Source of the DNA: Fimbriimonadaceae bacterium
Lineage (GTDB): Bacteria > Armatimonadota > Fimbriimonadia > Fimbriimonadales > Fimbriimonadaceae
Reading direction: 5' to 3'
Assembly (NCBI GenBank): GCA_019638675.1
Contig: JAHBTE010000001.1
Location: forward strand, 124,001 to 188,000
Length of the DNA: 64,000 nucleotides
Shown here: piece by piece, positions 1-64,000 of the stretch
How positions within the stretch are numbered: position 1 is the stretch's first letter
Layout: the number at the start of each line of letters is the position of its first letter
The notes under the pieces: model-generated
What the model was told of the DNA's origin: nothing
The model's database searches: none
The model's input: only the letters and a program-made list of their open reading frames with translations
Made by a program: the position numbers and the translations under genes

Positions 1-911
1 CTGGATTTCACATCTCCACCCTCTGCGAGACGCAGACCCCCTATTGGCCTTAATGATCTTTTGCCAGCAAATGAAAGCAATGCTTCCGAGAGGTCAGTCG
101 GCTTTACATTCATAGCAATCGCAGCATCGTCAGCAGCGAGTTCTGCAAGAACCTTCAATTTTCTAACTGCCCAGAATCCCCAAGGTGCGATTACTGTAAG
201 TATTGTAACAAACCTGACAAATCCAATAGTCATTACATGCTTTTCTCGAATATGTGCGGCCTCGTGGGCAAGTACTGCACGCAGTTTTTGATCACTCCAT
301 GACTCAGCATCTGAGGGAAGCAGCACTGTGTTCGGGCCCACTAACGCTGCAGGAACGGCTAATGAATCGTTAAGTTTTGCCTCAATTTCTACGTATGAAT
401 GCTGTGGCTGCAAGTCGCTCAGCAGAGATTTGATTCTTTCACTGGCCGGGCGTGACATCTTCAGTAGTCTTGTATTGATGATGCTTTGGTAAATAGCAAA
501 TGGAAACAGGAATATGAACATAATCGGCACAGAAACCCAATTCCAGCTCATCCCATATGCAACTTTATATTTGGCATCCTTCCATGCTTTATTACTTGCT
601 TCAATAAATGGCATTCCCTCCTGCTTATATTGATCAGTTAAGGCAAATGCTGTATGGCTAAGCTCCTGTCTTGCCACCATATTCGGTGGCCCAGGAGTCA
701 AAGAAGGTGGTATCGCTATAGCAGGATTTAGTGCAAACAACTCAACTAATGGTCCGGAAACAATTATAAATCCAACCGCCACAGCCGCCAGCCGCAAACG
801 AAAGGATGGTGTCCACTTTGTAACCGATAATAACCCACAAAGGACTAACAATACGATGGCGGTAACAAATAATTGGGGACTAACCATCCCCATTAAAAAA
901 CTCCAAATCAT
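1..911 (-). CDS. M56 family (BlaR1/MecR1-like) membrane metallopeptidase, 3' end cut by window edge
   Basis: The frame is open from an ATG at 911 to the left edge, about 303 residues. The zinc motif HEAAH is at residues 216-220, followed about 40 residues later by ELAADDAA, the usual third-ligand region of M56 peptidases. Hydrophobic segments lie near residues 12-30, 40-60 and 110-130. BlaR1-type proteins sit in the cytoplasmic membrane, sense an external signal and trigger inactivation of a BlaI-type repressor. The start ATG overlaps the TGA of the repressor gene upstream by four bases (ATGA), so the two are translationally coupled. No C-terminal sensor domain can be judged because the gene is truncated. 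The inducing signal is unknown, and a beta-lactam role is not implied. Long-ORF lists miss this gene because it has no stop inside the window. Confidence 0.88.
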   Translation of the reverse strand, partial: MIWSFLMGMVSPQLFVTAIVLLVLCGLLSVTKWTPSFRLRLAAVAVGFIIVSGPLVELFALNPAIAIPPSLTPGPPNMVARQELSHTAFALTDQYKQEGMPFIEASNKAWKDAKYKVAYGMSWNWVSVPIMFIFLFPFAIYQSIINTRLLKMSRPASERIKSLLSDLQPQHSYVEIEAKLNDSLAVPAALVGPNTVLLPSDAESWSDQKLRAVLAHEAAHIREKHVMTIGFVRFVTILTVIAPWGFWAVRKLKVLAELAADDAAIAMNVKPTDLSEALLSFAGKRSLRPIGGLRLAEGGDVKS

Positions 912-1285
912 CGTTTTTGCTCCTGTTTAGCCTGTTCAATGAGTTGTTCAAGCTCTGCGATTTCTGATTCAGTCAACTGCTCCCTGCTGTCTCCCAGCAA
1001 ACTCAAAACCGCTGCACTTCTACTTCCACCAAAAAAGGAGTCCACCACTCGCCGCATCATCCCGCGAGCGGCTTCTTGCTTAGGTTGAACCGGGAAATAA
1101 ACATATTTGCCATCTTTTTCCCCATGTTTCAAATGGCCTTTCTCTTCAAGAATTCTTAGTTGGGCACGCACTGCGGAATATCCCGCTGGGTTACTCATGG
1201 CATCAATTACATCCGCCACTGACCCGCTACCAAGCTTGTAGATCGCCTCCATGATCTGGGTTTCACGTTTAGAAAGTGGCGTCAT
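908..1285 (-). CDS. BlaI/MecI/CopY family transcriptional repressor
   Basis: This 125-residue protein has the length and pattern of BlaI/MecI winged-helix repressors. The N-terminal segment TPLSKRETQIMEAIYKLG is the first helix, GYSAVRAQLRILEEKGHL covers the recognition helix region, and a C-terminal helical dimerisation tail follows. Family members bind short inverted repeats at their own promoter and are removed when the partner M56 protease is activated. The partner gene directly follows with a four-base overlap. Two matching inverted repeats (1296-1311 and 1339-1354) lie between this gene and the divergent lipoprotein gene, so it probably represses itself and perhaps that neighbour. Confidence 0.92.
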   Translation of the reverse strand: MTPLSKRETQIMEAIYKLGSGSVADVIDAMSNPAGYSAVRAQLRILEEKGHLKHGEKDGKYVYFPVQPKQEAARGMMRRVVDSFFGGSRSAAVLSLLGDSREQLTESEIAELEQLIEQAKQEQKR

Positions 1286-1295
1286 TCAATACTCC

Positions 1296-1311
1296 TGCTA
1301 AAAATATAGCA
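1296..1311. promoter_or_regulatory. Probable BlaI-type operator 1
   Basis: Perfect inverted repeat TGCTA-N6-TAGCA, 11 bp upstream of the repressor start codon. An identical half-site pair with the same six-base spacer recurs at 1339-1354. Position, dyad symmetry and repetition next to a BlaI-type gene support an operator; binding is inferred. Confidence 0.7.
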
Positions 1312-1338
1312 CCCATATCATTGGATGTCAATACTTTG

Positions 1339-1354
1339 TGCTATTTTTTTAGCA
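1339..1354. promoter_or_regulatory. Probable BlaI-type operator 2
   Basis: Perfect inverted repeat TGCTA-N6-TAGCA, with a spacer of six T. Its centre is 43 bp from that of the first copy, roughly four helical turns. It overlaps the space just upstream of a TACAAT -10-like element at 1370-1375 that would serve the rightward lipoprotein gene, so a bound repressor could block both directions. Confidence 0.7.
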
Positions 1355-1381
1355 TTATCATAAAACAGCTACAATAGTTCC

Positions 1382-1738
1382 ATGCGAAATATCCTCATCG
1401 CGACAATTGCCCTTGCTTCTTTCGCGCTCATCGGATGCGGCAATGCTGAACCAGAAGGCAAGATTGACGCCCCTGAAAGCGGAGCAACTAACGATCCCGC
1501 GACCAACCAAGCTCCTCCTACGGGGACCGAATCAACCGCAAACACGGGCGGCGGATCAGGTTCTGGCGTTCAAATTCACGGAGCAGGAGCGGGCGGAATG
1601 GCTCCCGTCACTGGCACAGAAAATCTTGGCGGTGGGGGTGGCGGAGTTCAACAAGCGGCTAAAGAAAAAGCCCTGAGTACCGCTGCAGGTGCAGGAGCTG
1701 GCTCAGCTGGTCAGCTTGGCAACGACGACGGGGAATAA
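1382..1738 (+). CDS. Small Gly-rich lipoprotein of unknown function
   Basis: A protein of 118 residues with an N-terminal signal segment ending in the lipobox LIGC (acceptor Cys19). The mature part is low complexity, rich in Gly, Ser, Thr, Ala and Glu, with no recognised domain. It is transcribed divergently from the BlaI/M56 pair across an intergenic space holding two inverted-repeat operators, so it may belong to that regulon; this is inference. A TACAAT element ends only 6 bp before the ATG, which suggests a leaderless or nearly leaderless transcript. Codon-position composition is mixed because the protein is so repetitive, but the signal peptide and operator context favour a real gene. 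Confidence 0.7.
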   Translation: MRNILIATIALASFALIGCGNAEPEGKIDAPESGATNDPATNQAPPTGTESTANTGGGSGSGVQIHGAGAGGMAPVTGTENLGGGGGGVQQAAKEKALSTAAGAGAGSAGQLGNDDGE

Positions 1739-1747
1739 GCAAATACG

Positions 1748-1779
1748 GTTCCTCTCTCCTTAGAGGGAGGAACTTTATT
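1748..1779 (+). terminator. Hairpin between convergent genes
   Basis: An 11-bp stem (1748-1758 with 1763-1773, one G-T pair) and a CTTA loop, followed by TTTATT. It serves the lipoprotein gene and overlaps the stop codon of the convergent rmuC. Confidence 0.65.
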
Positions 1780-3175
1780 CCAAACTTAGCTGGTTGCTCT
1801 CTGGGAGCACGGCGAAATCACGCGCCCTTAGTTCCCGCTCGGCGAATTCCACAACCATTGTTTCATCTATTTCCGAGTTAGAAGGCAATCCAGCTTCCTT
1901 CATTTTTCTTGCCTTCGGGATAACCGTAGCATCGAGTGATCCACCAAATTTGTTGTAACTCTTGCCTACCGAGTCAATACGCCGGCCAAGTTCGTCGTAG
2001 TGAGTTTTCATAGTGACCAGCGCATCGTACAAATCTTTGCCCCACTGCTGAATGTTACGGGCTTCGCGAGCCAACCGTTCTTGCCGCCAACCGTAATTGA
2101 CGGCCTTGAGCATCGGCAACAGAGTTGAAGGCGAAACGAGAACGACGTTCATATTCATTACGTCTTCCAATAATCCATGCCGACCTTCCACCGCCATGCG
2201 GAACGCCGATTCGCTGGCAATGAACATAACAACGAAATCGGGAGCCGCTTCCAACTTAGAATAATCCCGTTTATTCAGGCCTTTTGCGTAGTCATAAATC
2301 TTGTTTGCGATGCCTTGCGAGAGCACTTTGCGGGAATCAGCATCTGCCCCTTCAAGCTCATCTAAATCTTGGATCGGCACTTTGCTATCAATGATCATTG
2401 TCCGACCTCCAGGAAGGAACACTTGCATATCTGGTCGAAGTGAGCCTTCACTTCCGAGTAAGGCTTCTTGCATAACGTAATCGGTCTTTTCTTTCATGCC
2501 TGCCATTTCGACCACGCGTTGCAGGTGGACTTCTCCCCACTTACCCGCGGAGCCAGAGCCGTGCAGAGCAGTGATCAACTTGCTGGTTCCACTTGTGAGT
2601 TGATCTAACTGGCCCTTGAGCGTCGTACTTTCTTTAAGTCGTTCCTGTTCGATCTCTTTGCTGAATTCTTCAAGCCGTTTGAGTTCTGCGGCTACCGGCT
2701 GAAGCAGATTCTCGATTTCTTTTCGTTTATCTTTGGCGTCGTTTTCGTTGGCTTCCTGGTAGCGCTTGAGAAGTTCCTCACCGCCTTTTTTCACCGCTTC
2801 ATGGCTTAAATTTGCGAAAGTCTCCTTAAACTTCTCTTCTAGGTTTTTCATTTCGCGGATGCGGTCTTCAAACGCTTGTTCGCGAGCATCTATGTCGCTG
2901 ACCACCGCCGCATGCTTGACATCCAGTTCGTGAAATCTGGATTGAATACCCACCAACTCAGCCTCGGTTTCCGCGAGTTCGTCTTCTAGTTGCTGAAGGC
3001 GTTCTCCACGAGATGCGGCGTCGCTTTCAGCTTTGGATTTTTCGGTCAGCAACTCCTCAACACGTTTCTGAAGTTCTTGGGTTCGCGAATGGTCAGGCGC
3101 ACTCTTACCTCGCATCAATAACCAAACCGCGACTCCGCCAATGACTGCACCGACTAACGCCCAAATAGCATCCAC
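1775..3175 (-). CDS. rmuC: RmuC family DNA recombination-limiting protein
   Basis: This 466-residue protein has the RmuC layout. An N-terminal membrane helix (about residues 3-20) is followed by a long charged coiled coil (about 25-190) and then the conserved RmuC domain with GKWGEVHLQRVVE near residue 212, LRPDMQVFLPGG and MIIDSKVP. RmuC is a predicted membrane-tethered PD-(D/E)XK-type nuclease-like protein that restrains certain DNA inversions and rearrangements; the DSK stretch is the expected catalytic-like region. Length matches the family. It stands alone, convergent with the lipoprotein and divergent from the lyase gene, with 73 bp between the two divergent starts. Confidence 0.93.
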   Translation of the reverse strand: MDAIWALVGAVIGGVAVWLLMRGKSAPDHSRTQELQKRVEELLTEKSKAESDAASRGERLQQLEDELAETEAELVGIQSRFHELDVKHAAVVSDIDAREQAFEDRIREMKNLEEKFKETFANLSHEAVKKGGEELLKRYQEANENDAKDKRKEIENLLQPVAAELKRLEEFSKEIEQERLKESTTLKGQLDQLTSGTSKLITALHGSGSAGKWGEVHLQRVVEMAGMKEKTDYVMQEALLGSEGSLRPDMQVFLPGGRTMIIDSKVPIQDLDELEGADADSRKVLSQGIANKIYDYAKGLNKRDYSKLEAAPDFVVMFIASESAFRMAVEGRHGLLEDVMNMNVVLVSPSTLLPMLKAVNYGWRQERLAREARNIQQWGKDLYDALVTMKTHYDELGRRIDSVGKSYNKFGGSLDATVIPKARKMKEAGLPSNSEIDETMVVEFAERELRARDFAVLPESNQLSLE

Positions 3176-3248
3176 ACGTCTAGTATGCCAAACCTAAGCA
3201 AGAATCATATCGAAATTTCCACAAAATCTCCAGAGGTAACCTATTCTC

Positions 3249-4133
3249 ATGATTCATCCGCCACTTAAAAAGCCGGGCCAAATTCTCCGCGATATGTGGC
3301 GCGATCAAATCGTCGTGATGCCTGGAGCCTTCAGTGCGCTCTCCGCCCTTGCCGCTTACAAGCAGGGAGCACAAGCGGTCTACCTCAGTGGTGGAGCGAT
3401 CACTAACAACCTCACCGGACTACCCGATATCGCCGTCATCACGCCCGAAGAACTTTCATCAACCGCCGCCCGAGCCTGCCAAGTCGCGCCGGTTCCCATT
3501 ATCAGCGATGCCGATACTGGATTCGGAGACGTTTGGAACGTCGCCCGCACGGTGATCGAAATGGAACGGGCTGGCCTTGCGGGAATCCACCTTGAAGACC
3601 AAGTGTCGCCCAAGCGATGCGGTCACTTAGATGGCAAAGAGATCATTAGTACCGCCGACATGGAAGCAAAGCTCCGCGCCGCGGTAGACCACAAATCAGA
3701 TCCTTCATTCCTCATCATCGCCCGAACCGATGCTCGCGGAATCGCCGGAATTGGAGAAACGATCAACCGAGCAAAAGCATACGTTCAAGCGGGTGCGGAT
3801 GGAATTTTTCCCGAAGGATTAGAATCAGAGGCAGAATTCGCGGCAGTTCGTGAAGCCCTGCCGGGAGTTCCCCTGCTCGCCAATATGACCGAGTTCGGCA
3901 AAACCCCGCTCATCACCGCCGAGCAATTCAATAACCTTGGCTACCAAATGGTGATCTTCCCCGTGACCGCTCTGCGTGTGATGCTCAAAGCGGTTGAAGA
4001 ATTCTATGCCGACTTGCTCCAAACGGGAACTCAAGCTGATTGGATAGAGAAAATGAGGACTCGCAACGAGTTGTACGCAACCATTGACTATCCCAATTTT
4101 ACGGCGAAAGATAAGACCTACTCTAAGAGTTAA
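3249..4133 (+). CDS. prpB: Methylisocitrate lyase-like enzyme (isocitrate lyase/PEP mutase superfamily)
   Basis: This 294-residue protein belongs to the ICL/PEPM superfamily, which forms a TIM barrel. The metal-binding stretch DADTGFG is at residues 87-93 and the signature KRCGH, with its catalytic Cys124, at 122-126. The HLDGK that follows is typical of 2-methylisocitrate lyases, which split methylisocitrate into succinate and pyruvate. Length (about 290-300) fits PrpB rather than the larger glyoxylate-cycle isocitrate lyase. A citrate synthase family gene follows 177 bp downstream on the same strand, which supports the methylcitrate cycle. No prpD-like dehydratase is seen nearby. A carboxyvinyl-carboxyphosphonate or oxaloacetase-type member cannot be fully excluded. 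Confidence 0.85.
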   Translation: MIHPPLKKPGQILRDMWRDQIVVMPGAFSALSALAAYKQGAQAVYLSGGAITNNLTGLPDIAVITPEELSSTAARACQVAPVPIISDADTGFGDVWNVARTVIEMERAGLAGIHLEDQVSPKRCGHLDGKEIISTADMEAKLRAAVDHKSDPSFLIIARTDARGIAGIGETINRAKAYVQAGADGIFPEGLESEAEFAAVREALPGVPLLANMTEFGKTPLITAEQFNNLGYQMVIFPVTALRVMLKAVEEFYADLLQTGTQADWIEKMRTRNELYATIDYPNFTAKDKTYSKS

Positions 4134-4310
4134 TCCTGCAGTCCCGGGAAGCATGGGCCGACATAAAACCCGTAGGTAGAATCCCTAACATCTCAGGGGA
4201 CAGCAGGACACATAAATCTGCCAACTCAGACGGGCAATGAAGCTCCGCATCAAATAGTAATAAGTTGACTGCGCGGCAGATTTCCCTCACAAAAAGCGAG
4301 ACTCGGAAAC

Positions 4311-5453
4311 ATGAGCGAAACGACTTATCCAAACTATAGCCCCGGACTTCAAGGTGTCATTGGCGGCGTAACCTCCATTTCTAAAATCACGGTCGAGGAA
4401 TCAAGACTCGAATACCGAGGTTACAACGTTCACGATCTTGCTTCGCAAGGATCATTTGAAGAAACTGCTTACCTTTTGCTCAAAGGTGAACTGCCCAACG
4501 CGGCGGAGCTCGCTGAATTCAACAAGACCCTTGATTCCGAGCGCAGCATTCCTAACGAAGTCATTACGGCTCTGAAATCTTGCGCTAAAGGCACCCACCC
4601 AATGGATATGCTCAAGGCGGCATATTCGGTGCTCTCCGGTTTCGACCCAGATTACAACGCCGATCCAACCGATCACGATGCAAATATCCGCAAAGCAATC
4701 CGCATCCTTGCTAAAGCGCCAACCATTGTTACCGCGGCATACCAAATTTCACAAGGAAAAGAGCCAATTGCACCAAAAGCTGGTCTGCGAACCGCATCTA
4801 ACTTCCTTTACATGCTCCACGGCTCTGAGCAAGATGACTACACCGAGTTGGTCATGGATGCCAGTCTCACGCTTTACGCTGAGCACACCTACAACGCTTC
4901 AACCTTTGCTTGCCGAGTCTGCGTCGCAACCTTGAGCGACATCTACAGCGGCATCGTTACCGGAATTGGAACCCTCAAGGGTCCTTTGCACGGTGGCGCA
5001 AACGAAGAAGCCATGGCGATGCTCATGGAAGTCGGTTCCCCCGAAAATGCCGAAGCTTGGCTTCGCGACGCTCTCGCAACCAAGAAAAAGATTATGGGCT
5101 TCGGTCACCGAGAGTACAAAGTTGGCGACGGTCGAGCGATTTACCTCACCGAAGTTGCTAAAGAAATCGGTCGCCGCAAGGGCAACACCAAGTGGGGCGA
5201 CATTGCCGATATTATGGAAAAGATCATGCGCGAGGAAAAGAACATTTATCCAAACGTAGACTTCCCTGCGGCATACGCTTACTACCTGCTCGGTATTCCC
5301 ATCGAGCTTTACACTCCTATCTTCGTAATGGCCCGCGTCAGCGGATGGTCAGCCCACGCGATTGAGCAATTGGATAACAACCGATTGATTCGCCCAAGCT
5401 GTATCTACGAAGGCAAGCTTGACCTTAAGTACGTACCGATTCAGGATCGCTAA
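4311..5453 (+). CDS. prpC: Citrate synthase / 2-methylcitrate synthase
   Basis: A 380-residue citrate synthase with all three catalytic residues: His227 in GPLHGG, His266 in MGFGHREYK and Asp317 in NVDFPAAYAYY. The enzyme condenses oxaloacetate with acetyl-CoA or propionyl-CoA. The short form without an N-terminal extension is typical of the dimeric synthases that include 2-methylcitrate synthases. The methylisocitrate lyase upstream makes PrpC the better guess, but sequence alone does not settle substrate, and this may be the only citrate synthase in the cell. A weak GGAAAC precedes the ATG. A strong intrinsic terminator follows, so transcription ends here. Confidence 0.9.
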   Translation: MSETTYPNYSPGLQGVIGGVTSISKITVEESRLEYRGYNVHDLASQGSFEETAYLLLKGELPNAAELAEFNKTLDSERSIPNEVITALKSCAKGTHPMDMLKAAYSVLSGFDPDYNADPTDHDANIRKAIRILAKAPTIVTAAYQISQGKEPIAPKAGLRTASNFLYMLHGSEQDDYTELVMDASLTLYAEHTYNASTFACRVCVATLSDIYSGIVTGIGTLKGPLHGGANEEAMAMLMEVGSPENAEAWLRDALATKKKIMGFGHREYKVGDGRAIYLTEVAKEIGRRKGNTKWGDIADIMEKIMREEKNIYPNVDFPAAYAYYLLGIPIELYTPIFVMARVSGWSAHAIEQLDNNRLIRPSCIYEGKLDLKYVPIQDR

Positions 5454-5470
5454 GAAGAGTTGTACGCTCA

Positions 5471-5504
5471 ATCACCCCGAACACTAGTTCGGGGTGATTT
5501 TTTT
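5471..5504 (+). terminator. Rho-independent terminator after citrate synthase
   Basis: Perfect 12-bp stem (5471-5482 with 5487-5498), ACTA loop, then a run of seven T. It lies 17 bp after the citrate synthase stop. Confidence 0.92.
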
Positions 5505-5590
5505 ATGAAACAAATTACTTGTATTTTATGAGTATTTTCTGTAATCCTAAAATTCATTGAGTAGGGAGCTTCTTTATTCCCCGAGGTCAT

Positions 5591-7243
5591 ATGTCTGAAA
5601 ACGATAAACGAATTGCTATTCTGGCAATACATGGAATGGGAACTCACCTCCCTCTGACTGGCATTCAAGATGCGGTAAAAGTTATTCAAAGATTGCCCGA
5701 CTACAAGGTGCCAGATGGCGAGGAGACAGAAAAACAAAAGAAAGTTGAGGTTTCAAGTTGTAGAAAAGTATTAGATGGGAAGGATTGCACACTTTCTTCA
5801 GCAAAAGTCATTCGTCAAACTCAAAATAACGAATTGCCGTCCGAAGTTTATGTTTTCGAAGCGAATTATTCTTCTATTCCGAAGGGGAAAGCGGGGCTCT
5901 CGGACGTTATTCGGTTCCTCTTTGCTGCAGGCTGGAGTAGCCTCGGAAACAATCAGTGGCAAAGGGTTTTATTCGGTCATAGCAAAGATTGTGAACCACG
6001 AAGATTTACGCACTGGGTTTTACTACTTTTTATATTCGGGCTATTTGCAGCTATCTTGCTTAACCTCACTTTTGTGAGAGAAGTACCGTTGATTTTGGGA
6101 CAATTATCATCTTCTCCCTTAACGAGCGGAGTTGATAAGTATCATCTCGCAATCGGTCTAAGCTTCATTATTATATTAGTTTACGCAGTCGTGATGGCTG
6201 TGTATGCTCTGCTCCACCGATCGCTGACGAAAGGAACAATTAGGCCAAACTCAAATGGTATAGGCACTAATCTTCTTTACTACTTAATGATTCTCTTCCC
6301 AATAGCTCTAATTGCTTCGATGTTTCTTGGTGCTTTCTTTGCCTCAAGGCTTCCCGTGTTCAGTGAAGAATTTCTGGAAGGAAGTCGTAGTTTTGGTTGG
6401 CTCATTGTAGCCGGACGATTTGTTGGGATTATTCCCACCGGATTTATCTTTGCCCAAATTCTTTCGGCCCGAAAAAAATATTTTGCGTTTTGGTTTTGCG
6501 TTTATCTTTTTGGCCTTGCTGCAGTCCTCGGGCTAAATCCCGACTACCTATTGCTACTTACTAATCAAAAAATGACTAATTTTGACTTTCTAGTTCTTGG
6601 TGCGGCATTTTTTGGGCTTAGCGCATTCGCTCGTTCATTTTTGATCAACTACGCGGGAGACGTTGCAGCCTACGTATCGGGTTCAAAGGCATCAAAGTTT
6701 GCGGAAGTGAGAAGCCAAGTTCAATCCCAAGTGGGGCTTGTACTTGATCATTTAATCGAAGAAAAGTATGAAGTTATTGTACTAGCGCACAGTCTAGGTT
6801 CCATTGTTGCCTACGATGTAGTCAATCGAAGTCTTCTTGAGAATGATTTGAGAATGCACCGTATTCGAGCATTCATCACCTATGGCTGCCCGCTGGATAA
6901 AATTGCCTACATTTTTCAGACGGAGGAACCCTACGGAGATAGTGTTAGAAATGAACTGATTTACTCCAGGCAGCCACTTGTGCAGACAAAGTTTCGCACT
7001 CAGATTCCGTGGTGGAATGTTCAAGCTAAACATGATATCGTTGGTGGAGGGTTAATTTATTACAACCAAGTGCCGGATCCTAAAACTGATTACACAAGCA
7101 CCTTCCCGGATGTGATGAATGTTCGTGATACGACCAACACCCAGCCTATTGCATCACACAGCAATTACAGTGATAATGACGCACTGAGTCAAACCGTTGA
7201 GAAAGCTCTGACATGGAGACCCCCGTCAACTGTTCGAAGCTAA
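5591..7243 (+). CDS. Alpha/beta-hydrolase-like protein with an inserted multi-spanning membrane region
   Basis: I do not recognise a named family. The 550-residue protein opens with ILAIHGMG (His14-Gly17), a typical oxyanion-strand HG motif of lipase-like hydrolases. The nucleophile elbow AHSLGS appears only at residues 399-404 (Ser401), followed by IVAYDVV. Between them, about residues 135-360 contain roughly six hydrophobic helices. The C-terminal part ends with an HSNYSDN stretch, where a catalytic His could sit. It looks like a serine esterase split around a membrane domain. The ATG at 5591 has GAGG upstream. The gene is visibly more AT-rich than its neighbours. Its stop overlaps the convergent glycosidase stop by four bases. 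Substrate unknown. Confidence 0.7.
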   Translation: MSENDKRIAILAIHGMGTHLPLTGIQDAVKVIQRLPDYKVPDGEETEKQKKVEVSSCRKVLDGKDCTLSSAKVIRQTQNNELPSEVYVFEANYSSIPKGKAGLSDVIRFLFAAGWSSLGNNQWQRVLFGHSKDCEPRRFTHWVLLLFIFGLFAAILLNLTFVREVPLILGQLSSSPLTSGVDKYHLAIGLSFIIILVYAVVMAVYALLHRSLTKGTIRPNSNGIGTNLLYYLMILFPIALIASMFLGAFFASRLPVFSEEFLEGSRSFGWLIVAGRFVGIIPTGFIFAQILSARKKYFAFWFCVYLFGLAAVLGLNPDYLLLLTNQKMTNFDFLVLGAAFFGLSAFARSFLINYAGDVAAYVSGSKASKFAEVRSQVQSQVGLVLDHLIEEKYEVIVLAHSLGSIVAYDVVNRSLLENDLRMHRIRAFITYGCPLDKIAYIFQTEEPYGDSVRNELIYSRQPLVQTKFRTQIPWWNVQAKHDIVGGGLIYYNQVPDPKTDYTSTFPDVMNVRDTTNTQPIASHSNYSDNDALSQTVEKALTWRPPSTVRS

Positions 7244-9576
7244 AACACCTGCCATTCGTGGATGCCAGACGCAAATTTATCTTGTTGATCAATCACAAGC
7301 CGAAGTTTTTGCGTCCGCACTTGGTCAAATTTAACTTCGTTCCAAGAGTCCAGCTTGACGCCGTACTTCTGCCCGCTATGTAACGAAACTGGTTGCCATG
7401 TTCCGCCAGTCCAGGCTTCAATACGATACGACTTCGGAATACGGCATTCACCGTGACCCGTATCGTCGAACCAAAAAATCCTCGCTGAGCTCACCACTTG
7501 CTCTTGAGCGAGAGTGAGTTCAATCCACTCGGTGCCGCCTTTATGAGGCCAAAAGTGAGTCTGCCTGGGCGAATTCTCACCGCTTGTTGCCGGAGCGTAT
7601 CCATCTACAACTCCTTCGGGATCGCAAATATCACTTGTGTACGAAAGAGCCACTTTTGCGCCTTTTTCGTAGCCACGCATCAAAAGAACGACTGGCGCCG
7701 GTGAAAACCAGACCGCCATTTCTCCCGCACTGCGGTTATCCCACATACAGTAAGGAATCGAAGTAATCGTAGTTGATTTCAGCGCTGGAACTTCGCGGAA
7801 CAAACTGATACCCCAATTGATCTCGGGAATTTCATACGCTTCCGCTTTGAGAGCGACTATCTTTCCCAGAGTTTTATCTGTGAGATCAGCGGTTGTAACT
7901 TTGCCCTCCAAAGGCACGCTCAGTCGATTGAGGTCTTGAGGATTATCTACGCCCTCCGCGCAATAGATCAGCGGCCCACGCGCAAGGGCGAACATACCGG
8001 CCGTCGCCGCAACTCTAGGATGGCTCGCTAGTTTCCGAACTGTAATCGGTAGCTCCAAAGTGACCTTGTCACCCGCTTTCCATTTGTGTTTGACAGTGAT
8101 ATATCCGTCGGAACCAGCTTTGACAGATTTCCCGTCGACCTTTGCCGATTCATTTAGCCAGCCAGGTTGCCTCAACTTCAAATCAAAACTTTTAACTACT
8201 TTTTTAACCGTGATCTCAACCTTGCCATCCCACGGATAGTTGGTTTTGACCTGCAAATCGGTATCCATGCCAGCTTCGCGCACTTGAACCGATCCATTGA
8301 TAAACAAATTCACGTATATCGCAGAACTGGATGCGCCGTAGGCTAATCCTCCAACCTGACCAATCAATCGGGCGAGATTAGGCGGGCAGCAAGCGCAGCC
8401 AAACCATTCTTGCCGATGATGGGTGCCGTGGCTTGCTAGCGGATTCACATAAAAATATTTATCTCCCGCTAGATTGATTCCCGCCAATGTGCCGTTGTAA
8501 AGTGCAGTTTCCATCACGTCGGCATACTTACTTTCTGCATGAAGCTGGAGCAACCGAAAATTCCACAAGCTGTTAGCGATCGAAGCGCACGATTCTTGAT
8601 AAGCCGTAAATGTCGGCAAATCGTAATCCACGGTGAATCCTTCGTTTGATCCACTTGGCCCTAGCCCACCCGTAACAAACATCCGGCGTTCGGTTGTGTT
8701 CTTCCAAACGCGGTCTAGCATCGCGACTACTTCAGGGTCACGCTCTCGAATTGCATAGTCTGCCGCTCCTGTAAACAAATACGCGGCGCGAACCGCATGA
8801 CCAACAATTTCGTCATGGTTGCGAATCAGATGATTGTCGCTCCAATACTCTCCGCTGTATTGCTCAAGCGGAGTTTTATGCTCCGCAGCAAAGAACTTCT
8901 CTCCCCTGGTGTTCAGAAAATGCTCTGCTAGCCTTGCGTATTTTTGGTCGCCCGTAACATCGGCGAGTTTAAATAAGGCAAGCTCGGTTTCTGGATGACC
9001 TGGATAACCAGGCAACCCATTTGGGCCAAACCTCGCCTCAATGCAGTCAGCTAGTTTTACGGCGATACTAATGAAGTTAGATTTCCCGGTCGCTTGAAAG
9101 TGAGCCGCCGCCGCCTCAAATAAATGACCTGCGCAATAGAGTTCGTGTTTGTCTCGAAGGTTCTTCCATTTGTCTTGAGGCGCCATCAATTGGAAGTGAG
9201 TATTCAAATAACCATCTGATTCTTGGGCTCGACCAATCAGATCAATCCATTCATCCATCTTTGAGTTAAGCCAAGGATCCGAACCTGTCCCAAGAACATA
9301 CGCTCCTGCTTCCAGCACTTTGTAAACATCAGAGTCGTTAAACACATAACCTTGGTAACCGCCGGATTCCCTCGCTGCCGCTTTTTCGAAGTTCGCTCGG
9401 TAGTGATGCTTTTCGAGCATTTCAAACTGCTGGCGCATGGTTGTTGAACGTAACGCTTTCTGGCGTGGCGACCAGAATTGATCTTCTATGGTCACGCGCC
9501 GATAATCTACAGGCACGAATGGACGTGAATTGTCTGCTAGATGAGCCATGGTCAACGCGATTGCTGGAAAGAGCAT
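7240..9576 (-). CDS. GH127 family beta-L-arabinofuranosidase-like glycoside hydrolase
   Basis: This 778-residue protein matches the GH127 (DUF1680) family. Residues match the known zinc/Cys active site: Glu312 (SNEGF, acid/base), Glu328 and Cys330 (ESCAS), and Cys396-Cys397 in FGCACCPPN, with Cys396 the nucleophile and zinc ligand by analogy with HypBA1. The (alpha/alpha)6 barrel spans about residues 20-430, beta-sandwich domains follow, and a C-terminal region from about residue 645 resembles a discoidin-like carbohydrate-binding module. The start MLFPAIALTMAHLADN is only weakly signal-like; a start at Met10 is possible. Expected activity is release of L-arabinofuranose from plant-type glycans or glycoproteins; exact specificity is inferred. 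Confidence 0.88.
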   Translation of the reverse strand: MLFPAIALTMAHLADNSRPFVPVDYRRVTIEDQFWSPRQKALRSTTMRQQFEMLEKHHYRANFEKAAARESGGYQGYVFNDSDVYKVLEAGAYVLGTGSDPWLNSKMDEWIDLIGRAQESDGYLNTHFQLMAPQDKWKNLRDKHELYCAGHLFEAAAAHFQATGKSNFISIAVKLADCIEARFGPNGLPGYPGHPETELALFKLADVTGDQKYARLAEHFLNTRGEKFFAAEHKTPLEQYSGEYWSDNHLIRNHDEIVGHAVRAAYLFTGAADYAIRERDPEVVAMLDRVWKNTTERRMFVTGGLGPSGSNEGFTVDYDLPTFTAYQESCASIANSLWNFRLLQLHAESKYADVMETALYNGTLAGINLAGDKYFYVNPLASHGTHHRQEWFGCACCPPNLARLIGQVGGLAYGASSSAIYVNLFINGSVQVREAGMDTDLQVKTNYPWDGKVEITVKKVVKSFDLKLRQPGWLNESAKVDGKSVKAGSDGYITVKHKWKAGDKVTLELPITVRKLASHPRVAATAGMFALARGPLIYCAEGVDNPQDLNRLSVPLEGKVTTADLTDKTLGKIVALKAEAYEIPEINWGISLFREVPALKSTTITSIPYCMWDNRSAGEMAVWFSPAPVVLLMRGYEKGAKVALSYTSDICDPEGVVDGYAPATSGENSPRQTHFWPHKGGTEWIELTLAQEQVVSSARIFWFDDTGHGECRIPKSYRIEAWTGGTWQPVSLHSGQKYGVKLDSWNEVKFDQVRTQKLRLVIDQQDKFASGIHEWQVF

Positions 9577-9655
9577 CTGGCTGAATCTTACCGGTACACC
9601 TACTCCTAAAACCTATTTATTTAGATTCAAATCCATGAGAAAACACTTGAATTTC

Positions 9656-9684
9656 TTGACTTGGCACCGAACCTGCACTAGAAT
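9656..9684 (+). promoter_or_regulatory. Sigma-70-type promoter of lipoprotein gene
   Basis: TTGACT at 9656-9661, a 17-bp spacer and TAGAAT at 9679-9684. The -10 ends 9 bp before the ATG at 9694, so the transcript would start within a few bases of the start codon. The GGAG at 9685-9688 would then lie upstream of the transcript start. Confidence 0.75.
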
Positions 9685-9693
9685 GGAGTTACG

Positions 9694-10104
9694 ATGAAAC
9701 TTGCCACTTTGACCGCTGTCCTTGCCTGCGCTGCAATCACTATGACCGGTTGTGGCGGTTCTTCCGGAACCCTAGCTGATGCGGATGCCGTTGTTACACT
9801 CACGGTGAACGGACTTCCAGTCGAAATGGCGATTACTCGCAACGGAGAAGCACTCGGCGCAACCTCTGACCAATGCCGACCATCCGGTTCGCCGACCTGG
9901 TGCACCATGGGTTCGACCACTAATGTCCAGCAAATGGATTTCACGCTGAGTCATGGCAGCACTCCATTCATTGTTTATGTAACGAATAACGATACGGTTG
10001 AAAGAACAGTAAATCTCAAGATATATATCAGTGGTGTGCTCCGCCTGAACAAGGATGTGGTCTGCCAGCCAAGTTCCACCCGCGAAGGCGCACAGATCAG
10101 CTGA
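9694..10104 (+). CDS. Small exported lipoprotein, parent of a truncated copy nearby
   Basis: A 136-residue protein with a signal peptide and lipobox MTGC (Cys20) followed by GGSSGT. The mature part is beta-rich (VVTLTVNGLPVEMAI) and has two Cys pairs by position (DQC/TWC and VVC). No family is recognised. A typical promoter sits immediately upstream. The last 48 codons are repeated at 11069-11212 in a fragment without a signal peptide or promoter. The gene is convergent with a membrane-protein gene and shares a long hairpin with it at the 3' ends. Presumed location is the periplasmic face of a membrane; function unknown. Confidence 0.78.
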   Translation: MKLATLTAVLACAAITMTGCGGSSGTLADADAVVTLTVNGLPVEMAITRNGEALGATSDQCRPSGSPTWCTMGSTTNVQQMDFTLSHGSTPFIVYVTNNDTVERTVNLKIYISGVLRLNKDVVCQPSSTREGAQIS

Positions 10105-10118
10105 AGTCAGCAAGATTT

Positions 10119-10170
10119 TTGAGAAACTCAGTCTGTCATTCAAATAGGCTGAGTTTCTCAACCGCTTTTT
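10119..10170 (+). terminator. Long hairpin terminator between convergent genes
   Basis: Perfect 13-bp inverted repeat (10119-10131 with 10149-10161), 17-nt loop, then a six-T run at 10165-10170. The second arm lies inside the 3' coding end of the convergent membrane-protein gene. Confidence 0.75.
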
Positions 10171-10975
10171 TCGCCGCTGAATCACCCAACTTGGCTTTCT
10201 TCTTTAGAACCTCTCGGTAGAGATAGCGATTCTGATTGTTGACCGCCTTGGCTGCCAGAACTACTGTTTCAGGGTCTACACCCTCGCTAGCCTGTTCAAC
10301 CCGTGCGCGGGCCTCTAAATACAACACGGTCTGCCTGTAAAAGGCATAACCTACGCCACCGAATACGAGAAAAGCTCCAAGCATCGCGGCCCCAGGAATG
10401 ATGGCAGCTACTAAAAAACCGATTAAGAATGGTGCGATCGCAATGATTGCGTTTTCGGTAGAAAAAACTCCATAGGTGTAGCTCCCGGGAGCATCAAGCA
10501 GTTTTTGTATTTCATTGCCTGAATCCGCAAAGTTTTTCAAAGTTTCTTCTTTTTGCTTGTAGTTGGTTGCTACTAAGCGTACGATTCCTGCTTGATCCGG
10601 CAATGGCTGAACTTCATAGGCGGAAATCACCCACTTAGCCGACTTTTCATTTTCTATTAAATCCAAAACGTCGGAATGACTCAACGAACGGATAGCCATG
10701 TGAATATCCTGCGCGTACTTTTTGCGTTGTAAATATAGGCTGCAGGCGGGAATTCCGACCACTAATCCCGTAATGATCAGCCCCATCTGAGTGTAAAGCA
10801 CTTGATTTGGACTTGACTCTGAGTAGTTGTCTTTCATCAATGGCCAACTTAAAAAAAGGAGTAATCCCAGACCAAAAGTGCAACAGGCAAAGTACAGCGT
10901 TGCCCCGGCGTACGATAAGGCAAGGGCATCGTCGCCTTTCTTTATTCTTTCTCGAACTGTGTTGAGATCAGACAC
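10136..10975 (-). CDS. Uncharacterised membrane protein, local paralog A
   Basis: A 279-residue protein with two hydrophobic helices near residues 22-45 and 60-82, a soluble charged middle region (about 90-165), a second pair of helices (about 172-215), and a charged C-terminal tail ending GDSAAKKAVEKLSLFE. I do not recognise the family. Three neighbouring genes (11253-12131, 12388-13278, 14556-15383) share length, layout and C-terminal pattern, so these are paralogs. The tail resembles paralog B most closely (EG-D...NQ...KK...GD-A). The start is GTG at 10973-10975, supported by the conserved GTGTCTGATCTCAAC in the damaged copy at 12371. The stop of a deleted B copy lies 16 bp upstream, the same spacing as in the other copy. 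Confidence 0.72.
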   Translation of the reverse strand: MSDLNTVRERIKKGDDALALSYAGATLYFACCTFGLGLLLFLSWPLMKDNYSESSPNQVLYTQMGLIITGLVVGIPACSLYLQRKKYAQDIHMAIRSLSHSDVLDLIENEKSAKWVISAYEVQPLPDQAGIVRLVATNYKQKEETLKNFADSGNEIQKLLDAPGSYTYGVFSTENAIIAIAPFLIGFLVAAIIPGAAMLGAFLVFGGVGYAFYRQTVLYLEARARVEQASEGVDPETVVLAAKAVNNQNRYLYREVLKKKAKLGDSAAKKAVEKLSLFE

Positions 10976-10991
10976 AAACGAATTATGGCGG

Positions 10992-11068
10992 TTAAAACGC
11001 TCGTTCCCATATTTGAATCTTTTTCGCCTGCGTCACCCCGATTCTTTCGCTTTTTAATTACTGCGACC
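10992..11068 (-). pseudogene. C-terminal remnant of a second copy of paralog B
   Basis: The minus strand encodes GVVAVIKKRKNRGDAG and, after a 24-nt deletion relative to the intact gene, KDSNMGTSVL, then a stop. It corresponds to the last 30-odd codons of the gene at 12388-13278 and is followed by the same 16-bp gap to the GTG of paralog A. It joins the lipoprotein fragment at a ten-base sequence (see findings). No start or promoter is present. Confidence 0.85.
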
Positions 11069-11212
11069 ACTCCATCCATCGTTTATGTAACGAATAACGA
11101 TACGGTTGAAAGAACTGGCAGTCTGAAGATTTACATTAGCGATGTTCTTCGGCTGAAAAAGGATGTTGTCTGCCAGCCAACCTCCAACCGCGAAGGCGCA
11201 CAAATCAGCTAA
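11069..11212 (+). pseudogene. 3' fragment of a second copy of the 9694 lipoprotein
   Basis: It encodes TPSIVYVTNNDTVERTGSLK and on to a final REGAQIS, closely matching the last 48 codons of the gene at 9694-10104. It lacks the signal peptide, promoter and start. It can be read as part of a longer open frame from an ATG at 10985, but that upstream part is antisense of a B remnant, so I treat it as debris. Confidence 0.85.
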
Positions 11213-11252
11213 TTCTGATAAGTAGGCTACGGTGAATGAAATTATCTTCGAT

Positions 11253-12131
11253 TCACCGCAGCGACTTAGCCATTTCTTTTGCCATATCCTTAGCGAGACT
11301 ATCGCCCTTTTCACCACGCTCGTTTAACTCACTGTGTGCAATGCGGGAAATTACGCGAAACCCCGCAAGATGCGACAGAATTTGATTTGGCAATTGCTTC
11401 ACTACAGCTTTTGCTTGATCAGTAGAAGTTTGCCTCTGCTTTTTAAGAATGATGCCAAAAAAAAGCATCGATCCATAAATGCTGATGAGCAGTAGCATCA
11501 TCATAGAAAGCATAAATGTCCTGTTCAGTATCAACGTGGGTACGCCAGCCGCGTAAGTCATGGCGGCTAAAGGCAACACCATTATTAAATAAACCAACCG
11601 CCATCGGGGATCAAGTTTCGATTCTGCCTCCATTTGTCGATACGTCTCGCTCAGTTCATTGAGCTTTGTTTCGTGCTCACGAAATTCGTTGATCGCCCCC
11701 AATGGATCAGCGTAATTCTTAGCCGCTAAAACGTAATGCAAATCGCGACCCGTGGCTGCCATCCGCTTTTTTAGAATCAACACAGCGCGTTCAGAAGTTT
11801 TCCCGTCACAAATTGCCAAAGCAATTCTTTCAGAAGACATGCTTTCGATAAGAAAGTTAATCTCCTTGAGTACTCGCCATTTCACAATTATCCAAACAAC
11901 TGCCAGCACACAGGCTATTAGTAGCACTCCTGAGCAAATGTCCAACTTATAAGGAGGCAGTGGCTCACCACGGATGCTCTCCATACCAATTCTTGCAAAC
12001 ACCATTACTGGCGTGATTAACACTAATAAACCTAAAAGTCCAGCTCCAAGCCATGCGAAAGTCCATGCGTCTGCTGAGCCTGACTTTCGCATCAGATCTC
12101 TCAGCTTTTCTTGATTGCTATCTATCCGCAT
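11253..12131 (-). CDS. Uncharacterised membrane protein, local paralog C
   Basis: A 292-residue member of the local family. Hydrophobic helices lie near residues 24-47 and 68-88. A soluble middle segment (about 92-180) with a predicted helical stretch ELSETYRQMEAESK follows, then helices at about 178-225, and a tail with QLPNQILSHLAG, AHSELNERGEKGDSLAKD. The LPN-I and ER-GD tail elements are shared with the paralog at 14556-15383. It lies downstream of the lipoprotein fragment, where intact paralog A would be expected from the duplicated layout, so it may have replaced the lost 3' part of that copy. Function unknown; most likely a cytoplasmic-membrane protein. Confidence 0.72.
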   Translation of the reverse strand: MRIDSNQEKLRDLMRKSGSADAWTFAWLGAGLLGLLVLITPVMVFARIGMESIRGEPLPPYKLDICSGVLLIACVLAVVWIIVKWRVLKEINFLIESMSSERIALAICDGKTSERAVLILKKRMAATGRDLHYVLAAKNYADPLGAINEFREHETKLNELSETYRQMEAESKLDPRWRLVYLIMVLPLAAMTYAAGVPTLILNRTFMLSMMMLLLISIYGSMLFFGIILKKQRQTSTDQAKAVVKQLPNQILSHLAGFRVISRIAHSELNERGEKGDSLAKDMAKEMAKSLR

Positions 12132-12182
12132 TTCATTGATAATGAATACGGCTGGAGATTCCTCCCGGTTTACTCATGTACT

Positions 12183-12371
12183 CCTGTATAGAACATTTGG
12201 TTAGGGTTTGATTCCGAATAATTATCCTTCATAAAAGGCCATATCAAAAAGAGCAGTAAACCCATGCCGAGCAGATTGGCTGCTATGTAAATAGCAACCC
12301 CCGGCAAACGATAAGGCAAGGGCATCGTCGCCTGTCTTTATTCTTTCTCGCACTGTGTTGAGATCAGACAC
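12183..12371 (-). pseudogene. Frameshifted 5' fragment of paralog A
   Basis: From a GTG at 12369-12371 the minus strand reads SDLNTVRERIKTGDDALALS, nearly identical to paralog A. Just after the AGG/AG codons near 12298 the frame changes. In the next frame it continues AIYIAANLLGMGLLLFLIWP, then FMKDNYSESNPNQMFYT, again matching paralog A, and then breaks off at a stop. So it is a copy of about the first 60 codons with one small indel, lying 16 bp downstream of intact paralog B. Confidence 0.88.
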
Positions 12372-12387
12372 AAACAAATTATGGCGG

Positions 12388-13278
12388 TTAAAACCCTCGC
12401 TCCCGTATTTGAATCTTTCGCGCCTGCTTGTAAAGTTCCATTGCCCCGGCGTCACCCCGATTCTTTCGCTTTTTAATAACTGCGACCACTCCATTCACAA
12501 GCATCTTTTGATTCAGGAGAACCTCCAGCCCATCAAGGTCAAATCCTTCTATAGCCTCGTTAACCGCTTGCCTCTCGCTACGTAAGCATAAATATTCGAC
12601 TAACGACCAGAGTGCCAAGCCGCCAAACAGAGAAAAATAGAAACCAAAACCAACTAGAAGTGAAAACCACCTTTGATTGTATAAAGAGTTCGCCCCCGGT
12701 AAGAGGCTGTACAGCCCCGGGGCAAAGCCGATCACAGCGCAAACTACTACGAGCCATCTCCATTTGATGAGCTTTTTTGCAGCATCCCTTCTTCGCAGAA
12801 TCTTTTCGCCTAAATCGCTCAAGGCATCCGAATTTTTGTCGAGCACTTTTAAGGCTGTCTGTTGAGTTTCTTTTGGCTGAGACAACAGAATTCTATATTT
12901 CAAGTACTCGGCATCCTTTGAATTCCTTGCCCGATAAGAAAGAATGATGCGAAAATGCCTTTCGGAAACTTTGCCCGTTACGCGTTCAAAAAGTTCACGG
13001 CAACTGAACTGATCATATGATGTTGATCTCAACTCAAAGCCCTTATTGACGTGCCGAAAACCAAAGTACGCAAAGCAAAACGGCACTGCACCGAAAAGTG
13101 CCAATACGAGATTAAAGATTCTTCCTTCTGAATACTTGACACCGTACATAAAGCCAAGAAGCATCATACAAATGCCAGCGAACCCAACAAATAGGTAGGT
13201 GAAACCAAGGAATTTCACCTTTTCAAAATCTGGAAGCTTAGCTTCATCAAAATCAGTGAGCTTCGCTTGCACCCACAT
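12388..13278 (-). CDS. Uncharacterised membrane protein, local paralog B
   Basis: A 296-residue member of the local family. Two hydrophobic helices lie near residues 25-47 and 57-74, a soluble region at about 78-165 (CRELFERVTGKVSERHF and a helical DKNSDALSDLGEKIL stretch), then helices near 172-195 and 205-230. The tail carries EGFDLDGLEVLLNQ, VIKKRKNRGDAGAMELYKQ. Its end is duplicated as a remnant at 10992-11068. It ends 16 bp before the damaged A copy, suggesting that B and A were originally one operon. It lies 64 bp downstream of sucC on the same strand and might be co-transcribed with it. Confidence 0.72.
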   Translation of the reverse strand: MWVQAKLTDFDEAKLPDFEKVKFLGFTYLFVGFAGICMMLLGFMYGVKYSEGRIFNLVLALFGAVPFCFAYFGFRHVNKGFELRSTSYDQFSCRELFERVTGKVSERHFRIILSYRARNSKDAEYLKYRILLSQPKETQQTALKVLDKNSDALSDLGEKILRRRDAAKKLIKWRWLVVVCAVIGFAPGLYSLLPGANSLYNQRWFSLLVGFGFYFSLFGGLALWSLVEYLCLRSERQAVNEAIEGFDLDGLEVLLNQKMLVNGVVAVIKKRKNRGDAGAMELYKQARKIQIRERGF

Positions 13279-13342
13279 ACATTACCAAACACAAACAAAA
13301 AAGGATGCGCGATTCAAGTAACTGCGCATCCTCAAGTTATAG

Positions 13343-14494
13343 TTAAGCGTAAGCTAGTTCGACGACTTTATCGGCTGCTTCTTGCATCGTGCTTGCGCCA
13401 ACGATCTGCGAACCTTCTAGAATCTTTAGCCCTTCTTCTGCGGCTGTGCCTTCGATCCGCGCAACAACCGGGATCGTGACATTGAGTTCAGCGAACGCCG
13501 CGAGCAGACCACGAGCGACTTCATCGCATCGGGTGATTCCACCAAAAATGTTGATGAGCAAGCCCTTTACGTTTTTATCCATCATGACCAAGTTCACGCA
13601 GGTCTTGACTCGCTCTGCGTTGGCTCCGCCGCCAACATCAAGGAAGTTCGCTGGTTTTCCGCCCGCGCGGTTAACCTCGTCAAGTGAACACATCACCAGA
13701 CCAGCCCCGTTGCCCATAATTCCAATGTCTCCTCCCAGGTTCACGTAAGCGATACCGAGTTTGCTGGCTTCGGCATCAATTTCGTGTTCAGCGCCGTCAT
13801 CCTTGGTTTCGTCATATTCCTTGTGGCGGAACAGAGCGTTTTCATCAATGCTCACCTTCGCGTCAGCCGCAAGAAGCTTGCCTTCCGGCGTGAGGGCGAC
13901 CGGGTTGATTTCGATCATATCCGCATCGCTGGCTTGGTAAGCCTTGATCAAACCTTGAATCATAGCGACCATTTGTCGCTGAGCCGGGGCAGGAATGTTA
14001 GCCTTCTTCACCGCATCCCGAACCTCGAAATCTGCCGCTCCCCAGGCTGGATCAACATGAAGCCGCACAATCGCATCAGGATTGTTGTGCGCCACTTCTT
14101 CGATCTCCATGCCGCCTTCTTTGGAAATCATTACGACCAACCGCTGAGCGGCTCGGTCGAGCAAAACGGAAAGATAATATTCTTCTGCGATATCTACGAG
14201 TTCGCCGACCAGCACTTTTTCAACCACCATGCCGTCCGGATTTTGGATGCTCACAAGTCGCTTTCCGATGAGTTCTTGAGTGAACGCCGCCGCTTCGTCA
14301 GAATTTGCGAACAACTTGACGCCACCTGCTTTTCCGCGTCCGCCCATCAAAACCTGCGCTTTGACGACAACCTTGCCTCCGAATTCATCTGCAATCGCCT
14401 TCGCCTCCGTGGCGTTGGTGGCTACTTTTCCACCCGGCACTGCCACACCAAAAGAGGCGAGCAGATCTTTAGATTGATACTCGTGAAGCTTCAT
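13343..14494 (-). CDS. sucC: Succinyl-CoA synthetase beta subunit (ADP/GDP-forming)
   Basis: A 383-residue protein matching SucC over its full length. The N-terminal ATP-grasp domain begins MKLHEYQSKDLLASFGV, with GGRGKAGGVKLF near residue 50. The CoA-ligase domain carries NFLDVGGGANAERV and LLINIFGGITRCDEVA. The enzyme interconverts succinyl-CoA and succinate with nucleotide phosphorylation as an alpha2beta2 or alpha-beta complex. The alpha subunit gene sucD, usually adjacent, is absent; neighbours on both sides are members of an uncharacterised membrane-protein family. The ATG lies 61 bp downstream of the paralog D stop. Confidence 0.95.
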   Translation of the reverse strand: MKLHEYQSKDLLASFGVAVPGGKVATNATEAKAIADEFGGKVVVKAQVLMGGRGKAGGVKLFANSDEAAAFTQELIGKRLVSIQNPDGMVVEKVLVGELVDIAEEYYLSVLLDRAAQRLVVMISKEGGMEIEEVAHNNPDAIVRLHVDPAWGAADFEVRDAVKKANIPAPAQRQMVAMIQGLIKAYQASDADMIEINPVALTPEGKLLAADAKVSIDENALFRHKEYDETKDDGAEHEIDAEASKLGIAYVNLGGDIGIMGNGAGLVMCSLDEVNRAGGKPANFLDVGGGANAERVKTCVNLVMMDKNVKGLLINIFGGITRCDEVARGLLAAFAELNVTIPVVARIEGTAAEEGLKILEGSQIVGASTMQEAADKVVELAYA

Positions 14495-14555
14495 CGCAGG
14501 CTGCAGATTACCGCTTCACTGGCTCCGGTCCCGTAAGTAGAAGTTTCAAATAGAA

Positions 14556-15383
14556 TTAGAGAAGCGCAGATTGGTTCCAATTAGAGTATGAACGCGCCCT
14601 CATTATCGCTTCAACATATACGCTTTTATCTTCGCCCAATCGCTCGTGCAGAACGCTGGCCGAATATAACCCTAGGGGAGGAACCGCATAAAGCAATTCA
14701 ACGATCTCGTTCGGTAGAGTCCGCAAAATCTCAATCTGAGATTCGACGATTTCAGTTGATTGTTTGCGAATAAAAGGCATCAAAAAAAATGGATAGATCA
14801 CTGCAACGATGAGCCCCCAAATAGCAATTTTTGCCAGCCCAAGATTTCCTGTGTATAATGACACCAAGCATCCACAAAAGATAATGACTGCTGGCAAAGC
14901 CATCATCAGTGAACGCTTTAGTGATTGAAAATGTTGAATTCGAGCCTTAACTTGCAGCTCGCCTAAGGCAGAAATTTGGTTTGCATACGCATAGAGCTTT
15001 TCTCGTTCATTTGCTCGCCATAAACTTACCATCGCAAACGTAATCCAATGATCCTCGCCTTTCCGAAGTCGCGAAACAAGGAACCATCGCACCCAACTAG
15101 CACTCTGCTCATCAACTGCAAATGCCACCCATTTTTCTTCAGGCATTGCTCTGAACTCAGACTTCACACGCTTAAGAATTGGCGTCAGATAGAGGAGATA
15201 GCCTCCCAGTATCGCACTAGCTACTCCACTTCCAAGCGATATATATTGTGAAGTGGCCTCACGAGGACTAAGTAAAGTAACAAAAGCTAACATCAGAAAC
15301 ACCCAAAAATACATGATGACTATTGGGTACCACTCATGAGACCCGAGTCGTTTCAATTCAAGTTCAAGTTCTGTGTGTCCCAC
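14556..15383 (-). CDS. Uncharacterised membrane protein, local paralog D
   Basis: A 275-residue member of the same family as the genes at 10136, 11253 and 12388. Helices lie near residues 20-38 and 48-66. A soluble middle (about 70-155) has MPEEKWVAFAVDEQSASW, then two helices near 158-205, and a tail with LRTLPNEIVELLYAVPPLG, HERLGEDK. The start is GTG (GTGGGACACACA) at 15381-15383; it faces the divergent zinc-ribbon gene 22 bp away, so the two promoters overlap (TATAAT at 15386-15391 rightward). sucC follows on the same strand. Function unknown. Confidence 0.7.
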   Translation of the reverse strand: MGHTELELELKRLGSHEWYPIVIMYFWVFLMLAFVTLLSPREATSQYISLGSGVASAILGGYLLYLTPILKRVKSEFRAMPEEKWVAFAVDEQSASWVRWFLVSRLRKGEDHWITFAMVSLWRANEREKLYAYANQISALGELQVKARIQHFQSLKRSLMMALPAVIIFCGCLVSLYTGNLGLAKIAIWGLIVAVIYPFFLMPFIRKQSTEIVESQIEILRTLPNEIVELLYAVPPLGLYSASVLHERLGEDKSVYVEAIMRARSYSNWNQSALL

Positions 15384-15405
15384 GCTATAATCTGATTACT
15401 TAATA

Positions 15406-15885
15406 ATGACGTGCCCCCGTTGCGGAAAGGATAATGATTCGGATGCCCGATTTTGCGCCAAGTGCGGTCGGAACCTAGAAGACGCCCAGCAGGAAGCCAA
15501 GTCTTCCGCCGCTGAAGAAGAGGAAGTCCGGTACTGTTACCGCCACCCGAAAGAAGCGACGAATCTCTCCTGCGGGCGATGCAATAAACCCATCTGCACT
15601 AAGTGTGCGATCATTGGCCCGGCTGGTCCTCGTTGCCCGGAGTGTTCAAAAACCGACGTTACTTTTCGCCCTGGAGCAATTGGGTTAGGCATGAAAAGAA
15701 CCTTTCGATCTGTCGGATCACGCGGCCCCTGGGCTTGGTACTACATTGTGATTCTGGGAATGCTCCTGTTCGGTGGATTACGCACATGCGGGGGAATGTT
15801 TTTTGACCAAGGTCAAGAACCTGATTACGGTGATGAGCAGTACGTTTCTCCAGATGAAGGTTCGAATCAGCAAGAAGGCGAGTAG
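15406..15885 (+). CDS. Zinc-ribbon and B-box-like membrane-anchored protein
   Basis: A 159-residue protein with two metal-binding modules and one membrane helix. The first is a zinc ribbon at residues 3-20 (CPRC...CAKC). The second is B-box-like at 44-80 (Cys44, His47, Cys56, Cys59, Cys64, Cys67, Cys77, Cys80), the type often found in front of membrane or rhomboid domains. A single helix (about 109-126, WAWYYIVILGMLLFGG) is followed by an acidic tail. No enzymatic domain is present. TATAAT at 15386-15391 would give a short leader of about 8 nt. Probably a cytoplasmic zinc module tethered to the membrane; partners unknown. Confidence 0.78.
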   Translation: MTCPRCGKDNDSDARFCAKCGRNLEDAQQEAKSSAAEEEEVRYCYRHPKEATNLSCGRCNKPICTKCAIIGPAGPRCPECSKTDVTFRPGAIGLGMKRTFRSVGSRGPWAWYYIVILGMLLFGGLRTCGGMFFDQGQEPDYGDEQYVSPDEGSNQQEGE

Positions 15886-15984
15886 CTATTTACCGGGTTA
15901 TAAACCGTGCCACCCAAGGCTCGTTCGAGCTACTTTCCTACCCAGCCCTGGGGAGAAACTAAAGGACGGATTCTAGAAAATTGC

Positions 15985-16434
15985 CTACCGCCGAATCGGC
16001 TCTAGCAACATTTCTTTTGTGTACACAAAATCATCGCGCTCGTAGTTAGCAAGTTCAAAATCTTTACGCAGAACAATTGCGCCTGTCGGACAAGCATCTT
16101 GGCAGTAACCGCAGAAGATGCAACGCAGCATATTGATTTCGTACCGCTCGGCGTACCGCTCGCCCGGCGAGTATCTTTCGGCATCGGTGTTTTCTGCCGC
16201 TTGAACATAAATACAGCGAGCCGGACAAGCACCAGCACATAGCGAACAACCGATGCACCGCTCTAATCCAGAATCGTAGCGGGTCAAAACGTGGCGCCAG
16301 CGAGTGCGGACAAACTGTTCCCTGCGTTCTTCGGGATACTGAACCGTGACCTTGTCTTTTTTGAGTCGGTTGAGCGTGATTCCAAACCCGGTCAAGATCG
16401 GTTTGGCAACATCCTTCATCACTTCAAAGCTCAT
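15985..16434 (-). CDS. nuoI: NADH-quinone oxidoreductase subunit I
   Basis: A 149-residue ferredoxin-like protein with two tetracysteine clusters: Cys60/63/66 plus Cys70, and Cys105/108/111 plus Cys115 ([12 protein letters not shown] and [12 protein letters not shown]). These bind the N6a and N6b [4Fe-4S] centres of complex I, which pass electrons to the cluster in NuoB. Length fits NuoI. Its ATG overlaps the stop of nuoB by four bases, so the two are translationally coupled. The other complex I genes are not in the window on either side. Confidence 0.95.
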
Positions 16435-17021
16435 ACTTTCACCTTTTCTTGAGTGCTCGCCTTGAGTTCAATCAACTTCATTTGCCGAGTGCCTTTCATG
16501 GATTGCTGCTTGATTTTATTCTGCAGTTTGATGATTCCGTACATCAGTGCATCTGGGCTAGGCGGACAACCAGGAACGTACACATCTACCGGAACAACCT
16601 GATCGGCCCCTTGAACGATCGCGTAGTTGTTGTAAACCCCGCCGCTACTCGCGCAGGCTCCCATCGAAATCACCCACTTCGGTTCTGGCATCTGGTCGTA
16701 AATCTGCCGCAGAACCGGGGCCATTTTTTTGCTCAACCGACCGGCGATAATCATTACGTCGGCCTGGCGAGGGGTTGCGCGGAATGCTTCCGAACCGAAC
16801 CGTGCAAGGTCAAACCGAGCCGCAACCGTGGACATCATTTCGATTGCACAGCAAGCCAATCCAAATGTCAGAGGCCAGAGAGCGTGGGCCCGCGCTTGGT
16901 TGGTTGCAATATCGAGCAACGTCTGCGAATTCGCCATCACCACGCTTCCGCCTTTTTGGATGTCTCCAAATACGGGGGTGGAACTATCGTGCAGAACAAG
17001 GGTCTCGACTTTCTTTGGCAT
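16431..17021 (-). CDS. nuoB: NADH-quinone oxidoreductase subunit B
   Basis: A 196-residue NuoB with the four ligands of the terminal N2 cluster: tandem Cys57-Cys58 ([11 protein letters not shown]), Cys123 (GACASSGG) and Cys152 ([12 protein letters not shown]). NuoB delivers electrons to quinone. In most bacteria it sits between nuoA and nuoCD; here only nuoI follows and an unrelated lipoprotein gene is divergent upstream. The C-terminal extension after residue 165 is basic and variable. Confidence 0.95.
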
Positions 17022-17132
17022 CGCGCTGGCTCTGCTTTATTCTACTCAGTTCAAAAGTAATCTGTCCTCGCAAGCCCAAAGTAATCCCGATAGATTGCTT
17101 GCTATCTGGATATCTACTGGTATCTTTTTGTT

Positions 17133-18092
17133 ATGTCATTCAAGGTTGGTGCGGTTTTCGTTTTAATGATCGCCAACCTATTGGGATGCGCACCTCGTTC
17201 ACAACCACAAAAAGTAGCTGGATCTCAACCACCAGAAATAGATCATGTCGGTACGGTCTATCGAGCCATAAAAATAGACAACGACCACGTATTACTGGAT
17301 GGTCAGTATGATTTGACAATCTCAAATGTACGGACTGGAGAAATCACGTCGTCGGTCAAAACAAATGTTTGGGCGGTCGACGCCATTCATCTTTCCGACA
17401 ATAAGGAACTGTGGACGGGTGTTCCCGGAGGACTAGCGATTTATAGCCTGACTCCTGACCTTTCGATGAAAAAATTGCGGCAGATTGACATTGATAAAAA
17501 GTCGGGGCTAGTTCCGAGTGTGGTTTTAGAATCGAGAGGTGAATTCTTCGCAGCATCAAATCTTAGAAAAGCTGTTGTGATCAAAGCAGATGGAAAAGTG
17601 CATCCGCTTAAGATTGATCTGGATGGAAGAGTGACCAGCTATATTTCGCGACCAACTTGCGACTACGCAATTTTGGGCACGCAAGCAAATGATACGATTT
17701 CTGGCATGATTGTCGTCATCTCTAAACTCACTTGGAAAGTACTAGCAACAATGACTATGCCGCATGACTATCTCATCACGGCGATAAATGACACATCATT
17801 CCTGCTGTATGACTGGGCGGGGCGTGCTATTCCTCAAGAAATTGAATTCAACGGCAAAAAGCTTGTAAAAACTAAAACGAGAACCGAACTTGGTGAGCCA
17901 GAGGCTATTGCAGTTTCTGATAGTGGCAAGATCGCCGTCAGTCAAGCATTCGTCGGAGTGCGAGTATTCAAGGCTGCAAAGAAACAATTTTCAAGCCCTC
18001 ACTTTGGCGATTCACTACTTTGGATAGACGAGAAGTCACTTGTTATCGTAGAAAGTAACTCCAATGCAAAATGTCTCACCGTTCCAGAGTAG
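17133..18092 (+). CDS. Predicted lipoprotein with beta-propeller-like repeats
   Basis: A 319-residue protein with a signal segment and lipobox LLGC (Cys19). The remainder is beta-rich with repeating short strands such as VLLDGQYDLTISNVRTGE and AIAVSDSGKIAVSQ, which looks like a single WD/YVTN-type propeller, but no signature is strong enough to name. TATCTT ends 6 bp before the ATG, again suggesting a leaderless start. The acetyltransferase gene follows after 9 bp on the same strand and may be co-transcribed. Function unknown. Confidence 0.65.
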   Translation: MSFKVGAVFVLMIANLLGCAPRSQPQKVAGSQPPEIDHVGTVYRAIKIDNDHVLLDGQYDLTISNVRTGEITSSVKTNVWAVDAIHLSDNKELWTGVPGGLAIYSLTPDLSMKKLRQIDIDKKSGLVPSVVLESRGEFFAASNLRKAVVIKADGKVHPLKIDLDGRVTSYISRPTCDYAILGTQANDTISGMIVVISKLTWKVLATMTMPHDYLITAINDTSFLLYDWAGRAIPQEIEFNGKKLVKTKTRTELGEPEAIAVSDSGKIAVSQAFVGVRVFKAAKKQFSSPHFGDSLLWIDEKSLVIVESNSNAKCLTVPE

Positions 18093-18101
18093 AGGCTAGC
18101 T

Positions 18102-18875
18102 ATGCGTGCAGAAGACCACATCCCAACCGCAATCGAGGTCTTCACCCAAGCTTTCGCCAGCATCCGATCACGAACCTACCCCAGCGTGGTTACCAAAATT
18201 AAAGACTTCCACGTGATGCACGATGAACCGTACCGCCTTAAAGCCCGAGCATCCGAACTCGTCACGCAAAACCCTTTCCCCGGCGAACACCTCGAAGTTG
18301 GCAATTCCATGGAATGCCCCCGTTGGTATTCGTGCCTCGTCACCCCGCCCGATTCCGAGAACGAAACTCTGGCCCATTTCAAGTCAGCAGGATTCAAACG
18401 GCGGGCAATTGAACCCCTCTTCATGATTGATCCACGAGATGCTTATTTGATTCAGTCCCATCGAGTTCAGCGCATCCAAGACCCGGAACTCGTCGAACTT
18501 TGCCGCATCGCCAATAAAGGCAGGCGGCAACTTTTGCCCCACGAAGTGGAGCCAGATGATTCCACCACAAGGTTATACGCCGCGATTCTCGAAGGCAAAG
18601 TTTACGGCTGGGGGAGTTCAATAAAGGTTGGGAATCTCGGTCACTGGGTGTCTGACCTCTACGTCATCCCGGAAGCACGACGCCAGGGCCTTGGGCTGGC
18701 AATCATGTCCGCGATCCTCACCGACGACGCCCGTCTTGGCTCACCGATGAGTGTTTTGCTTGCAAGCAATGCAGGCGCGCATCTCTACCAAAAAATGCGC
18801 TACCAGTCTCCGGCAAATCTGCACATCCTGCGTCCTCCGGGCTATGTTGCCAAGCCAAGGGAATTATGTTTGTAA
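18102..18875 (+). CDS. GNAT family N-acetyltransferase
   Basis: A 257-residue protein. The C-terminal half holds the GNAT core: beta-strand VSDLYVIPEARRQGLGLAI with the acetyl-CoA pyrophosphate loop RRQGLG near residues 192-197, then SAILTDDARLGSPMSVLLAS and GAHLYQKMRYQ as motif B. The N-terminal half resembles a degenerate second GNAT fold. The acceptor substrate cannot be told from sequence. It follows the propeller lipoprotein by 9 bp. Confidence 0.82.
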   Translation: MRAEDHIPTAIEVFTQAFASIRSRTYPSVVTKIKDFHVMHDEPYRLKARASELVTQNPFPGEHLEVGNSMECPRWYSCLVTPPDSENETLAHFKSAGFKRRAIEPLFMIDPRDAYLIQSHRVQRIQDPELVELCRIANKGRRQLLPHEVEPDDSTTRLYAAILEGKVYGWGSSIKVGNLGHWVSDLYVIPEARRQGLGLAIMSAILTDDARLGSPMSVLLASNAGAHLYQKMRYQSPANLHILRPPGYVAKPRELCL

Positions 18876-18936
18876 AATCAATCTCCCTCCAAACAACCCA
18901 CCCAGACAAAAGTCCACAGGTATAACTTAATTTGGT

Positions 18937-21900
18937 ATGCGCCTACACCAACTGGCGCGCAGGCTGATTAGCCACCCCCATCTGCGCGAAGCAACATCCA
19001 CAACCGGATGCGCGATTACTTGGTCATCGCTCGCATCTGGCGCACGCCCCTGCCTCGTTGCCGGAACCTATCTTGCTAAGCCAGTTCAAACGATTCTTGT
19101 CGTTAAGTCATACGAACAAGCTCTCAACTGGCAAGCCAAACTCATCATCTTCGGAGTTCCGCACGACGACATTCGGCTTCTCCCCAGCGGACTCAGTGCC
19201 CTTTTTGAAGACGCCGCTCCCGAAACTGTCACTCTTTCTGACCGGCTCGGGTCACTTGCATTTCTTGCATCTGGCGAACCAGGAATAGTCATCGCCACGC
19301 CTCAAGCCGCTCTGGAAAGAACCCTCCACCCGGATGACATTCGGGAATACACACTCAACTTTTCCGTTGGTTTGCAGTTACCGCCACCCGAAGCAGTGAA
19401 GAAACTTTCCGCCCTTGGCTATGAACCAGCCGAACCAGTGCGCGTGCCGGGACAATTCTCGCGGCGGGGTGGAATTCTTGATATCTTCCCGGTTGGGCAT
19501 GAATCACCTATCCGAATTGAGTTTTTTGGCGATGAAGTTGATTCCATGCGTGAATTCGACGCGATGACTCAACGGTCATCCCGAGCCAGTGGTGAATTCA
19601 CGCTTGGGCTCAGTCGTGAAACTTTGGTTCCTTCCCCCGAACTAGAACTCGATGAAATGCTCGAACGGGCCGCACAAATAGAAGGCGCTCAACTCGATCC
19701 AGAAGCGGCGCAAAGGCTTGAGCAACTCATTTCCGAAGACCGTATGGCTTTGGAGCACCAGTCGTACTTCGACCGGCTAGACCTCTACCGACCACTCATT
19801 CAGCCCGACGGCCCCTGCGCGGTGGATTACTTAAACGAAGAAGGGCGACTTATTTTAGAAGAACCACTCGACATTGCAGCAACCTGCGACCGACTGGAAG
19901 AAGAATTAGGAGAAGCTCTGAAGCACCGCCATCAGCGCGGTGAAATCCTTGCCGCGACCGCCCACGACTTCGTTCATTCTCCGCACCACTTTAGTGACCA
20001 TGAAAATCTACTCAGCCTGACAGCGATGAATGCGGTTCCTGACTGGATTGACGACCCGGTTGAATATTCAATTGGAGCCGTCAGCATTGAAAACTACCGA
20101 GGTCAGCCGCAAATGCTGACTCAGGCGCTTAAGAACTGGCAAGAACAGAAGCTCTCGATTTCTTTCGCCACAGATCAGCCAAATCGGACTCGCACGGTTC
20201 TTTCCCAAGTCGAGATATTTCCGACTCCAACCGATGAAGGGCACCCATGGGATCAATCGGAAGAACTGCCCGAAGGGCTTTATATTTTGGACGGCAATCC
20301 AGCGGCGGGATTCATCCTCCCCGAAGCAAAAGTAGCCCTAGTCACCGATCACGATCTTTATGGAGTCGCGCGGTTAAAACTTCCGCAGCGCAAATTCTCC
20401 GAAGGAATCCCGATTTCCACTGCTCTTGACCTCAAGCCAGGCGACTACGTAGTTCACATCAATTTTGGGATAGGAGTCTTTCAGGGATTAGTCAAGCGCA
20501 CTCAAGAAGGGATAGAAAAAGAATATCTCCACATCAAATACAAAGCTCCCGATCAACTTTTCGTCCCGGCTGACCAACTCGATCGAATACAGAAATATGT
20601 CGCCCCGGGCGACGAGAACCCCAAGGTGAATAGGCTCACGGGGGGGGAGTGGAAGAAAACAGTCGCCAGGGCTCGCGAAGAAGCCCGGGAGTTCGCCCGC
20701 GACCTCATTAAGCTCTATGCAGAACGCAAACGGGTTGACCGTGAACCTTACGGCGCCGATACAGACGCCCTCACGGAAATGGAAGGAACCTTCCCGTGGG
20801 CTGAAACTCCAAGTCAACTCAACGCGATTGAAGATGTAAAAACTGACCTCAATTCGCCTTATCCGATGGATCGGCTAGTGTGTGGTGACGTTGGGTTCGG
20901 CAAAACCGAGGTCGCCATCCGCGCGGCGTTCAAAGTGGCGGAAGCTGGCAAGCAAGTCGCGCTCCTCTGCCCCACGACGATTCTGAGCGAACAACATTAT
21001 CGTAGCTTTTTGGAACGGCTTGCCTCGTTCGACATCAAAATTGGATTGCTTAACCGGTTCATCACAGCCAAAGAAAGACGCGAAACTCTCGAAGACCTCG
21101 CCAGCGGCAAGATGAATATTATTGTTGGCACTCATGCGTTGCTGAGTAAAGAACTCAAGTTCAGCGATCTTGGCTTGCTCATTATTGATGAAGAACAGAA
21201 ATTCGGCGTCAAGCACAAAGAGACTCTCAAAGAAATCCGCGTTAATGTGGATGTCCTTAGCCTGAGTGCAACACCTATTCCGCGAACTTTAAGCATGGCT
21301 CTGATGAACATTCGGCAAATGTCGCTGATTAACGACCCGCCGCCTGGGCGTCTGCCAATTAGAACTTACGTACGCCCAACCAGCGATGAAGTCGTGCGAG
21401 AGGCCGTTCTGAGAGAACTCGCCCGAGGTGGTCAGGTCTACTACGTTTTTAACCGGGTTCAAGGCATTTATCACATCGCCGAAAAACTCAAGAAGCTGGT
21501 TCCCCATGCCCGGATCGCCATCGGTCATGGACAGATGAATGAGAAAGAACTCGAACCAGTCATGGTCGGATTTATTCAAGGTGATATTGATATTCTGGTT
21601 AGCACGACCATCGTTGAATCTGGTTTGGATATTCCAAACGCCAATACGCTAATCGTCGAAAATGCGGATTTCTTTGGGCTCAGTCAGCTCTACCAACTGC
21701 GGGGGCGGGTTGGTCGGTCAGATCGCCAAGCTTACGCTTACTTGCTTTATGCCGGAGATAAAACTCTCACAGAAGGCGGAACTGATCGCCTGCAAGCACT
21801 CGCCGAATTCAATCAGCTAGGAGCGGGATATTCACTGGCCTTCCGCGACTTGCAGATTCGTGGCGCGGGCGATATGCTCGGCGCGAAGCAGTCGGGGCAA

Positions 21901-22491
21901 ATGAACGCTGTCGGTTACGATCTTTACACGCAACTTATTGATAGCGAAGTTCAGTTCCTCAAGACTTACGCCGATGGCGCACGTCCGAGAGCTTACGATG
22001 ATCCTCTCGCTGGATTAGAGCCACTTCCTGCGGTTGATCTCCCGGTCAAGGCCCTGATCCCCGAGCATTATGTTGAAGATCAAGCCCAGCGACTTTTCTA
22101 CTACAAGCAACTCATGACATCTAGGGGAACTGAGCAACTAGCCGAAGTTGCTACCGAACTTGAAGACCGCTACGGTCAAAAGCCGCCGGAAGTCAAAACT
22201 GCGATAGATATCATGTCGGCTCGCTTGAAAGCCAGAGATGTTGGCATCCAGTCAATTGACGGCAACCAAGGCAGATTGCTAATCGTTTTCAATGAAAATC
22301 ATCAACTGCACCCACGGGTGCCGGGAATTTTGGCGAGCCACAAGCGAGATATCTATATGAGTCAAGACAACCTGGTTTGGCCATTTACCGGTTCACCTAT
22401 TGAAGCCGTCCATGACTCAATCGCCGCCCTCATTGCAGCAAACCAGGAAATTGAAGAACAAAGGGCTTCTTTAGGATTGACAAAAACCTAA
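18937..22491 (+). CDS. mfd: Transcription-repair coupling factor
   Basis: A 1184-residue Mfd. In order: the UvrB-like N-terminal module (to about 340); the RNA-polymerase-interacting Tudor-like domain beginning LKPGDYVVHINFGIGVFQGL near residue 500; the SF2 translocase with Walker A GDVGFGKTEVAIR, the DEEQKFGVKHKE box and SATPIPRTLSMA; the second RecA lobe with STTIVESGLDIPNANTLI and QLRGRVGRSDRQAYAYLL; and the C-terminal TRCF domain. It removes RNA polymerase stalled at lesions and recruits UvrA. Length is normal. TATAAC at 18921-18926 lies 10 bp from the ATG. Confidence 0.97.
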   Translation: MRLHQLARRLISHPHLREATSTTGCAITWSSLASGARPCLVAGTYLAKPVQTILVVKSYEQALNWQAKLIIFGVPHDDIRLLPSGLSALFEDAAPETVTLSDRLGSLAFLASGEPGIVIATPQAALERTLHPDDIREYTLNFSVGLQLPPPEAVKKLSALGYEPAEPVRVPGQFSRRGGILDIFPVGHESPIRIEFFGDEVDSMREFDAMTQRSSRASGEFTLGLSRETLVPSPELELDEMLERAAQIEGAQLDPEAAQRLEQLISEDRMALEHQSYFDRLDLYRPLIQPDGPCAVDYLNEEGRLILEEPLDIAATCDRLEEELGEALKHRHQRGEILAATAHDFVHSPHHFSDHENLLSLTAMNAVPDWIDDPVEYSIGAVSIENYRGQPQMLTQALKNWQEQKLSISFATDQPNRTRTVLSQVEIFPTPTDEGHPWDQSEELPEGLYILDGNPAAGFILPEAKVALVTDHDLYGVARLKLPQRKFSEGIPISTALDLKPGDYVVHINFGIGVFQGLVKRTQEGIEKEYLHIKYKAPDQLFVPADQLDRIQKYVAPGDENPKVNRLTGGEWKKTVARAREEAREFARDLIKLYAERKRVDREPYGADTDALTEMEGTFPWAETPSQLNAIEDVKTDLNSPYPMDRLVCGDVGFGKTEVAIRAAFKVAEAGKQVALLCPTTILSEQHYRSFLERLASFDIKIGLLNRFITAKERRETLEDLASGKMNIIVGTHALLSKELKFSDLGLLIIDEEQKFGVKHKETLKEIRVNVDVLSLSATPIPRTLSMALMNIRQMSLINDPPPGRLPIRTYVRPTSDEVVREAVLRELARGGQVYYVFNRVQGIYHIAEKLKKLVPHARIAIGHGQMNEKELEPVMVGFIQGDIDILVSTTIVESGLDIPNANTLIVENADFFGLSQLYQLRGRVGRSDRQAYAYLLYAGDKTLTEGGTDRLQALAEFNQLGAGYSLAFRDLQIRGAGDMLGAKQSGQMNAVGYDLYTQLIDSEVQFLKTYADGARPRAYDDPLAGLEPLPAVDLPVKALIPEHYVEDQAQRLFYYKQLMTSRGTEQLAEVATELEDRYGQKPPEVKTAIDIMSARLKARDVGIQSIDGNQGRLLIVFNENHQLHPRVPGILASHKRDIYMSQDNLVWPFTGSPIEAVHDSIAALIAANQEIEEQRASLGLTKT

Positions 22492-22559
22492 TAACTTCCT
22501 CATTTCGTCCATATAAAGTAGGCAAAAACAACCTACAATAAATACGAGGGCAAACTCAA

Positions 22560-23315
22560 GTGCGTAAGGCATTCACAATCATAGAACTTCTGGTAGTTAT
22601 CGCGATAATCGCGATTCTCGCCGCTTTTATTTTTCCGGTGTTTCTCACCGCCAAAGCCGCCGTCCACCAAATGGGAGTTGGCCGAACAGGCAAGCAAATT
22701 TACACTGCCACCAACATCTACCAAGCAGATAACGACGATACATATCCCATTGCAATGTATTTTGACGGCGAAAAAATTATGACCTGGTTTGGAAGACAAA
22801 CCACACTGTACGAATACGATCCAAATCAAGGCATTCTGAGTGCTTACATGAAGGGGAAAATCGGATACGATCCTGCCCTCATTGCTGAACCCTGGATGGG
22901 GAATAAAACGGGCATCGGATACAACTGGGGCGTCATCGGCAGTGATATGCACGAAATCGGTGATTACAGCGATTTCCCTAATTGCAAAGGCGCAGCTACT
23001 TCAAGCAGCTTAACTAACCCATCGCAGACCATTGTGTTTGCCACTTCCGCTTTCTACAACGTCGCTTGGAAACCGGGAGGAACCGGAATGAAGCATCAGT
23101 TCAACTTTTTTGATCCCCCAGAATTTTGGGAAGGGGTTCCAAACGTTGACTTCCGCCACCAGGGCACTGTAAAGGTAGATACGCTCAATAAGAAAGTGAC
23201 CAGCACCGGTAATGGGATTTTCATTTTTGCGGACGGTAGCGTTCGTACATATAAAGAAAAGAACATTGATGCTAACTGGTTCTGGCGCACCCCACTGGAA
23301 GAAACAAATCAGTAA
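22560..23315 (+). CDS. DUF1559-type prepilin-like protein
   Basis: A 251-residue protein with a type IV prepilin-like N-terminus: [19 protein letters not shown], with Glu at +5 after the cleavage site, and the phylum-typical continuation, here diverged to AAFIFPVFLTAKAAVHQ. The rest matches the H-x-x-DG C-terminal layout (NGIFIFADGSVRTYKEK) of DUF1559 (SBP_bac_10-like) proteins found in Planctomycetes and Armatimonadota. The start is GTG at 22560, with GAGGG 9 bp upstream, and TACAAT lies further upstream. It should be processed by prepilin peptidase and exposed outside the inner membrane; function unknown. Confidence 0.85.
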   Translation: MRKAFTIIELLVVIAIIAILAAFIFPVFLTAKAAVHQMGVGRTGKQIYTATNIYQADNDDTYPIAMYFDGEKIMTWFGRQTTLYEYDPNQGILSAYMKGKIGYDPALIAEPWMGNKTGIGYNWGVIGSDMHEIGDYSDFPNCKGAATSSSLTNPSQTIVFATSAFYNVAWKPGGTGMKHQFNFFDPPEFWEGVPNVDFRHQGTVKVDTLNKKVTSTGNGIFIFADGSVRTYKEKNIDANWFWRTPLEETNQ

Positions 23316-23371
23316 ATTTTCTTTGGAGAATTGACCCCTTCTGAGACAAATACTCGTCAGAAGTATCAAGG

Positions 23372-23659
23372 ATGGGTCACGAAACCGAAGTTCAACCTCT
23401 CGATGTTCATACCGTCATCATGGTCATGCTTGACCAAATGTCCGGTATCGCCTGGCAAAAAATGGGCTTACAGCCCGATGCCATGACGGGCAAAATCCAC
23501 AAAGACTTAAACCAAGCCAAAATCGCGGTGGATGTTGTCGCTAACCTTTCCCAATTCATCACTCCGCAACTTGATGAAACTGATAAGCGTGAACTCACGA
23601 ATCTGGTCAGCAATTTGAAAATCAATTACGTTCAAAAGTCAGCGGAGGAAAATTCTTGA
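23372..23659 (+). CDS. DUF1844 domain protein
   Basis: A 95-residue protein matching DUF1844: a helical protein with MLDQMSGIAWQKMGLQPDAM and DLNQAKIAVDVVANLSQ. The family is widespread, small and uncharacterised, often near translation or envelope genes. AAGG directly precedes the ATG. Its TGA overlaps the TTG of the next gene (TTGA), with GGAGG just upstream, so translation is coupled. Confidence 0.85.
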   Translation: MGHETEVQPLDVHTVIMVMLDQMSGIAWQKMGLQPDAMTGKIHKDLNQAKIAVDVVANLSQFITPQLDETDKRELTNLVSNLKINYVQKSAEENS

Positions 23660-24042
23660 ACGCCTCTATTCAACAACTTGACCCGATTTCAACCCAATTT
23701 GTTGAACATTATGCCTCTCTCGCCGAAACCATCAACGATGCCAACCGCTACGGGCAATCACCGGGATTAGAAGCGAAGTACTTGACGCAGCGAACTTGGA
23801 TGCAGGCAAATTATCGCCATTTTAAACGACAATTGCAGAGCTACTTGAACACGAGCTCCAAGAAAAAAGTGAATGCTTCTATGACTTGGGATACTCCGCT
23901 GGATGCATTTGAGCGGCTATTTACCAGCCCAAATTTGGCGCAGTTGCTTCACCAAGATGATTCCACGCTGGTTAAGTTATTGAGTGAAACTCAATGTGCG
24001 GTCGCCAACTGCTTTCAAGTTCAGCTAGCAGTGGCTCAGTGA
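23656..24042 (+). CDS. Unknown small helical protein, coupled to DUF1844
   Basis: A 128-residue protein of unknown family, predicted mostly helical (FVEHYASLAETINDANRYG, WMQANYRHFKRQLQSYL). It starts with TTG at 23656, which overlaps the previous stop and has a strong GGAGG Shine-Dalgarno 7-11 bp upstream. The stop overlaps a GTG of the following acetyltransferase gene (GTGA). No signal peptide or membrane helix, so probably cytoplasmic. Confidence 0.7.
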   Translation: MNASIQQLDPISTQFVEHYASLAETINDANRYGQSPGLEAKYLTQRTWMQANYRHFKRQLQSYLNTSSKKKVNASMTWDTPLDAFERLFTSPNLAQLLHQDDSTLVKLLSETQCAVANCFQVQLAVAQ

Positions 24043-24992
24043 AAGTCCAGCCGCTTACTAGAGATGTCATTCCTGCGTGCCATAAGCTGTGGAATGAAAC
24101 GATTGCGGCAAAGTATCGCGTTGAACTCGCCACTCTCGAAGCAAAAACATTCGGTCACCCGAATTATCTGCCAGACCACTCGTTAACCGTTTGGGATGGG
24201 GACTCACTCGCTGGATTTCTTGCCGCCAAAGCCGACCCAGTGGGATCGCTTTATCTAGAGCCAAACCTAAGAAGAATCCACATCAACTCAATGGCTTTTC
24301 GGGATGCGCAGATCGCCCATTTGATGCTCCAGATACTGGAATCGCTTAGTTCAAACTTGATTGTTTTTGGCCAGGATAACGGTCATTTCTTTCCTGGCGT
24401 GCCCGAAGAGTGGACTGAGCTTCATTCTATTTTTCAGGATCGGGGATATATTGCCGATGAGCATTGGGCGAACGACTTAGAGCATGATGTCCGAGAGTTC
24501 AATCCCCCATCTGGTTCACTTGAACCTCTCAGCGCCACCAAGGTCGAATTTCGTAGATGCACTCAGGCCGATGTTCCGCAATTAGATGAATTCTTCGCTC
24601 GAGAGTTTCCTGGTCGCTGGCACTACGATTCGGTGACTTACAAAATCCTTCAGCAAAAAGAGCCCAACGATATTTTTGCGCTTTGGGTGGATGGAATCGT
24701 TGAAGGTTTTGCCTACACTCAGTCGTCTCAAACCACAAAAATCCCGGTTGCGGGATGTGTTTGGACTCCTGATCTTGGCGAAAACTGGGGCGGACTTGGC
24801 CCCATCGGTGTCAGCAAGCGAGTTAGAGGAATGAAACTCGGCGGCGCTGTGCTTGCCGGGGCCTTGCAATCACTCAAGGAATCTGGTGTTTATCGCTGCA
24901 TTATCGATTGGACCAGTTTGGTGGATTTCTATGGCAAATATGGCTTCTATGTGAACCGCCGCTATAAATCCTATCGTTCCCGAGAAAATTAA
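24039..24992 (+). CDS. Two-domain GNAT-like acetyltransferase
   Basis: A 317-residue protein when started at the GTG at 24039 that overlaps the previous stop; an in-frame ATG at 23994 would add 15 residues inside the preceding gene and is less likely. Both halves look like GNAT folds. The second is more canonical: GPIGVSKRVRGMKLGGAVLA carries the acetyl-CoA loop (R-G-M-K-L-G), then DWTSLVDFYGKYGFYVNR. The first (DSLAGFLAAKADPVGSLYL, INSMAFRDAQIAHLMLQILE) is diverged. It resembles the mycothiol-synthase type of tandem arrangement, but the substrate is unknown. Confidence 0.75.
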   Translation: MKVQPLTRDVIPACHKLWNETIAAKYRVELATLEAKTFGHPNYLPDHSLTVWDGDSLAGFLAAKADPVGSLYLEPNLRRIHINSMAFRDAQIAHLMLQILESLSSNLIVFGQDNGHFFPGVPEEWTELHSIFQDRGYIADEHWANDLEHDVREFNPPSGSLEPLSATKVEFRRCTQADVPQLDEFFAREFPGRWHYDSVTYKILQQKEPNDIFALWVDGIVEGFAYTQSSQTTKIPVAGCVWTPDLGENWGGLGPIGVSKRVRGMKLGGAVLAGALQSLKESGVYRCIIDWTSLVDFYGKYGFYVNRRYKSYRSREN

Positions 24993-25017
24993 TTCGATTC
25001 TTGCTAATATTTAACTT

Positions 25018-25845
25018 ATGGGAAGACCTGGCTACCGAAGAGGCCCTCAACCACCACGCAAACAAGGATCGCTCCTGATGGGGCTTGTCGTCGCAGGCAT
25101 CGCGTTTTTCGCCTACATTTCAAGCTCGCAAACTAATCCTGTCACCGGCGAGGAACAGAGAGTCAACCTTTCTCCCGACCAGGAAATCGCGCTTGGTTTG
25201 CATGCGGCTCCCGAGATGGCTCAACAACACGGTGGAGTCGTTGAATCAGGCCCAGAAGCTGAATCTGTACGTCGAGTCGGAACCTTCCTTGTCCACAACT
25301 CAGTAGCCAAAAATTCACCTTACGAATTCAACTTCCACCTGCTCGCCGATACTCAAGTCGTCAATGCCTTTGCACTTCCCGGTGGGCAAGTATTTATTAC
25401 TCGAGCATTGCTCCGACAACTTGAATCAGAAGGTCAGCTTGCCGGAGTTCTTGGGCACGAAATCGGTCACGTCATCGAACGCCACGGGGCAGAACACATG
25501 GCTAAACAGCAACTGACCCAAGGTTTGACAGCTGCAATTGCAACTGCCAGCGACAATCCAAATTCTGCCGCAATGGCGCAAGCAGTTGGTTCCATGCTTA
25601 ACATGAAATATGGTCGTAGCGATGAACTGGAAAGCGACAAATGGGGAGTCACTCTTCTCGCCGAAACTGGATACGATCCTCGCGCACTCATCGGAGTAAT
25701 GAAGGTGCTCGAACGAGCAAGCGGCGGACGCTCTCAACCAGAATTCATGTCTACTCACCCGAGTCCAGAAAACAGAATTGAGCGAATCGAAGAAACGATC
25801 CGCTCAAAATTCCCTAACGGAGTGCCTTCTAGCCTCCGCCCGTAA
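25018..25845 (+). CDS. M48 family membrane-anchored metalloprotease
   Basis: A 275-residue protein with one N-terminal membrane helix (about residues 19-35) and a periplasmic M48 domain. The zinc motif is HEIGH at 147-151 (LAGVLGHEIGHVIERHG), and the third ligand Glu lies in SDELESDKWG. This compact, single-helix form resembles BepA/LoiP-type proteases involved in envelope protein quality control rather than multi-spanning HtpX. TAATAT at 25005-25010 ends 7 bp before the ATG, suggesting a leaderless transcript. It ends 9 bp from the convergent Ig-like lipoprotein gene. Confidence 0.9.
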   Translation: MGRPGYRRGPQPPRKQGSLLMGLVVAGIAFFAYISSSQTNPVTGEEQRVNLSPDQEIALGLHAAPEMAQQHGGVVESGPEAESVRRVGTFLVHNSVAKNSPYEFNFHLLADTQVVNAFALPGGQVFITRALLRQLESEGQLAGVLGHEIGHVIERHGAEHMAKQQLTQGLTAAIATASDNPNSAAMAQAVGSMLNMKYGRSDELESDKWGVTLLAETGYDPRALIGVMKVLERASGGRSQPEFMSTHPSPENRIERIEETIRSKFPNGVPSSLRP

Positions 25846-25854
25846 TAGGGTCAA

Positions 25855-26784
25855 TTATCCAATATGGATTGAACCGCCGCCCGCCGTAACGGTTACGGTT
25901 GCGGTTCTGGAGATGGTGGGATCAGCTACGCTGGTTGCCCGAACAGTGTACGTTCCTGGAGTAGCGGGGGCTGTGTAAAGGCCAGCCGCGTTAATAGACC
26001 CCTTGCTGGCACCTCCATCCACGCTCCAAGTAACCGCAGTATTTGCTGAACCCACAATAGTTGCAACAAATAGTTGTGAGCCAAAAATACTGAGACTTGC
26101 ACTTGCTGGCAGAACCGATAAGCCAAGCTTCACCGTTACGTTGCCTTGGCCAGAAACACCAGATTCAGATTCAGTTGCCGTAACTGTAGATGTACCCATT
26201 AGAAGTGCTTGAAATACACCAGATGTTGATCCAATCGTGCCGACCAAAGGTTGGCTCGATTGGAAATTAATTCCGGTTGGGGATACCAAAACAACATCTC
26301 CATTTGAGTTCTTGGGAGTTGCTACGATAGTGGTGTTTTGTAAAGCAGTCAAAGTGGTCGACGCAGCTATTTGAACTTGGGTGATCGTGCTGGCAAGAGT
26401 CAAGTTGATTATGTTTCCTGGGCCTTCGACAATTTCCGCCAGCGTACTCGCTGAACCCTGTGCGACTCCTGAGCCATCAATTACCGGGTATGCCGATGCG
26501 GTGACCAGAACTTCACCCAACGGAATATCTTCAATCAATGCACTTGTTTGGGGTCGAGGAATTACCACCGAATGGGTTTTGCTCCCGTCTTTCCATATCT
26601 CTACGACAATGCTATTTGAGGCAGTTGGAATGGTTCGTGAGGTGAGTGCTTCGGGCCATTCGATTCCCAGTGTCATAGAACCGGCTGGAATTGTAGAACC
26701 AGTTTGTCCGCCGCACCCAAATAGCATAGCGAATAGGCTGGCGACGATGCCCACGCGCAGAGCGCGGATTATATTAATTTTCAT
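25855..26784 (-). CDS. Lipoprotein with bacterial Ig-like domain
   Basis: A 309-residue protein with a signal peptide and lipobox LFGC (Cys24). An N-terminal beta domain (about 35-130) is followed by a BIG2-like region (about 130-215) and a final Ig-like domain with TWSVDGGASKGSINAAGLYT, TYTVRATS and TATVTVTAGGG, a pattern common in cell-surface proteins. No catalytic motif. Probably an outer-surface or periplasmic protein; ligand unknown. Confidence 0.75.
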   Translation of the reverse strand: MKINIIRALRVGIVASLFAMLFGCGGQTGSTIPAGSMTLGIEWPEALTSRTIPTASNSIVVEIWKDGSKTHSVVIPRPQTSALIEDIPLGEVLVTASAYPVIDGSGVAQGSASTLAEIVEGPGNIINLTLASTITQVQIAASTTLTALQNTTIVATPKNSNGDVVLVSPTGINFQSSQPLVGTIGSTSGVFQALLMGTSTVTATESESGVSGQGNVTVKLGLSVLPASASLSIFGSQLFVATIVGSANTAVTWSVDGGASKGSINAAGLYTAPATPGTYTVRATSVADPTISRTATVTVTAGGGSIHIG

Positions 26785-26915
26785 TTTCTTCCCAAGGCCC
26801 CTTCAGTAATTCGAAGCCAGATTAAATCCTCGGAAACAGAGATAGTTCGCAATACAATGAAACTTGCGGATTTGGTAGCAAGTGACCTTTATAAGTTAAT
26901 TAGGGAAAAGTTGTA

Positions 26916-26993
26916 TGGGGCGAATAACCGGGCTTGAACCGGCGACCTCCTGAGTCACAGTCAGGCGCTCTAACCAACTGAGCTATACTCGCC
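26916..26993 (-). tRNA. tRNA-His (GTG anticodon), CCA encoded
   Basis: The minus strand folds as a full cloverleaf: acceptor GCGAGTA with TATTCGC, D stem GCTC/GAGC, anticodon stem CCTGA/TCAGG with loop CTGTGAC (anticodon GTG), and T loop TTCAAGC. A G precedes position 1 and pairs with discriminator C73, the His identity element G-1:C73, and CCA is encoded. Total 78 nt. Confidence 0.97.
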
Positions 26994-27070
26994 ACTTGGC
27001 TCTATAGTATAGGCGATCTGAAAGCAGTTCTTATCAGGACCAGGTGAATTCGCAACCAGGGTATCTTTCA

Positions 27071-27671
27071 TTGAATCGAATCGTTACCTTTTGACCCCTA
27101 TATCGCTGGAGTTGACGAAGCTGGTCGGGGCCCCATCGCCGGGCCGCTTGTGGTTGCCGCCGCGATCCTCCCAGAAGGGTTCGATGCGAGTGGAATTCAC
27201 GACTCTAAGCAACTCTCATTTGAAGAGCGAGAGCAGCAGTTTTCTCGGATTGTGGCTGAGGCCAACTACTCAATCCAGATCGTTTCCCACGAAGAAGTTG
27301 ACCGGTTGAACATTCTGAGGGCAACTTTGCAAGCGATGAGTCAAGCTTTGCGAGAACTCGACCCACAAGCAAAGCAGGCACTCATTGATGGAAACCAATT
27401 GCCCCCTAACCCTCCTTGCCCGGTAGAAACAGTGGTGAAAGGCGATGGAAAATACGCCGCAATTGCCGCCGCTTCTATCCTTGCCAAAGTCACCCGCGAC
27501 CGTCTGATGATTGAAGCCAATCTGGAATACCCTGGCTACGGGTTCGATCGCAATTTCGGCTACTACAATCCGGTTCACGTTGCGGCCCTCGAAAAACTCG
27601 GCCCCTGCCCCATCCATCGGCGGTCTTTTGAACCAATTAAATCCCTGGTCAACCAACCTTTACTCTTTTAG
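27071..27671 (+). CDS. rnhB: Ribonuclease HII; reading frame needs a +1 shift near its start
   Basis: The catalytic N-terminus YIAGVDEAGRGPIAGPLVVA is encoded at 27099-27158, and the rest follows to 27671 with DGN, KGDGKYAAIAAASILAKVTRD and HRRSF, all typical of RNase HII, which nicks RNA in RNA-DNA hybrids. In this frame, however, the only codons between the stop TGA at 27072 and the GTG at 27150 include no ATG, GTG or TTG, and the GTG lies after the catalytic Asp-Glu. A TTG at 27071 with AGGG 9 bp upstream reads NRIVTF and then hits TTT-TGA-C. One extra base there would lead into DPYIAGVDEAGRG, giving about 199 residues, the normal length. See findings. yraN follows 2 bp downstream. Confidence 0.8.
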
Positions 27672-27673
27672 CT

Positions 27674-28018
27674 ATGAGAGAAACTGCAAAATCCAAGGGC
27701 AAACAAGCCGAAGATCAAGCGGCTCAATATCTGCTCAGTTTAGGGTACACACTCATCACGCGGCGGTTCAAAACCCGGCATGGCGAAATTGATCTAATCG
27801 CGTTGGATGGCGAAACGCTTGTATTCGTTGAAGTTAAATTCAGGGCCAGAAATACAGTGAGCCCGGAGGAATCCGTGACTGACCTCAAATCAGCCAGATT
27901 TCAATCAGCCGTCGCCGAGTATTTTTCCAAAACTGACCAACCACCGATGCCAGCCCGCTACGATCTCATCGCAATTGATCAAGCCGGACTGCGGCATCAC
28001 AAAAACGCAATCGTTTAG
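27674..28018 (+). CDS. yraN: YraN family (UPF0102) endonuclease-like protein
   Basis: A 114-residue protein with the UPF0102 pattern: KGKQAEDQAAQYLLSLGYTL, then RHGEIDLIALDGETLVFVEVK, which carries the Holliday-junction-resolvase-like E-D-EVK nuclease motif. yraN commonly follows rnhB, as here with a 2-bp gap. The terminal four bases overlap the convergent metG stop. Biological role is not established in the family. Confidence 0.93.
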   Translation: MRETAKSKGKQAEDQAAQYLLSLGYTLITRRFKTRHGEIDLIALDGETLVFVEVKFRARNTVSPEESVTDLKSARFQSAVAEYFSKTDQPPMPARYDLIAIDQAGLRHHKNAIV

Positions 28019-29958
28019 TGGACGTTCGCGCCTTCCGGAGCTTCTGCTTCTGGCTGAAGGAGAATTGCCTGACCATCTTCGTCATCTGCGGCGAGTAACA
28101 TTCCTTGACTCTCGTGTCCCATGAGCTTCGCGGGTTTGAGGTTGGCAACCACAATCACCTGACGACCGATCAAATCTTCGACCGAATATTTTTTCTTGAT
28201 TCCCGCAAGGATTTGGCGCATCTGGTCACCTACCTTGACTTGGAGCTTCATCAGTTTTTCGCTACCTTCAACCGGCTCGGCCTCAATAACTCTTCCAACC
28301 TTTAGGTTGACTTTCATAAAGTCACCGAATTCGATTACCGACGGCGGTTCGGGAGCCGCTTTCTTTTCAGGTTTCTTTTCGGTTTTCGGTTCTGTAGGAG
28401 CGGCTTGTGGTTTCAGTTCTTCCATGATGGTTTTATCGAGTCGTGGGAAAATTGGTTCTGGGCTGCCCAGTTTGGTGCCAGCAGGGATTAAGCCTGCCTC
28501 GCCAATATCGGCCCAATTTTGTACGCCAGAAACTCCCAACTGCCGGGCAATTTCTGCGCTCACGGTTGGGATGATCGGCTTCAGCATTCCTGCCGCGTTG
28601 GCAACGACCGCAAGCATTGAGGCAATTACCGCTGGTAGTTCTGGGCTGTTTTCTTTTGCCAGTTGCCAAGGAGCGCGGTCATCAACGTACTTATTCAGCC
28701 AGCGAACAAGATCAATTCCGGCGGAAACAAAGTCGTCAAGTTTGAGAGGCACCATTGCATCTTCTGCAAGTGTCTTGTGACGGAGAATCGCCTCTTGGGC
28801 GGCTGGCTCAATAGCGGCACTCGGCATGACACCGTCGCAGAACTTGTGCGCCATGCTCAGGCTTCGGTTCAGAGCGTTTCCAAGATCGTTAGCAAGGTCG
28901 GCATTGTAAATCCGTGCGACTTCCTCTCTTGTGTAGTTGGTGTCTCCGTCGTACGGCAAACTTCGGGCAAGGCTAAACCGAACAACATCCTTCGCAATTG
29001 GTTCGGCACATCCAGCGCGCTCGGTGTAGAAGGTCACCAATTCATCGGGAGCAATAACGTTGCCCAGACTCTTGCTCATTTTGCTGTCGCCGAACACAAA
29101 CCATCCGTGAGCGGCAACCGCTTTCGGAAGAGGCAAATCTGCCGCCATGAGCATTGCGGGCCACATCGTAGCGTGGAAGCGAGTGAAGATCTCCTTAGCC
29201 ATCCAATGAACGTCGGCGGGCCACAAATCCTGCCAATTTCCGTCCGGCCAGCCCGTCGCGGCTAAATAATTGATGAGAGCATCGAACCAAACGTAGATCA
29301 CTTTGGTGTCATCGCCAGGAACAGGAATTCCCCAGCCAGGATTGGTTCGGGTGATGCACACATCCCGCAATCCCTGCTTGATAAAGCTAACGACTTCGTT
29401 TTTTCGGCCGGCAGGAATCAACCAATCCGGTTCGTTTTCAATTTTTTCGAGAAGTGGTTTTTCGAACGCGGATAGCTTGAAGAACCAGTTATCTTCTTCC
29501 ACCCATCGCACTGGGTTGCCATCTGGGCTCTTGCCATCTACGACTTCCGATTCCTTCACAAATGTTTCCGCCGAAACGTCGTACCAGCCTTGGTACTTGT
29601 CCATGTAGATATAGCCACGGTCGCGAATGACCTCGAACAGCTTTTGCGCGGCTTTGCGGTGAGTTTCGCTGGTCGTGCGGAAGAACACATCGTATTCAAT
29701 ATCCAAGCTGTCGGCGCAATCCTTAAAGGTTTGGCTGATGCGATCCACAAAAGCGATCGGGTCTTCGCCCGCCGCAATTGCCGCTTCGTAAACCTTCAAA
29801 CCGTTCTCATCGGTTCCGGTCAAAAAGTAGGTTTCCCGGCCCTGCATGCGCTGGTATCGCGTACAGATATCGCAAGCAAGCATCGTCAGCGCATGACCTA
29901 CGTGCGGAACAGAGTTCACATAGTAAATCGGGGTCGTGACGTAATAGCGCTTGGACAT
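28015..29958 (-). CDS. metG: Methionyl-tRNA synthetase with C-terminal tRNA-binding domain
   Basis: A 647-residue class I aminoacyl-tRNA synthetase. The HIGH-type motif is PHVGHA at residues 18-23, KMSKSLGN lies near 293-300, and the anticodon-binding helical domain contains DRAPWQLAKE. A low-complexity Lys/Pro/Glu linker (about 515-545) leads to an EMAP/Trbp111-like OB domain (FMKVNLKVGRVIEAEPVEGS). The connective peptide lacks the zinc-binding Cys sets of the E. coli-type enzyme, consistent with the shorter zinc-free class. It charges both initiator and elongator tRNA-Met. Confidence 0.97.
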   Translation of the reverse strand: MSKRYYVTTPIYYVNSVPHVGHALTMLACDICTRYQRMQGRETYFLTGTDENGLKVYEAAIAAGEDPIAFVDRISQTFKDCADSLDIEYDVFFRTTSETHRKAAQKLFEVIRDRGYIYMDKYQGWYDVSAETFVKESEVVDGKSPDGNPVRWVEEDNWFFKLSAFEKPLLEKIENEPDWLIPAGRKNEVVSFIKQGLRDVCITRTNPGWGIPVPGDDTKVIYVWFDALINYLAATGWPDGNWQDLWPADVHWMAKEIFTRFHATMWPAMLMAADLPLPKAVAAHGWFVFGDSKMSKSLGNVIAPDELVTFYTERAGCAEPIAKDVVRFSLARSLPYDGDTNYTREEVARIYNADLANDLGNALNRSLSMAHKFCDGVMPSAAIEPAAQEAILRHKTLAEDAMVPLKLDDFVSAGIDLVRWLNKYVDDRAPWQLAKENSPELPAVIASMLAVVANAAGMLKPIIPTVSAEIARQLGVSGVQNWADIGEAGLIPAGTKLGSPEPIFPRLDKTIMEELKPQAAPTEPKTEKKPEKKAAPEPPSVIEFGDFMKVNLKVGRVIEAEPVEGSEKLMKLQVKVGDQMRQILAGIKKKYSVEDLIGRQVIVVANLKPAKLMGHESQGMLLAADDEDGQAILLQPEAEAPEGANVH

Positions 29959-30083
29959 GGAAGTTCAAAGTCTACCAACCATGCCAAATTTTGCCCGCGA
30001 CCACCCTAGTAACCATCCTAGGTTTTATAAAATAGGCTTGGAAAACCCTATACAGCTAGGGATTCGCCTCCGAAAACGTATGT

Positions 30084-30632
30084 GTGAGTGAAGTTTCCAA
30101 ATTAGCTCGAATACCCTCCCGAAAATCTCGTCAGGCTGGATTCTCTCTCCTGGAGACAACGATGAGTATGTACATCATGCTCATGGGGGTTCTTGTTTTT
30201 AGCGGCATGGCCGTGTTTTCAAACAAGATTGCACTCCAAGCCAAAATGCGCTCCTCGGCTTACCAAGTTGCTCGGCAACAAATGGAAACGCTGAAGTCCA
30301 CGAGCTTCGAAAGACTCGCTGCAGTTAGTGATACTGCTTTTTCTATTCCAGACGATGTTATTGCGTCTCTGCCCGGAAACACCAACTCCAAATACGAAGT
30401 GCAAGGACTTTATAATATTCAGGATTCCACTTCTACACTCAAGCAAGCAAATGTGCGAATTCGGTGGCGAAACGCCTCGACCCCCGAGGGCAAAGTTGCT
30501 CCTTGGTCGGAAGTTCGACTCGGAACAATTCTCGTCAAGCCAGGCTCAGTAACCGCTGGCGCACCCGCATCGGGATCATCAGGCTCTTCGGGTGGTGGTC
30601 TTCTCGGCGGACTGTTAGGAGGAAAATCATGA
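30084..30632 (+). CDS. Minor pilin / type II secretion pseudopilin-like protein (PilV-like)
   Basis: A 182-residue protein with a prepilin N-terminus: SRQAGFSLLETTMSMYIMLM (cleavage after Gly, Glu at +5), then a hydrophobic helix and a short globular head. The last 30 residues are Gly/Ser rich (a GSSGSSGGGLLGG type tail). It starts with GTG at 30084; an ATG four bases earlier is out of frame and closes after three codons. It is the first of three overlapping genes, the next ATG overlapping its stop, with AGGAGG 6-11 bp upstream. Resembles PilV/GspI-type minor pilins that prime pilus assembly. Confidence 0.82.
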   Translation: MSEVSKLARIPSRKSRQAGFSLLETTMSMYIMLMGVLVFSGMAVFSNKIALQAKMRSSAYQVARQQMETLKSTSFERLAAVSDTAFSIPDDVIASLPGNTNSKYEVQGLYNIQDSTSTLKQANVRIRWRNASTPEGKVAPWSEVRLGTILVKPGSVTAGAPASGSSGSSGGGLLGGLLGGKS

Positions 30633-31495
30633 AATATATGCGCAGATCAAAACGATCCGGTATGACAACCATGGAACTCGTCGTTAGTGGCACAGTCATG
30701 TTAGGGGTCGTTGTCATGGGATTTGATGTCATGCTGACCGGCGTCAAGGTGAGCAAAAAGGCGACAAATGATGCAGCAGTAAATGAGCAAAATCGTTCTC
30801 TTGTCGAACGGTTCAACAACGACGTACAAAATTCCATCGCCGTCGTTGGCGGCAAACCTTTACTAGGGCTCGGGATCTCAAGCGATAAAGAGCAAGTTGT
30901 TCTCAAAGTACCGAAATTCGATGCTTATGGTCGGAGAATTGCGAATAGCTATGAGTTGATTTCGTACTACCTTTCAACTAACAGTAACGGTAAATGCATC
31001 AAGCGTTCAACTTGCAACTACAACGGATTGCTCGTATCGGGATTGTCAACACCGGAAGTGGTCGTAGAGTACGTTGAAAACGTAAAGTTTGAGTACGGGA
31101 AAGCGACAACCCTCACGTACGATACTGGCAATAGCGGCTTCCTGTTACCTGGCACAGATAACGATAGTTCCGATCCAGCATACGGAAAGGTGAGCTTGAC
31201 TAGTATGAAGTGCAGTTGGGGCCGGATGGTGCTTGATACTAGAAACCAAATTAAGTCATCACCTGCGGTCAACATTTCTAATAACAAGGTTCAAATCAGC
31301 GGTGCCGTTGCAGGTTCCACAGTAGATGCCGCGTTCTTTGTAAGCTCTGATACGGCTAGCTTATTAGTACCAGTTGATCTCAATGCCAACTTTGTTCGGA
31401 TCACCGCGAAAATTAAAAAAGTTGAAGGACGAAACGGCGAATCGACTGGAAATTCCACTCTGATCACGACTGCAAGTTTGAGGAATGCCCAATGA
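30629..31495 (+). CDS. Minor pilin-like protein (PilW-like)
   Basis: With the ATG at 30629 (overlapping the preceding TGA and preceded by AGGAGG) this gives 288 residues. A longer open frame extends upstream but lies inside the preceding gene. The N-terminus RSGMTTMELVVSGTVMLGVV is a prepilin signal with Glu at +5, followed by a hydrophobic helix and a large beta-rich head with DVQNSIAVVGGKPLLGLG. Size and position as the second gene of the set match PilW/GspJ-like minor pilins. Its stop overlaps the next ATG. Confidence 0.8.
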   Translation: MKYMRRSKRSGMTTMELVVSGTVMLGVVVMGFDVMLTGVKVSKKATNDAAVNEQNRSLVERFNNDVQNSIAVVGGKPLLGLGISSDKEQVVLKVPKFDAYGRRIANSYELISYYLSTNSNGKCIKRSTCNYNGLLVSGLSTPEVVVEYVENVKFEYGKATTLTYDTGNSGFLLPGTDNDSSDPAYGKVSLTSMKCSWGRMVLDTRNQIKSSPAVNISNNKVQISGAVAGSTVDAAFFVSSDTASLLVPVDLNANFVRITAKIKKVEGRNGESTGNSTLITTASLRNAQ

Positions 31496-33105
31496 AAATA
31501 AATCGAAGTAAACAAATCGGTCTTTCCATGCCAATGACCTTGATGTTCTTCATGGTCATGGGAATGGTCACGGTTGTCAGTATGAGCCTCAGTGCAACTA
31601 CAGACAGCATGGTGTACCGTGGCGTACAAAAGGTGCAGGCCACCGAACTTGCAGAGAGTGGGATTAACGTTCTTTACGACAGGATTTGCCAACGGTTGAT
31701 CTCTGGCAATAATTTGGGTTCTAACTTTGATGGAATGTCGCTCAGTTCCACTCTAGGAGGCGACGCGCGCAAAAATGGCACTTACTCGGCCAAGGTTCTT
31801 GATGTCACCTACACGGATGTAGAGCCAGCCCCAGGTCAGCCTAACGGTAGCGTTTTACGCACCTACACCTTCATTGTCGAAGGCACAGGCACGGCGGCAA
31901 ATGGAACTGAATCGGTCATCACAGCGTCGTTCCAAGGCGAGGTCGTCGCTGCTAAAGGAGCATTTACGAGCTTCGTTAAGGACTGGTCTACCTACCCAGC
32001 GGCGATCCAATCCAACTCAACCGTTTCCATCGTAGCGAATTCGGGATTCTCTACAAAAGACCCTAATTCTTCAAATAAGGAAGCTCATATCGTGGCTAAC
32101 CAAGGGGTTAAGTGGATGACTGCTTCGGGCATCAAAGAAGATATCACTGACCCTAAAGTTATTGATGTGGAAGGTTTTATCCTCGTTCCTAACCAGCCAA
32201 CCGCAACCTATTTGGGAATGACCACCTCGGTTTCTGGTTTGGCGAATCCAAACGGAGTCCAAAACTACCGCACCGCCGCGCCATGGATCAATAAACCAAC
32301 TCCTTACACAGTCGTTGAAAACGGCGTGACTCCGCTTGGGCAATCTTTGCCATTTGCATCACAAGCGCAAGTTGATTCGTGGGTGAATAGCTGGTCAACT
32401 CAAATCAACACGAACCCAAATGCAACCCTGTTTGGCAACAGCATTTCCAGCGTGAACATTCCAGTTGTCAACGGGGAATCAATTTTAACCTCACCGGCAA
32501 AAGTGAGCGGCAACATGAGTGTCACCGCTGGTACCACGATCCACTTAGTTCCGCGAAGCACAAACCCAGAGGACAATGTGGTTTTTGTTTCCGGCTCCCT
32601 CATCAACAGCGGCAACATTGTGAACCATGGGGTTACGCTTGTTGCTCAGGATTACAGCGATACCGCAAGCGCTTCCTATAAGCTCTCTGACACGAAAACT
32701 ACGTTCAAAGACCTAGAAGAAGTGTATTCAAAGGCAGGGTTGTTTGCTTACGGTCAGCCAAATCCGAATGGCAGTTCAAGCGATGGGCAAATCAACTTGA
32801 ACTCGGACGTTGACGGCAAATACGGCCTTGTTTATGCTCTATCTGGTTACGTGAAAGTGACGGGAAACATGAAGATGACGGGAATCATCATGTCGGGTGC
32901 GGCTAAGCCACCAACATCAGAAACTCGTTATGGCACTGGCCTTGCGGGCGGTGTCACGGTTGCCCCTAAGAATGGAAACGGCTTCACAATCCAGTACGAG
33001 CGAAAAGTGAAGTCCTTCACTATTCCAGGAAGACTGGTTGACAATAGCCAAGTGATCGTCCCGTTCCGGGCAAACAACCTCACCGATTGGCGGCAACTCC
33101 GCTAA
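31492..33105 (+). CDS. PilX-like pilus/secretion-associated protein
   Basis: A 537-residue protein whose ATG overlaps the previous TGA. The N-terminus KQIGLSMPMTLMFFMVMGMV has a hydrophobic helix like prepilins but lacks Glu at +5, which is the GspK/PilX pattern for a tip-like subunit. Then TTDSMVYRGVQKVQATELAESGINVLYDRI, the typical PilX N-terminal segment (the AELAESG part), here given in pieces, and a long beta-rich region reminiscent of polymer-forming or autotransporter-like repeats (VSGNMSVTAGTTIHLVP). It completes a three-gene minor-pilin operon closed by a strong terminator. Confidence 0.78.
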   Translation: MKINRSKQIGLSMPMTLMFFMVMGMVTVVSMSLSATTDSMVYRGVQKVQATELAESGINVLYDRICQRLISGNNLGSNFDGMSLSSTLGGDARKNGTYSAKVLDVTYTDVEPAPGQPNGSVLRTYTFIVEGTGTAANGTESVITASFQGEVVAAKGAFTSFVKDWSTYPAAIQSNSTVSIVANSGFSTKDPNSSNKEAHIVANQGVKWMTASGIKEDITDPKVIDVEGFILVPNQPTATYLGMTTSVSGLANPNGVQNYRTAAPWINKPTPYTVVENGVTPLGQSLPFASQAQVDSWVNSWSTQINTNPNATLFGNSISSVNIPVVNGESILTSPAKVSGNMSVTAGTTIHLVPRSTNPEDNVVFVSGSLINSGNIVNHGVTLVAQDYSDTASASYKLSDTKTTFKDLEEVYSKAGLFAYGQPNPNGSSSDGQINLNSDVDGKYGLVYALSGYVKVTGNMKMTGIIMSGAAKPPTSETRYGTGLAGGVTVAPKNGNGFTIQYERKVKSFTIPGRLVDNSQVIVPFRANNLTDWRQLR

Positions 33106-33114
33106 ACCAACAAG

Positions 33115-33150
33115 AAGCCTCGATCAAACGATCGAGGCTTTTATATTTTT
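33115..33150. terminator. Bidirectional terminator between pilin operon and dnaJ-type gene
   Basis: An 11-bp perfect stem (33115-33125 with 33130-33140), loop AAAC, followed by TTTATATTTTT rightward and, leftward, by TTCTTGTT. It lies between two convergent operons. Confidence 0.88.
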
Positions 33151-34247
33151 CGCATTGAATCGGCAACAAACCAGCCGAGTAATCCGAACAAATACATCAC
33201 TCCGCCACCCCAGATCAAAGTTTGTCCGACCGCATCCCACCCTGCGCTGAACCGGGCGAATCCGAAAGCAATCGTCGCGCACATTACATAAACAATCAAC
33301 CGAGTCAAGCTCGTGTTAAACGACTTTTGGCTTGCGCCAACCAGAAAATAAATCCCAGCGGCGAGCCAAAAGTTGATGAGAGAAATCACCGCTACCAATA
33401 CTCCCGGGTGGAACCGATAGCCCGCAATCCCTCCACCTAAATCAAAGTGGTCAATTAAATCTGAAGTTGAAAGCGAGACCCCTATCGCAATCCCCGATAC
33501 TAACAACATTCCCCAGGTCGCGATTCCCCAAGTGGATATCGGGCTGAACCACGCCATTAACGGTGGTTCCTTGGAAAGTGCCGTATAACAGACTGCCGCC
33601 ACGATTACAAATACTCCGGCAAAAAAAGCCATTGGGTTCTTTTCACCCGGATCACGCGCGACCTCGGTTTTGCGGCGTTTGCTGGCATCCAGCATCGCGA
33701 CGTGCATTTTTTGGTAAACCTCGTTAGAAGGATCGAACTGAAGCGCAAACGCGAACTGCTTAGCCGCTTCTTCATAGGCTCCTTTCAAACGGGCGGCGTC
33801 GCCCAAAACTGCGTAGGCAAGAGGTTCATTTTTCCCAGAACGGAGAATTTCCTCAGCTAGCTCGGTGGCATCTCCCCAGCGGCTTGCGCTGGCAAACTTT
33901 TCTAGTTGCTCAAGATTCCTCCGATGCCGTAAAAACTCTTCCTTCGTTGCTGAAGAGCCTCGGCCTTGCTGTGCTTTTGCTTGTGGCGGATCAGCTTTTG
34001 GTTGAGTTGACTCGGCTTTCGGTTCAGCGGGTTTAGTTTTTGGCTTTCTAAACGAATCGTAAACTTTGCGCCTTTCTTCGTTGCTCAGAATCTCGTAGGC
34101 TTCTTTAACCGCTAGGAACTTCTCTGCCGCTTCCGGTAAAGGATTCCGGTCTGGGTGATATTCTCTGGCAGACTTTCTAAACGCCGCACGGATTTCATCC
34201 TTGGTTGCGGTTTCTTTGATTCCAAGAACTGAATAATGATCGGTCAC
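33141..34247 (-). CDS. J-domain protein with C-terminal membrane helices
   Basis: A 368-residue protein with a complete J domain at residues 3-66, including HPD at 31-33 (AREYHPDRNP), so it should stimulate an Hsp70/DnaK ATPase. A Lys/Pro/Ala-rich linker (69-100) leads to a helical TPR-like segment (about 105-185, RWGDATELAEEILRSGK and EEAAKQFAFALQFDPS). The C-terminal third has four to five hydrophobic helices. It lacks the zinc-finger and client-binding domains of DnaJ. It is the last gene of an operon with two GspF-type proteins, its start overlapping the preceding stop by four bases, so it may help assemble that membrane machine; this is inference. Confidence 0.85.
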   Translation of the reverse strand: MTDHYSVLGIKETATKDEIRAAFRKSAREYHPDRNPLPEAAEKFLAVKEAYEILSNEERRKVYDSFRKPKTKPAEPKAESTQPKADPPQAKAQQGRGSSATKEEFLRHRRNLEQLEKFASASRWGDATELAEEILRSGKNEPLAYAVLGDAARLKGAYEEAAKQFAFALQFDPSNEVYQKMHVAMLDASKRRKTEVARDPGEKNPMAFFAGVFVIVAAVCYTALSKEPPLMAWFSPISTWGIATWGMLLVSGIAIGVSLSTSDLIDHFDLGGGIAGYRFHPGVLVAVISLINFWLAAGIYFLVGASQKSFNTSLTRLIVYVMCATIAFGFARFSAGWDAVGQTLIWGGGVMYLFGLLGWFVADSMRKI

Positions 34248-35512
34248 TCGCCCAAGCCGCTCACTCGGTCGTTAGCAAACCCAACGTAGAAGTTAATCAC
34301 GACATATCCGACATAAATCGCAACAACGAGCAGAGCGATTACACCCAAAACACCAGCCGCCTGACGTGCCTTGGTTTGGCCTTCATCTTCGTAGTATTCC
34401 GAAACCTTGACCAGCATTTCGTTGAGGTTCCCGGTCATTTCTCCCGCTTTAACCATGTCTAAAACAACTGGACTAAAAATCCTGGCTTGAACAAAGGTAT
34501 CGTATACCCCAGCTCCTTCATCCAAACGGTGGATAACGGGATAGATTTTCGCCCTGACTGCCTCGTTTCCGCAAGAATCTGCCCCGAGCTGCATTGCCCG
34601 CCCCAATGGCATTCCTGCCGAGTACAGGGCACCAAACGCACGTCCAAACATCGCCATGGAGAACCCATGCATCATGTTTCCGATGTACGGAAGACCAAGG
34701 ACGATTTCATCAAATGGTCGTTTGACTGCGGGATTTTTGAGGAGCACGCGCCCAAAAAACATCAACCCAACGGCCAATCCCAAAACAACCGCCCAAATCA
34801 ATGTCGGAGCATCCAACCCCTTGGCCCCCGGCTTGACCATGTTTATGATCACGTTCGTCGCAGAGATGATGAAAATAGACGCGAAGAAAACGAGCTTGGG
34901 ATAAAAAGTTTCACGCCGAACCACGTTCCGTAGCTCAACGTCGCGCTGAATGTATTCCGCCAATCGAATGCACTGATCAGCCAAAAATCCGCCGTCTTCC
35001 CCCGCGCGAACCATGCCCATCATCATCGGGCTGAATATCTCTGGATACCGTTGGAATCCTGCACTCATTGGTCGGCCCGCACCTACATGATCTCGCGTCT
35101 CAAACAGTACGTGCTTTAGTGCCCCGTGCGACTGATTAGCCAATGTTTCCAGCGCATGGCGAGGTTCAATCCCCGCGTTGAGCATCGTGCCCAACTGACG
35201 GAAAAAGAACGACAAATCTTTCAGCGGCACTCCACCTACCAAGGGACCGATAAAATCCGTTTGCAAACGGTGCCGAGGATCAAGCGGCGGGCCGTCGCCA
35301 ACCAATTGCCTTTTGACTTCATCTATGCCGCGTGTGGCTTCTGTTCGAGTTTCTTGAACCGCTTCAAATTCGTCGCGTGCTAGGCCGAGTTGATCCACCT
35401 TCATGCCTTGATCTGCAAGCCGTCGGGCAACTACGTCCAGCGAATCGCCTACCATGTGTCCGGTAACCGCCTTCCCATCGGCATTCATCCCTCGGTATTC
35501 AAAAACTGGCAT
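34244..35512 (-). CDS. GspF/PilC family inner-membrane platform protein (second copy)
   Basis: A 422-residue type II secretion/type IV pilus platform protein. The N-terminal MPVFEYRGMNADGKAVTG is the PilC-type opening. Two GspF domains follow: the first with LSFFFRQLGTMLNAGIEP, the second with FGRAFGALYSAGMPLGRAM; each ends in membrane helices, plus a C-terminal helix. It anchors the assembly ATPase at the inner membrane. It overlaps the upstream gspF by one base (TAATG) and the downstream J-domain gene by four. It is closer to canonical PilC than its neighbour. Confidence 0.9.
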   Translation of the reverse strand: MPVFEYRGMNADGKAVTGHMVGDSLDVVARRLADQGMKVDQLGLARDEFEAVQETRTEATRGIDEVKRQLVGDGPPLDPRHRLQTDFIGPLVGGVPLKDLSFFFRQLGTMLNAGIEPRHALETLANQSHGALKHVLFETRDHVGAGRPMSAGFQRYPEIFSPMMMGMVRAGEDGGFLADQCIRLAEYIQRDVELRNVVRRETFYPKLVFFASIFIISATNVIINMVKPGAKGLDAPTLIWAVVLGLAVGLMFFGRVLLKNPAVKRPFDEIVLGLPYIGNMMHGFSMAMFGRAFGALYSAGMPLGRAMQLGADSCGNEAVRAKIYPVIHRLDEGAGVYDTFVQARIFSPVVLDMVKAGEMTGNLNEMLVKVSEYYEDEGQTKARQAAGVLGVIALLVVAIYVGYVVINFYVGFANDRVSGLGE

Positions 35513-36828
35513 TAGGTGTCCTTCAAAATCACATCAATCATAGATTGATTGAAGTCGCGATAAATGACCGCCATGATTATGGCGGACACTCCAAACGTAA
35601 AAAGTGCAACCCAAACCCAAGCTTTGATTTTGAGAATGGCTTCCAACGATTTTTGCTCGCCTTCCGCTAATCGTTGAATTTGGTTAAAAGCTTGTGGCGT
35701 CGTTCCCGTCATCTCACCCGTGCGAACCATATCCACATAAGCAGGTGCGATCCAAGTTCTTGGCAATAGCTGTGAGTATGGAGTGTCTTCCCGTGCGTGT
35801 TTTCCGGCAAGTACCATCTGCTCGCGGAACACTTGGTTAGGTATTGCATTTGAGGCTAATTGCCAACTCTGCATCGGACTGATGCCAGAAGCGGAGAGCC
35901 GTTCTAAGTGAAAAGTCAACTCTCGGCCCGATTCCATTCGGCTGCGCCGTCCGAGAATAGGAGTGCTTGCCGCCAGCCTGTGGCGCATCCCCAAGAACGA
36001 ATGGCGACCAGTGACATACGGGCCAAATAACCACACAATGGTCATCAATAGAAATACTATTCCTGGCAACCCGAGCGCAGCATTCTTCATCGCGCCCAAC
36101 AGAATCCCGACGAAATCTTGCTGAGGCCCGCCGTCTATTGAATTCGCAAGTGCCATACTGCCGGATTTCATCACCGGGATCACTGGCAAGGCCAAAATAG
36201 TTGTCCAAAATGCAAACGCCGTCCAAGCATAAACCCGGCGTAACTTCCAACTGGCTTGAATCTGCTGAGATGTATTTTCGAGGGCTTCCCACAAATAACC
36301 TCCAGTTTCACCAGCACGGGTAGCCCCGACAACTCCCTCAGGAAATATCTCAGGATAAACCGACATTGCATCGGAAAGCGAGTCTCCCGCACCCACCCAA
36401 ACAGACATTTCTTCCAAAGCGCGCTTTGCTTTTGGTTTCAAACTGTGACGCTTGGAAAGCTCGACCAGCATTTCGTGCGCGTTTATCCCAGCCTTAAGAA
36501 TTGTCGCCATCTGGGCGAGCAACATCCATAAATCGTAATCCTTGAAAAAACCAGTAAATCGAGTTTTTGGTAAACGGGCAGGCCTTTGGTGTGCGGAAAC
36601 CTGTTTGAACTGCTGGCGGGGTGCTGTCTGCACAACCGGAGGAGAAGCCGCACTCATTGAAATTTGCTGAATCGGAGAACGACCGCCCATCCCCGCGATG
36701 TTTAACCCCTGAACAATCAATCCTTGCGATGAAAGCCGCTGAACCGCATCATTCGCGTTCAAGGCATCCATAATGCCGCCGTGCATTCGACCACCTGAAT
36801 CAACCGCTTGATATTCAAATTGAGGCAT
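35512..36828 (-). CDS. GspF/PilC family inner-membrane platform protein (first copy)
   Basis: A 438-residue paralog of the next gene. It starts MPQFEYQAVDSGGRMHGG and has a Gln/Pro-rich linker (about 50-90) and two GspF domains (LWMLLAQMATILKAGINAHE; LTFHLERLSASGISPMQSW) with membrane helices near 200-225, 250-275 and 408-428. The helix-loop pattern is intact though diverged. Two platform subunits in tandem suggest a heteromeric platform or two machines with separate substrates. First gene of a three-gene overlapping operon; no ATPase or secretin gene is near. Confidence 0.88.
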   Translation of the reverse strand: MPQFEYQAVDSGGRMHGGIMDALNANDAVQRLSSQGLIVQGLNIAGMGGRSPIQQISMSAASPPVVQTAPRQQFKQVSAHQRPARLPKTRFTGFFKDYDLWMLLAQMATILKAGINAHEMLVELSKRHSLKPKAKRALEEMSVWVGAGDSLSDAMSVYPEIFPEGVVGATRAGETGGYLWEALENTSQQIQASWKLRRVYAWTAFAFWTTILALPVIPVMKSGSMALANSIDGGPQQDFVGILLGAMKNAALGLPGIVFLLMTIVWLFGPYVTGRHSFLGMRHRLAASTPILGRRSRMESGRELTFHLERLSASGISPMQSWQLASNAIPNQVFREQMVLAGKHAREDTPYSQLLPRTWIAPAYVDMVRTGEMTGTTPQAFNQIQRLAEGEQKSLEAILKIKAWVWVALFTFGVSAIIMAVIYRDFNQSMIDVILKDT

Positions 36829-36900
36829 GCACCGACAACTCCTGAAAGTTCAGACGCAATCCGAAGAGAGCACGTCGCTCAATTGCCCTCATTCAGACTA

Positions 36901-38097
36901 CTATCTTCCAATATAACCAGAAGTCTTGAATTCATCAGTTCCAGTATTGGTGAGATTTGTTAGTCCAGTGCCGTTCGAGTTGATCGAGAAAATATCCCAC
37001 GCAAAGTTCGTCAGCCCCATGAACACAATCTTGTTGCCATCGCTTGTGTAGCTTGGGAATGCGATCAAGTCGCCCAAACTGAAGAGCGAAGACTTGTTCG
37101 TCCCGTTCAGCGCCATTGTCCACAAGTTGTCGTCACGCACAAACAGGATAGTGTTTCCATCAGGCGAGAAGGTAGGCGAGTTATCAAAGAAATTGAGGTT
37201 AGAACTCAGGTTAGTCAATCCCGTTCCGTTGCTGTTGACGATATAGATTTGCGGCACTCCGCTTGGAGCAGCAGAGAACGTAATCTTGCTCGCATTGCTA
37301 TTTATTGCTATTCCCTGATTTTCCATTCCAGCAAGAGTAACGAGCTGAGCTACATTCAAACCGTTTGTACTCATGATAAACAGCGAAGTAGAGCCGTTTC
37401 GGTTAGAAAGGAAGGCAACTTTGGTGCCGTCCGCGCTCATCACCGGATCGAAATCATCCGCCGCGTTATTGCTGATATTCACCGGGTTTGAACCATCGAA
37501 GTTAGCTATGAAAATCTCTGAGTTGCCCGTTTCGTCGCTTTCGTAAACGATTTTTCCGAGGCCAGTCTGGGTAGAGCTCTTTCGTCTATTGGCGTTAGTG
37601 GTGGTAATCGCAGATTGACTGGTTCCATCCAGGTTCATGTGCCAAAGCACGTCAATTCCGCCGACCCCTTCCCGCATGAAAACGACCTGATCTTGGGTGA
37701 ATCCGGTTGAACCGGTCGTGCCTGTAGTTCCGGTAGTTCCAGTCGTCCCGGTAGTGCCCGTGGAGCTCGTAGTGCCAGTAGTTCCGGTCGTGCCAGTTGT
37801 TCCCGTAGAGCTTGTTGTCCCGGTGGTGCTTGTCGTACCAGTTGTGCTGGTGGTTCCGGTTGTCGAAGTTGTTCCGGTAGTGCTCGTCGTGCCCGTGGTC
37901 GAAGTTGTGCCTGTCGTGCTGGTTGTTCCAGTGGTGCTTGTTGTGCCCGTTGTTGAAGTGGTTCCAGTAGTACCAGTTGTTCCTGGAATAGAACCGCCAC
38001 CTCCGCCGCCGCACCCTACGATAACGCACGCTATGGCAAAAGCCAAAAATGGGAGGGACAAACGAGACCGGAACAGCATGTTCCAAATTATCGGCAC
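36901..38097 (-). CDS. Lipoprotein with Thr/Gly tandem-repeat linker and TolB-like propeller
   Basis: A 398-residue protein with a signal peptide and lipobox VGC (Cys29), a poly-Gly stretch, then about 95 residues built almost only from GTT, STT and SST triplets (about 39-132), and a beta-propeller of PD40/TolB-like blades (KIVYESDETGNSEIFIANFD, DDFDPVMSADGTKVAFLS, FSPDGNTILFVRDD). The Thr/Gly part probably forms an extended, possibly glycosylated stalk that lifts the propeller from the membrane. A start at Met7 gives a tidier signal peptide. The repeat DNA may vary in length between strains. Confidence 0.8.
   Translation of the reverse strand: MPIIWNMLFRSRLSLPFLAFAIACVIVGCGGGGGGSIPGTTGTTGTTSTTGTTSTTGTTSTTGTTSTTGTTSTTGTTSTTGTTSTTGTTSTTGTTSSTGTTGTTGTTGTTSSTGTTGTTGTTGTTGTTGSTGFTQDQVVFMREGVGGIDVLWHMNLDGTSQSAITTTNANRRKSSTQTGLGKIVYESDETGNSEIFIANFDGSNPVNISNNAADDFDPVMSADGTKVAFLSNRNGSTSLFIMSTNGLNVAQLVTLAGMENQGIAINSNASKITFSAAPSGVPQIYIVNSNGTGLTNLSSNLNFFDNSPTFSPDGNTILFVRDDNLWTMALNGTNKSSLFSLGDLIAFPSYTSDGNKIVFMGLTNFAWDIFSINSNGTGLTNLTNTGTDEFKTSGYIGR
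37703..37983. repeat. Coding tandem repeat (minisatellite) for Thr/Gly/Ser stalk
   Basis: About 280 bp of imperfect repeats with 9- and 18-bp periodicity, written on the plus strand as variations of GTNGTNCCNGTNGTNCC. Third positions vary freely while the encoded GTT/STT pattern is kept, so selection acts on the protein. On the plus strand it creates a long artefactual Val/Pro open frame. Confidence 0.85.
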
Positions 38098-38124
38098 CCG
38101 AAAAATTACCTGGAGATTAGATTT

Positions 38125-39111
38125 TTACTTTTGTTCACCAAGCTCAAAGCGAGTCTGCCTTTCCATAAGCCGTGAAATTGCATCCTCGAACCCAATTTCG
38201 CCTTTCAGCACCGCATCCAATACCGTCATCAGAGGCACTTCAACGTTGAGTTCTTTGGCCATTCGCAGGGCCACATGGAGAGTCGGAACGCCCTCCGCAA
38301 CTTGACCAAGACTCTCGACAGCTTGATCAAGGGTCTTTCCATCCGCAATCGCGAGCCCAACTCGGAAATTCCTCGAAAGTTTGCTGTTAGCGGTTGCAAA
38401 TAAGTCGCCCACTCCGGCAAGCCCTAAAAAGGTTTCGAGTTTTGCCCCCATCGCAACGCCGAGCTTAGTGATTTCCGCCAAGCCACGGCACAAAAAAGCA
38501 CCTTTCGTGTTGTCTCCAAAGCCAAGACCATCGCATATTCCTGCGCCGATCGCAATCACGTTTTTGAGTGCCCCGGCGATCTCAACGCCTCGGATATCTT
38601 CTCCGATGTAAACGCGATAGCTTTTGCTATTAAATGCGAGTCGGACTAACTCCGCGGCTGATTCGCTTGGCGAAGCGCAGACCGCCGCCGTTGGAACACC
38701 CTTTGCGAGTTCCACCGCTAAGTTCGGCCCGCTCAGAGCCACGGGAATCGCTTTGGGCCTGAGTTCGGCCAGAACATCGCTCAAAACTCCGCCGCTCGTG
38801 GGATCAAGCCCTTTACTGGCGAGGCAGAAAATTCCCTCTTCAGGAAGTTGAGCCATCACTTCTCGAACCGCCGCTGTAGGCACTGCCATCACGGTGAAAT
38901 CTACTTCGCCCGATCGCTTGCCGAATGAACTCACATTTATTGATTCAGGAAATGTAAATCCTGCCATGTACTGTTTGTTTTCGCGGTCATTGCTGAGTTG
39001 CAATGCTATCGGCTCATCATGCGCGACCAGTTCAACCGAGTGACCGTTCCGTGCGAGCACAAGGCTCAATGCTGTCCCCCAACTCCCGGCACCGATGACG
39101 CGGATTCTCAT
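38125..39111 (-). CDS. gpsA: Glycerol-3-phosphate dehydrogenase [NAD(P)+]
   Basis: A 328-residue GpsA. The Rossmann motif GAGSWGTALS is at residues 7-16; SGPNLAVELAKGVPTA and the catalytic Lys region GALKNVIAIGAGICDGLGFGDNTKGA follow, with RGLAEITKLG and the C-terminal substrate-binding helices intact. It makes sn-glycerol 3-phosphate from dihydroxyacetone phosphate for phospholipid synthesis. Start at ATG 39111 removes no conserved residues. Confidence 0.96.
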   Translation of the reverse strand: MRIRVIGAGSWGTALSLVLARNGHSVELVAHDEPIALQLSNDRENKQYMAGFTFPESINVSSFGKRSGEVDFTVMAVPTAAVREVMAQLPEEGIFCLASKGLDPTSGGVLSDVLAELRPKAIPVALSGPNLAVELAKGVPTAAVCASPSESAAELVRLAFNSKSYRVYIGEDIRGVEIAGALKNVIAIGAGICDGLGFGDNTKGAFLCRGLAEITKLGVAMGAKLETFLGLAGVGDLFATANSKLSRNFRVGLAIADGKTLDQAVESLGQVAEGVPTLHVALRMAKELNVEVPLMTVLDAVLKGEIGFEDAISRLMERQTRFELGEQK

Positions 39112-39139
39112 TGCGATCTATTTTGGCTCAAGTTCCAGC

Positions 39140-40090
39140 TTAGTCACCCTGGTTACTTAGATTGCTAATCTGAAAACCCTGTTTTGAGTTAACCACCCGA
39201 TTATCTGAAAGTTGCACCGACCACACATCGTCTCCTACTTTTCTTCGATCTCTAATGACGATTCTGTATCGGCGATTGAGATCAATGGCAAGCGAACCCT
39301 CACGATCCAGTCGCACATTAGTAGCAAAAATCTTTCCCTGAGTAATTTCGTTTTCAAATCTTGATTGAATTGCTGGATGCCTAAAAACCCGTCGCGGATT
39401 TTCACGCCCTCGAAAAAAGAATGTGTCGATGTAATTCGCAGTAATAGTTACTTTCTTCCCCTGAAGGTGAGTGAACTTAAATATGTGTTTTGATTTGCGA
39501 CGACTGAACTCAGTTAGATTAAGATTGATCAATTCTGCAAGAATCGTTTTGACTTTGCTTGTATCTTCCACAGAGTTGAAAATCTGAATCCTAGACCCGG
39601 GCTTGTCTAGTGTTAATACATCTCGGAATAAAAAACAACTGTTGCAAGGCCCGTTAATTCGCCAAGTGTCCGGCGCACACTTCCCTACTTTTGCCGAGTC
39701 CACACGCCGAATTGCTACCTCATAACCGCTTGTCAACACTAATCTTAAGCTCCCACTAACGTCGACAGAAGCTGATACTAATACAAGCTCTCCACCATCA
39801 ATAAGATCATAAAACTTTTTTGGAATCTCAAGCCCGTCAAAGAATCCGTCAATTGAATACTGAAAATCATTTGGCCCGGTTATTTCACCACTCCCATCCG
39901 CATGGATTCCGATGTGAGATATTCGCGAATCTGAGCCCCTGGCGTTGACAAAATAATGCTGTTCTCCAAACTCAAAGCTTAAGGAGTACTGGTTTCCCCA
40001 AACATCAGTCAGTGGTAACCCAATAAACTCCTTTAATATCTGATTCACCTGTTCAATTTCTGAATCTGAAAGATGGATATGTGACAACAC
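39140..40090 (-). CDS. Unknown protein with two homologous halves
   Basis: A 316-residue protein, family not recognised. It contains an internal duplication. The first half (about 15-150: ILKEFIGLPLTDVWGNQYSL, SGSLRLVLTSGYEVAIRRVD, CAPDTWRI) matches the second (about 180-300: ILAELINLNLTEFSRRKSKH, EGSLAIDLNRRYRIVIRDRR, GDDVWSVQL). Each half reads as a small beta-rich domain ending in D-x-W. Cys residues are limited to GKCAPD and GPCNSCF. No signal peptide or membrane helix, so probably cytoplasmic. It is followed 28 bp later by gpsA on the same strand. Confidence 0.7.
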   Translation of the reverse strand: MLSHIHLSDSEIEQVNQILKEFIGLPLTDVWGNQYSLSFEFGEQHYFVNARGSDSRISHIGIHADGSGEITGPNDFQYSIDGFFDGLEIPKKFYDLIDGGELVLVSASVDVSGSLRLVLTSGYEVAIRRVDSAKVGKCAPDTWRINGPCNSCFLFRDVLTLDKPGSRIQIFNSVEDTSKVKTILAELINLNLTEFSRRKSKHIFKFTHLQGKKVTITANYIDTFFFRGRENPRRVFRHPAIQSRFENEITQGKIFATNVRLDREGSLAIDLNRRYRIVIRDRRKVGDDVWSVQLSDNRVVNSKQGFQISNLSNQGD

Positions 40091-40151
40091 CTGCCAAAAT
40101 ACCCCGCTTCAACTGGGCCTTAGCCTAAACCTGAGTTCAAGCTGGTATCAT

Positions 40152-40270
40152 GGCTCCAGCGATTACTGTTTGAGCGCCGTTGTCTGGAGCCTCTTGCGAG
40201 AGGTTGCATAGAGCGGCACGCACCCAGTCTTCGCCTCCTGGTGTGACCGAATTCCAACGGCACAACTGGG
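40152..40270 (+). promoter_or_regulatory. Structured 5' leader of rpsO, possible S15 autoregulatory element
   Basis: Four pairings can be drawn: an 8-bp stem GGCTCCAG (40152-40159) with CTGGAGCC (40184-40191); a 5-bp hairpin CCTCT-TGCG-AGAGG (40190-40203) sharing two bases with it; GCCGTTG in the loop of the first stem (40176-40182) with CAACGGC (40255-40261), a pseudoknot; and CCCAGT (40223-40228) with ACTGGG (40265-40270). S15 represses its own translation via leader structures in several phyla. A TATCAT at 40146-40151 is a possible -10, which would start the transcript near 40158, inside the first stem; the real start is unknown. Confidence 0.5.
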
Positions 40271-40297
40271 AATCTACAGCGAGGCTGAATAGAACTA

Positions 40298-40579
40298 ATG
40301 CCACTGCATCCGGAACTCAAATCTGAAGTCATCAAGAAATACGCGATCAAAGAAGGAGACACTGGTTCTCCTGAAGTACAAATCGCCATTATGCAAGCTC
40401 GTATCCAACAGATCACCGAGCATTTGCGCTCCAACAAAAAAGACTTTCATAGTCGCCAGGGCCTTTTGAAAATGGTCGGAAAGCGACGACGACTGGAAGG
40501 CTATCTGCGCAAAAAAGATGTCGTCAAATACCGAGAACTTATTGCTAGTCTCGGCATCCGCGAAGTTCGACCTCGCTGA
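40298..40579 (+). CDS. rpsO: 30S ribosomal protein S15
   Basis: A 93-residue S15 with the standard helices: [40 protein letters not shown] and [19 protein letters not shown]. It binds the central domain of 16S rRNA early in 30S assembly. Length is slightly above the usual 88-89 because of a C-terminal extension (REVRPR). It precedes pnp, the widely conserved rpsO-pnp order. Confidence 0.97.
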
Positions 40580-40637
40580 CATCCTCACTTTCTCTCGCTG
40601 CTGAGGCAGCCAGAAGTAGGATGGGTTTTCAAGGAGT

Positions 40638-40662
40638 TCTCAGGTTCAATTTGAACCTGAGA
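40638..40662 (+). promoter_or_regulatory. Hairpin in the rpsO-pnp intergenic leader
   Basis: Perfect 10-bp stem TCTCAGGTTC / GAACCTGAGA (40638-40647 with 40653-40662), AATTT loop. No T run follows, so it is not a standard terminator. In E. coli a hairpin at this place is cut by RNase III and used by PNPase to control its own mRNA; the same role is possible here. Confidence 0.6.
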
Positions 40663-40708
40663 CTTTCCTGCGTTAAACCACAACAATTAGTTAGAGGCGA
40701 ATAAAAGA

Positions 40709-43006
40709 ATGATTCACACTCATGAGTTTGAGATCGGAGGAAAAACCTTCTTTCTCGAAACAGGCCGATTGGCCAAGCAAGCCGGAGGAGCAGTTCTCCT
40801 CGGCATCAACGATTCAGTCATCCTCGGTACAGCCACCATGGCAACCCAGGAACGAGACATTGACTTTCTCCCCCTCGTTTGCGATTTTGAAGAACGCAAA
40901 TACGCGATTGGCAAAATTCCCGGCGGCGTCATCAAGCGTGGCGGACGACCAAGCACGAAAGCCACTCTCATTTCGCGATTGATGGATCGCCCGATTCGAC
41001 CGCTTTTCCCGAAAGGCTGCCGAAGCGAAATCCAAGTCATCGCAATGCCATTTTCAATTGACAAGAACATCCCAAGCGACGTTCTTGCCGTAAACGCAGC
41101 CGGTGCAGCACTCGCAATTAGCGACATCCCATTCAACGGCCCGATCGGATGCGTCCGCATTGGTTTGATTGATGGCGAATTCATTGTCTTCCCAACTTTT
41201 GAAGAAATGAAGGTCTCCGAACTTGACCTGATCGTCGCCGGACACGAAGGCGCAATCAGCATGGTCGAAGCCGGAGCGAAAGAAGTGACCGAAGAAGTCA
41301 TGGTCAAGGCCCTGATCTTCGCTCACGAAAACATCAAGAAAATCTGCAAAGAATTCGCGGCATTCGCAAAAGTCGCAGGCAAAGCTAAGCGAGAAGTCGT
41401 TGCTTCTGGCCCGGACAAGAAATTCCTTGAAGACTTGATGAAGAAGGAAGCGAAATCGATCATCGGAGCGCTTTTCAATTCAGATAAGGCAACTCGCGAA
41501 AACGCTGAAAGCACCCTCAAGGCGGAAATCAAAGAAAAGTATTCCGCTGGCAAAGAAGACGATGCCGAATTCATGAAGCATCTTCCTGCGGCTATTGATA
41601 AAGCTATCAAGGAAGTGCTTCGCAAAACGGTCATCGAAGATGGCAAGCGGCCAGATGGACGCGGCCTAAAAGATATCCGACCAGTCGAAGCGGTTGCTGG
41701 ATTATTGCCACGCGTTCACGGTTCAGGATTGTTCACTCGAGGTCAAACCCAGGTTATGACGGTTCTGACCTTGGGAATGCCGAAGGACGCCCAATTTGCC
41801 GACATCATTGACCAATTGGATGAAGAACAAGTAGCCAAGCGCTACATGCACTTCTACAACTTCCCTCCTTATTCAACGGGTGAAGCGCGACCTCTGCGCG
41901 GCCCTGGTCGACGAGAAGTTGGTCACGGTGCCCTTGCCGAACGAGCTTTGGAAGCAGTTGTTCCACTCGATAACCCAGACTTCCCTTACACGTTGCACCT
42001 CATGAGCGAAGTGTTAGAGAGTAACGGTTCAAGTTCCATGGCCAGCGTTTGCGGCTCCACCCTTGCTCTGATGGATGCAGGTGTGCCAATCAAAGCTCCA
42101 GTTGCGGGAATCGCGATGGGATTGATGAGCGACGGTAAGAAGTTCAGCATCCTCACCGACATCCAAGGATTGGAAGACTTCACTGGCGACATGGACTTCA
42201 AGGTTGCAGGAACCCGCGAAGGAATCACCGCTCTGCAACTTGACACCAAGCTCGATGGAATCCCTGAAAAGGTTCTCACCGACGCGCTCAAGCAAGCTAA
42301 AGATGCCCGATTTGCGATCCTCGACATCATGGAAGCAGAAATTCCGAAGCCACGCGCTCAACTGGCCGGAACTGCCCCAAGAATTGAAACTGTGATGATC
42401 AACCCAGAAAAGATCGGTGCCCTCATCGGCCCCGGTGGTGCGAACATCCGCAAGATCGTGGAAGAAAGTGGTTGCGAAATCGATGTCCAACAAGATGGCA
42501 AGGTTCTCATCGCGACTGATACCGGCGAAAAGGCGAACATCGCTAAGTCAATGATCAAGGCGCTTACCGCCGAACTGGAAGTTGGTCTTGAATTCAGCGG
42601 AACCGTCACCCGATTGATGGGCCGCGGTGCAATGGTTTCCATGCCCAACGGAAAAGATGGCATGGTGCCAGTTGACCAGCTCACCCACGCGAAAATCGGC
42701 CGACCCGATGACGTTGTGAGCGAAGGCGACAAGATCAACGTGCGAATTCACGAAGTAGACGGCATGGGCCGCGTGAACCTCACCGCACTTGATCTGAACC
42801 CAGATAATGCTCGCTTGAACGATCCGAACCCACCGGTTTCTGAACGCCCTGCGTTCAACCGCGACCGAGATCGGGGCGGACGTGACGGTGGACGCGGACG
42901 CGACCGAGGTGGTCGGGATCGCGGTGGATTCCGCGACCGTGATCGTGGTTCCCGTGACGGTGGCGACGAATCTACCGGCGGCTCCCGCTTCCGCAAGCGC
43001 GACTAA
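40709..43006 (+). CDS. pnp: Polyribonucleotide nucleotidyltransferase (PNPase)
   Basis: A 765-residue PNPase: first RNase PH domain (about 10-140), helical linker, second RNase PH domain (about 320-540, KRPDGRGLKDIRPVEAV; YNFPPYSTGEARPLRGPGRR), KH domain (IGALIGPGGANIRKIVEESG), S1 domain (GTVTRLMGRGAMVSMPNGKD), and an extra Arg/Gly/Asp-rich tail of about 50 residues. It degrades RNA 3' to 5' by phosphorolysis. The RG-rich tail is not part of the core enzyme and may bind RNA. A strong terminator follows. Confidence 0.97.
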   Translation: MIHTHEFEIGGKTFFLETGRLAKQAGGAVLLGINDSVILGTATMATQERDIDFLPLVCDFEERKYAIGKIPGGVIKRGGRPSTKATLISRLMDRPIRPLFPKGCRSEIQVIAMPFSIDKNIPSDVLAVNAAGAALAISDIPFNGPIGCVRIGLIDGEFIVFPTFEEMKVSELDLIVAGHEGAISMVEAGAKEVTEEVMVKALIFAHENIKKICKEFAAFAKVAGKAKREVVASGPDKKFLEDLMKKEAKSIIGALFNSDKATRENAESTLKAEIKEKYSAGKEDDAEFMKHLPAAIDKAIKEVLRKTVIEDGKRPDGRGLKDIRPVEAVAGLLPRVHGSGLFTRGQTQVMTVLTLGMPKDAQFADIIDQLDEEQVAKRYMHFYNFPPYSTGEARPLRGPGRREVGHGALAERALEAVVPLDNPDFPYTLHLMSEVLESNGSSSMASVCGSTLALMDAGVPIKAPVAGIAMGLMSDGKKFSILTDIQGLEDFTGDMDFKVAGTREGITALQLDTKLDGIPEKVLTDALKQAKDARFAILDIMEAEIPKPRAQLAGTAPRIETVMINPEKIGALIGPGGANIRKIVEESGCEIDVQQDGKVLIATDTGEKANIAKSMIKALTAELEVGLEFSGTVTRLMGRGAMVSMPNGKDGMVPVDQLTHAKIGRPDDVVSEGDKINVRIHEVDGMGRVNLTALDLNPDNARLNDPNPPVSERPAFNRDRDRGGRDGGRGRDRGGRDRGGFRDRDRGSRDGGDESTGGSRFRKRD

Positions 43007-43024
43007 TAGTTGATTCAACTAAAA

Positions 43025-43057
43025 AGCCGCTAGGAGTTATCCTAGCGGCTTTTTTTA
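43025..43057 (+). terminator. Rho-independent terminator after pnp
   Basis: Perfect 11-bp stem (43025-43035 with 43040-43050), GTTA loop, seven T. It lies 18 bp after the pnp stop; the preceding A run could also serve the convergent gene leftward. Confidence 0.93.
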
Positions 43058-43064
43058 CCTTGAT

Positions 43065-43967
43065 TTATTCAAACGGTCGAGTTGAAGCCAATTTTGCGAG
43101 CCAGTCCGCGCATTCGGTTTCGTCCGACGGCACCATCTGATTAGGCACCAAATACCAAACCTCCCGGTGTTCGGTAAAGTCACCGGGAGGTACGATCTCC
43201 ATGCCGCCCAGGGTTTCGATCTCCAGCATATCTTCGCGGGTAAATGCTTCGAAATTCACCCCGTAGTCGGGGTAAACCGCATACTCGTCAAAATCGAACC
43301 GCTTAAGAAATGCATACCCTTCGTTTACGCACACCGCGTACCCCTGCTGAATCAATGCACCTGCCTTTTGTGGCCCCATGTTGGCATCGTGCTTGAGCCG
43401 CACGACCTTTTCACCCCAACTCCAGCGAGGGTCGCCCATTTTGGTGTAGTTCCAAAGCGTGATCGGGCGAGCGGGCAAAACTCGTTCGCTGTGCGGAACG
43501 TAATCCGCCTGTGGCCAAACGATTTCTCCACCCGAACATTGAGTCGGCGACCAAGCGGCTAAATCCAAGTGGTACGGCGAATGGTTATAAATGCGGTGGT
43601 CAACAATAAACCGATCAAGCTCTGGCTCTGGTTTGATCCGCATCTCTTTTTGAGTTAGATTCACGTCGGTTGGGGCGGTAAATACAAACCAACCGTTTTC
43701 TTCAGTCACTTCCACCGGAACGTTATCGGGTTGGAAGGTGCGCTTCGGATGCTCAGGGGCGATCCACAGCCTGTGACCGCCGTATGTTTGCATTTCGTCC
43801 CCGCCTGTCATGCCGGCCGTAGCAGGATCTACTAGGAATAGATTTGGCCCGCCTACCGGCCCATAAGAGATAATCCGAGGCCCAATATCTAAAGTCACTA
43901 ACATTTCGGTGTTGTTGCACACCAGCCGCGCATTTCGTTCCCAACCTGAAAACTGAACTATCTCCAT
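43065..43967 (-). CDS. Galactose-mutarotase-fold protein (DUF4380-like)
   Basis: A 300-residue beta-rich protein. It opens MEIVQFSGWERNARLVCNNT and continues LVTLDIGPRIISYGPVGGPN, the superhelical beta-sandwich entry typical of aldose-1-epimerase-like folds and of DUF4380. It contains GGHRLWIAPEHPKRTFQPDN, where the conserved mutarotase-type Arg/His would be, DHRIYNHSPYHLDLAAWSPT and HREVWYLV. No signal peptide, so cytoplasmic. Probably binds or isomerises a sugar; the real substrate is unknown. Confidence 0.7.
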   Translation of the reverse strand: MEIVQFSGWERNARLVCNNTEMLVTLDIGPRIISYGPVGGPNLFLVDPATAGMTGGDEMQTYGGHRLWIAPEHPKRTFQPDNVPVEVTEENGWFVFTAPTDVNLTQKEMRIKPEPELDRFIVDHRIYNHSPYHLDLAAWSPTQCSGGEIVWPQADYVPHSERVLPARPITLWNYTKMGDPRWSWGEKVVRLKHDANMGPQKAGALIQQGYAVCVNEGYAFLKRFDFDEYAVYPDYGVNFEAFTREDMLEIETLGGMEIVPPGDFTEHREVWYLVPNQMVPSDETECADWLAKLASTRPFE

Positions 43968-44060
43968 CGCTTTGGTGTTTACCTGTCAAGCAATATTTAA
44001 TGCTGGCTTGCTGACTCTATGGGAACTGCGAAAACCATTCTATAATTAAGATAGTTAAGA

Positions 44061-44399
44061 GTGAAGAAGTGGCCCCGCATTCTGATAGCACTGGTGGCGA
44101 CGTGTACGGTCGCTGGCCCGTGTATGTGCGCCACTCTGAACCCATCCTGCGCTTGCCAAGCCCCGATTTCGGAAACCGTTTGCTGTGCTTGCGATGCAAG
44201 CAAATGCGAGTGCGAATGCTGTCAACCAGCGGTTGAAGAACGATCTGCCACTCAAACAACTGCTACTGTCGAGCAACCATCTGAACCTCAACTTTTAATT
44301 TCAGCTGTCTCCCAGGTTCAGCCAACCACCAATTTCTGGATTCCCAACGAGGCAATCCGAGAAACTTTTTCTCCCCGCGGCCCACCACGTTGCGCCTGA
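44061..44399 (+). CDS. Cys-rich exported protein, first gene of a metal-binding cluster
   Basis: A 112-residue protein with a signal-like N-terminus (KKWPRILIALVATCTVAG) and 13 Cys, twelve of them before residue 55 in dense groups (CCACDASKCECECCQ at 41-55). The C-terminal half is Gln/Thr/Pro rich with one Cys near the end. It starts with GTG at 44061; TATAAT at 44041-44046 lies 14 bp before it. The Cys density points to soft-metal binding such as copper or zinc outside the cytoplasm. A metallothionein-like gene follows after 61 bp. No named family recognised. Confidence 0.68.
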   Translation: MKKWPRILIALVATCTVAGPCMCATLNPSCACQAPISETVCCACDASKCECECCQPAVEERSATQTTATVEQPSEPQLLISAVSQVQPTTNFWIPNEAIRETFSPRGPPRCA

Positions 44400-44460
44400 A
44401 CAAGCGCAACACTCTGCCCGATTCGGGCCACGACGACACACAAAAAAGAAAAAAGAAAAA

Positions 44461-44604
44461 ATGTCAAACAACTGTTCAAACCCTAATTGCAAGTGCGAAA
44501 ACTGCACCTGCGGCGACAACTGCTCATGCACTACTTGCAACTGCGGCGCAGATTGCAAATGCACACCAGAGCAAAACTGCGGCTGTAAATGCTGTGAGAG
44601 CTAA
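44461..44604 (+). CDS. Metallothionein-like small Cys-rich protein
   Basis: A 47-residue protein, 15 of them Cys (positions 5, 10, 12, 15, 17, 21, 23, 26, 28, 32, 34, 40, 42, 44, 45), mostly as C-x-C and C-x-x-C pairs (NCKCENCTCGDNCSCTTCNC). There are no aromatic residues and few hydrophobic ones, which is the composition of metallothioneins that sequester zinc, copper or cadmium in the cytoplasm. It has no signal peptide, unlike its upstream neighbour. Its stop is 2 bp before the next ATG. An A-rich tract rather than a clear Shine-Dalgarno precedes its ATG. It is too short for most ORF cutoffs. Confidence 0.85.
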   Translation: MSNNCSNPNCKCENCTCGDNCSCTTCNCGADCKCTPEQNCGCKCCES

Positions 44605-44606
44605 AC

Positions 44607-45260
44607 ATGACTAAAATCGCGTTAGCGATGGTGATGGCTGCCTTTGGCAGCCACGCCATCGCGCAAGAACAAACTACGCAACAGCAAAGCGGCTCGGAAC
44701 AAAAAGGTTCGGGCCAAGCTTTGTGCCCCTTGTGAATAGCGGGCGGTTACGGGGCCAGTTCGGCCTCATTTAGCCCTTGGCTGATCAATACCGTTTACGC
44801 ACCTGGCTCTGTGACAGAAGCTGAAACTTTCGTTTGGTACCGACCTTCAACACGTATATCGCTAGGTATCGCCCACTTAGCGAAGCAGAATGCGTTTCGT
44901 TGGCTTGCCTCGGTGAATATCTCGCCTGAATCAGAAAATCTGCCAGCAATCAATGCTTCGGCGGGGGTTCAAGGAATCGGAACAGGAAATCCAGGCTACA
45001 GCTTGACCGCAGAGAAAAACTGGAATCTTTCTACTGGGAAGTTCAATAGTTTTCTCGGAGTTGGGTTTAGATCAAATGAAAACCACGCTCATGCAGTAGC
45101 GGGAGCTAAATACACACTAGAATCTGGAATCTCAATTGGCTTTCAGATGGACGGACATCAAACTCACCCGTTTATCACTTATAGCAAGGACAACTGGACG
45201 ACGGGATTCTTTCTCGTGGATGGAAAACAGCCTGCTTATATGTTCGGGCTTAAATTCTAA
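44607..45260 (+). pseudogene. Beta-barrel outer-membrane-like protein interrupted by one in-frame TGA
   Basis: From the ATG at 44607 the frame reads a good signal peptide (MTKIALAMVMAAFGSHAIAQ), a Gln/Ser-rich linker and ALCPL, then TGA at 44733-44735 (codon 43). The same frame stays open to 45260: IAGGYGASSASFSPWLINTV and on to a C-terminal PAYMFGLKF. The alternating polar/nonpolar strands and terminal Phe are typical of outer-membrane beta-barrels. Total 217 codons. It may be a nonsense mutant, a read-through or recoded gene, or a sequencing error; a GTG at 44811 could start only a truncated product. The Cys-Pro-Leu-X pattern and Cys-rich neighbours suggest X was Cys. See findings. Confidence 0.75.
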
Positions 45261-45267
45261 AAGACAG

Positions 45268-45303
45268 ACGGCACCTCGGGAAGTTTCCGTAGGTGCCGTT
45301 TTT
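45268..45303 (+). terminator. Rho-independent terminator of the Cys-rich cluster
   Basis: A 9-bp outer stem ACGGCACCT (45268-45276) with AGGTGCCGT (45291-45299), inner partial pairing, then TTTTTGTTT. It lies 7 bp after the barrel gene stop. Confidence 0.88.
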
Positions 45304-45401
45304 GTTTCCCAGATAGACCCTCCAGCCCGCCTGACGCTTTATATCTATTCAAACACCGTGCCAAAACCTCAAGTGGATTATGAAGTTTGGTCAAAACCAA
45401 G

Positions 45402-45435
45402 TAATAAAACCAACCGGATACAAGATCCGGCTGGT
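45402..45435 (-). terminator. Terminator of the OB-fold exported protein gene
   Basis: On the minus strand an 11-bp stem with one G-T pair (45425-45435 with 45409-45419) and a five-base loop is followed by TTTATTAC. It lies 27 bp after the stop at 45462. The stretch 45304-45401 between the two terminators holds no gene that I can support. Confidence 0.7.
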
Positions 45436-45461
45436 ATCGCAATGAACTCAGGAAAAACTGA

Positions 45462-46289
45462 TTACCAGGGTATGACGACGGAAGATTTTCCGTTTTCGAT
45501 CAAAACTGCTTCGCCCGATTTAAGACGACCAACTTTGATTCCTTCGCTGAGTGTATCGCCTGCTTGAGCGTAAAGTGTTTGACCTTCTTTGGTGAATACA
45601 CCAGTCGCTCCGCCGTTTGATTCGACAGATCCTACGAACTTCCAACCATCAAATGGAACTTTCGGTTTTTCTGGCTCTTTAGGTGCGTTTGCCGCTCCGC
45701 TATCTGCAACGCTAGCATCAACAAGGTAGATGTCGTTAGGAAGGCCATCCATTTTCATGCGGCCCATGAACTTTCCTTGAAGTTCAACAGGCTTGCCAAG
45801 TTCAAACGGGTGATTTCCTTCAAATCGGAATGCGAACAGAGGCGCATCGGACTTCGCATTTGGCGGAGCCAAATACACCAAAGTCTTTTCGTTAGAAGGC
45901 ACGACCTTGATGACGACACCTTGTGCGCTTACCGGCGCACCAACGAGTTCTTTTGCGGCTTTAGCGGAGTTGGCGTTAAATGCCTGAACGATTTCACCCG
46001 CTTGGAAGACTTTGCTTGCCAAGCTGCTGGCGACAGACGCTCCGCCTTCGCCACTCATGAGTGAATTCGCCTCTTTTGCTCGCGCATCGCCTAATTTCTT
46101 GTTTTCTTTGGCCTGTCCAGCGGCTTTCATTCCGCCAGTGATGCCGCCAGTTCCTATCTGCGGAGCTAGTCCAGCACCTGCCATCGTAGTCACCAATTGT
46201 GGTGCGCCATTTGCTACCCTTGGAAAACTCGCCGTGGCCGTGACTATCACAACCATCGACAAGCCAATTAATATCTGAGTCCCTCGCAT
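45462..46289 (-). CDS. Exported protein with OB-fold and PilP/GspC-like C-terminal domain
   Basis: A 275-residue protein with a signal peptide (about 1-28). An Ala/Gly-rich helical region leads to an OB-fold of the tRNA_anti-like kind (AKELVGAPVSAQGVVIKVVP ... FELGKPVELQGKFMGRM, about 110-190), then a Pro/Lys linker and a C-terminal 50-residue domain (WKFVGSVESNGGATGVFTKE ... LSEGIKVGRLKSGEAVLI) that resembles the PilP/GspC homology region of pilus and secretion systems. That would place it periplasmically, between inner-membrane and secretin parts, but no secretion gene is adjacent. Lies 57 bp downstream of acs on the same strand. Confidence 0.65.
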   Translation of the reverse strand: MRGTQILIGLSMVVIVTATASFPRVANGAPQLVTTMAGAGLAPQIGTGGITGGMKAAGQAKENKKLGDARAKEANSLMSGEGGASVASSLASKVFQAGEIVQAFNANSAKAAKELVGAPVSAQGVVIKVVPSNEKTLVYLAPPNAKSDAPLFAFRFEGNHPFELGKPVELQGKFMGRMKMDGLPNDIYLVDASVADSGAANAPKEPEKPKVPFDGWKFVGSVESNGGATGVFTKEGQTLYAQAGDTLSEGIKVGRLKSGEAVLIENGKSSVVIPW

Positions 46290-46346
46290 ATTCCGGTTGT
46301 TCCCCGAAACAAAGGCGAGTCACCCAGTAATCAGGCTGGGATTCAG

Positions 46347-48347
46347 TTACCCTTCTTTATCTTCGTACTGGCACTTGAGTGATTGCACAATCGCCGGATC
46401 AGCTAGGGTCGTCACGTCGCCCAGCACCCGACCTTCTGCAACATCACGCAATAGCCGCCGCATTATCTTGCCGCTTCGAGTTTTTGGGAGCTCAGCTGAG
46501 AAAATCAGATCATCAGGTCTTGCTAACGCTCCGATCTTAGTAGCAACGTGTTTCTTGAGTTCCTGAGCTAATTCATCGCTTGGTTCAGCGGAACCTTTGA
46601 GGATCACAAATGCCGCCACCGCTTGGCCCTTTACATCATGGGTTTTGCCGATGACTGCCGCTTCCGCAACTTTCGGGTGGTCTACTAGTGCGCTTTCAAC
46701 TTCCATTGTCGAAATGTTGTGGCCGCTGACCAGCATAATATCGTCCACACGCCCGAGGAGCCAGAAGTAGCCATCAGCATCTAGCTTCGCTCCGTCGCCT
46801 GCGAAATAAGCGTCGCTGAACTTGCTCCAATAGGTTTTTACGTAGCGGTCTTGATCGCCCCAGATTCCACGCAACATGCTGGGCCATGGTCGTTTGAGAA
46901 CTAAAAATCCACCGACCGGAACGCCCTGCGTTTTCACAAGGTCGTTCCCATCTTCATCGTAGATCGTTGCCCAAACTCCAGGAAAAACTTTGGTTGCCGA
47001 ACCTGGCTTCGTCGGAACGATTCCCGGCAGCGATGTGATCATGATCGCTCCGGTTTCGGTTTGCCACCAGGTATCCACGATCGGGCACCGCTCCCCGCCA
47101 ATCACGCGGTGGTACCACATCCAGGCTTCGGGGTTGATTGGTTCGCCAACCGAGCCAAGTAGTCGCAACGAACTTAAATCACACGCGGCAGGATATTCTT
47201 CGCCCCACTTCATAAAGGTGCGGATTGCAGTTGGCGCTGTGTAAAGAATCGTCACTTTGTGTTTTTCAACGATTCGCCAGAAGCGATCTTTCTCTGGAGT
47301 GTCGGGTGAACCTTCATAAAGCACCTGAGTCACGCAGTTCGCCATTGGGCCGTAGACAACGTAGCTGTGACCCGTCACCCAGCCGCAGTCAGCCGTGCAC
47401 CAGTAGATATCGGAATCTTTGTAATCGAAGACACACTTGCTGGTTGCGCTGGTTCCGACCAGGTATCCGCCGGTGGTGTGCATGATTCCTTTCGGTTTGC
47501 CAGTTGAGCCGCTCGTGTAAAGGATGTAGAGCAAATCTTCGCTATCCATTGGCTCACATGGGCAGTCATCCGATTGCTGAGGAACTACGTCGTGCCACCA
47601 AACGTCACGACCTTCCACCCAAGTCCCGCGATTGTAATCGGGAGCCGGGATTCCCATCGTTTCCGCAAATGGTGCCCCAACCCGCTCGTAAACCAAAACG
47701 TTTGTTACGCTCGGACAACCCATTTCGATCGCGGAATCCACAATCTGCTTGAGCGGAATGATATTGCCACGTCGCCAAGAACCATCCGCTGTGATGACTA
47801 ACTTCGCCTCAGCATCGTTGACGCGCTCTTGAATAGATTGCGCGCTAAATCCACCAAAAACTACTGAGTGCGCCGCCCCAATTCGAGCGCAAGCGAGCAT
47901 GGCAAGGCAAAGTTCTGGCCCTTGTCCCATATAGATGCAGACTCGATCACCTTTGGTGACTCCCAGCGACTTGATAGCGTTTGCCAGCCGCTGGACGTGT
48001 TCCAGAACCATCGAAAAAGTGAACTCGCGAACGTCACCTGGTTCCCCTTCCCCAATCCAGGCAATACGATTGCCTAATCCATTTTTAACATGGCGGTCTA
48101 CGCAGTTGTAGCACGCATTGATCTTTCCGCCGAGGAACCATTTGGAGTACGGCTGGTTCCATTCGACGACTGTGTGCCACTTTTCGAACCAGTCGAGTTT
48201 TTCTGCCCAACCTTCCCACCAGCCTTGCCAATCTGCATCTGCCTGACCGTAAATCGCCGGATCATTCAGGTTTGCGTTTGCCTTAAATGCCTCACTCGGC
48301 GGGAAAATGCGATCTTCTTGCAGCAGGGTATCAATGGTTTCTGACAC
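46347..48347 (-). CDS. acs: Acetyl-CoA synthetase (AMP-forming)
   Basis: A 666-residue adenylate-forming enzyme. In order: an Acs N-terminal segment ([20 protein letters not shown]), the core P-loop-like motif [56 protein letters not shown], and [13 protein letters not shown] near the end, where Lys in GKIMRR is the catalytic and acetylation site. It converts acetate, CoA and ATP to acetyl-CoA. Some members act on propionate, which would fit the methylcitrate genes at 3.2-5.5 kb, but acetate is the default. Confidence 0.96.
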
Positions 48348-48405
48348 AGGTGTTTACTCCGAAACTGTTTTACCCTGACCTTGAATTGGATATGATCAAG
48401 CTGGA

Positions 48406-49083
48406 ATGTCGTTCCAACTCAGCAAATGCATCGGGTTGACCGTCCCCAACCCAGATGAAGCCGCCTTGTTTTATGAATCGTGGCTGGGAATAAACCCAAC
48501 CCACACACGCGATGGGTTGCAACTTGTTGGCGGAGGATTAACTTTTTACATTGATCCGGGTCAAAGGCGACAGCCGCTATTGGAATTCCTTACTGAGGAC
48601 TTGAAGGAAGCGCGACCTATTTTGCGTTCATTAGGATTTCAGGAAGAAGTTTGGTATGGCCCGGGGAAACTGAATATGGTTGCCGACCCATTTGGAATCC
48701 AGTGGAACGTCTACCAAGAAATCCCAGATGAGCCCTGGCCCGTAATTGATATTGGATTTCCTCCTATTCCCGCAAAAATCGGATTGCATATCCACGAAAT
48801 CGAAAAAGCGGCTCAGTTTTATGCGGATTTGTTTGAAGAATCGGCAACCAAAACCCCAAGCGGCTGGACGATTGATTCCAACGGGATTCGCTTGATTATC
48901 GAAGACGGAATTCCGCCCGGTCCGATATTTTTTGTTGACACTAATGCGGAAAAGGTTGAGATGTCTGTGTTGAACGAGTTGTTCGGAACCAAGTCAACGG
49001 CAGTGGATGACTTTGGCACTCCATGGAAAGTTGTGCCCCACCTTTCGGGCGGGAAGGCAGTCATTTCTAGTTCAGAGGCATAA
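48406..49083 (+). CDS. VOC superfamily protein (glyoxalase/dioxygenase fold), two-module
   Basis: A 225-residue protein with two beta-alpha-beta-beta-beta modules: the first begins FQLSKCIGLTVPNPDEAALF and the second IPAKIGLHIHEIEKAAQFYA. Metal-ligand candidates (His, Glu) are present but do not allow a substrate to be named. TATGAT at 48391-48396 lies 9 bp before the ATG. Its TAA is 10 bp before the next gene. Confidence 0.75.
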   Translation: MSFQLSKCIGLTVPNPDEAALFYESWLGINPTHTRDGLQLVGGGLTFYIDPGQRRQPLLEFLTEDLKEARPILRSLGFQEEVWYGPGKLNMVADPFGIQWNVYQEIPDEPWPVIDIGFPPIPAKIGLHIHEIEKAAQFYADLFEESATKTPSGWTIDSNGIRLIIEDGIPPGPIFFVDTNAEKVEMSVLNELFGTKSTAVDDFGTPWKVVPHLSGGKAVISSSEA

Positions 49084-49093
49084 TAGGGGATTC

Positions 49094-49600
49094 ATGCAAC
49101 TTCGTACTGACTGGGAGGGTTTTATTGCCGAGCTTCGGAATCGTTGGCCAAATGGGGCCACGGTTTATTTGGCTCGTGACGGGCAATTTACTTTGCTGAC
49201 CGCTCTTGACCCATCAGACAAGACCATATTTTCTGCCCGGGTTGCCGAAACTCTCGAATCGTTGTCAGCCCAGTTAAAGGAGAAGGGACATGATTGCCGG
49301 AATGGTATTTGGACTACTCAATCGGGAGCCACTATGCTTGAAGATCTCCATATTGCGGCGGTTGCCTATAAAAGTGACGAAAAGAAACCAGGTCTATGGG
49401 TTGATTGCTTTCCTTACCTGCCAACCCAGTCTGAAGTCATTTCAAAAATCTTGGAAGAATTCAACGCTGATGGCACTCTTGAGACAACCGATAATGACCT
49501 CTTTGCAAACATCGCTGTACCCAACGTTGTCATCCTGACTCCGGCGGAGATTCAGCAGTTTATTGGAAGAAACCACCCTGTCGTCAATGAATCAGACTGA
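49094..49600 (+). CDS. Unknown protein, 168 residues
   Basis: Start chosen at the ATG 49094 with GGGGA 4-8 bp upstream; an earlier in-frame start at 49007 lies inside the preceding VOC gene. The protein (QLRTDWEGFIAELRNRWPNG ... VVILTPAEIQQFIGRNHPVV) has no recognised domain, signal peptide or membrane helix. It overlaps the sigma-factor gene by 14 bases and is probably co-transcribed with the VOC gene. Confidence 0.65.
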   Translation: MQLRTDWEGFIAELRNRWPNGATVYLARDGQFTLLTALDPSDKTIFSARVAETLESLSAQLKEKGHDCRNGIWTTQSGATMLEDLHIAAVAYKSDEKKPGLWVDCFPYLPTQSEVISKILEEFNADGTLETTDNDLFANIAVPNVVILTPAEIQQFIGRNHPVVNESD

Positions 49601-50093
49601 GCAGTTTGAAATACAGTTGAACCAGCACAAAGATGCGGTTTATCGGCAAATGATCCGCGTTTGCGGTAACCACGATGATGCTGAAGATGTTTTAGTTGAG
49701 GCTATTCTCAACGCGTATAAGCACTACGAGGCTTTAGAATCGCCGGAGAAATTTCAAGCTTGGCTAGCCGTGATTGGTCGCCGCGTCTGCGGTCGAATCA
49801 GGAAAAAGGAATCCTTGCTACCTGTGATTGCATTAGGCGAATCTATCGCCGAGCCATTTACCACTCCAGAGCCATTCGATAGCGGTGATGAGTTTGTCTC
49901 AAAAGTGCATTCAATCTTGGAATTGATCCCGGAGCCAGAACGTGTGGTTTTTGAAATGAGAGACATCAAAGGACTGAGTGGTCAAGAAACCGCCGACGAA
50001 CTCAAAATCTCCTTAGCCGCGCAAAAAAGCAGACTTCATCGAGCCAGGGCCAAAGTGAGAGAATTACTCGATGATTGCGTCAATTGCGCTTGA
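49587..50093 (+). CDS. ECF-type sigma-70 family RNA polymerase sigma factor
   Basis: A 168-residue sigma factor from the ATG at 49587; a TTG at 49563 would add 8 residues. Region 2 is VYRQMIRVCGNHDDAEDVLV, the conserved D-D-A-E-D segment, and region 4 is LELIPEPERVVFEMRDIKG LSGQETADELKISLAAQKSR, the HTH with LHRARAKVRELL. No anti-sigma gene follows. The linker between regions is typical of ECF factors. The 3' end overlaps the convergent hydrolase gene by 58 bp. Regulon unknown. Confidence 0.87.
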   Translation: MNQTEQFEIQLNQHKDAVYRQMIRVCGNHDDAEDVLVEAILNAYKHYEALESPEKFQAWLAVIGRRVCGRIRKKESLLPVIALGESIAEPFTTPEPFDSGDEFVSKVHSILELIPEPERVVFEMRDIKGLSGQETADELKISLAAQKSRLHRARAKVRELLDDCVNCA

Positions 50094-51127
50094 GCTTTAC
50101 GCAATTTGAGTATTTCTCTTGCCCAACCCATCGAGTTGCCCCCGTCACTGTTCTTGAAAACGAGAATCGTCCACCCATCAGCTAGTGACCGCAAGAATGC
50201 GCTTGTGAATCCGAAGGTTTCCCCGGTATGACGAACTTCATCTTTCGCCACGTGCCAGCCAAACCCATAGCCAGTCACTTGCCCAGGAATCTGGCATGTC
50301 CATTGTTGCTTTAAGATTGATTGGTCTAAAGCCGCGCTTGAACCTGTCGATTTGCTTGCAGCACGTAGAGCAAGCTCGTATTTGACCATGTCTTCCATGG
50401 TTGAAAGAATCCCACCACTTCCTTCAAAAACCTTGGGGCGATCTTCGGTCGGACGGACGAGATTTCCATCACGCCAACGGTAGGCATCGGCTCGATTGGG
50501 CGTGATGACGGTTGGATCGTAATATGCAGTCGAAGCCATACCGACTTTGTCAAAAACCCGCTCCTTAACAACTTCACTAAACTCTTTTTTTGCAACTACA
50601 CCGGCTAATTGACCAAGCAGTCCATATGCAAAGTTATTGTAACGATACTTCGTCCCTGGTTCTTCAGCGAGAGGTTTGCTTCCTAGTAAATCAAGATATT
50701 CCTTGAGCGTGTATGGCTTTGAATAACTAAAAGCAGAGCCAGGATCGGCGATGCCGCTTGTGTGCGAAAGCATGTGACGAATCTTGACATTGGCCCAGGA
50801 TGGACTTGCGTCGGGCATGTACTTCCGGATCGAATCGTCCAAGCCAATTTTGCCTTCTTTAACCAGACTCAACACAGTGTAGGCGCAGAACTGTTTGCTT
50901 AGCGAAGCAATACGAAATACAGATTTTGGCATAAATGGCGAGCTTAATTCTAAATTGGAAAACCCATAACTCCGGTACTCCACCTTATCGTCCGGGCTGA
51001 TCATCGCCACGCAACTGCCAGGCACGTGGTCAGTCTCCATCATCTTCTTCATACCGTCGTCTATGGCATCCGCGTGAACGAATACGAACAGAGACAACGG
51101 TCCAATGAGAAGCAAAATCCTTCGCAT
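50036..51127 (-). CDS. Serine hydrolase, class C beta-lactamase/esterase family (S12)
   Basis: A 363-residue exported protein (signal peptide about 1-20) with the S12 motifs: S-x-x-K at Ser75-Lys78 (IASLSKQF), Y-x-N at Tyr163-Asn165 (RYNNFAYG) and HTGETFGF as the third motif. Family members include AmpC, D-alanyl-D-alanine peptidases and esterases; sequence alone does not separate these. The last about 19 codons (SSNSLTLALAR) are read antisense to the end of the sigma-factor gene; an unusually long 58-bp convergent overlap. Confidence 0.85.
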   Translation of the reverse strand: MRRILLLIGPLSLFVFVHADAIDDGMKKMMETDHVPGSCVAMISPDDKVEYRSYGFSNLELSSPFMPKSVFRIASLSKQFCAYTVLSLVKEGKIGLDDSIRKYMPDASPSWANVKIRHMLSHTSGIADPGSAFSYSKPYTLKEYLDLLGSKPLAEEPGTKYRYNNFAYGLLGQLAGVVAKKEFSEVVKERVFDKVGMASTAYYDPTVITPNRADAYRWRDGNLVRPTEDRPKVFEGSGGILSTMEDMVKYELALRAASKSTGSSAALDQSILKQQWTCQIPGQVTGYGFGWHVAKDEVRHTGETFGFTSAFLRSLADGWTILVFKNSDGGNSMGWAREILKLRKAQAQLTQSSSNSLTLALAR

Positions 51128-51206
51128 GTTGAATTCTGGCCTAATTCAATAGAAAAAATAAGTATTATCGGTCACGCAGGACGTCTGATTTCAGGCACAA
51201 CTAAAC

Positions 51207-52121
51207 ATGACACGCCGCGCATTTACCCTCATCGAACTCTTGGTTGTGATTGCGATCATCGCCATTCTCGCTGCCATTCTCTTCCCTGTGTTTGCTCAGG
51301 CCAAAGCTGCCGCGAAGAAAATTACAAGTGTCAGCAACCTGAAACAAATCGGTACTTCAATCCACATTTATGTAAGTGATTACGACGATACATTTCCTAT
51401 CACCTACTCTCCGCTAGCCGGAACGCCTACCCGTTACAATCACGACCGACTCGTTCCAACTCCAAAATGGTTTGTAAATCCAACACCTGATCAAGAAAAC
51501 AACATGAACAGTTTTTGGAGCAATAACACTCAGCCGTACATCAAGAACTACGAAATGCTGCATGACAGCAACGCAACTGAAGTTGGAACGATTACTCAAA
51601 CCTCCTTCGATTCTATTCCCGCTCCAGCAAGTGTTAAAACAAAAGTGAGCTACACCTATAATGCCTTGTTGAACGGATACAGCACCACTGCCGTGGAGTC
51701 GGTTAGCCAATTACCACTCCTTTGGAACGGGCGAGGACGATCTTCACTCCGAGGTTGGGCGTATGCAAGCCCGTATATGTTCTGCGGAATATCGTCACAG
51801 CCTTGCCGCTACGTGCCGCCAACTGCAACCTGCAGTTTCTCGGCAAACGGCGAAGGCAGCCGCCCCAGCATGAATTCTTACAACAACGGCTATGATCTGC
51901 ACTCCGGTGGAATTATTTTCACTTACGCTGATTCATCGGCAAAGTGGAAAAAAATCGGCGTGAAAACAACCGGGGCGACCAACCCGCTGCAAGATCCGTT
52001 CTCACAATACGATGGAACGACTCAGCCTACTCGTCGATGGTTAGAGCCGCTTGGTTGCCACGCTTATCTGTTCCGACCAGACTTTGATTTCACTCAACAA
52101 GCTGGAATCGAAGGAACCTGA
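51207..52121 (+). CDS. DUF1559-type prepilin-like protein
   Basis: A 304-residue protein with the prepilin N-terminus [20 protein letters not shown] followed by [15 protein letters not shown], and a DUF1559 body ([20 protein letters not shown] and a C-terminal [18 protein letters not shown], the H-x-x-G/D-G element). Secreted and probably pilin-peptidase processed. A clear terminator follows. Solitary gene. Confidence 0.88.
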
Positions 52122-52144
52122 TCAGCACCCATTCTAAAAACACT

Positions 52145-52181
52145 AGGCCCCGAGAATCCAAATTCTCGGGGCCTTACTCTT
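52145..52181 (+). terminator. Terminator after DUF1559 gene
   Basis: A 13-bp stem AGGCCCCGAGAAT (52145-52157) with ATTCTCGGGGCCT (52162-52174), CCAA loop, followed by TACTCTTT. It lies 24 bp after the stop and 16 bp before the transporter gene. Confidence 0.85.
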
Positions 52182-52189
52182 TCCAACAT

Positions 52190-52975
52190 ATGATTGAAGT
52201 TTTTGGATGGCTCGGTGTTTTTGCAGTTGGATTTGTCCTTGGTCTGCTCGGCGGGGGCGGATCAATCCTCATCGTGCCCGTTCTCGTTTATTTGTTTGGT
52301 CAGTCGGCACAGCAGAGCACTGGGCTCAGCCTATTTGTAGTTGGTCTTTCATCTGCCATTGGATTGGTTCTTTCAAAACAATACAAGCAAGTTGATTGGA
52401 GTTCGGTGGTCGCATTTGCGATTCCATCCTCGATTGGGGCATTCCTAGCACGGCGGTTCTTAGTTCCTCTCACTCCTGATCCAGTTTTGGGAATTTCCAA
52501 AGATATGTTTTTGCTGATTGCTTTCGCCCTTTTAATGCTGATCGTTGGTGCAAAAATGATCCTCCCTACTGCAAACGCAACCGAATCACGGCAAGAAAAA
52601 ACTACCAGACCGCTCACTACCACACCAGTCGGGTTCACGGTCGGCTCACTTGCCGGATATCTTGGTGCGGGAGGAGGATTTCTGATCGTGCCCGCACTTA
52701 CCCAGATTCTCAAAGTTTCGATCAAAGTGGCGATTCCAACTTCTCTTGCGATCATCGCGGCTCAATCGCTTGTAGGGTTTGCCGGCACACTATCGCATTC
52801 CACAACCGACTGGATATTTGCACTCACCTTGACGGGTCTCAGCGTGGTCGGAACTCTGTTCGGAAGCAGACTTAAGGAACGCATTGCGCCGGAAAAACTC
52901 AAGCCCATTTTTGGCGGATTTGTCATCGTCGTTGCGCTCTTTATGATTAGCAAAGAATTTTTATTTCCACGATAG
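52190..52975 (+). CDS. TauE/SafE family sulfite/sulfonate exporter
   Basis: A 261-residue membrane protein with about eight helices and the two-fold TSUP repeat: GLLGGGGSILIVPVLVYLFG near residues 19-38 and YLGAGGGFLIVPALTQIL near 158-175. These proteins export sulfite or sulfoacetate. It heads a group with a rhodanese and a persulfide dioxygenase-like enzyme (51- and 1-bp gaps), supporting sulfite export after sulfane-sulfur oxidation. Confidence 0.9.
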   Translation: MIEVFGWLGVFAVGFVLGLLGGGGSILIVPVLVYLFGQSAQQSTGLSLFVVGLSSAIGLVLSKQYKQVDWSSVVAFAIPSSIGAFLARRFLVPLTPDPVLGISKDMFLLIAFALLMLIVGAKMILPTANATESRQEKTTRPLTTTPVGFTVGSLAGYLGAGGGFLIVPALTQILKVSIKVAIPTSLAIIAAQSLVGFAGTLSHSTTDWIFALTLTGLSVVGTLFGSRLKERIAPEKLKPIFGGFVIVVALFMISKEFLFPR

Positions 52976-53026
52976 TCCCATTTCCAGAATCCTTTTCTAA
53001 AACGACGACTCTCCCCTAATAACGAC

Positions 53027-53575
53027 ATGGAAATTTCACTACAGCAGTTGAAAGAAATGATGCGAGGCGGTTCAAAACCTCAGCTCATTGACGTGCGATC
53101 GAATGCTGAATTTGCCGCTGGACATATCCCCGGAGCAATCAACGTTCCAATGGACGAAATTGAATCGCGCCTTGCCGACCTTGATGAGGATCAAGTTGTT
53201 CTTGTGTGTCAATCTGGACGCAGAGCGGGAATGACCTGCGAACTTATCCACGCCCATCATCCGAATCTTAAGGTTCTGACTGGCGGAACAAACGCCTGGG
53301 CAAACGAAACGCTGCCACTGGTTTCCAGCACTGGTACCCGTTGGAGCCTTGACCGTCAAGTGCGACTGGTTGCGGGAATTCTGATTTTGCTCGGCGTTGG
53401 ACTTGGAACGCTTGTTCATCCTTATTGGTATGGACTCGCAGGATTCGTTGGTGCAGGGCTCACTTTTGCGGGTCTGACTAACACCTGCGGAATGGCATTC
53501 GTTCTTGCAAAGTTGCCATGGAACAAACCCGCAAGCTGTCCCACCTCAAACACACCAATTCGAGGTGCCAACTAA
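53027..53575 (+). CDS. Rhodanese domain protein with DUF2892 membrane tail
   Basis: A 182-residue protein. The rhodanese domain (about 3-105) has LIDVRSNAEFAAGHIPGAIN and the active-site loop CQSGRRAG (Cys61). The C-terminal part (about 110-170) has two helices around LVAGILILLGVGLGTLVHPY and FVGAGLTFAGLTNTCGMAFV, as in YgaP. It would carry persulfide on Cys61 at the membrane. The next gene starts 1 bp after its stop. Confidence 0.92.
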   Translation: MEISLQQLKEMMRGGSKPQLIDVRSNAEFAAGHIPGAINVPMDEIESRLADLDEDQVVLVCQSGRRAGMTCELIHAHHPNLKVLTGGTNAWANETLPLVSSTGTRWSLDRQVRLVAGILILLGVGLGTLVHPYWYGLAGFVGAGLTFAGLTNTCGMAFVLAKLPWNKPASCPTSNTPIRGAN

Positions 53576-53576
53576 C

Positions 53577-54977
53577 ATGATTCTGAAGCGTTTTTACGAT
53601 GAACGCCTTGCTCATGCCAGCTATCTTGTTGGTTGTCCGGGTGCTGGCGAAGCCGTGATTATTGATCCAAACCGTGACCTGAAGCAGTACCTCGATGCTG
53701 CGGCAAGCGAAGGTTTACGGATCACAAAAGTAACGGAAACCCATATTCATGCAGATTTCTTGAGTGGCGGGCAAGAGCTCGCCGAGATTACGGGTGCGGA
53801 ATACTTAGTTTCGGATGAAGGGGATCGAGACTGGAAATACGCACCTGAAATTTCCAAAACTCTACTTAAAGAGGGTGACTCGTTCCGAATTGGCGCACTC
53901 CGATTCGACGTCTGGCATACGCCGGGCCACACGCCAGAGCACATCACTTTCATCCTCACCGATGAAGCTGCTTCTCCCGAACCACTCGCCGCGTTTACCG
54001 GTGATCTTGTGTTTATTGGCGACGTAGGGCGTCCTGATCTGCTTGAAGAAGCCGCGGGTGTAGTTGGCACTGCCGAACCAGGTGCGCGAAGTCTATTCGA
54101 TACGCTTGAACGGTTCAAGGCTTTACCAGACTCGATTCTGATCTGGCCAGCGCACGGTGCTGGTTCAGCTTGCGGAAAGTCCCTTGGCGGATCACCTGTT
54201 TCAAGCTTAGGCTACGAAAAACTCACGAACTGGGGGCTCAAGCACTCTGACCAAGAATTATTTGTTCGAGAAGTCCTCGCGGGTCAACCCGAACCTCCAG
54301 CTTATTTTGCGATGATGAAAAAACTGAACAAGGAAAAACGAGAGTCAGTTTTTGAAAGGATTCAACCGAACCAATTGCAGAATCCAGATATCGCAAAAAA
54401 TAAGAACGCTGTAATTCTTGATGTTAGGCCTTCGCTGAGTTACCTTGATCGGCATATCTATGGCAGCTTGCACGCACCACTTCTACAAGGATTCACTACC
54501 TGGGCGGGTTGGATTGTTCCTTACGACCAGCCGATCGCGCTGATTGCAGACACTGAAGCCGATGCAACCGATGCAATTAAGAGTCTGCGCCAAATCGGGC
54601 TTGATCAAGTGATTGGATGGTATGCGCCCAAGTCAATTGGATCGTTCGCAAAGTCTGGTTACGAGATCGTTTCAACCTCTTCATTAAGTGCGAACGAGTG
54701 CTCGTTGCAATCTGGCACGTTGGTTGATGTGCGTGGACATTCAGAGTATGTGATGCAACATCACCCAGATAGCACCCACATACCTATGGGATTCTTGAAA
54801 AAGCAAAAGGATCGAATCAAACGTGATCAGACCCTTTTTGTTCATTGCCAGGGTGGAACAAGGTCACCGATTGCCGTATCGGTGCTTGAACACCTAGGTT
54901 TCAAGGATATTGTCAACGTGGCGGACGGCATTCAGGGATTTAATCTTCCCAACCTCGCCGCTACGTGCAGTTCATAA
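53577..54977 (+). CDS. MBL-fold persulfide dioxygenase-like protein fused to rhodanese domains
   Basis: A 466-residue protein from the ATG at 53577, 1 bp after the preceding stop; a longer frame from 53505 lies inside the rhodanese gene. The metallo-beta-lactamase domain has THIHAD (His56, His58, Asp60), HTPGHTPEH and TGDLVFIGDVGRPD, as in ETHE1-type persulfide dioxygenases, which oxidise glutathione persulfide to sulfite. Two rhodanese-like domains follow: the first (about 275-360, VILDVRPSLSYLDRHIYGSL) lacks an obvious active Cys, and the second (about 375-460) has HCQGGTRSP with Cys. With the rhodanese and TauE genes it forms a sulfide/sulfane-sulfur detoxification operon. Confidence 0.92.
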   Translation: MILKRFYDERLAHASYLVGCPGAGEAVIIDPNRDLKQYLDAAASEGLRITKVTETHIHADFLSGGQELAEITGAEYLVSDEGDRDWKYAPEISKTLLKEGDSFRIGALRFDVWHTPGHTPEHITFILTDEAASPEPLAAFTGDLVFIGDVGRPDLLEEAAGVVGTAEPGARSLFDTLERFKALPDSILIWPAHGAGSACGKSLGGSPVSSLGYEKLTNWGLKHSDQELFVREVLAGQPEPPAYFAMMKKLNKEKRESVFERIQPNQLQNPDIAKNKNAVILDVRPSLSYLDRHIYGSLHAPLLQGFTTWAGWIVPYDQPIALIADTEADATDAIKSLRQIGLDQVIGWYAPKSIGSFAKSGYEIVSTSSLSANECSLQSGTLVDVRGHSEYVMQHHPDSTHIPMGFLKKQKDRIKRDQTLFVHCQGGTRSPIAVSVLEHLGFKDIVNVADGIQGFNLPNLAATCSS

Positions 54978-54998
54978 GTTTTAGCCCATTGATCTTTA

Positions 54999-55026
54999 CT
55001 CCCCGCACTGCGGGGAGACTTTTTTA
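54999..55026. terminator. Terminator between sulfur operon and ppk2
   Basis: Perfect 8-bp GC-rich stem CTCCCCGC / GCGGGGAG (54999-55006 with 55010-55017), ACT loop, then a T run for rightward transcription; it overlaps the convergent stop at 55024. Confidence 0.88.
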
Positions 55027-55899
55027 TTGCGGTGTCAGCCGATATTCAGCTAGCTCGGCTTTGGCTACTTCGCCGATCTTTTCGAGCTTTTCACGCCAAG
55101 ATTTTTCGTATGGCTCCAACGCCTCAACAATCGCTTCGGTCACTAAATAATTGCGGAACCACTTTTTGTCGGCAGGAACAACGATCCAAGGGGCATGTTT
55201 ACTGCTGCATCGTCCGATTGCTTCACTGTATGCCGTCTGATAATCGTCCCAGAATTGACGTTCTTTCCAATCGCCGACACTGAGTTTCCATGCCGCGTTC
55301 GGATCGTTTTCTCGCTCAATCAGCCGTTCCTCTTGCTCTTCCTTAGAAATGTGAAGGAAAACTTTTAAGACGATCGTGCCGGAATCAACCAGCAATTTCT
55401 CCCAGTTGTTGATGTGGTCGTAACGTGGTCGCCAAACCTCTTCGGGCACAAAGCTATGAACCCGCACTACTCCGACATCTTCGTAATGTGAACGGTTGAA
55501 AATTTTAATCTCACCTTTACCAGGGGTTTGCTTATGGCATCGCCATAGAAAATCGTGGGCAAGCTCTTCTGGAGTAGGAACCTTGAAGCTGGCAACTCCG
55601 CAACTTTGAGCATGGCTAAACTTGAGAATGTGACGGATCGCACCATCCTTGCCAGCCGTATCCATTCCCTGAAAAACAACGAGCAGGGAGTTCTTGCCAG
55701 AAAAGTACATCAGGTCAAAAAGCTCTTCCATACGCTCACCCAGCTTTTCGGTTCTTTCAAGAATCTCATCTTTAGAGTGCTTTGAGTTAGGCAGAGTTTC
55801 GACCTGTCTTAAGTGGAAATCGTGATCTGGCTTCGTGACCCATACTGCGCCTTTAGACATTTCTAAATTCTGCCACGAAAAGTAACCATAGGCCATCAA
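55024..55899 (-). CDS. ppk2: Polyphosphate kinase 2 family protein
   Basis: A 291-residue protein with Walker A GMDTAGKDG (78-86), Walker B FNRSHYED, and RPRYDHINNWEKLLVDSG, all conserved in PPK2. One-domain class: it would phosphorylate a nucleoside mono- or diphosphate with polyphosphate. Start may be Met14 (MSKGAVWVTKPDHD), since the first 13 residues look non-conserved. Class I, II or III cannot be fixed from motifs alone. Confidence 0.92.
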   Translation of the reverse strand: MMAYGYFSWQNLEMSKGAVWVTKPDHDFHLRQVETLPNSKHSKDEILERTEKLGERMEELFDLMYFSGKNSLLVVFQGMDTAGKDGAIRHILKFSHAQSCGVASFKVPTPEELAHDFLWRCHKQTPGKGEIKIFNRSHYEDVGVVRVHSFVPEEVWRPRYDHINNWEKLLVDSGTIVLKVFLHISKEEQEERLIERENDPNAAWKLSVGDWKERQFWDDYQTAYSEAIGRCSSKHAPWIVVPADKKWFRNYLVTEAIVEALEPYEKSWREKLEKIGEVAKAELAEYRLTPQ

Positions 55900-55936
55900 A
55901 TCCTGTTACACTTTCACTCCGTAAGGAATCGCAAAT

Positions 55937-56308
55937 ATGGATCCCACATCAGAAGAAAAACAATTAGCAATGGTCTCTCATATCGGCCCGCTGGCCGTTA
56001 GCCTCTTGACTGGTGGATCGCTTGGATGGATCGTGCCACTAGTTTTGTATCTCACAAAAAAGGACACATCAAAGTTTATCGGATTCCACGCACTACAGTC
56101 TCTTGCCTTTCAAGTTATCCTCGCAATCAGTGCAGTAGTGCTTGGATTTGCGGGATTTCTGACATGTGGAATCACTTGGTTGCTTCTCGGGGTAATCGCT
56201 ATCGCAGCCTTGGTTTTCCAAATCATTGCCGCAATAAGAGCTAACGAAGGACAATGGTATATGTTGCCAGTCGCTGGTGACTTTGCCAAAAAAACCCTCG
56301 GCCCTTAA
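55937..56308 (+). CDS. DUF4870 membrane protein
   Basis: A 123-residue protein with three to four hydrophobic helices and the DUF4870/Tic20-like pattern: EEKQLAMVSHIGPLAVSLLT, PLVLYLTKKDTSKFIGFHAL (with the FHALQSL element), and a long C-terminal helix. Widespread and uncharacterised. TACACT upstream and AAGGA 7-11 bp before the ATG. Confidence 0.88.
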   Translation: MDPTSEEKQLAMVSHIGPLAVSLLTGGSLGWIVPLVLYLTKKDTSKFIGFHALQSLAFQVILAISAVVLGFAGFLTCGITWLLLGVIAIAALVFQIIAAIRANEGQWYMLPVAGDFAKKTLGP

Positions 56309-56311
56309 TAA

Positions 56312-56343
56312 AAATTTGCGGTTCGGAGTAGTTTCCGAACCGC
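56312..56343 (-). terminator. Terminator of the DUF1559 gene at 56365
   Basis: Perfect 10-bp stem GCGGTTCGGA / TCCGAACCGC (56318-56327 with 56334-56343), 6-nt loop. Leftward it is followed by AAATTTTTATT; rightward there is no T run, so it mainly serves the minus-strand gene. Confidence 0.75.
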
Positions 56344-56364
56344 GAGACCAAACCGAACTACTTT

Positions 56365-57243
56365 TTAGTTAAACGCTGGGGTCCAACCCTTGACGCGGAC
56401 AGAGTCACCACCTTGAGTTGCAGGTGGGAAATTAATGAATCCGGCACCGCTAATAGTTGGGTGAGGAGCACACTGATCGGAATTGCCCCACTCGGTTCGT
56501 CGCCACTTAGCATGGCTGTCCAAGTAACCGATTGTTGTTCCACCTGCATGGCCACCCATAGGTGCATCTCCATTGCCTCCGCCGATCCATGCAAGCGATT
56601 CATTGCAGGTTTGAGTTCGACTGTACAGTTCATCCAGTTCATCACCCTCAATTTCGGAGTCTGTTGCCTCAAGAATCAAGAATGATTCTGCGGGAGCTTC
56701 CCAACTGGTGAGGTTTCCAGCACCCAGACCTTGCCAGTCGCCAATATGCTCGTTGTAGGCATAGCTACTCCAGAACTTAATACTGGTGCAGGTAGCACCA
56801 CTCAAAGTTGAACACTCAAGACCCCAGCTTTGAGCTGGTTGCGGCCAGATACATGATGCACGAGCACCACTCAAATCTGAAGGATTGGAAGCGGTTGCCA
56901 TCGGCGACCAGAAAAACCCTTTTGGCCCCCGGATTTCAGCAGCTTTTTGTTTCGTATAAGGGTTCAGTAAGAAAACCCAGTAATAGTTGCCCCAACGATC
57001 AATAGTTCCGCCATTGCCGGATGGGCAGAAACTGGTGCCAGAAGGAGGATCCTGTGGGATCATATCATCATAATCGCCAGCATAAATTTGAGCTGCGATT
57101 GCGATTTGCTTCATGTTGGAGAGGTTTTGCGTTTGCTTGGCGGCTGCCTTGGCTTGAGCAAATACAGGGAAAAGAATGGCTGCCAAAATGGCGATGATCG
57201 CAATAACGACCAGGAGTTCAATAAGGGTAAATGCGCGTTTCAT
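56365..57243 (-). CDS. DUF1559-type prepilin-like protein
   Basis: A 292-residue protein with the N-terminus [20 protein letters not shown] then [15 protein letters not shown], the exact phylum-typical form, and [20 protein letters not shown]. The C-terminal [20 protein letters not shown] replaces the usual DG by a DS. Secreted; function unknown. AGGAG lies 6-10 bp upstream of the ATG. Confidence 0.88.
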
Positions 57244-57435
57244 AGCATTCTCCTGGCGTTGCGGCCAGATTTCCTCAACAGTAATTAGCTCGTATCAAGA
57301 AACAGTTAAATCGAAGTTAAAAGTTTATTAAAGCTGTCTTATTTTCCCGGTTTTCAAATCCGTCGCTTTTTCCGTCTTCCAGTGGAAGGCATGGGTAACA
57401 TGAATTTCCTTCGACAAATTGAACGTGGAATCCCT

Positions 57436-60360
57436 ATGAAACGCATTTCATCTCGAATTATCGGTCTCACCTTCGCGGCGATTCTTTCGCTCAGTGTAGT
57501 TACCGCGCAAAAGAAAGTCCTTACTCACGATGTATACGATTCCTGGAAGTCATTGGGCGGAACTCAGCTTTCAAACAATGGAAAATGGCTCGCTTACTCC
57601 ATCAATCCACAAGAAGGAGACAGCGTTACGGAAATCAAATCAACTGATGGTTCTAAGGTTTACAAAATTGATCGAGCCACGAACGTTCGGATCACAGAAG
57701 ATTCCAAGTTTCTCATCGCTACGATCATTCCAGCTCGAGCAGAAACTCTGAAAGCGACTCGGGATAAGGTGAAACCGGAAGATCGCCCAAAGAATTCCTT
57801 GGTCATCCTGAATTTGGCGACCGGCGAGCAAACTGTTCTCGAACGCGTGACTTCTTATTCACTTGCTCCTAAGGGATCGAATTGGATCATCTATCGGCCA
57901 GAACCGCCCAAACCTGAGCCTGCCAAAGCCGATCCGCCAAAACCTCCAACCGATTCTGTTATGGATCGGGCATCGGAAGACTTGGTGATCGCATCCCCAA
58001 GCCAGGCAAAGCAAGAAGAACCCAAAAAGGAAGACCCGAAAAAGAAAAAGGGCCACGGCGATGGTGCCACTATCGTCATTCGCAATCTTGCAACGGGTGA
58101 AGAAACAAAATTGGAAAATGTCGGTACTTCGGACACCGACGAAAAAGGTACGAAACTTTTTTACAATTCCACGCCCAAAGGCGTAGATGGTCACGGCGTT
58201 TTCGTCTACGATTTCGCTTCCAAAAACAAGCGAGCCATTATCGAAGGCCTTGCTCAATATACGCGTATTAGCCTCAGCGACGGTGAAAAACGGATTGCCA
58301 TCCTCACCGACAAAGACGACTACGCTAACGAAAAACCATCTTTCTCCATCTATATCGCAGAAACGAGTGGTGGAGCCGCCAAACGAATTGCTCACGAAGG
58401 TGATAAGGGTATTCCGAAGGGATGGTATGTGCCATCCAGTAGTACGTTGAGATGGAGCAAAGCGGGCGACCGCCTTCTCTTCACTACGGTTGAAAAACCA
58501 TCTGATGAGAAGAAGGAAGAAGTTCCTGAAGACGAAAAAGTCAGTTTGGATATTTGGAGCTGGCAAGACGTTGAGCTTCAGCCACAACAGCTATTGAGAG
58601 CAAACGCTACTCGTAACAAAACTTTCGACGCGCTTTACACCCTCTCGACAAATTCGATTGTCCAAATTGAAACTCCTGAAGTAGATTCAGTCAGTCTGCC
58701 TCGTGAACTAAACGGAAACTGGGGCATCTGGACAAAGGCTCTCTCCAGTGGAGCTGGCACAACTCCAGACGACAACTATCTCGTTGACCTAAGAACTGGT
58801 GCTACGAAACTCCTTTACAAGAACTTTTATGGGAATTTGTTCTTCAGCCCAACCGGTCGCTGGATAGTGGGATTTGATTCGAAATCAAAAGAATCATTCT
58901 TGATTGATCCTAATACAGGGGCAAGAACCAACATGAATGATCGCTTCCCCTATCCGATTTACGATACGAAAGACGATCATCCATTTGGTGGAGGCCCGTA
59001 TGGTACGGCTGGTTGGAACCAAGACGACAGTGTCGTTTATGTTTACGATGAATTCGACATTTGGGCGTTGGATGTAACCAAGCCAGGTAAGGCTGTATGT
59101 GTCACGAATAACTTTGGTCGTTCTTGGAGCACAACTGTTCGCTACGTTTCTGTGGATCCAGAAGCTGAGTTTATTGATGCAAGCAAGCCATCTTACGTTG
59201 CCTTGTTCGATACAAAAACCAAAGATTCTGGCTACGGTATCACAACCTTCAACCAAAAGTCTTCACCAACTAAGTTGATCTTTAAAGACAAACTCATCTC
59301 TGCTTTGTCCAAAGCCCAAGATGCCGATGTGTTCATGTACCGCCAACAGGACGTGAACGAATACAGTGACGTCTACATCACTAACGCAAAGCTTGAATCT
59401 GGTAAGCAGTTTTCAGACGTTAACCCACAAACAAGCGAATACGTTTGGCCAACCGTAGAACTCGTCAGCTGGACTTCACTAGATGGAGACAAGTTACAGG
59501 GCAAGCTATATAGACCAGACAACTTTGACTACGGCAAAGACTATCCGATGATTACCTACTTCTACGAAGTTGAATCGGATTCTCTGCACCAATACCAAAC
59601 TCCAGCACCAAGTGCGAGCACCATCAACATTGCGTGGTTCGTGAGCAACGGCTACGTTGTGTTTGTGCCGGATATCAGATACAAAGTTGGTTATCCGGGT
59701 GAGAGCGCGGTGTCAGCCATTGTAAGCGGCGTAAATAAAGTCGTCGATATGGGATTTGTTGATCCTAAGCGACTTGGAATCCAGGGACAATCTTGGGGCG
59801 GCTACCAGGTTGCGTACTTAGTCACAGAAACCAATATGTTTGCCGCTGCGGGAGCAGGTGCCGCAGTCAGCAACATGTTCAGTGCTTATGGCGGAATCCG
59901 CTACGGAAGTGGTGCAGCGCGTCAATTACAGTACGAACAAGGTCAAAGCCGTATCGGTGGCACGATGTGGGAATATCCACTCCGCTATCTCGAGAATTCC
60001 CCAATTTTCTTCGCAGATAAGGTTCAAACGCCGCTGCTCATGATGAACAATGATGCAGATGGCGCAGTGCCTTGGACACAGGGTGTTGAGTTCTTTACTG
60101 CACTTTGGAGACTCCAAAAACCATGCTGGTTGCTGGTTTACAACGGCGAAGATCATAACCTTGTGCAACGCAAGAACCGCAAGGATCTGAGCATCCGACT
60201 CGGTCAATTCTTCGACCACTATCTGAAAGATGCGCCGATGCCTGTGTGGATGAGCGAGGGCCTTCCTGCCTCAAAGAAAGGCACGACGATGGGAACCGAA
60301 ATCCCAGAGAAAAAAGGCGGCGGAGCTCCAGGCGAGCCAGCCCCCGCGAACCTCCCGTAG
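57436..60360 (+). CDS. S9 family serine peptidase (acylaminoacyl/dipeptidyl peptidase type)
   Basis: A 974-residue exported protein; the start at ATG 57436 gives a clean signal peptide (MKRISSRIIGLTFAAILSLS, VVTAQ), whereas 57382 adds 18 charged residues before it. The N-terminal two thirds form a propeller (with an odd Pro/Lys/Glu-rich insert at about 155-205). The C-terminal alpha/beta hydrolase domain has Ser786 in GQSWGGYQ, Asp875 in NDADGAVPW and His907 in GEDHN, the full catalytic triad. The tail is Lys/Gly/Pro-rich. Probably periplasmic, degrading peptides for nutrition. Followed by a 10-bp hairpin. Confidence 0.93.
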   Translation: MKRISSRIIGLTFAAILSLSVVTAQKKVLTHDVYDSWKSLGGTQLSNNGKWLAYSINPQEGDSVTEIKSTDGSKVYKIDRATNVRITEDSKFLIATIIPARAETLKATRDKVKPEDRPKNSLVILNLATGEQTVLERVTSYSLAPKGSNWIIYRPEPPKPEPAKADPPKPPTDSVMDRASEDLVIASPSQAKQEEPKKEDPKKKKGHGDGATIVIRNLATGEETKLENVGTSDTDEKGTKLFYNSTPKGVDGHGVFVYDFASKNKRAIIEGLAQYTRISLSDGEKRIAILTDKDDYANEKPSFSIYIAETSGGAAKRIAHEGDKGIPKGWYVPSSSTLRWSKAGDRLLFTTVEKPSDEKKEEVPEDEKVSLDIWSWQDVELQPQQLLRANATRNKTFDALYTLSTNSIVQIETPEVDSVSLPRELNGNWGIWTKALSSGAGTTPDDNYLVDLRTGATKLLYKNFYGNLFFSPTGRWIVGFDSKSKESFLIDPNTGARTNMNDRFPYPIYDTKDDHPFGGGPYGTAGWNQDDSVVYVYDEFDIWALDVTKPGKAVCVTNNFGRSWSTTVRYVSVDPEAEFIDASKPSYVALFDTKTKDSGYGITTFNQKSSPTKLIFKDKLISALSKAQDADVFMYRQQDVNEYSDVYITNAKLESGKQFSDVNPQTSEYVWPTVELVSWTSLDGDKLQGKLYRPDNFDYGKDYPMITYFYEVESDSLHQYQTPAPSASTINIAWFVSNGYVVFVPDIRYKVGYPGESAVSAIVSGVNKVVDMGFVDPKRLGIQGQSWGGYQVAYLVTETNMFAAAGAGAAVSNMFSAYGGIRYGSGAARQLQYEQGQSRIGGTMWEYPLRYLENSPIFFADKVQTPLLMMNNDADGAVPWTQGVEFFTALWRLQKPCWLLVYNGEDHNLVQRKNRKDLSIRLGQFFDHYLKDAPMPVWMSEGLPASKKGTTMGTEIPEKKGGGAPGEPAPANLP

Positions 60361-60372
60361 GTGCTCGACAGC

Positions 60373-60400
60373 AATCCGGGTGGCAGTTGTCACCCGGATT
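60373..60400. repeat. Perfect hairpin after the S9 peptidase gene
   Basis: AATCCGGGTG (60373-60382) with CACCCGGATT (60391-60400), 8-nt loop, no T run. A second small hairpin GTGCC-TTA-GGCAC (60431-60443) followed by ATCTTTT sits directly before the next ATG. They may slow or end transcription, or be part of the next gene's leader; undecided. Confidence 0.5.
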
Positions 60401-60450
60401 CTCAAGCCGATCTTCCGGTAAATTGTATAGGTGCCTTAGGCACATCTTTT

Positions 60451-61899
60451 ATGAAATGGACTACTGGATTAACCGGGTTTGATGAAGCATTTACCCCTGA
60501 CGGCAACCCAAGACCACACTATAAATCGGTTGTGCAAGCACTAGGGTCGCTCACTGATGAGCAAATTCAATACCGAGGAAAACTCCACGAAATCTCTGCC
60601 CGTAACCAGGGAATTACTTTTAATGTTTACGGTTCGGATGAAGGCGAAGAAAGAGTTTTCCCATTCGACTTCGTACCCCGCATTATTCCCGCCAAAGAAT
60701 GGAGTTTGTTAGAACGTGGGCTTATCCAGCGCACAACCGCGATCAACCTTTTCCTCCTTGATGTCTATGGAGAGCAGAAATGCTTGAAAGACGGACTGCT
60801 CCCTTACGAACTCGTTCTCAGCCGCACAGATTTCCGGCGTGAGCTTCAAAATGTAGTGCCTCCCCATAAGGTGTACACGCATGTCGTTGGTTCAGATTTG
60901 ATCCGGGATGATAAAGGCGCTTATCTTGTACTTGAAGATAACTGCCGTTGCCCAAGTGGAGTTTCTTATGTTGTTCAAAACCGTACAGCCCTGCAAAGGA
61001 CGTTCCCCGAACTTTTTAAAAAGCTCCCCGTTCGCCCGGTGAGTAACTATGCCGACCTCCTCAGAGAAAGTCTTGAATTCATCGCGCCTCGTGGAGGTAC
61101 TCACGGGCTCACGGTCGTACTCACTCCAGGTCGTGCAAATTCAGCGTATTTTGAACACTCGTTCCTGGCGCGCGAAATGGGCGTCCTGCTCGTCGAGGGT
61201 TCCGACCTCATCGTAGAAGACAACTACGTTTACGTGCGAACCACAGGCGGGAAAAAACCTGTTGATGTCATTTATCGCCGCATTGACGACGAATTTCTTG
61301 ATCCCCTCAGCTTCCGAAAAGACTCCATTCTTGGCGTACCTGGGCTCATTAACGCTTATCGGGCCGGGAATGTCGCCTTAGCCAATGCGCCCGGCGCAGG
61401 CGTTGCGGACGACAAAGCCGTTTATCCGTTTATCCCCGATATTATAAAGTACTTCCTTGATGAGGATCCGATCATTGGCCAGGTTCCGACCTATATGGGA
61501 TTCCGACCAAACGAATTCCAACACATCCTTGATAACTTAGAAAATCTAGTGGTGAAACAAACCGACGGTGCCGGAGGATACGGCATGTTGATGGGGCCGC
61601 AAAGCACCAAAGCGGAGCGCGAAGAATACGCGGCAAACATGAAAAAAGACCCCGGCTCTTACATCGCTCAGCCGCTGGTGCAACTCTCGGCACACCCAAC
61701 CTATTTGGATGGCGATTATAAAGCGAGGATGCTCGATTTTCGTCCATTTGTGCTTTACGGCGACCGGATAAAAATCCTTCCTGGCGGACTCACTCGTGTT
61801 GCTCTGAAGGAAGGTTCTTACGTTGTGAATTCCTCCCAAGGCGGGGGTAGCAAAGACACTTGGGTGCTGGATTCCAAAAAGAAAGGAGTGAAGTCTTAA
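60451..61899 (+). CDS. Circularly permuted ATP-grasp type 2 family protein (DUF404/DUF407)
   Basis: A 482-residue protein from the ATG at 60451; a frame open from 60361 has no reason to start earlier. It matches the CP_ATPgrasp_2 family: LLDVYGEQKCLKDGLLP, YLVLEDNCRCPSGVSYVVQN, LTVVLTPGRANSAYFEHSFL, VIYRRIDDEFLDPLSF, VVKQTDGAGGYGMLMGPQS and RPFVLYGDRIKILPGGLTRV. Such enzymes are predicted peptide or amide ligases. It is coupled to the alpha-E gene (TAATG overlap) and then a transglutaminase-like gene, the known trio. Substrate unknown. Confidence 0.93.
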   Translation: MKWTTGLTGFDEAFTPDGNPRPHYKSVVQALGSLTDEQIQYRGKLHEISARNQGITFNVYGSDEGEERVFPFDFVPRIIPAKEWSLLERGLIQRTTAINLFLLDVYGEQKCLKDGLLPYELVLSRTDFRRELQNVVPPHKVYTHVVGSDLIRDDKGAYLVLEDNCRCPSGVSYVVQNRTALQRTFPELFKKLPVRPVSNYADLLRESLEFIAPRGGTHGLTVVLTPGRANSAYFEHSFLAREMGVLLVEGSDLIVEDNYVYVRTTGGKKPVDVIYRRIDDEFLDPLSFRKDSILGVPGLINAYRAGNVALANAPGAGVADDKAVYPFIPDIIKYFLDEDPIIGQVPTYMGFRPNEFQHILDNLENLVVKQTDGAGGYGMLMGPQSTKAEREEYAANMKKDPGSYIAQPLVQLSAHPTYLDGDYKARMLDFRPFVLYGDRIKILPGGLTRVALKEGSYVVNSSQGGGSKDTWVLDSKKKGVKS

Positions 61900-62873
61900 T
61901 GCTTCTCTCGCGAGTTGCGAACTCACTTTATTGGGTGGGACGATATCTCGAACGAGCAGAGAATGCCAATCGCCACGTTGTTGTCGCGAGTGAATTTGCC
62001 GTAGAGCTTGAAGGAATCACGGAAAAAATTGCTTACAAAGAATGGCAGTCGCTGATCGCTTCCATGCCTTCGGCAAAAACCGAAAGCGTCCCCGATGTAA
62101 AAAAAGTTCCGGTAGGTTCGGATGAAGCACTGCGATATATGGTCTCTTTTCTCGTTGATGCAAATAACCCTTACTCGGTTGTTTCATCCCTTGGCAAAGC
62201 GCGCGAAAATGCCCGTGCAGTTTCGGAAACCATTACTTCCGAAATCACCACGAACTTAAACGAATCGCACCGCCAGCTCAGCGCGGTTAAGCCATCAAGC
62301 ATCAAAGACCCTGGCATTGCCCAGGATATAGCATCTAAAACCCACACTTCCATTCTCACCACTCTAGGAGCTGTTGAACACACTCTCACTCGGGGTGAAG
62401 GTTGGAACTACATGAAAATCGGCGAAGCGTTAGAGAGAACTCAGCGAACTCTATTTGTTCTCAAAACACGTCTGCCAGGCCTTAAAGAATGGGAGAAAGA
62501 TTCCGAAAACCCACTGTACTACGCTTCCTGGCGAAGTTTGCTTCGATCGCTCGCTTCACAAGAAAACTACAGACTTGAGCATGGCCCGAAGTTTGAACGA
62601 GATCAGATTATTCGATTCCTGCTGTTTCATCCAGCAACTCCCAGGTCAGTCTTCTGCGGTGTACGCCGGATGGTTGGGTACCTCAACGGAATGTCCGATT
62701 CTGGCCCTGCTTCTCAGGAGGCAAAAAGAAGGCTTGGAAAACTCGCCGCGCAGTTGGAGTTTGAGCAAGACGAAATCGTCGCTGAAGATGCAGTTATGCC
62801 GTTTCTCGACCACGCCATGTCAGAACTTTATCAAGTTCATGAATCAGTTTCAAACCCCATGAGGCTCCGTTAA
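61899..62873 (+). CDS. Alpha-E domain protein (DUF403)
   Basis: A 324-residue, mostly helical protein from the ATG that overlaps the preceding TAA by one base, with AAAGGAG upstream. MLLSRVANSLYWVGRYLERA is the hallmark N-terminus of alpha-E proteins, and EGWNYMKIGEALERTQRTLF is the second conserved block. Alpha-E proteins always accompany circularly permuted ATP-grasp and transglutaminase-like partners; their role is not established. Confidence 0.94.
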   Translation: MLLSRVANSLYWVGRYLERAENANRHVVVASEFAVELEGITEKIAYKEWQSLIASMPSAKTESVPDVKKVPVGSDEALRYMVSFLVDANNPYSVVSSLGKARENARAVSETITSEITTNLNESHRQLSAVKPSSIKDPGIAQDIASKTHTSILTTLGAVEHTLTRGEGWNYMKIGEALERTQRTLFVLKTRLPGLKEWEKDSENPLYYASWRSLLRSLASQENYRLEHGPKFERDQIIRFLLFHPATPRSVFCGVRRMVGYLNGMSDSGPASQEAKRRLGKLAAQLEFEQDEIVAEDAVMPFLDHAMSELYQVHESVSNPMRLR

Positions 62874-62877
62874 AAGC

Positions 62878-63843
62878 ATGCACCTTGATATTGAACACGA
62901 CATCACGTTCGACTACAACGATTTCATTAGTGAATCTTGGGTCGAACTGCGAATGGAACCTCAGACCAACATCCGGCAAACCGTAAACCTGTTTTATCTT
63001 GCGGTTGGACCAAGAACCAAGGTCTCTCGCTATCTCGATTGGACGGGCAACGCGGTTCGGCACTTCTCTATCGCTGAATATCACAAGGAAATCAAAGTGC
63101 GAGCAAGAACGATTGTTGAAACCAAACCGACTCGAGTTCCACTGGAGACTGTCAAGGAATCTACCGCCGCCAAAGAATCACTCGGCCCGATCCTCGATTA
63201 CCTTGAATTTGGAGGGCCAATTTCAAAATCCAAAGCGTTGCTCCAGTTTGATAAAGCGCTCAAATTGGACAAAAAGAAATCGCTTGGCGAGCAGGTGCGC
63301 CAGATCGGGAATTTTGTCCACGAGAAGATCAAATACCAAGCTAACGTTACAACTTACAACTCCACCATTGACGAAGCCCTTTCAAAAAAAGCCGGAGTCT
63401 GCCAAGACATGGGTCAAATCATGATCGGTTTGCTTAGGATGCACGGCATTCCCGCGAGATACGTTAATGGTTATCTCCATGTTCCGAAGCTGGCTTCTGG
63501 AGCAGCGGAAAGCCATGCGTGGATCGAATTTTTTACTCAAGAATTCGGCTGGGTCGGTTATGATCCTACGGGCAATGTCCAGCCAGGAGAAAACCACGTC
63601 GTCGTTGCAACTGGTCGGCATTACGATGAAGTTCCGCCCAATCGTGGTGTGTACCGGGGAACCGCTGGCGAAATCCTGACCGCCACCGTTCGCACAAAGG
63701 AAATCCCGGCGCCGGAATACAGTTCCTACCGCGAAGAAATCAAAGATATCGAACTCCCTGTTTACTCAGAAATTCCCGACCGACGAATTTCCGGCGTTCC
63801 CGAAGATCAAGTGGATCAATCGAGTCAGCAACAACAGCAGTAA
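62878..63843 (+). CDS. Transglutaminase-like cysteine peptidase family protein
   Basis: A 321-residue protein, 4 bp after the alpha-E gene. An N-terminal beta domain (about 1-85, HLDIEHDITFDYNDFISESW) is followed by the transglutaminase core with the triad Cys175 (KAGVCQDMGQIM), His213 (ESHAWIEFF) and Asp229 (GYDPTGN). It would cleave or transfer peptide amide bonds made or handled by the ATP-grasp partner. The C-terminal tail is Gln/Ser-rich. No signal peptide. Confidence 0.93.
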   Translation: MHLDIEHDITFDYNDFISESWVELRMEPQTNIRQTVNLFYLAVGPRTKVSRYLDWTGNAVRHFSIAEYHKEIKVRARTIVETKPTRVPLETVKESTAAKESLGPILDYLEFGGPISKSKALLQFDKALKLDKKKSLGEQVRQIGNFVHEKIKYQANVTTYNSTIDEALSKKAGVCQDMGQIMIGLLRMHGIPARYVNGYLHVPKLASGAAESHAWIEFFTQEFGWVGYDPTGNVQPGENHVVVATGRHYDEVPPNRGVYRGTAGEILTATVRTKEIPAPEYSSYREEIKDIELPVYSEIPDRRISGVPEDQVDQSSQQQQQ

Positions 63844-63945
63844 AAATCAGGCTTTGTCCTATCGCAAAAATTTGATGACACGTAGTTCCTGTTAACGCGT
63901 CCGAAGTCTCAAGAGTGCATTCATTTGCGCTCATTGGGGGCAGAA

Positions 63946-64000
63946 ATGAGTACAGAACTTTCACGGGCGATTCAATCGCTCAGTATCGATTTTCTCCGTT
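63946..64000 (+). CDS. Start of an unidentified gene, cut by the window edge
   Basis: An ATG at 63946 preceded by GGGGGCAG opens a frame to the edge: MSTELSRAIQSLSIDFLR. Too short to identify; lies about 100 bp after the transglutaminase gene with the same orientation, so it may belong to that cluster. Confidence 0.45.
   Translation, partial: MSTELSRAIQSLSIDFLR

Follow-up and report, generated by a model that had tools for sequence, protein, structure and literature searches.

An inventory from 2026 of 119 selenoprotein families contains two outer-membrane barrels, one of the MtrB/PioB type and one TonB receptor (PMC13188914). The GSU2204-type MtrB/PioB protein (NF041027) is, like the product predicted here, an outer-membrane beta-barrel with one selenocysteine (Sec, U) (PMC13188914), but it contains CXXCH, whereas the present family has about 217 residues, a CPxU or UPxU motif and often two Sec. 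The TonB-dependent receptor of the FCYXU motif-type (NF049945) is likewise an outer-membrane protein with a CxxU-spaced motif; the present protein is instead modelled as a 12-stranded barrel, and had no curated-level match to the NF049945 model. None of the 119 families combines a CPxU/UPxU motif with the 12-stranded fold (PMC13188914), and when the barrel was compared with Pfam and NCBIfam models at the curated cut-off no family was matched. Incidental mentions were all that our literature search returned on selenoproteins of Armatimonadota, most subscription journals and preprints being outside its reach. Apparently, the proteins presented below form an undescribed family of bacterial outer-membrane barrel selenoproteins.

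The window, i.e. the whole stretch of 64,000 nucleotides that was analysed, belongs to a genome of Fimbriimonadaceae-like lineage (Armatimonadota) and carries the following features:

44061-44399, plus strand: 112-residue Cys-rich ORF with a signal peptide-like start and a C-terminal end of the RGPP type
44461-44604, plus strand: 47-residue metallothionein-like Cys-rich ORF, its stop 2 bases before the barrel ATG
44607-45260, plus strand: barrel selenoprotein gene (ATG 44607, TAA 45258-45260), assigned from sequence, orthologues, model and selection
44724-44735, plus strand: Cys-Pro-Leu-Sec motif, residues 40-43 (TGC CCC TTG TGA); Cys/Sec-Pro-x-Sec/Cys in 48 of 48 members of a set gathered by that pattern
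44733-44735, plus strand: Sec UGA codon, residue 43; TGA kept in orthologues, Cys in SelB-less genomes
44751-44767, plus strand: predicted SECIS hairpin, 6 bp stem and loop AGUUC, the loop starting 21 nt past the UGA; assigned from covariation

Translated with UGA as Sec, the read-through product has 217 residues, beginning with a signal peptide and closing with a barrel whose last two residues are K-F. A preliminary description, made from this one sequence, had given the frame as 44607-45260, with a signal peptide, a TGA within C-P-L-X and a barrel with terminal Phe, and direct reading agreed with it exactly. Fifteen bases separate the TGA at 44733-44735 from the hairpin GGGGCC-AGTTC-GGCCTC at 44751-44767. 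TGA closes 6 of the 41 long frames in the window. A global reassignment of UGA was ruled out, as ordinary genes in the genome end with TGA; the codon is still an ordinary stop there, and the code has therefore not been globally changed.

A search of 61 related genomes returned orthologues in about 20 genera, with 33-60% identity. In nearly all of them a single TGA stands in frame, at the same codon, and several have two; close relatives read CPLU, and the orthologues with two TGAs read UPLU, UPIU, UPVU or UPMU. The 48 distinct members comprised 28 CPxU, 10 UPxU (two TGAs) and 10 CPxC forms (38 Sec versus 10 Cys), in a set gathered by a [CU]PxC/U pattern through which other residues at these places could not show up; among matches read individually, one divergent protein (L111, genome G069) has GPLT in place of the motif. 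Two genomes (G005 and G006), both with SelB, have a Sec copy and a separate Cys-only paralogue (CPVC; L043, L044). The systematic search covered Armatimonadota, and a phylum-wide profile search gave matches in 67 of 291 genomes. Scanning contigs with a single protein returned nothing, and scanning with an alignment of close members returned matches. Past the TGA the codons are under purifying selection (dS 0.64 and dN 0.086 for L019-L020; dS 0.51 and dN 0.01 for L055-L022). Aligning orthologues, a check that the preliminary description had proposed, gave TGA at the same codon in most and Cys in others, and its suggestion that X had been Cys was upheld in kind, since Cys occupies the same place in SelB-less genomes. 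The family thus has the mark of a bacterial selenoprotein, a conserved UGA with Cys replacement.

The absence of sel genes, also noted in the preliminary description, holds within the window but not for the genome, which elsewhere encodes selA (440.7 bits), selB (score above the cut-off, intact 611-residue frame), selD (342 bits) and a tRNA-Sec with anticodon TCA (UCA). The proposed look-up of selA, selB and selC in the genome thus found selA, selB and tRNA-Sec, and with selD the Sec machinery is represented. The selD gene (L049, C1:651775-652689, minus strand) is itself interrupted by an in-frame TGA, within NCAGUASK and with a hairpin after it, which makes SelD of this genome another probable selenoprotein. 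Of the genomes with a completeness of 90% or more, SelB was present in all 26 that have the TGA form and in none of the 8 that have the Cys form alone (G010, G158, G129, G130, G137, G138, G140 and G157; Fisher p 5.5e-8, kinship not corrected). A SelB match was missing in only three TGA carriers of this first family (G048, G126, G148), whose completeness is 68-88%; several of the compared genomes are MAGs. On the tree the Cys forms nest among the Sec forms and require two or more changes; the Sec protein L058 has as its sister group L031/L067, which have Cys and come from genomes with no SelB.

Rules for the bacterial SECIS (bSECIS) specify a loop of 3-9 nt with G and then G/U in the first places, a stem of 4-16 bp, a spacing of 16-37 nt and an MFE at or below -7.5 (PMC13188914). 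The window hairpin conforms to them (AGUUC loop, 6 bp, 21 nt, -9.4 kcal/mol), and under the strict rules a hairpin was accepted in 26 of 38 Sec genes, in none of the 10 Cys genes and in 10 of 621 control stretches. The energy of the window hairpin alone does not differ significantly from that of synonymously recoded sequences, of which 292 in 2000 were as low, and the case for a SECIS therefore rests on covariation. In 26 sequences aligned without gaps, 97.4% of the stem cells are paired, five of the six stem pairs have changes on both sides, and loop positions 2-3 (G and U) are invariant; pairing falls to 31-55% when the partner is slid by 1-3 columns, and RNAalifold recovers the same stem unaided. 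The preliminary description had considered the hairpin weak and easily due to chance, which was fair for a single sequence of no unusual energy, but is contradicted by covariation across the 26. Judged from this comparison, the hairpin at 44751-44767 is a bacterial SECIS. A covariance model of it, run on its own genome, gave only the window's gene as a convincing match (E 1.4e-8), and therefore revealed no other selenoproteins there. In main-clade UPxU genes the distances from the hairpin to the two UGAs are about 21 and 30 nt and conform to the customary spacing. Members of a divergent clade (L042, L039, L106, L108, L109) have a GU-loop hairpin 40-48 nt past the UGA, which exceeds that spacing, and also extra codons ahead of the barrel.

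The genome also contains a distant homologue with two in-frame TGAs (L002:1273-1920; C1 near 830,300-830,950), the N-terminus of which reads PT-U-T-G-U-PGEG with TGA as Sec. Relatives of this second family (UTGUPGEG) are widespread, and the family had no match in Pfam, NCBIfam or the 119-family inventory. Profile comparison gave homology between the two families with 99.4% probability (E 1.5e-21), and the modelled all-beta strand order is similar to that of the first. In this second family a GU-loop hairpin, spaced as in the first, is 98.2% paired (50-72% in slid versions), albeit with weaker covariation, both-sided changes occurring in two of six pairs.

The AlphaFold2 model of the window protein has 12 strands (mean pLDDT 82.4). 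Its nearest solved folds are the outer-membrane barrels KdgM (Z 16.5), FapF (16.0) and NanC (15.2), with FapF as the best Foldseek match; no sequence match was found in PDB or Pfam, these three included, and only the fold is common. A signal peptide, a closed even-stranded barrel and a terminal aromatic residue are all predicted from sequence and model, and the 217-residue product is confidently modelled as an outer-membrane barrel. Given the even strand number and the terminal Phe, both termini would be periplasmic, and CPLU, which precedes strand 1 (pLDDT about 70 around it), would therefore lie either within the lumen or on the periplasmic side. His160, His162 and His184 are placed in or next to loops 156-160 and 182-188 of the model, on its presumed extracellular side. 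Among the 48 members, 26 have all three, 22 have none and none is mixed, and the set is missing from every Cys form. From this distribution the three His appear to behave as one site, with kinship contributing.

Cys-rich ORFs lie upstream of the barrel at many other loci and are missing at some. The RGPP/RAPP-type tail of the 112-residue ORF is common to its counterparts at other loci, and neither Cys-rich ORF of the window (44061-44604) had a Pfam or NCBIfam match. Directly downstream of the barrel, at about a dozen loci and in both families, is a gene for a protein of thioredoxin fold whose N-terminal part is YHS-like; in the window's own genome it follows the second barrel gene (L139:5464-6111). 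One locus pair (L163/L056) has the order second barrel, YHS-thioredoxin, two exported Cys-rich ORFs, first barrel. Regulators near the barrels are ArsR (L142, L143, L148), a CsoR-type repressor (L148) and MerR (L168), and other neighbours are a YHS/TRASH protein (L157) and DUF305 (L059), a domain of the copper protein CopM (PMC4335983). Such metal-related neighbours are missing at some loci, e.g. L057 and L070, and none is universal.

The commonest a priori cause of a single in-frame stop is a nonsense mutation in a young pseudogene or a read error, and the preliminary description had taken this as its default, with Sec recoding as a minor option. However, the same TGA stands at the same codon in orthologues from independent assemblies of many genera, which refutes the nonsense-mutation reading, and selection acts on the codons downstream; we consider either accident at 44733-44735 exceedingly improbable. 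The minor option has thus become the leading one, carried by the conserved TGA, the sel genes, the co-occurrence with SelB, the selection past the TGA and the covarying SECIS, which recurs in the second family. By comparative genomics, the in-frame stop is predicted to encode Sec and is almost certainly no mutation.

With regard to function, the main rival to a metal protein is a redox selenoprotein, in which a selenenylsulfide couple at the outer membrane would be reduced by the YHS-thioredoxin and act on substrates such as peroxides or oxidised envelope proteins. Where CxxU and UxxU occur in known selenoproteins, they mostly have a redox function (PMC13188914), and a thioredoxin-fold neighbour adjoins both families, but the other recurrent neighbours are metal-sensing regulators and Cys-rich peptides, and neither a thioredoxin fold nor any other enzyme domain is present in the barrel. 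We regard a redox role as unlikely, albeit a serious contender. Less likely still, and rather improbable, is a role like that of the amyloid exporter FapF, in which Cys-rich peptides encoded nearby would be exported or displayed by the barrel and the Cys/Sec motif would capture the cargo. Such a role would fit the rank of FapF as best Foldseek match (Z 16.0) and the Cys-rich ORFs directly upstream at many loci; on the other hand, equally high scores were obtained for KdgM, NanC and autotransporter barrels, so that the fold alone says little, the Cys-rich ORFs are missing at some loci, and no signal peptide is visible in the window's 47-residue peptide.

The reading that we prefer, and consider very probable as a whole, is that of an exported, Sec-bearing, 12-stranded barrel that is decoded by means of SelB and the hairpin and may handle metal. 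SelB bound to the hairpin at 44751-44767 would bring Sec-tRNA-Sec, with its UCA anticodon, to the UGA that starts at 44733, and the ribosome would yield an exported protein of 217 residues with an N-terminal Cys-Pro-Leu-Sec ahead of the barrel. Within the lumen or on the periplasmic side, the Cys/Sec pair might bind or gate an ion, perhaps with His160, His162 and His184, and the barrel would act with the exported Cys-rich peptides and the periplasmic YHS-thioredoxin often encoded alongside. The Cys-rich ORFs, YHS-thioredoxin, ArsR, CsoR-type and MerR regulators, DUF305 and YHS/TRASH neighbours, together with the all-or-none His set, point to soft metals, and a plausible role, to which we assign about an even chance, is accordingly that the barrel handles a thiophilic metal or metalloid at the outer membrane. 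More tentatively, and possible rather than probable, the barrel superfamily could form a selenolate/thiolate or di-selenolate soft-metal gate (CPxU, UPxU, UxxU) with the three His, as the metal-responsive outer-membrane part of a system with exported metallothionein-like peptides and YHS-thioredoxin, in which one SECIS serves two UGAs 9 nt apart.

A widespread and apparently undescribed selenoprotein superfamily is thereby added for Armatimonadota, every gene of which would be truncated at its TGA by standard stop-codon rules. The natural Sec/Cys replicates tied to SelB make it directly testable why Sec is kept, and the UPxU genes offer a test case for one SECIS serving two UGAs and for how UxxU is decoded. 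The family also extends the occurrence of Sec beyond soluble redox enzymes to predicted outer-membrane barrels of small size, which often have two such residues. Two Sec together with a link to metal are found as well in MbdU (NF045648) and the metal-binding NF041115 (UxxU), as in the UPxU forms and predicted role of the present family, but these have no sequence match to the window family, which is modelled as an outer-membrane barrel. KdgM/NanC and FapF have the 12-stranded outer-membrane barrel in common with the model of the window protein (Z 15-16.5); no Sec motif is listed for them and their function may differ from that of the window barrel. The copper transporter OprC has a Cys/His soft-metal site in an outer-membrane barrel (PMC11836926) and may be an analogue in its manner of working; the likeness would be one of analogy, and the window barrel would use Cys-Sec and three His.
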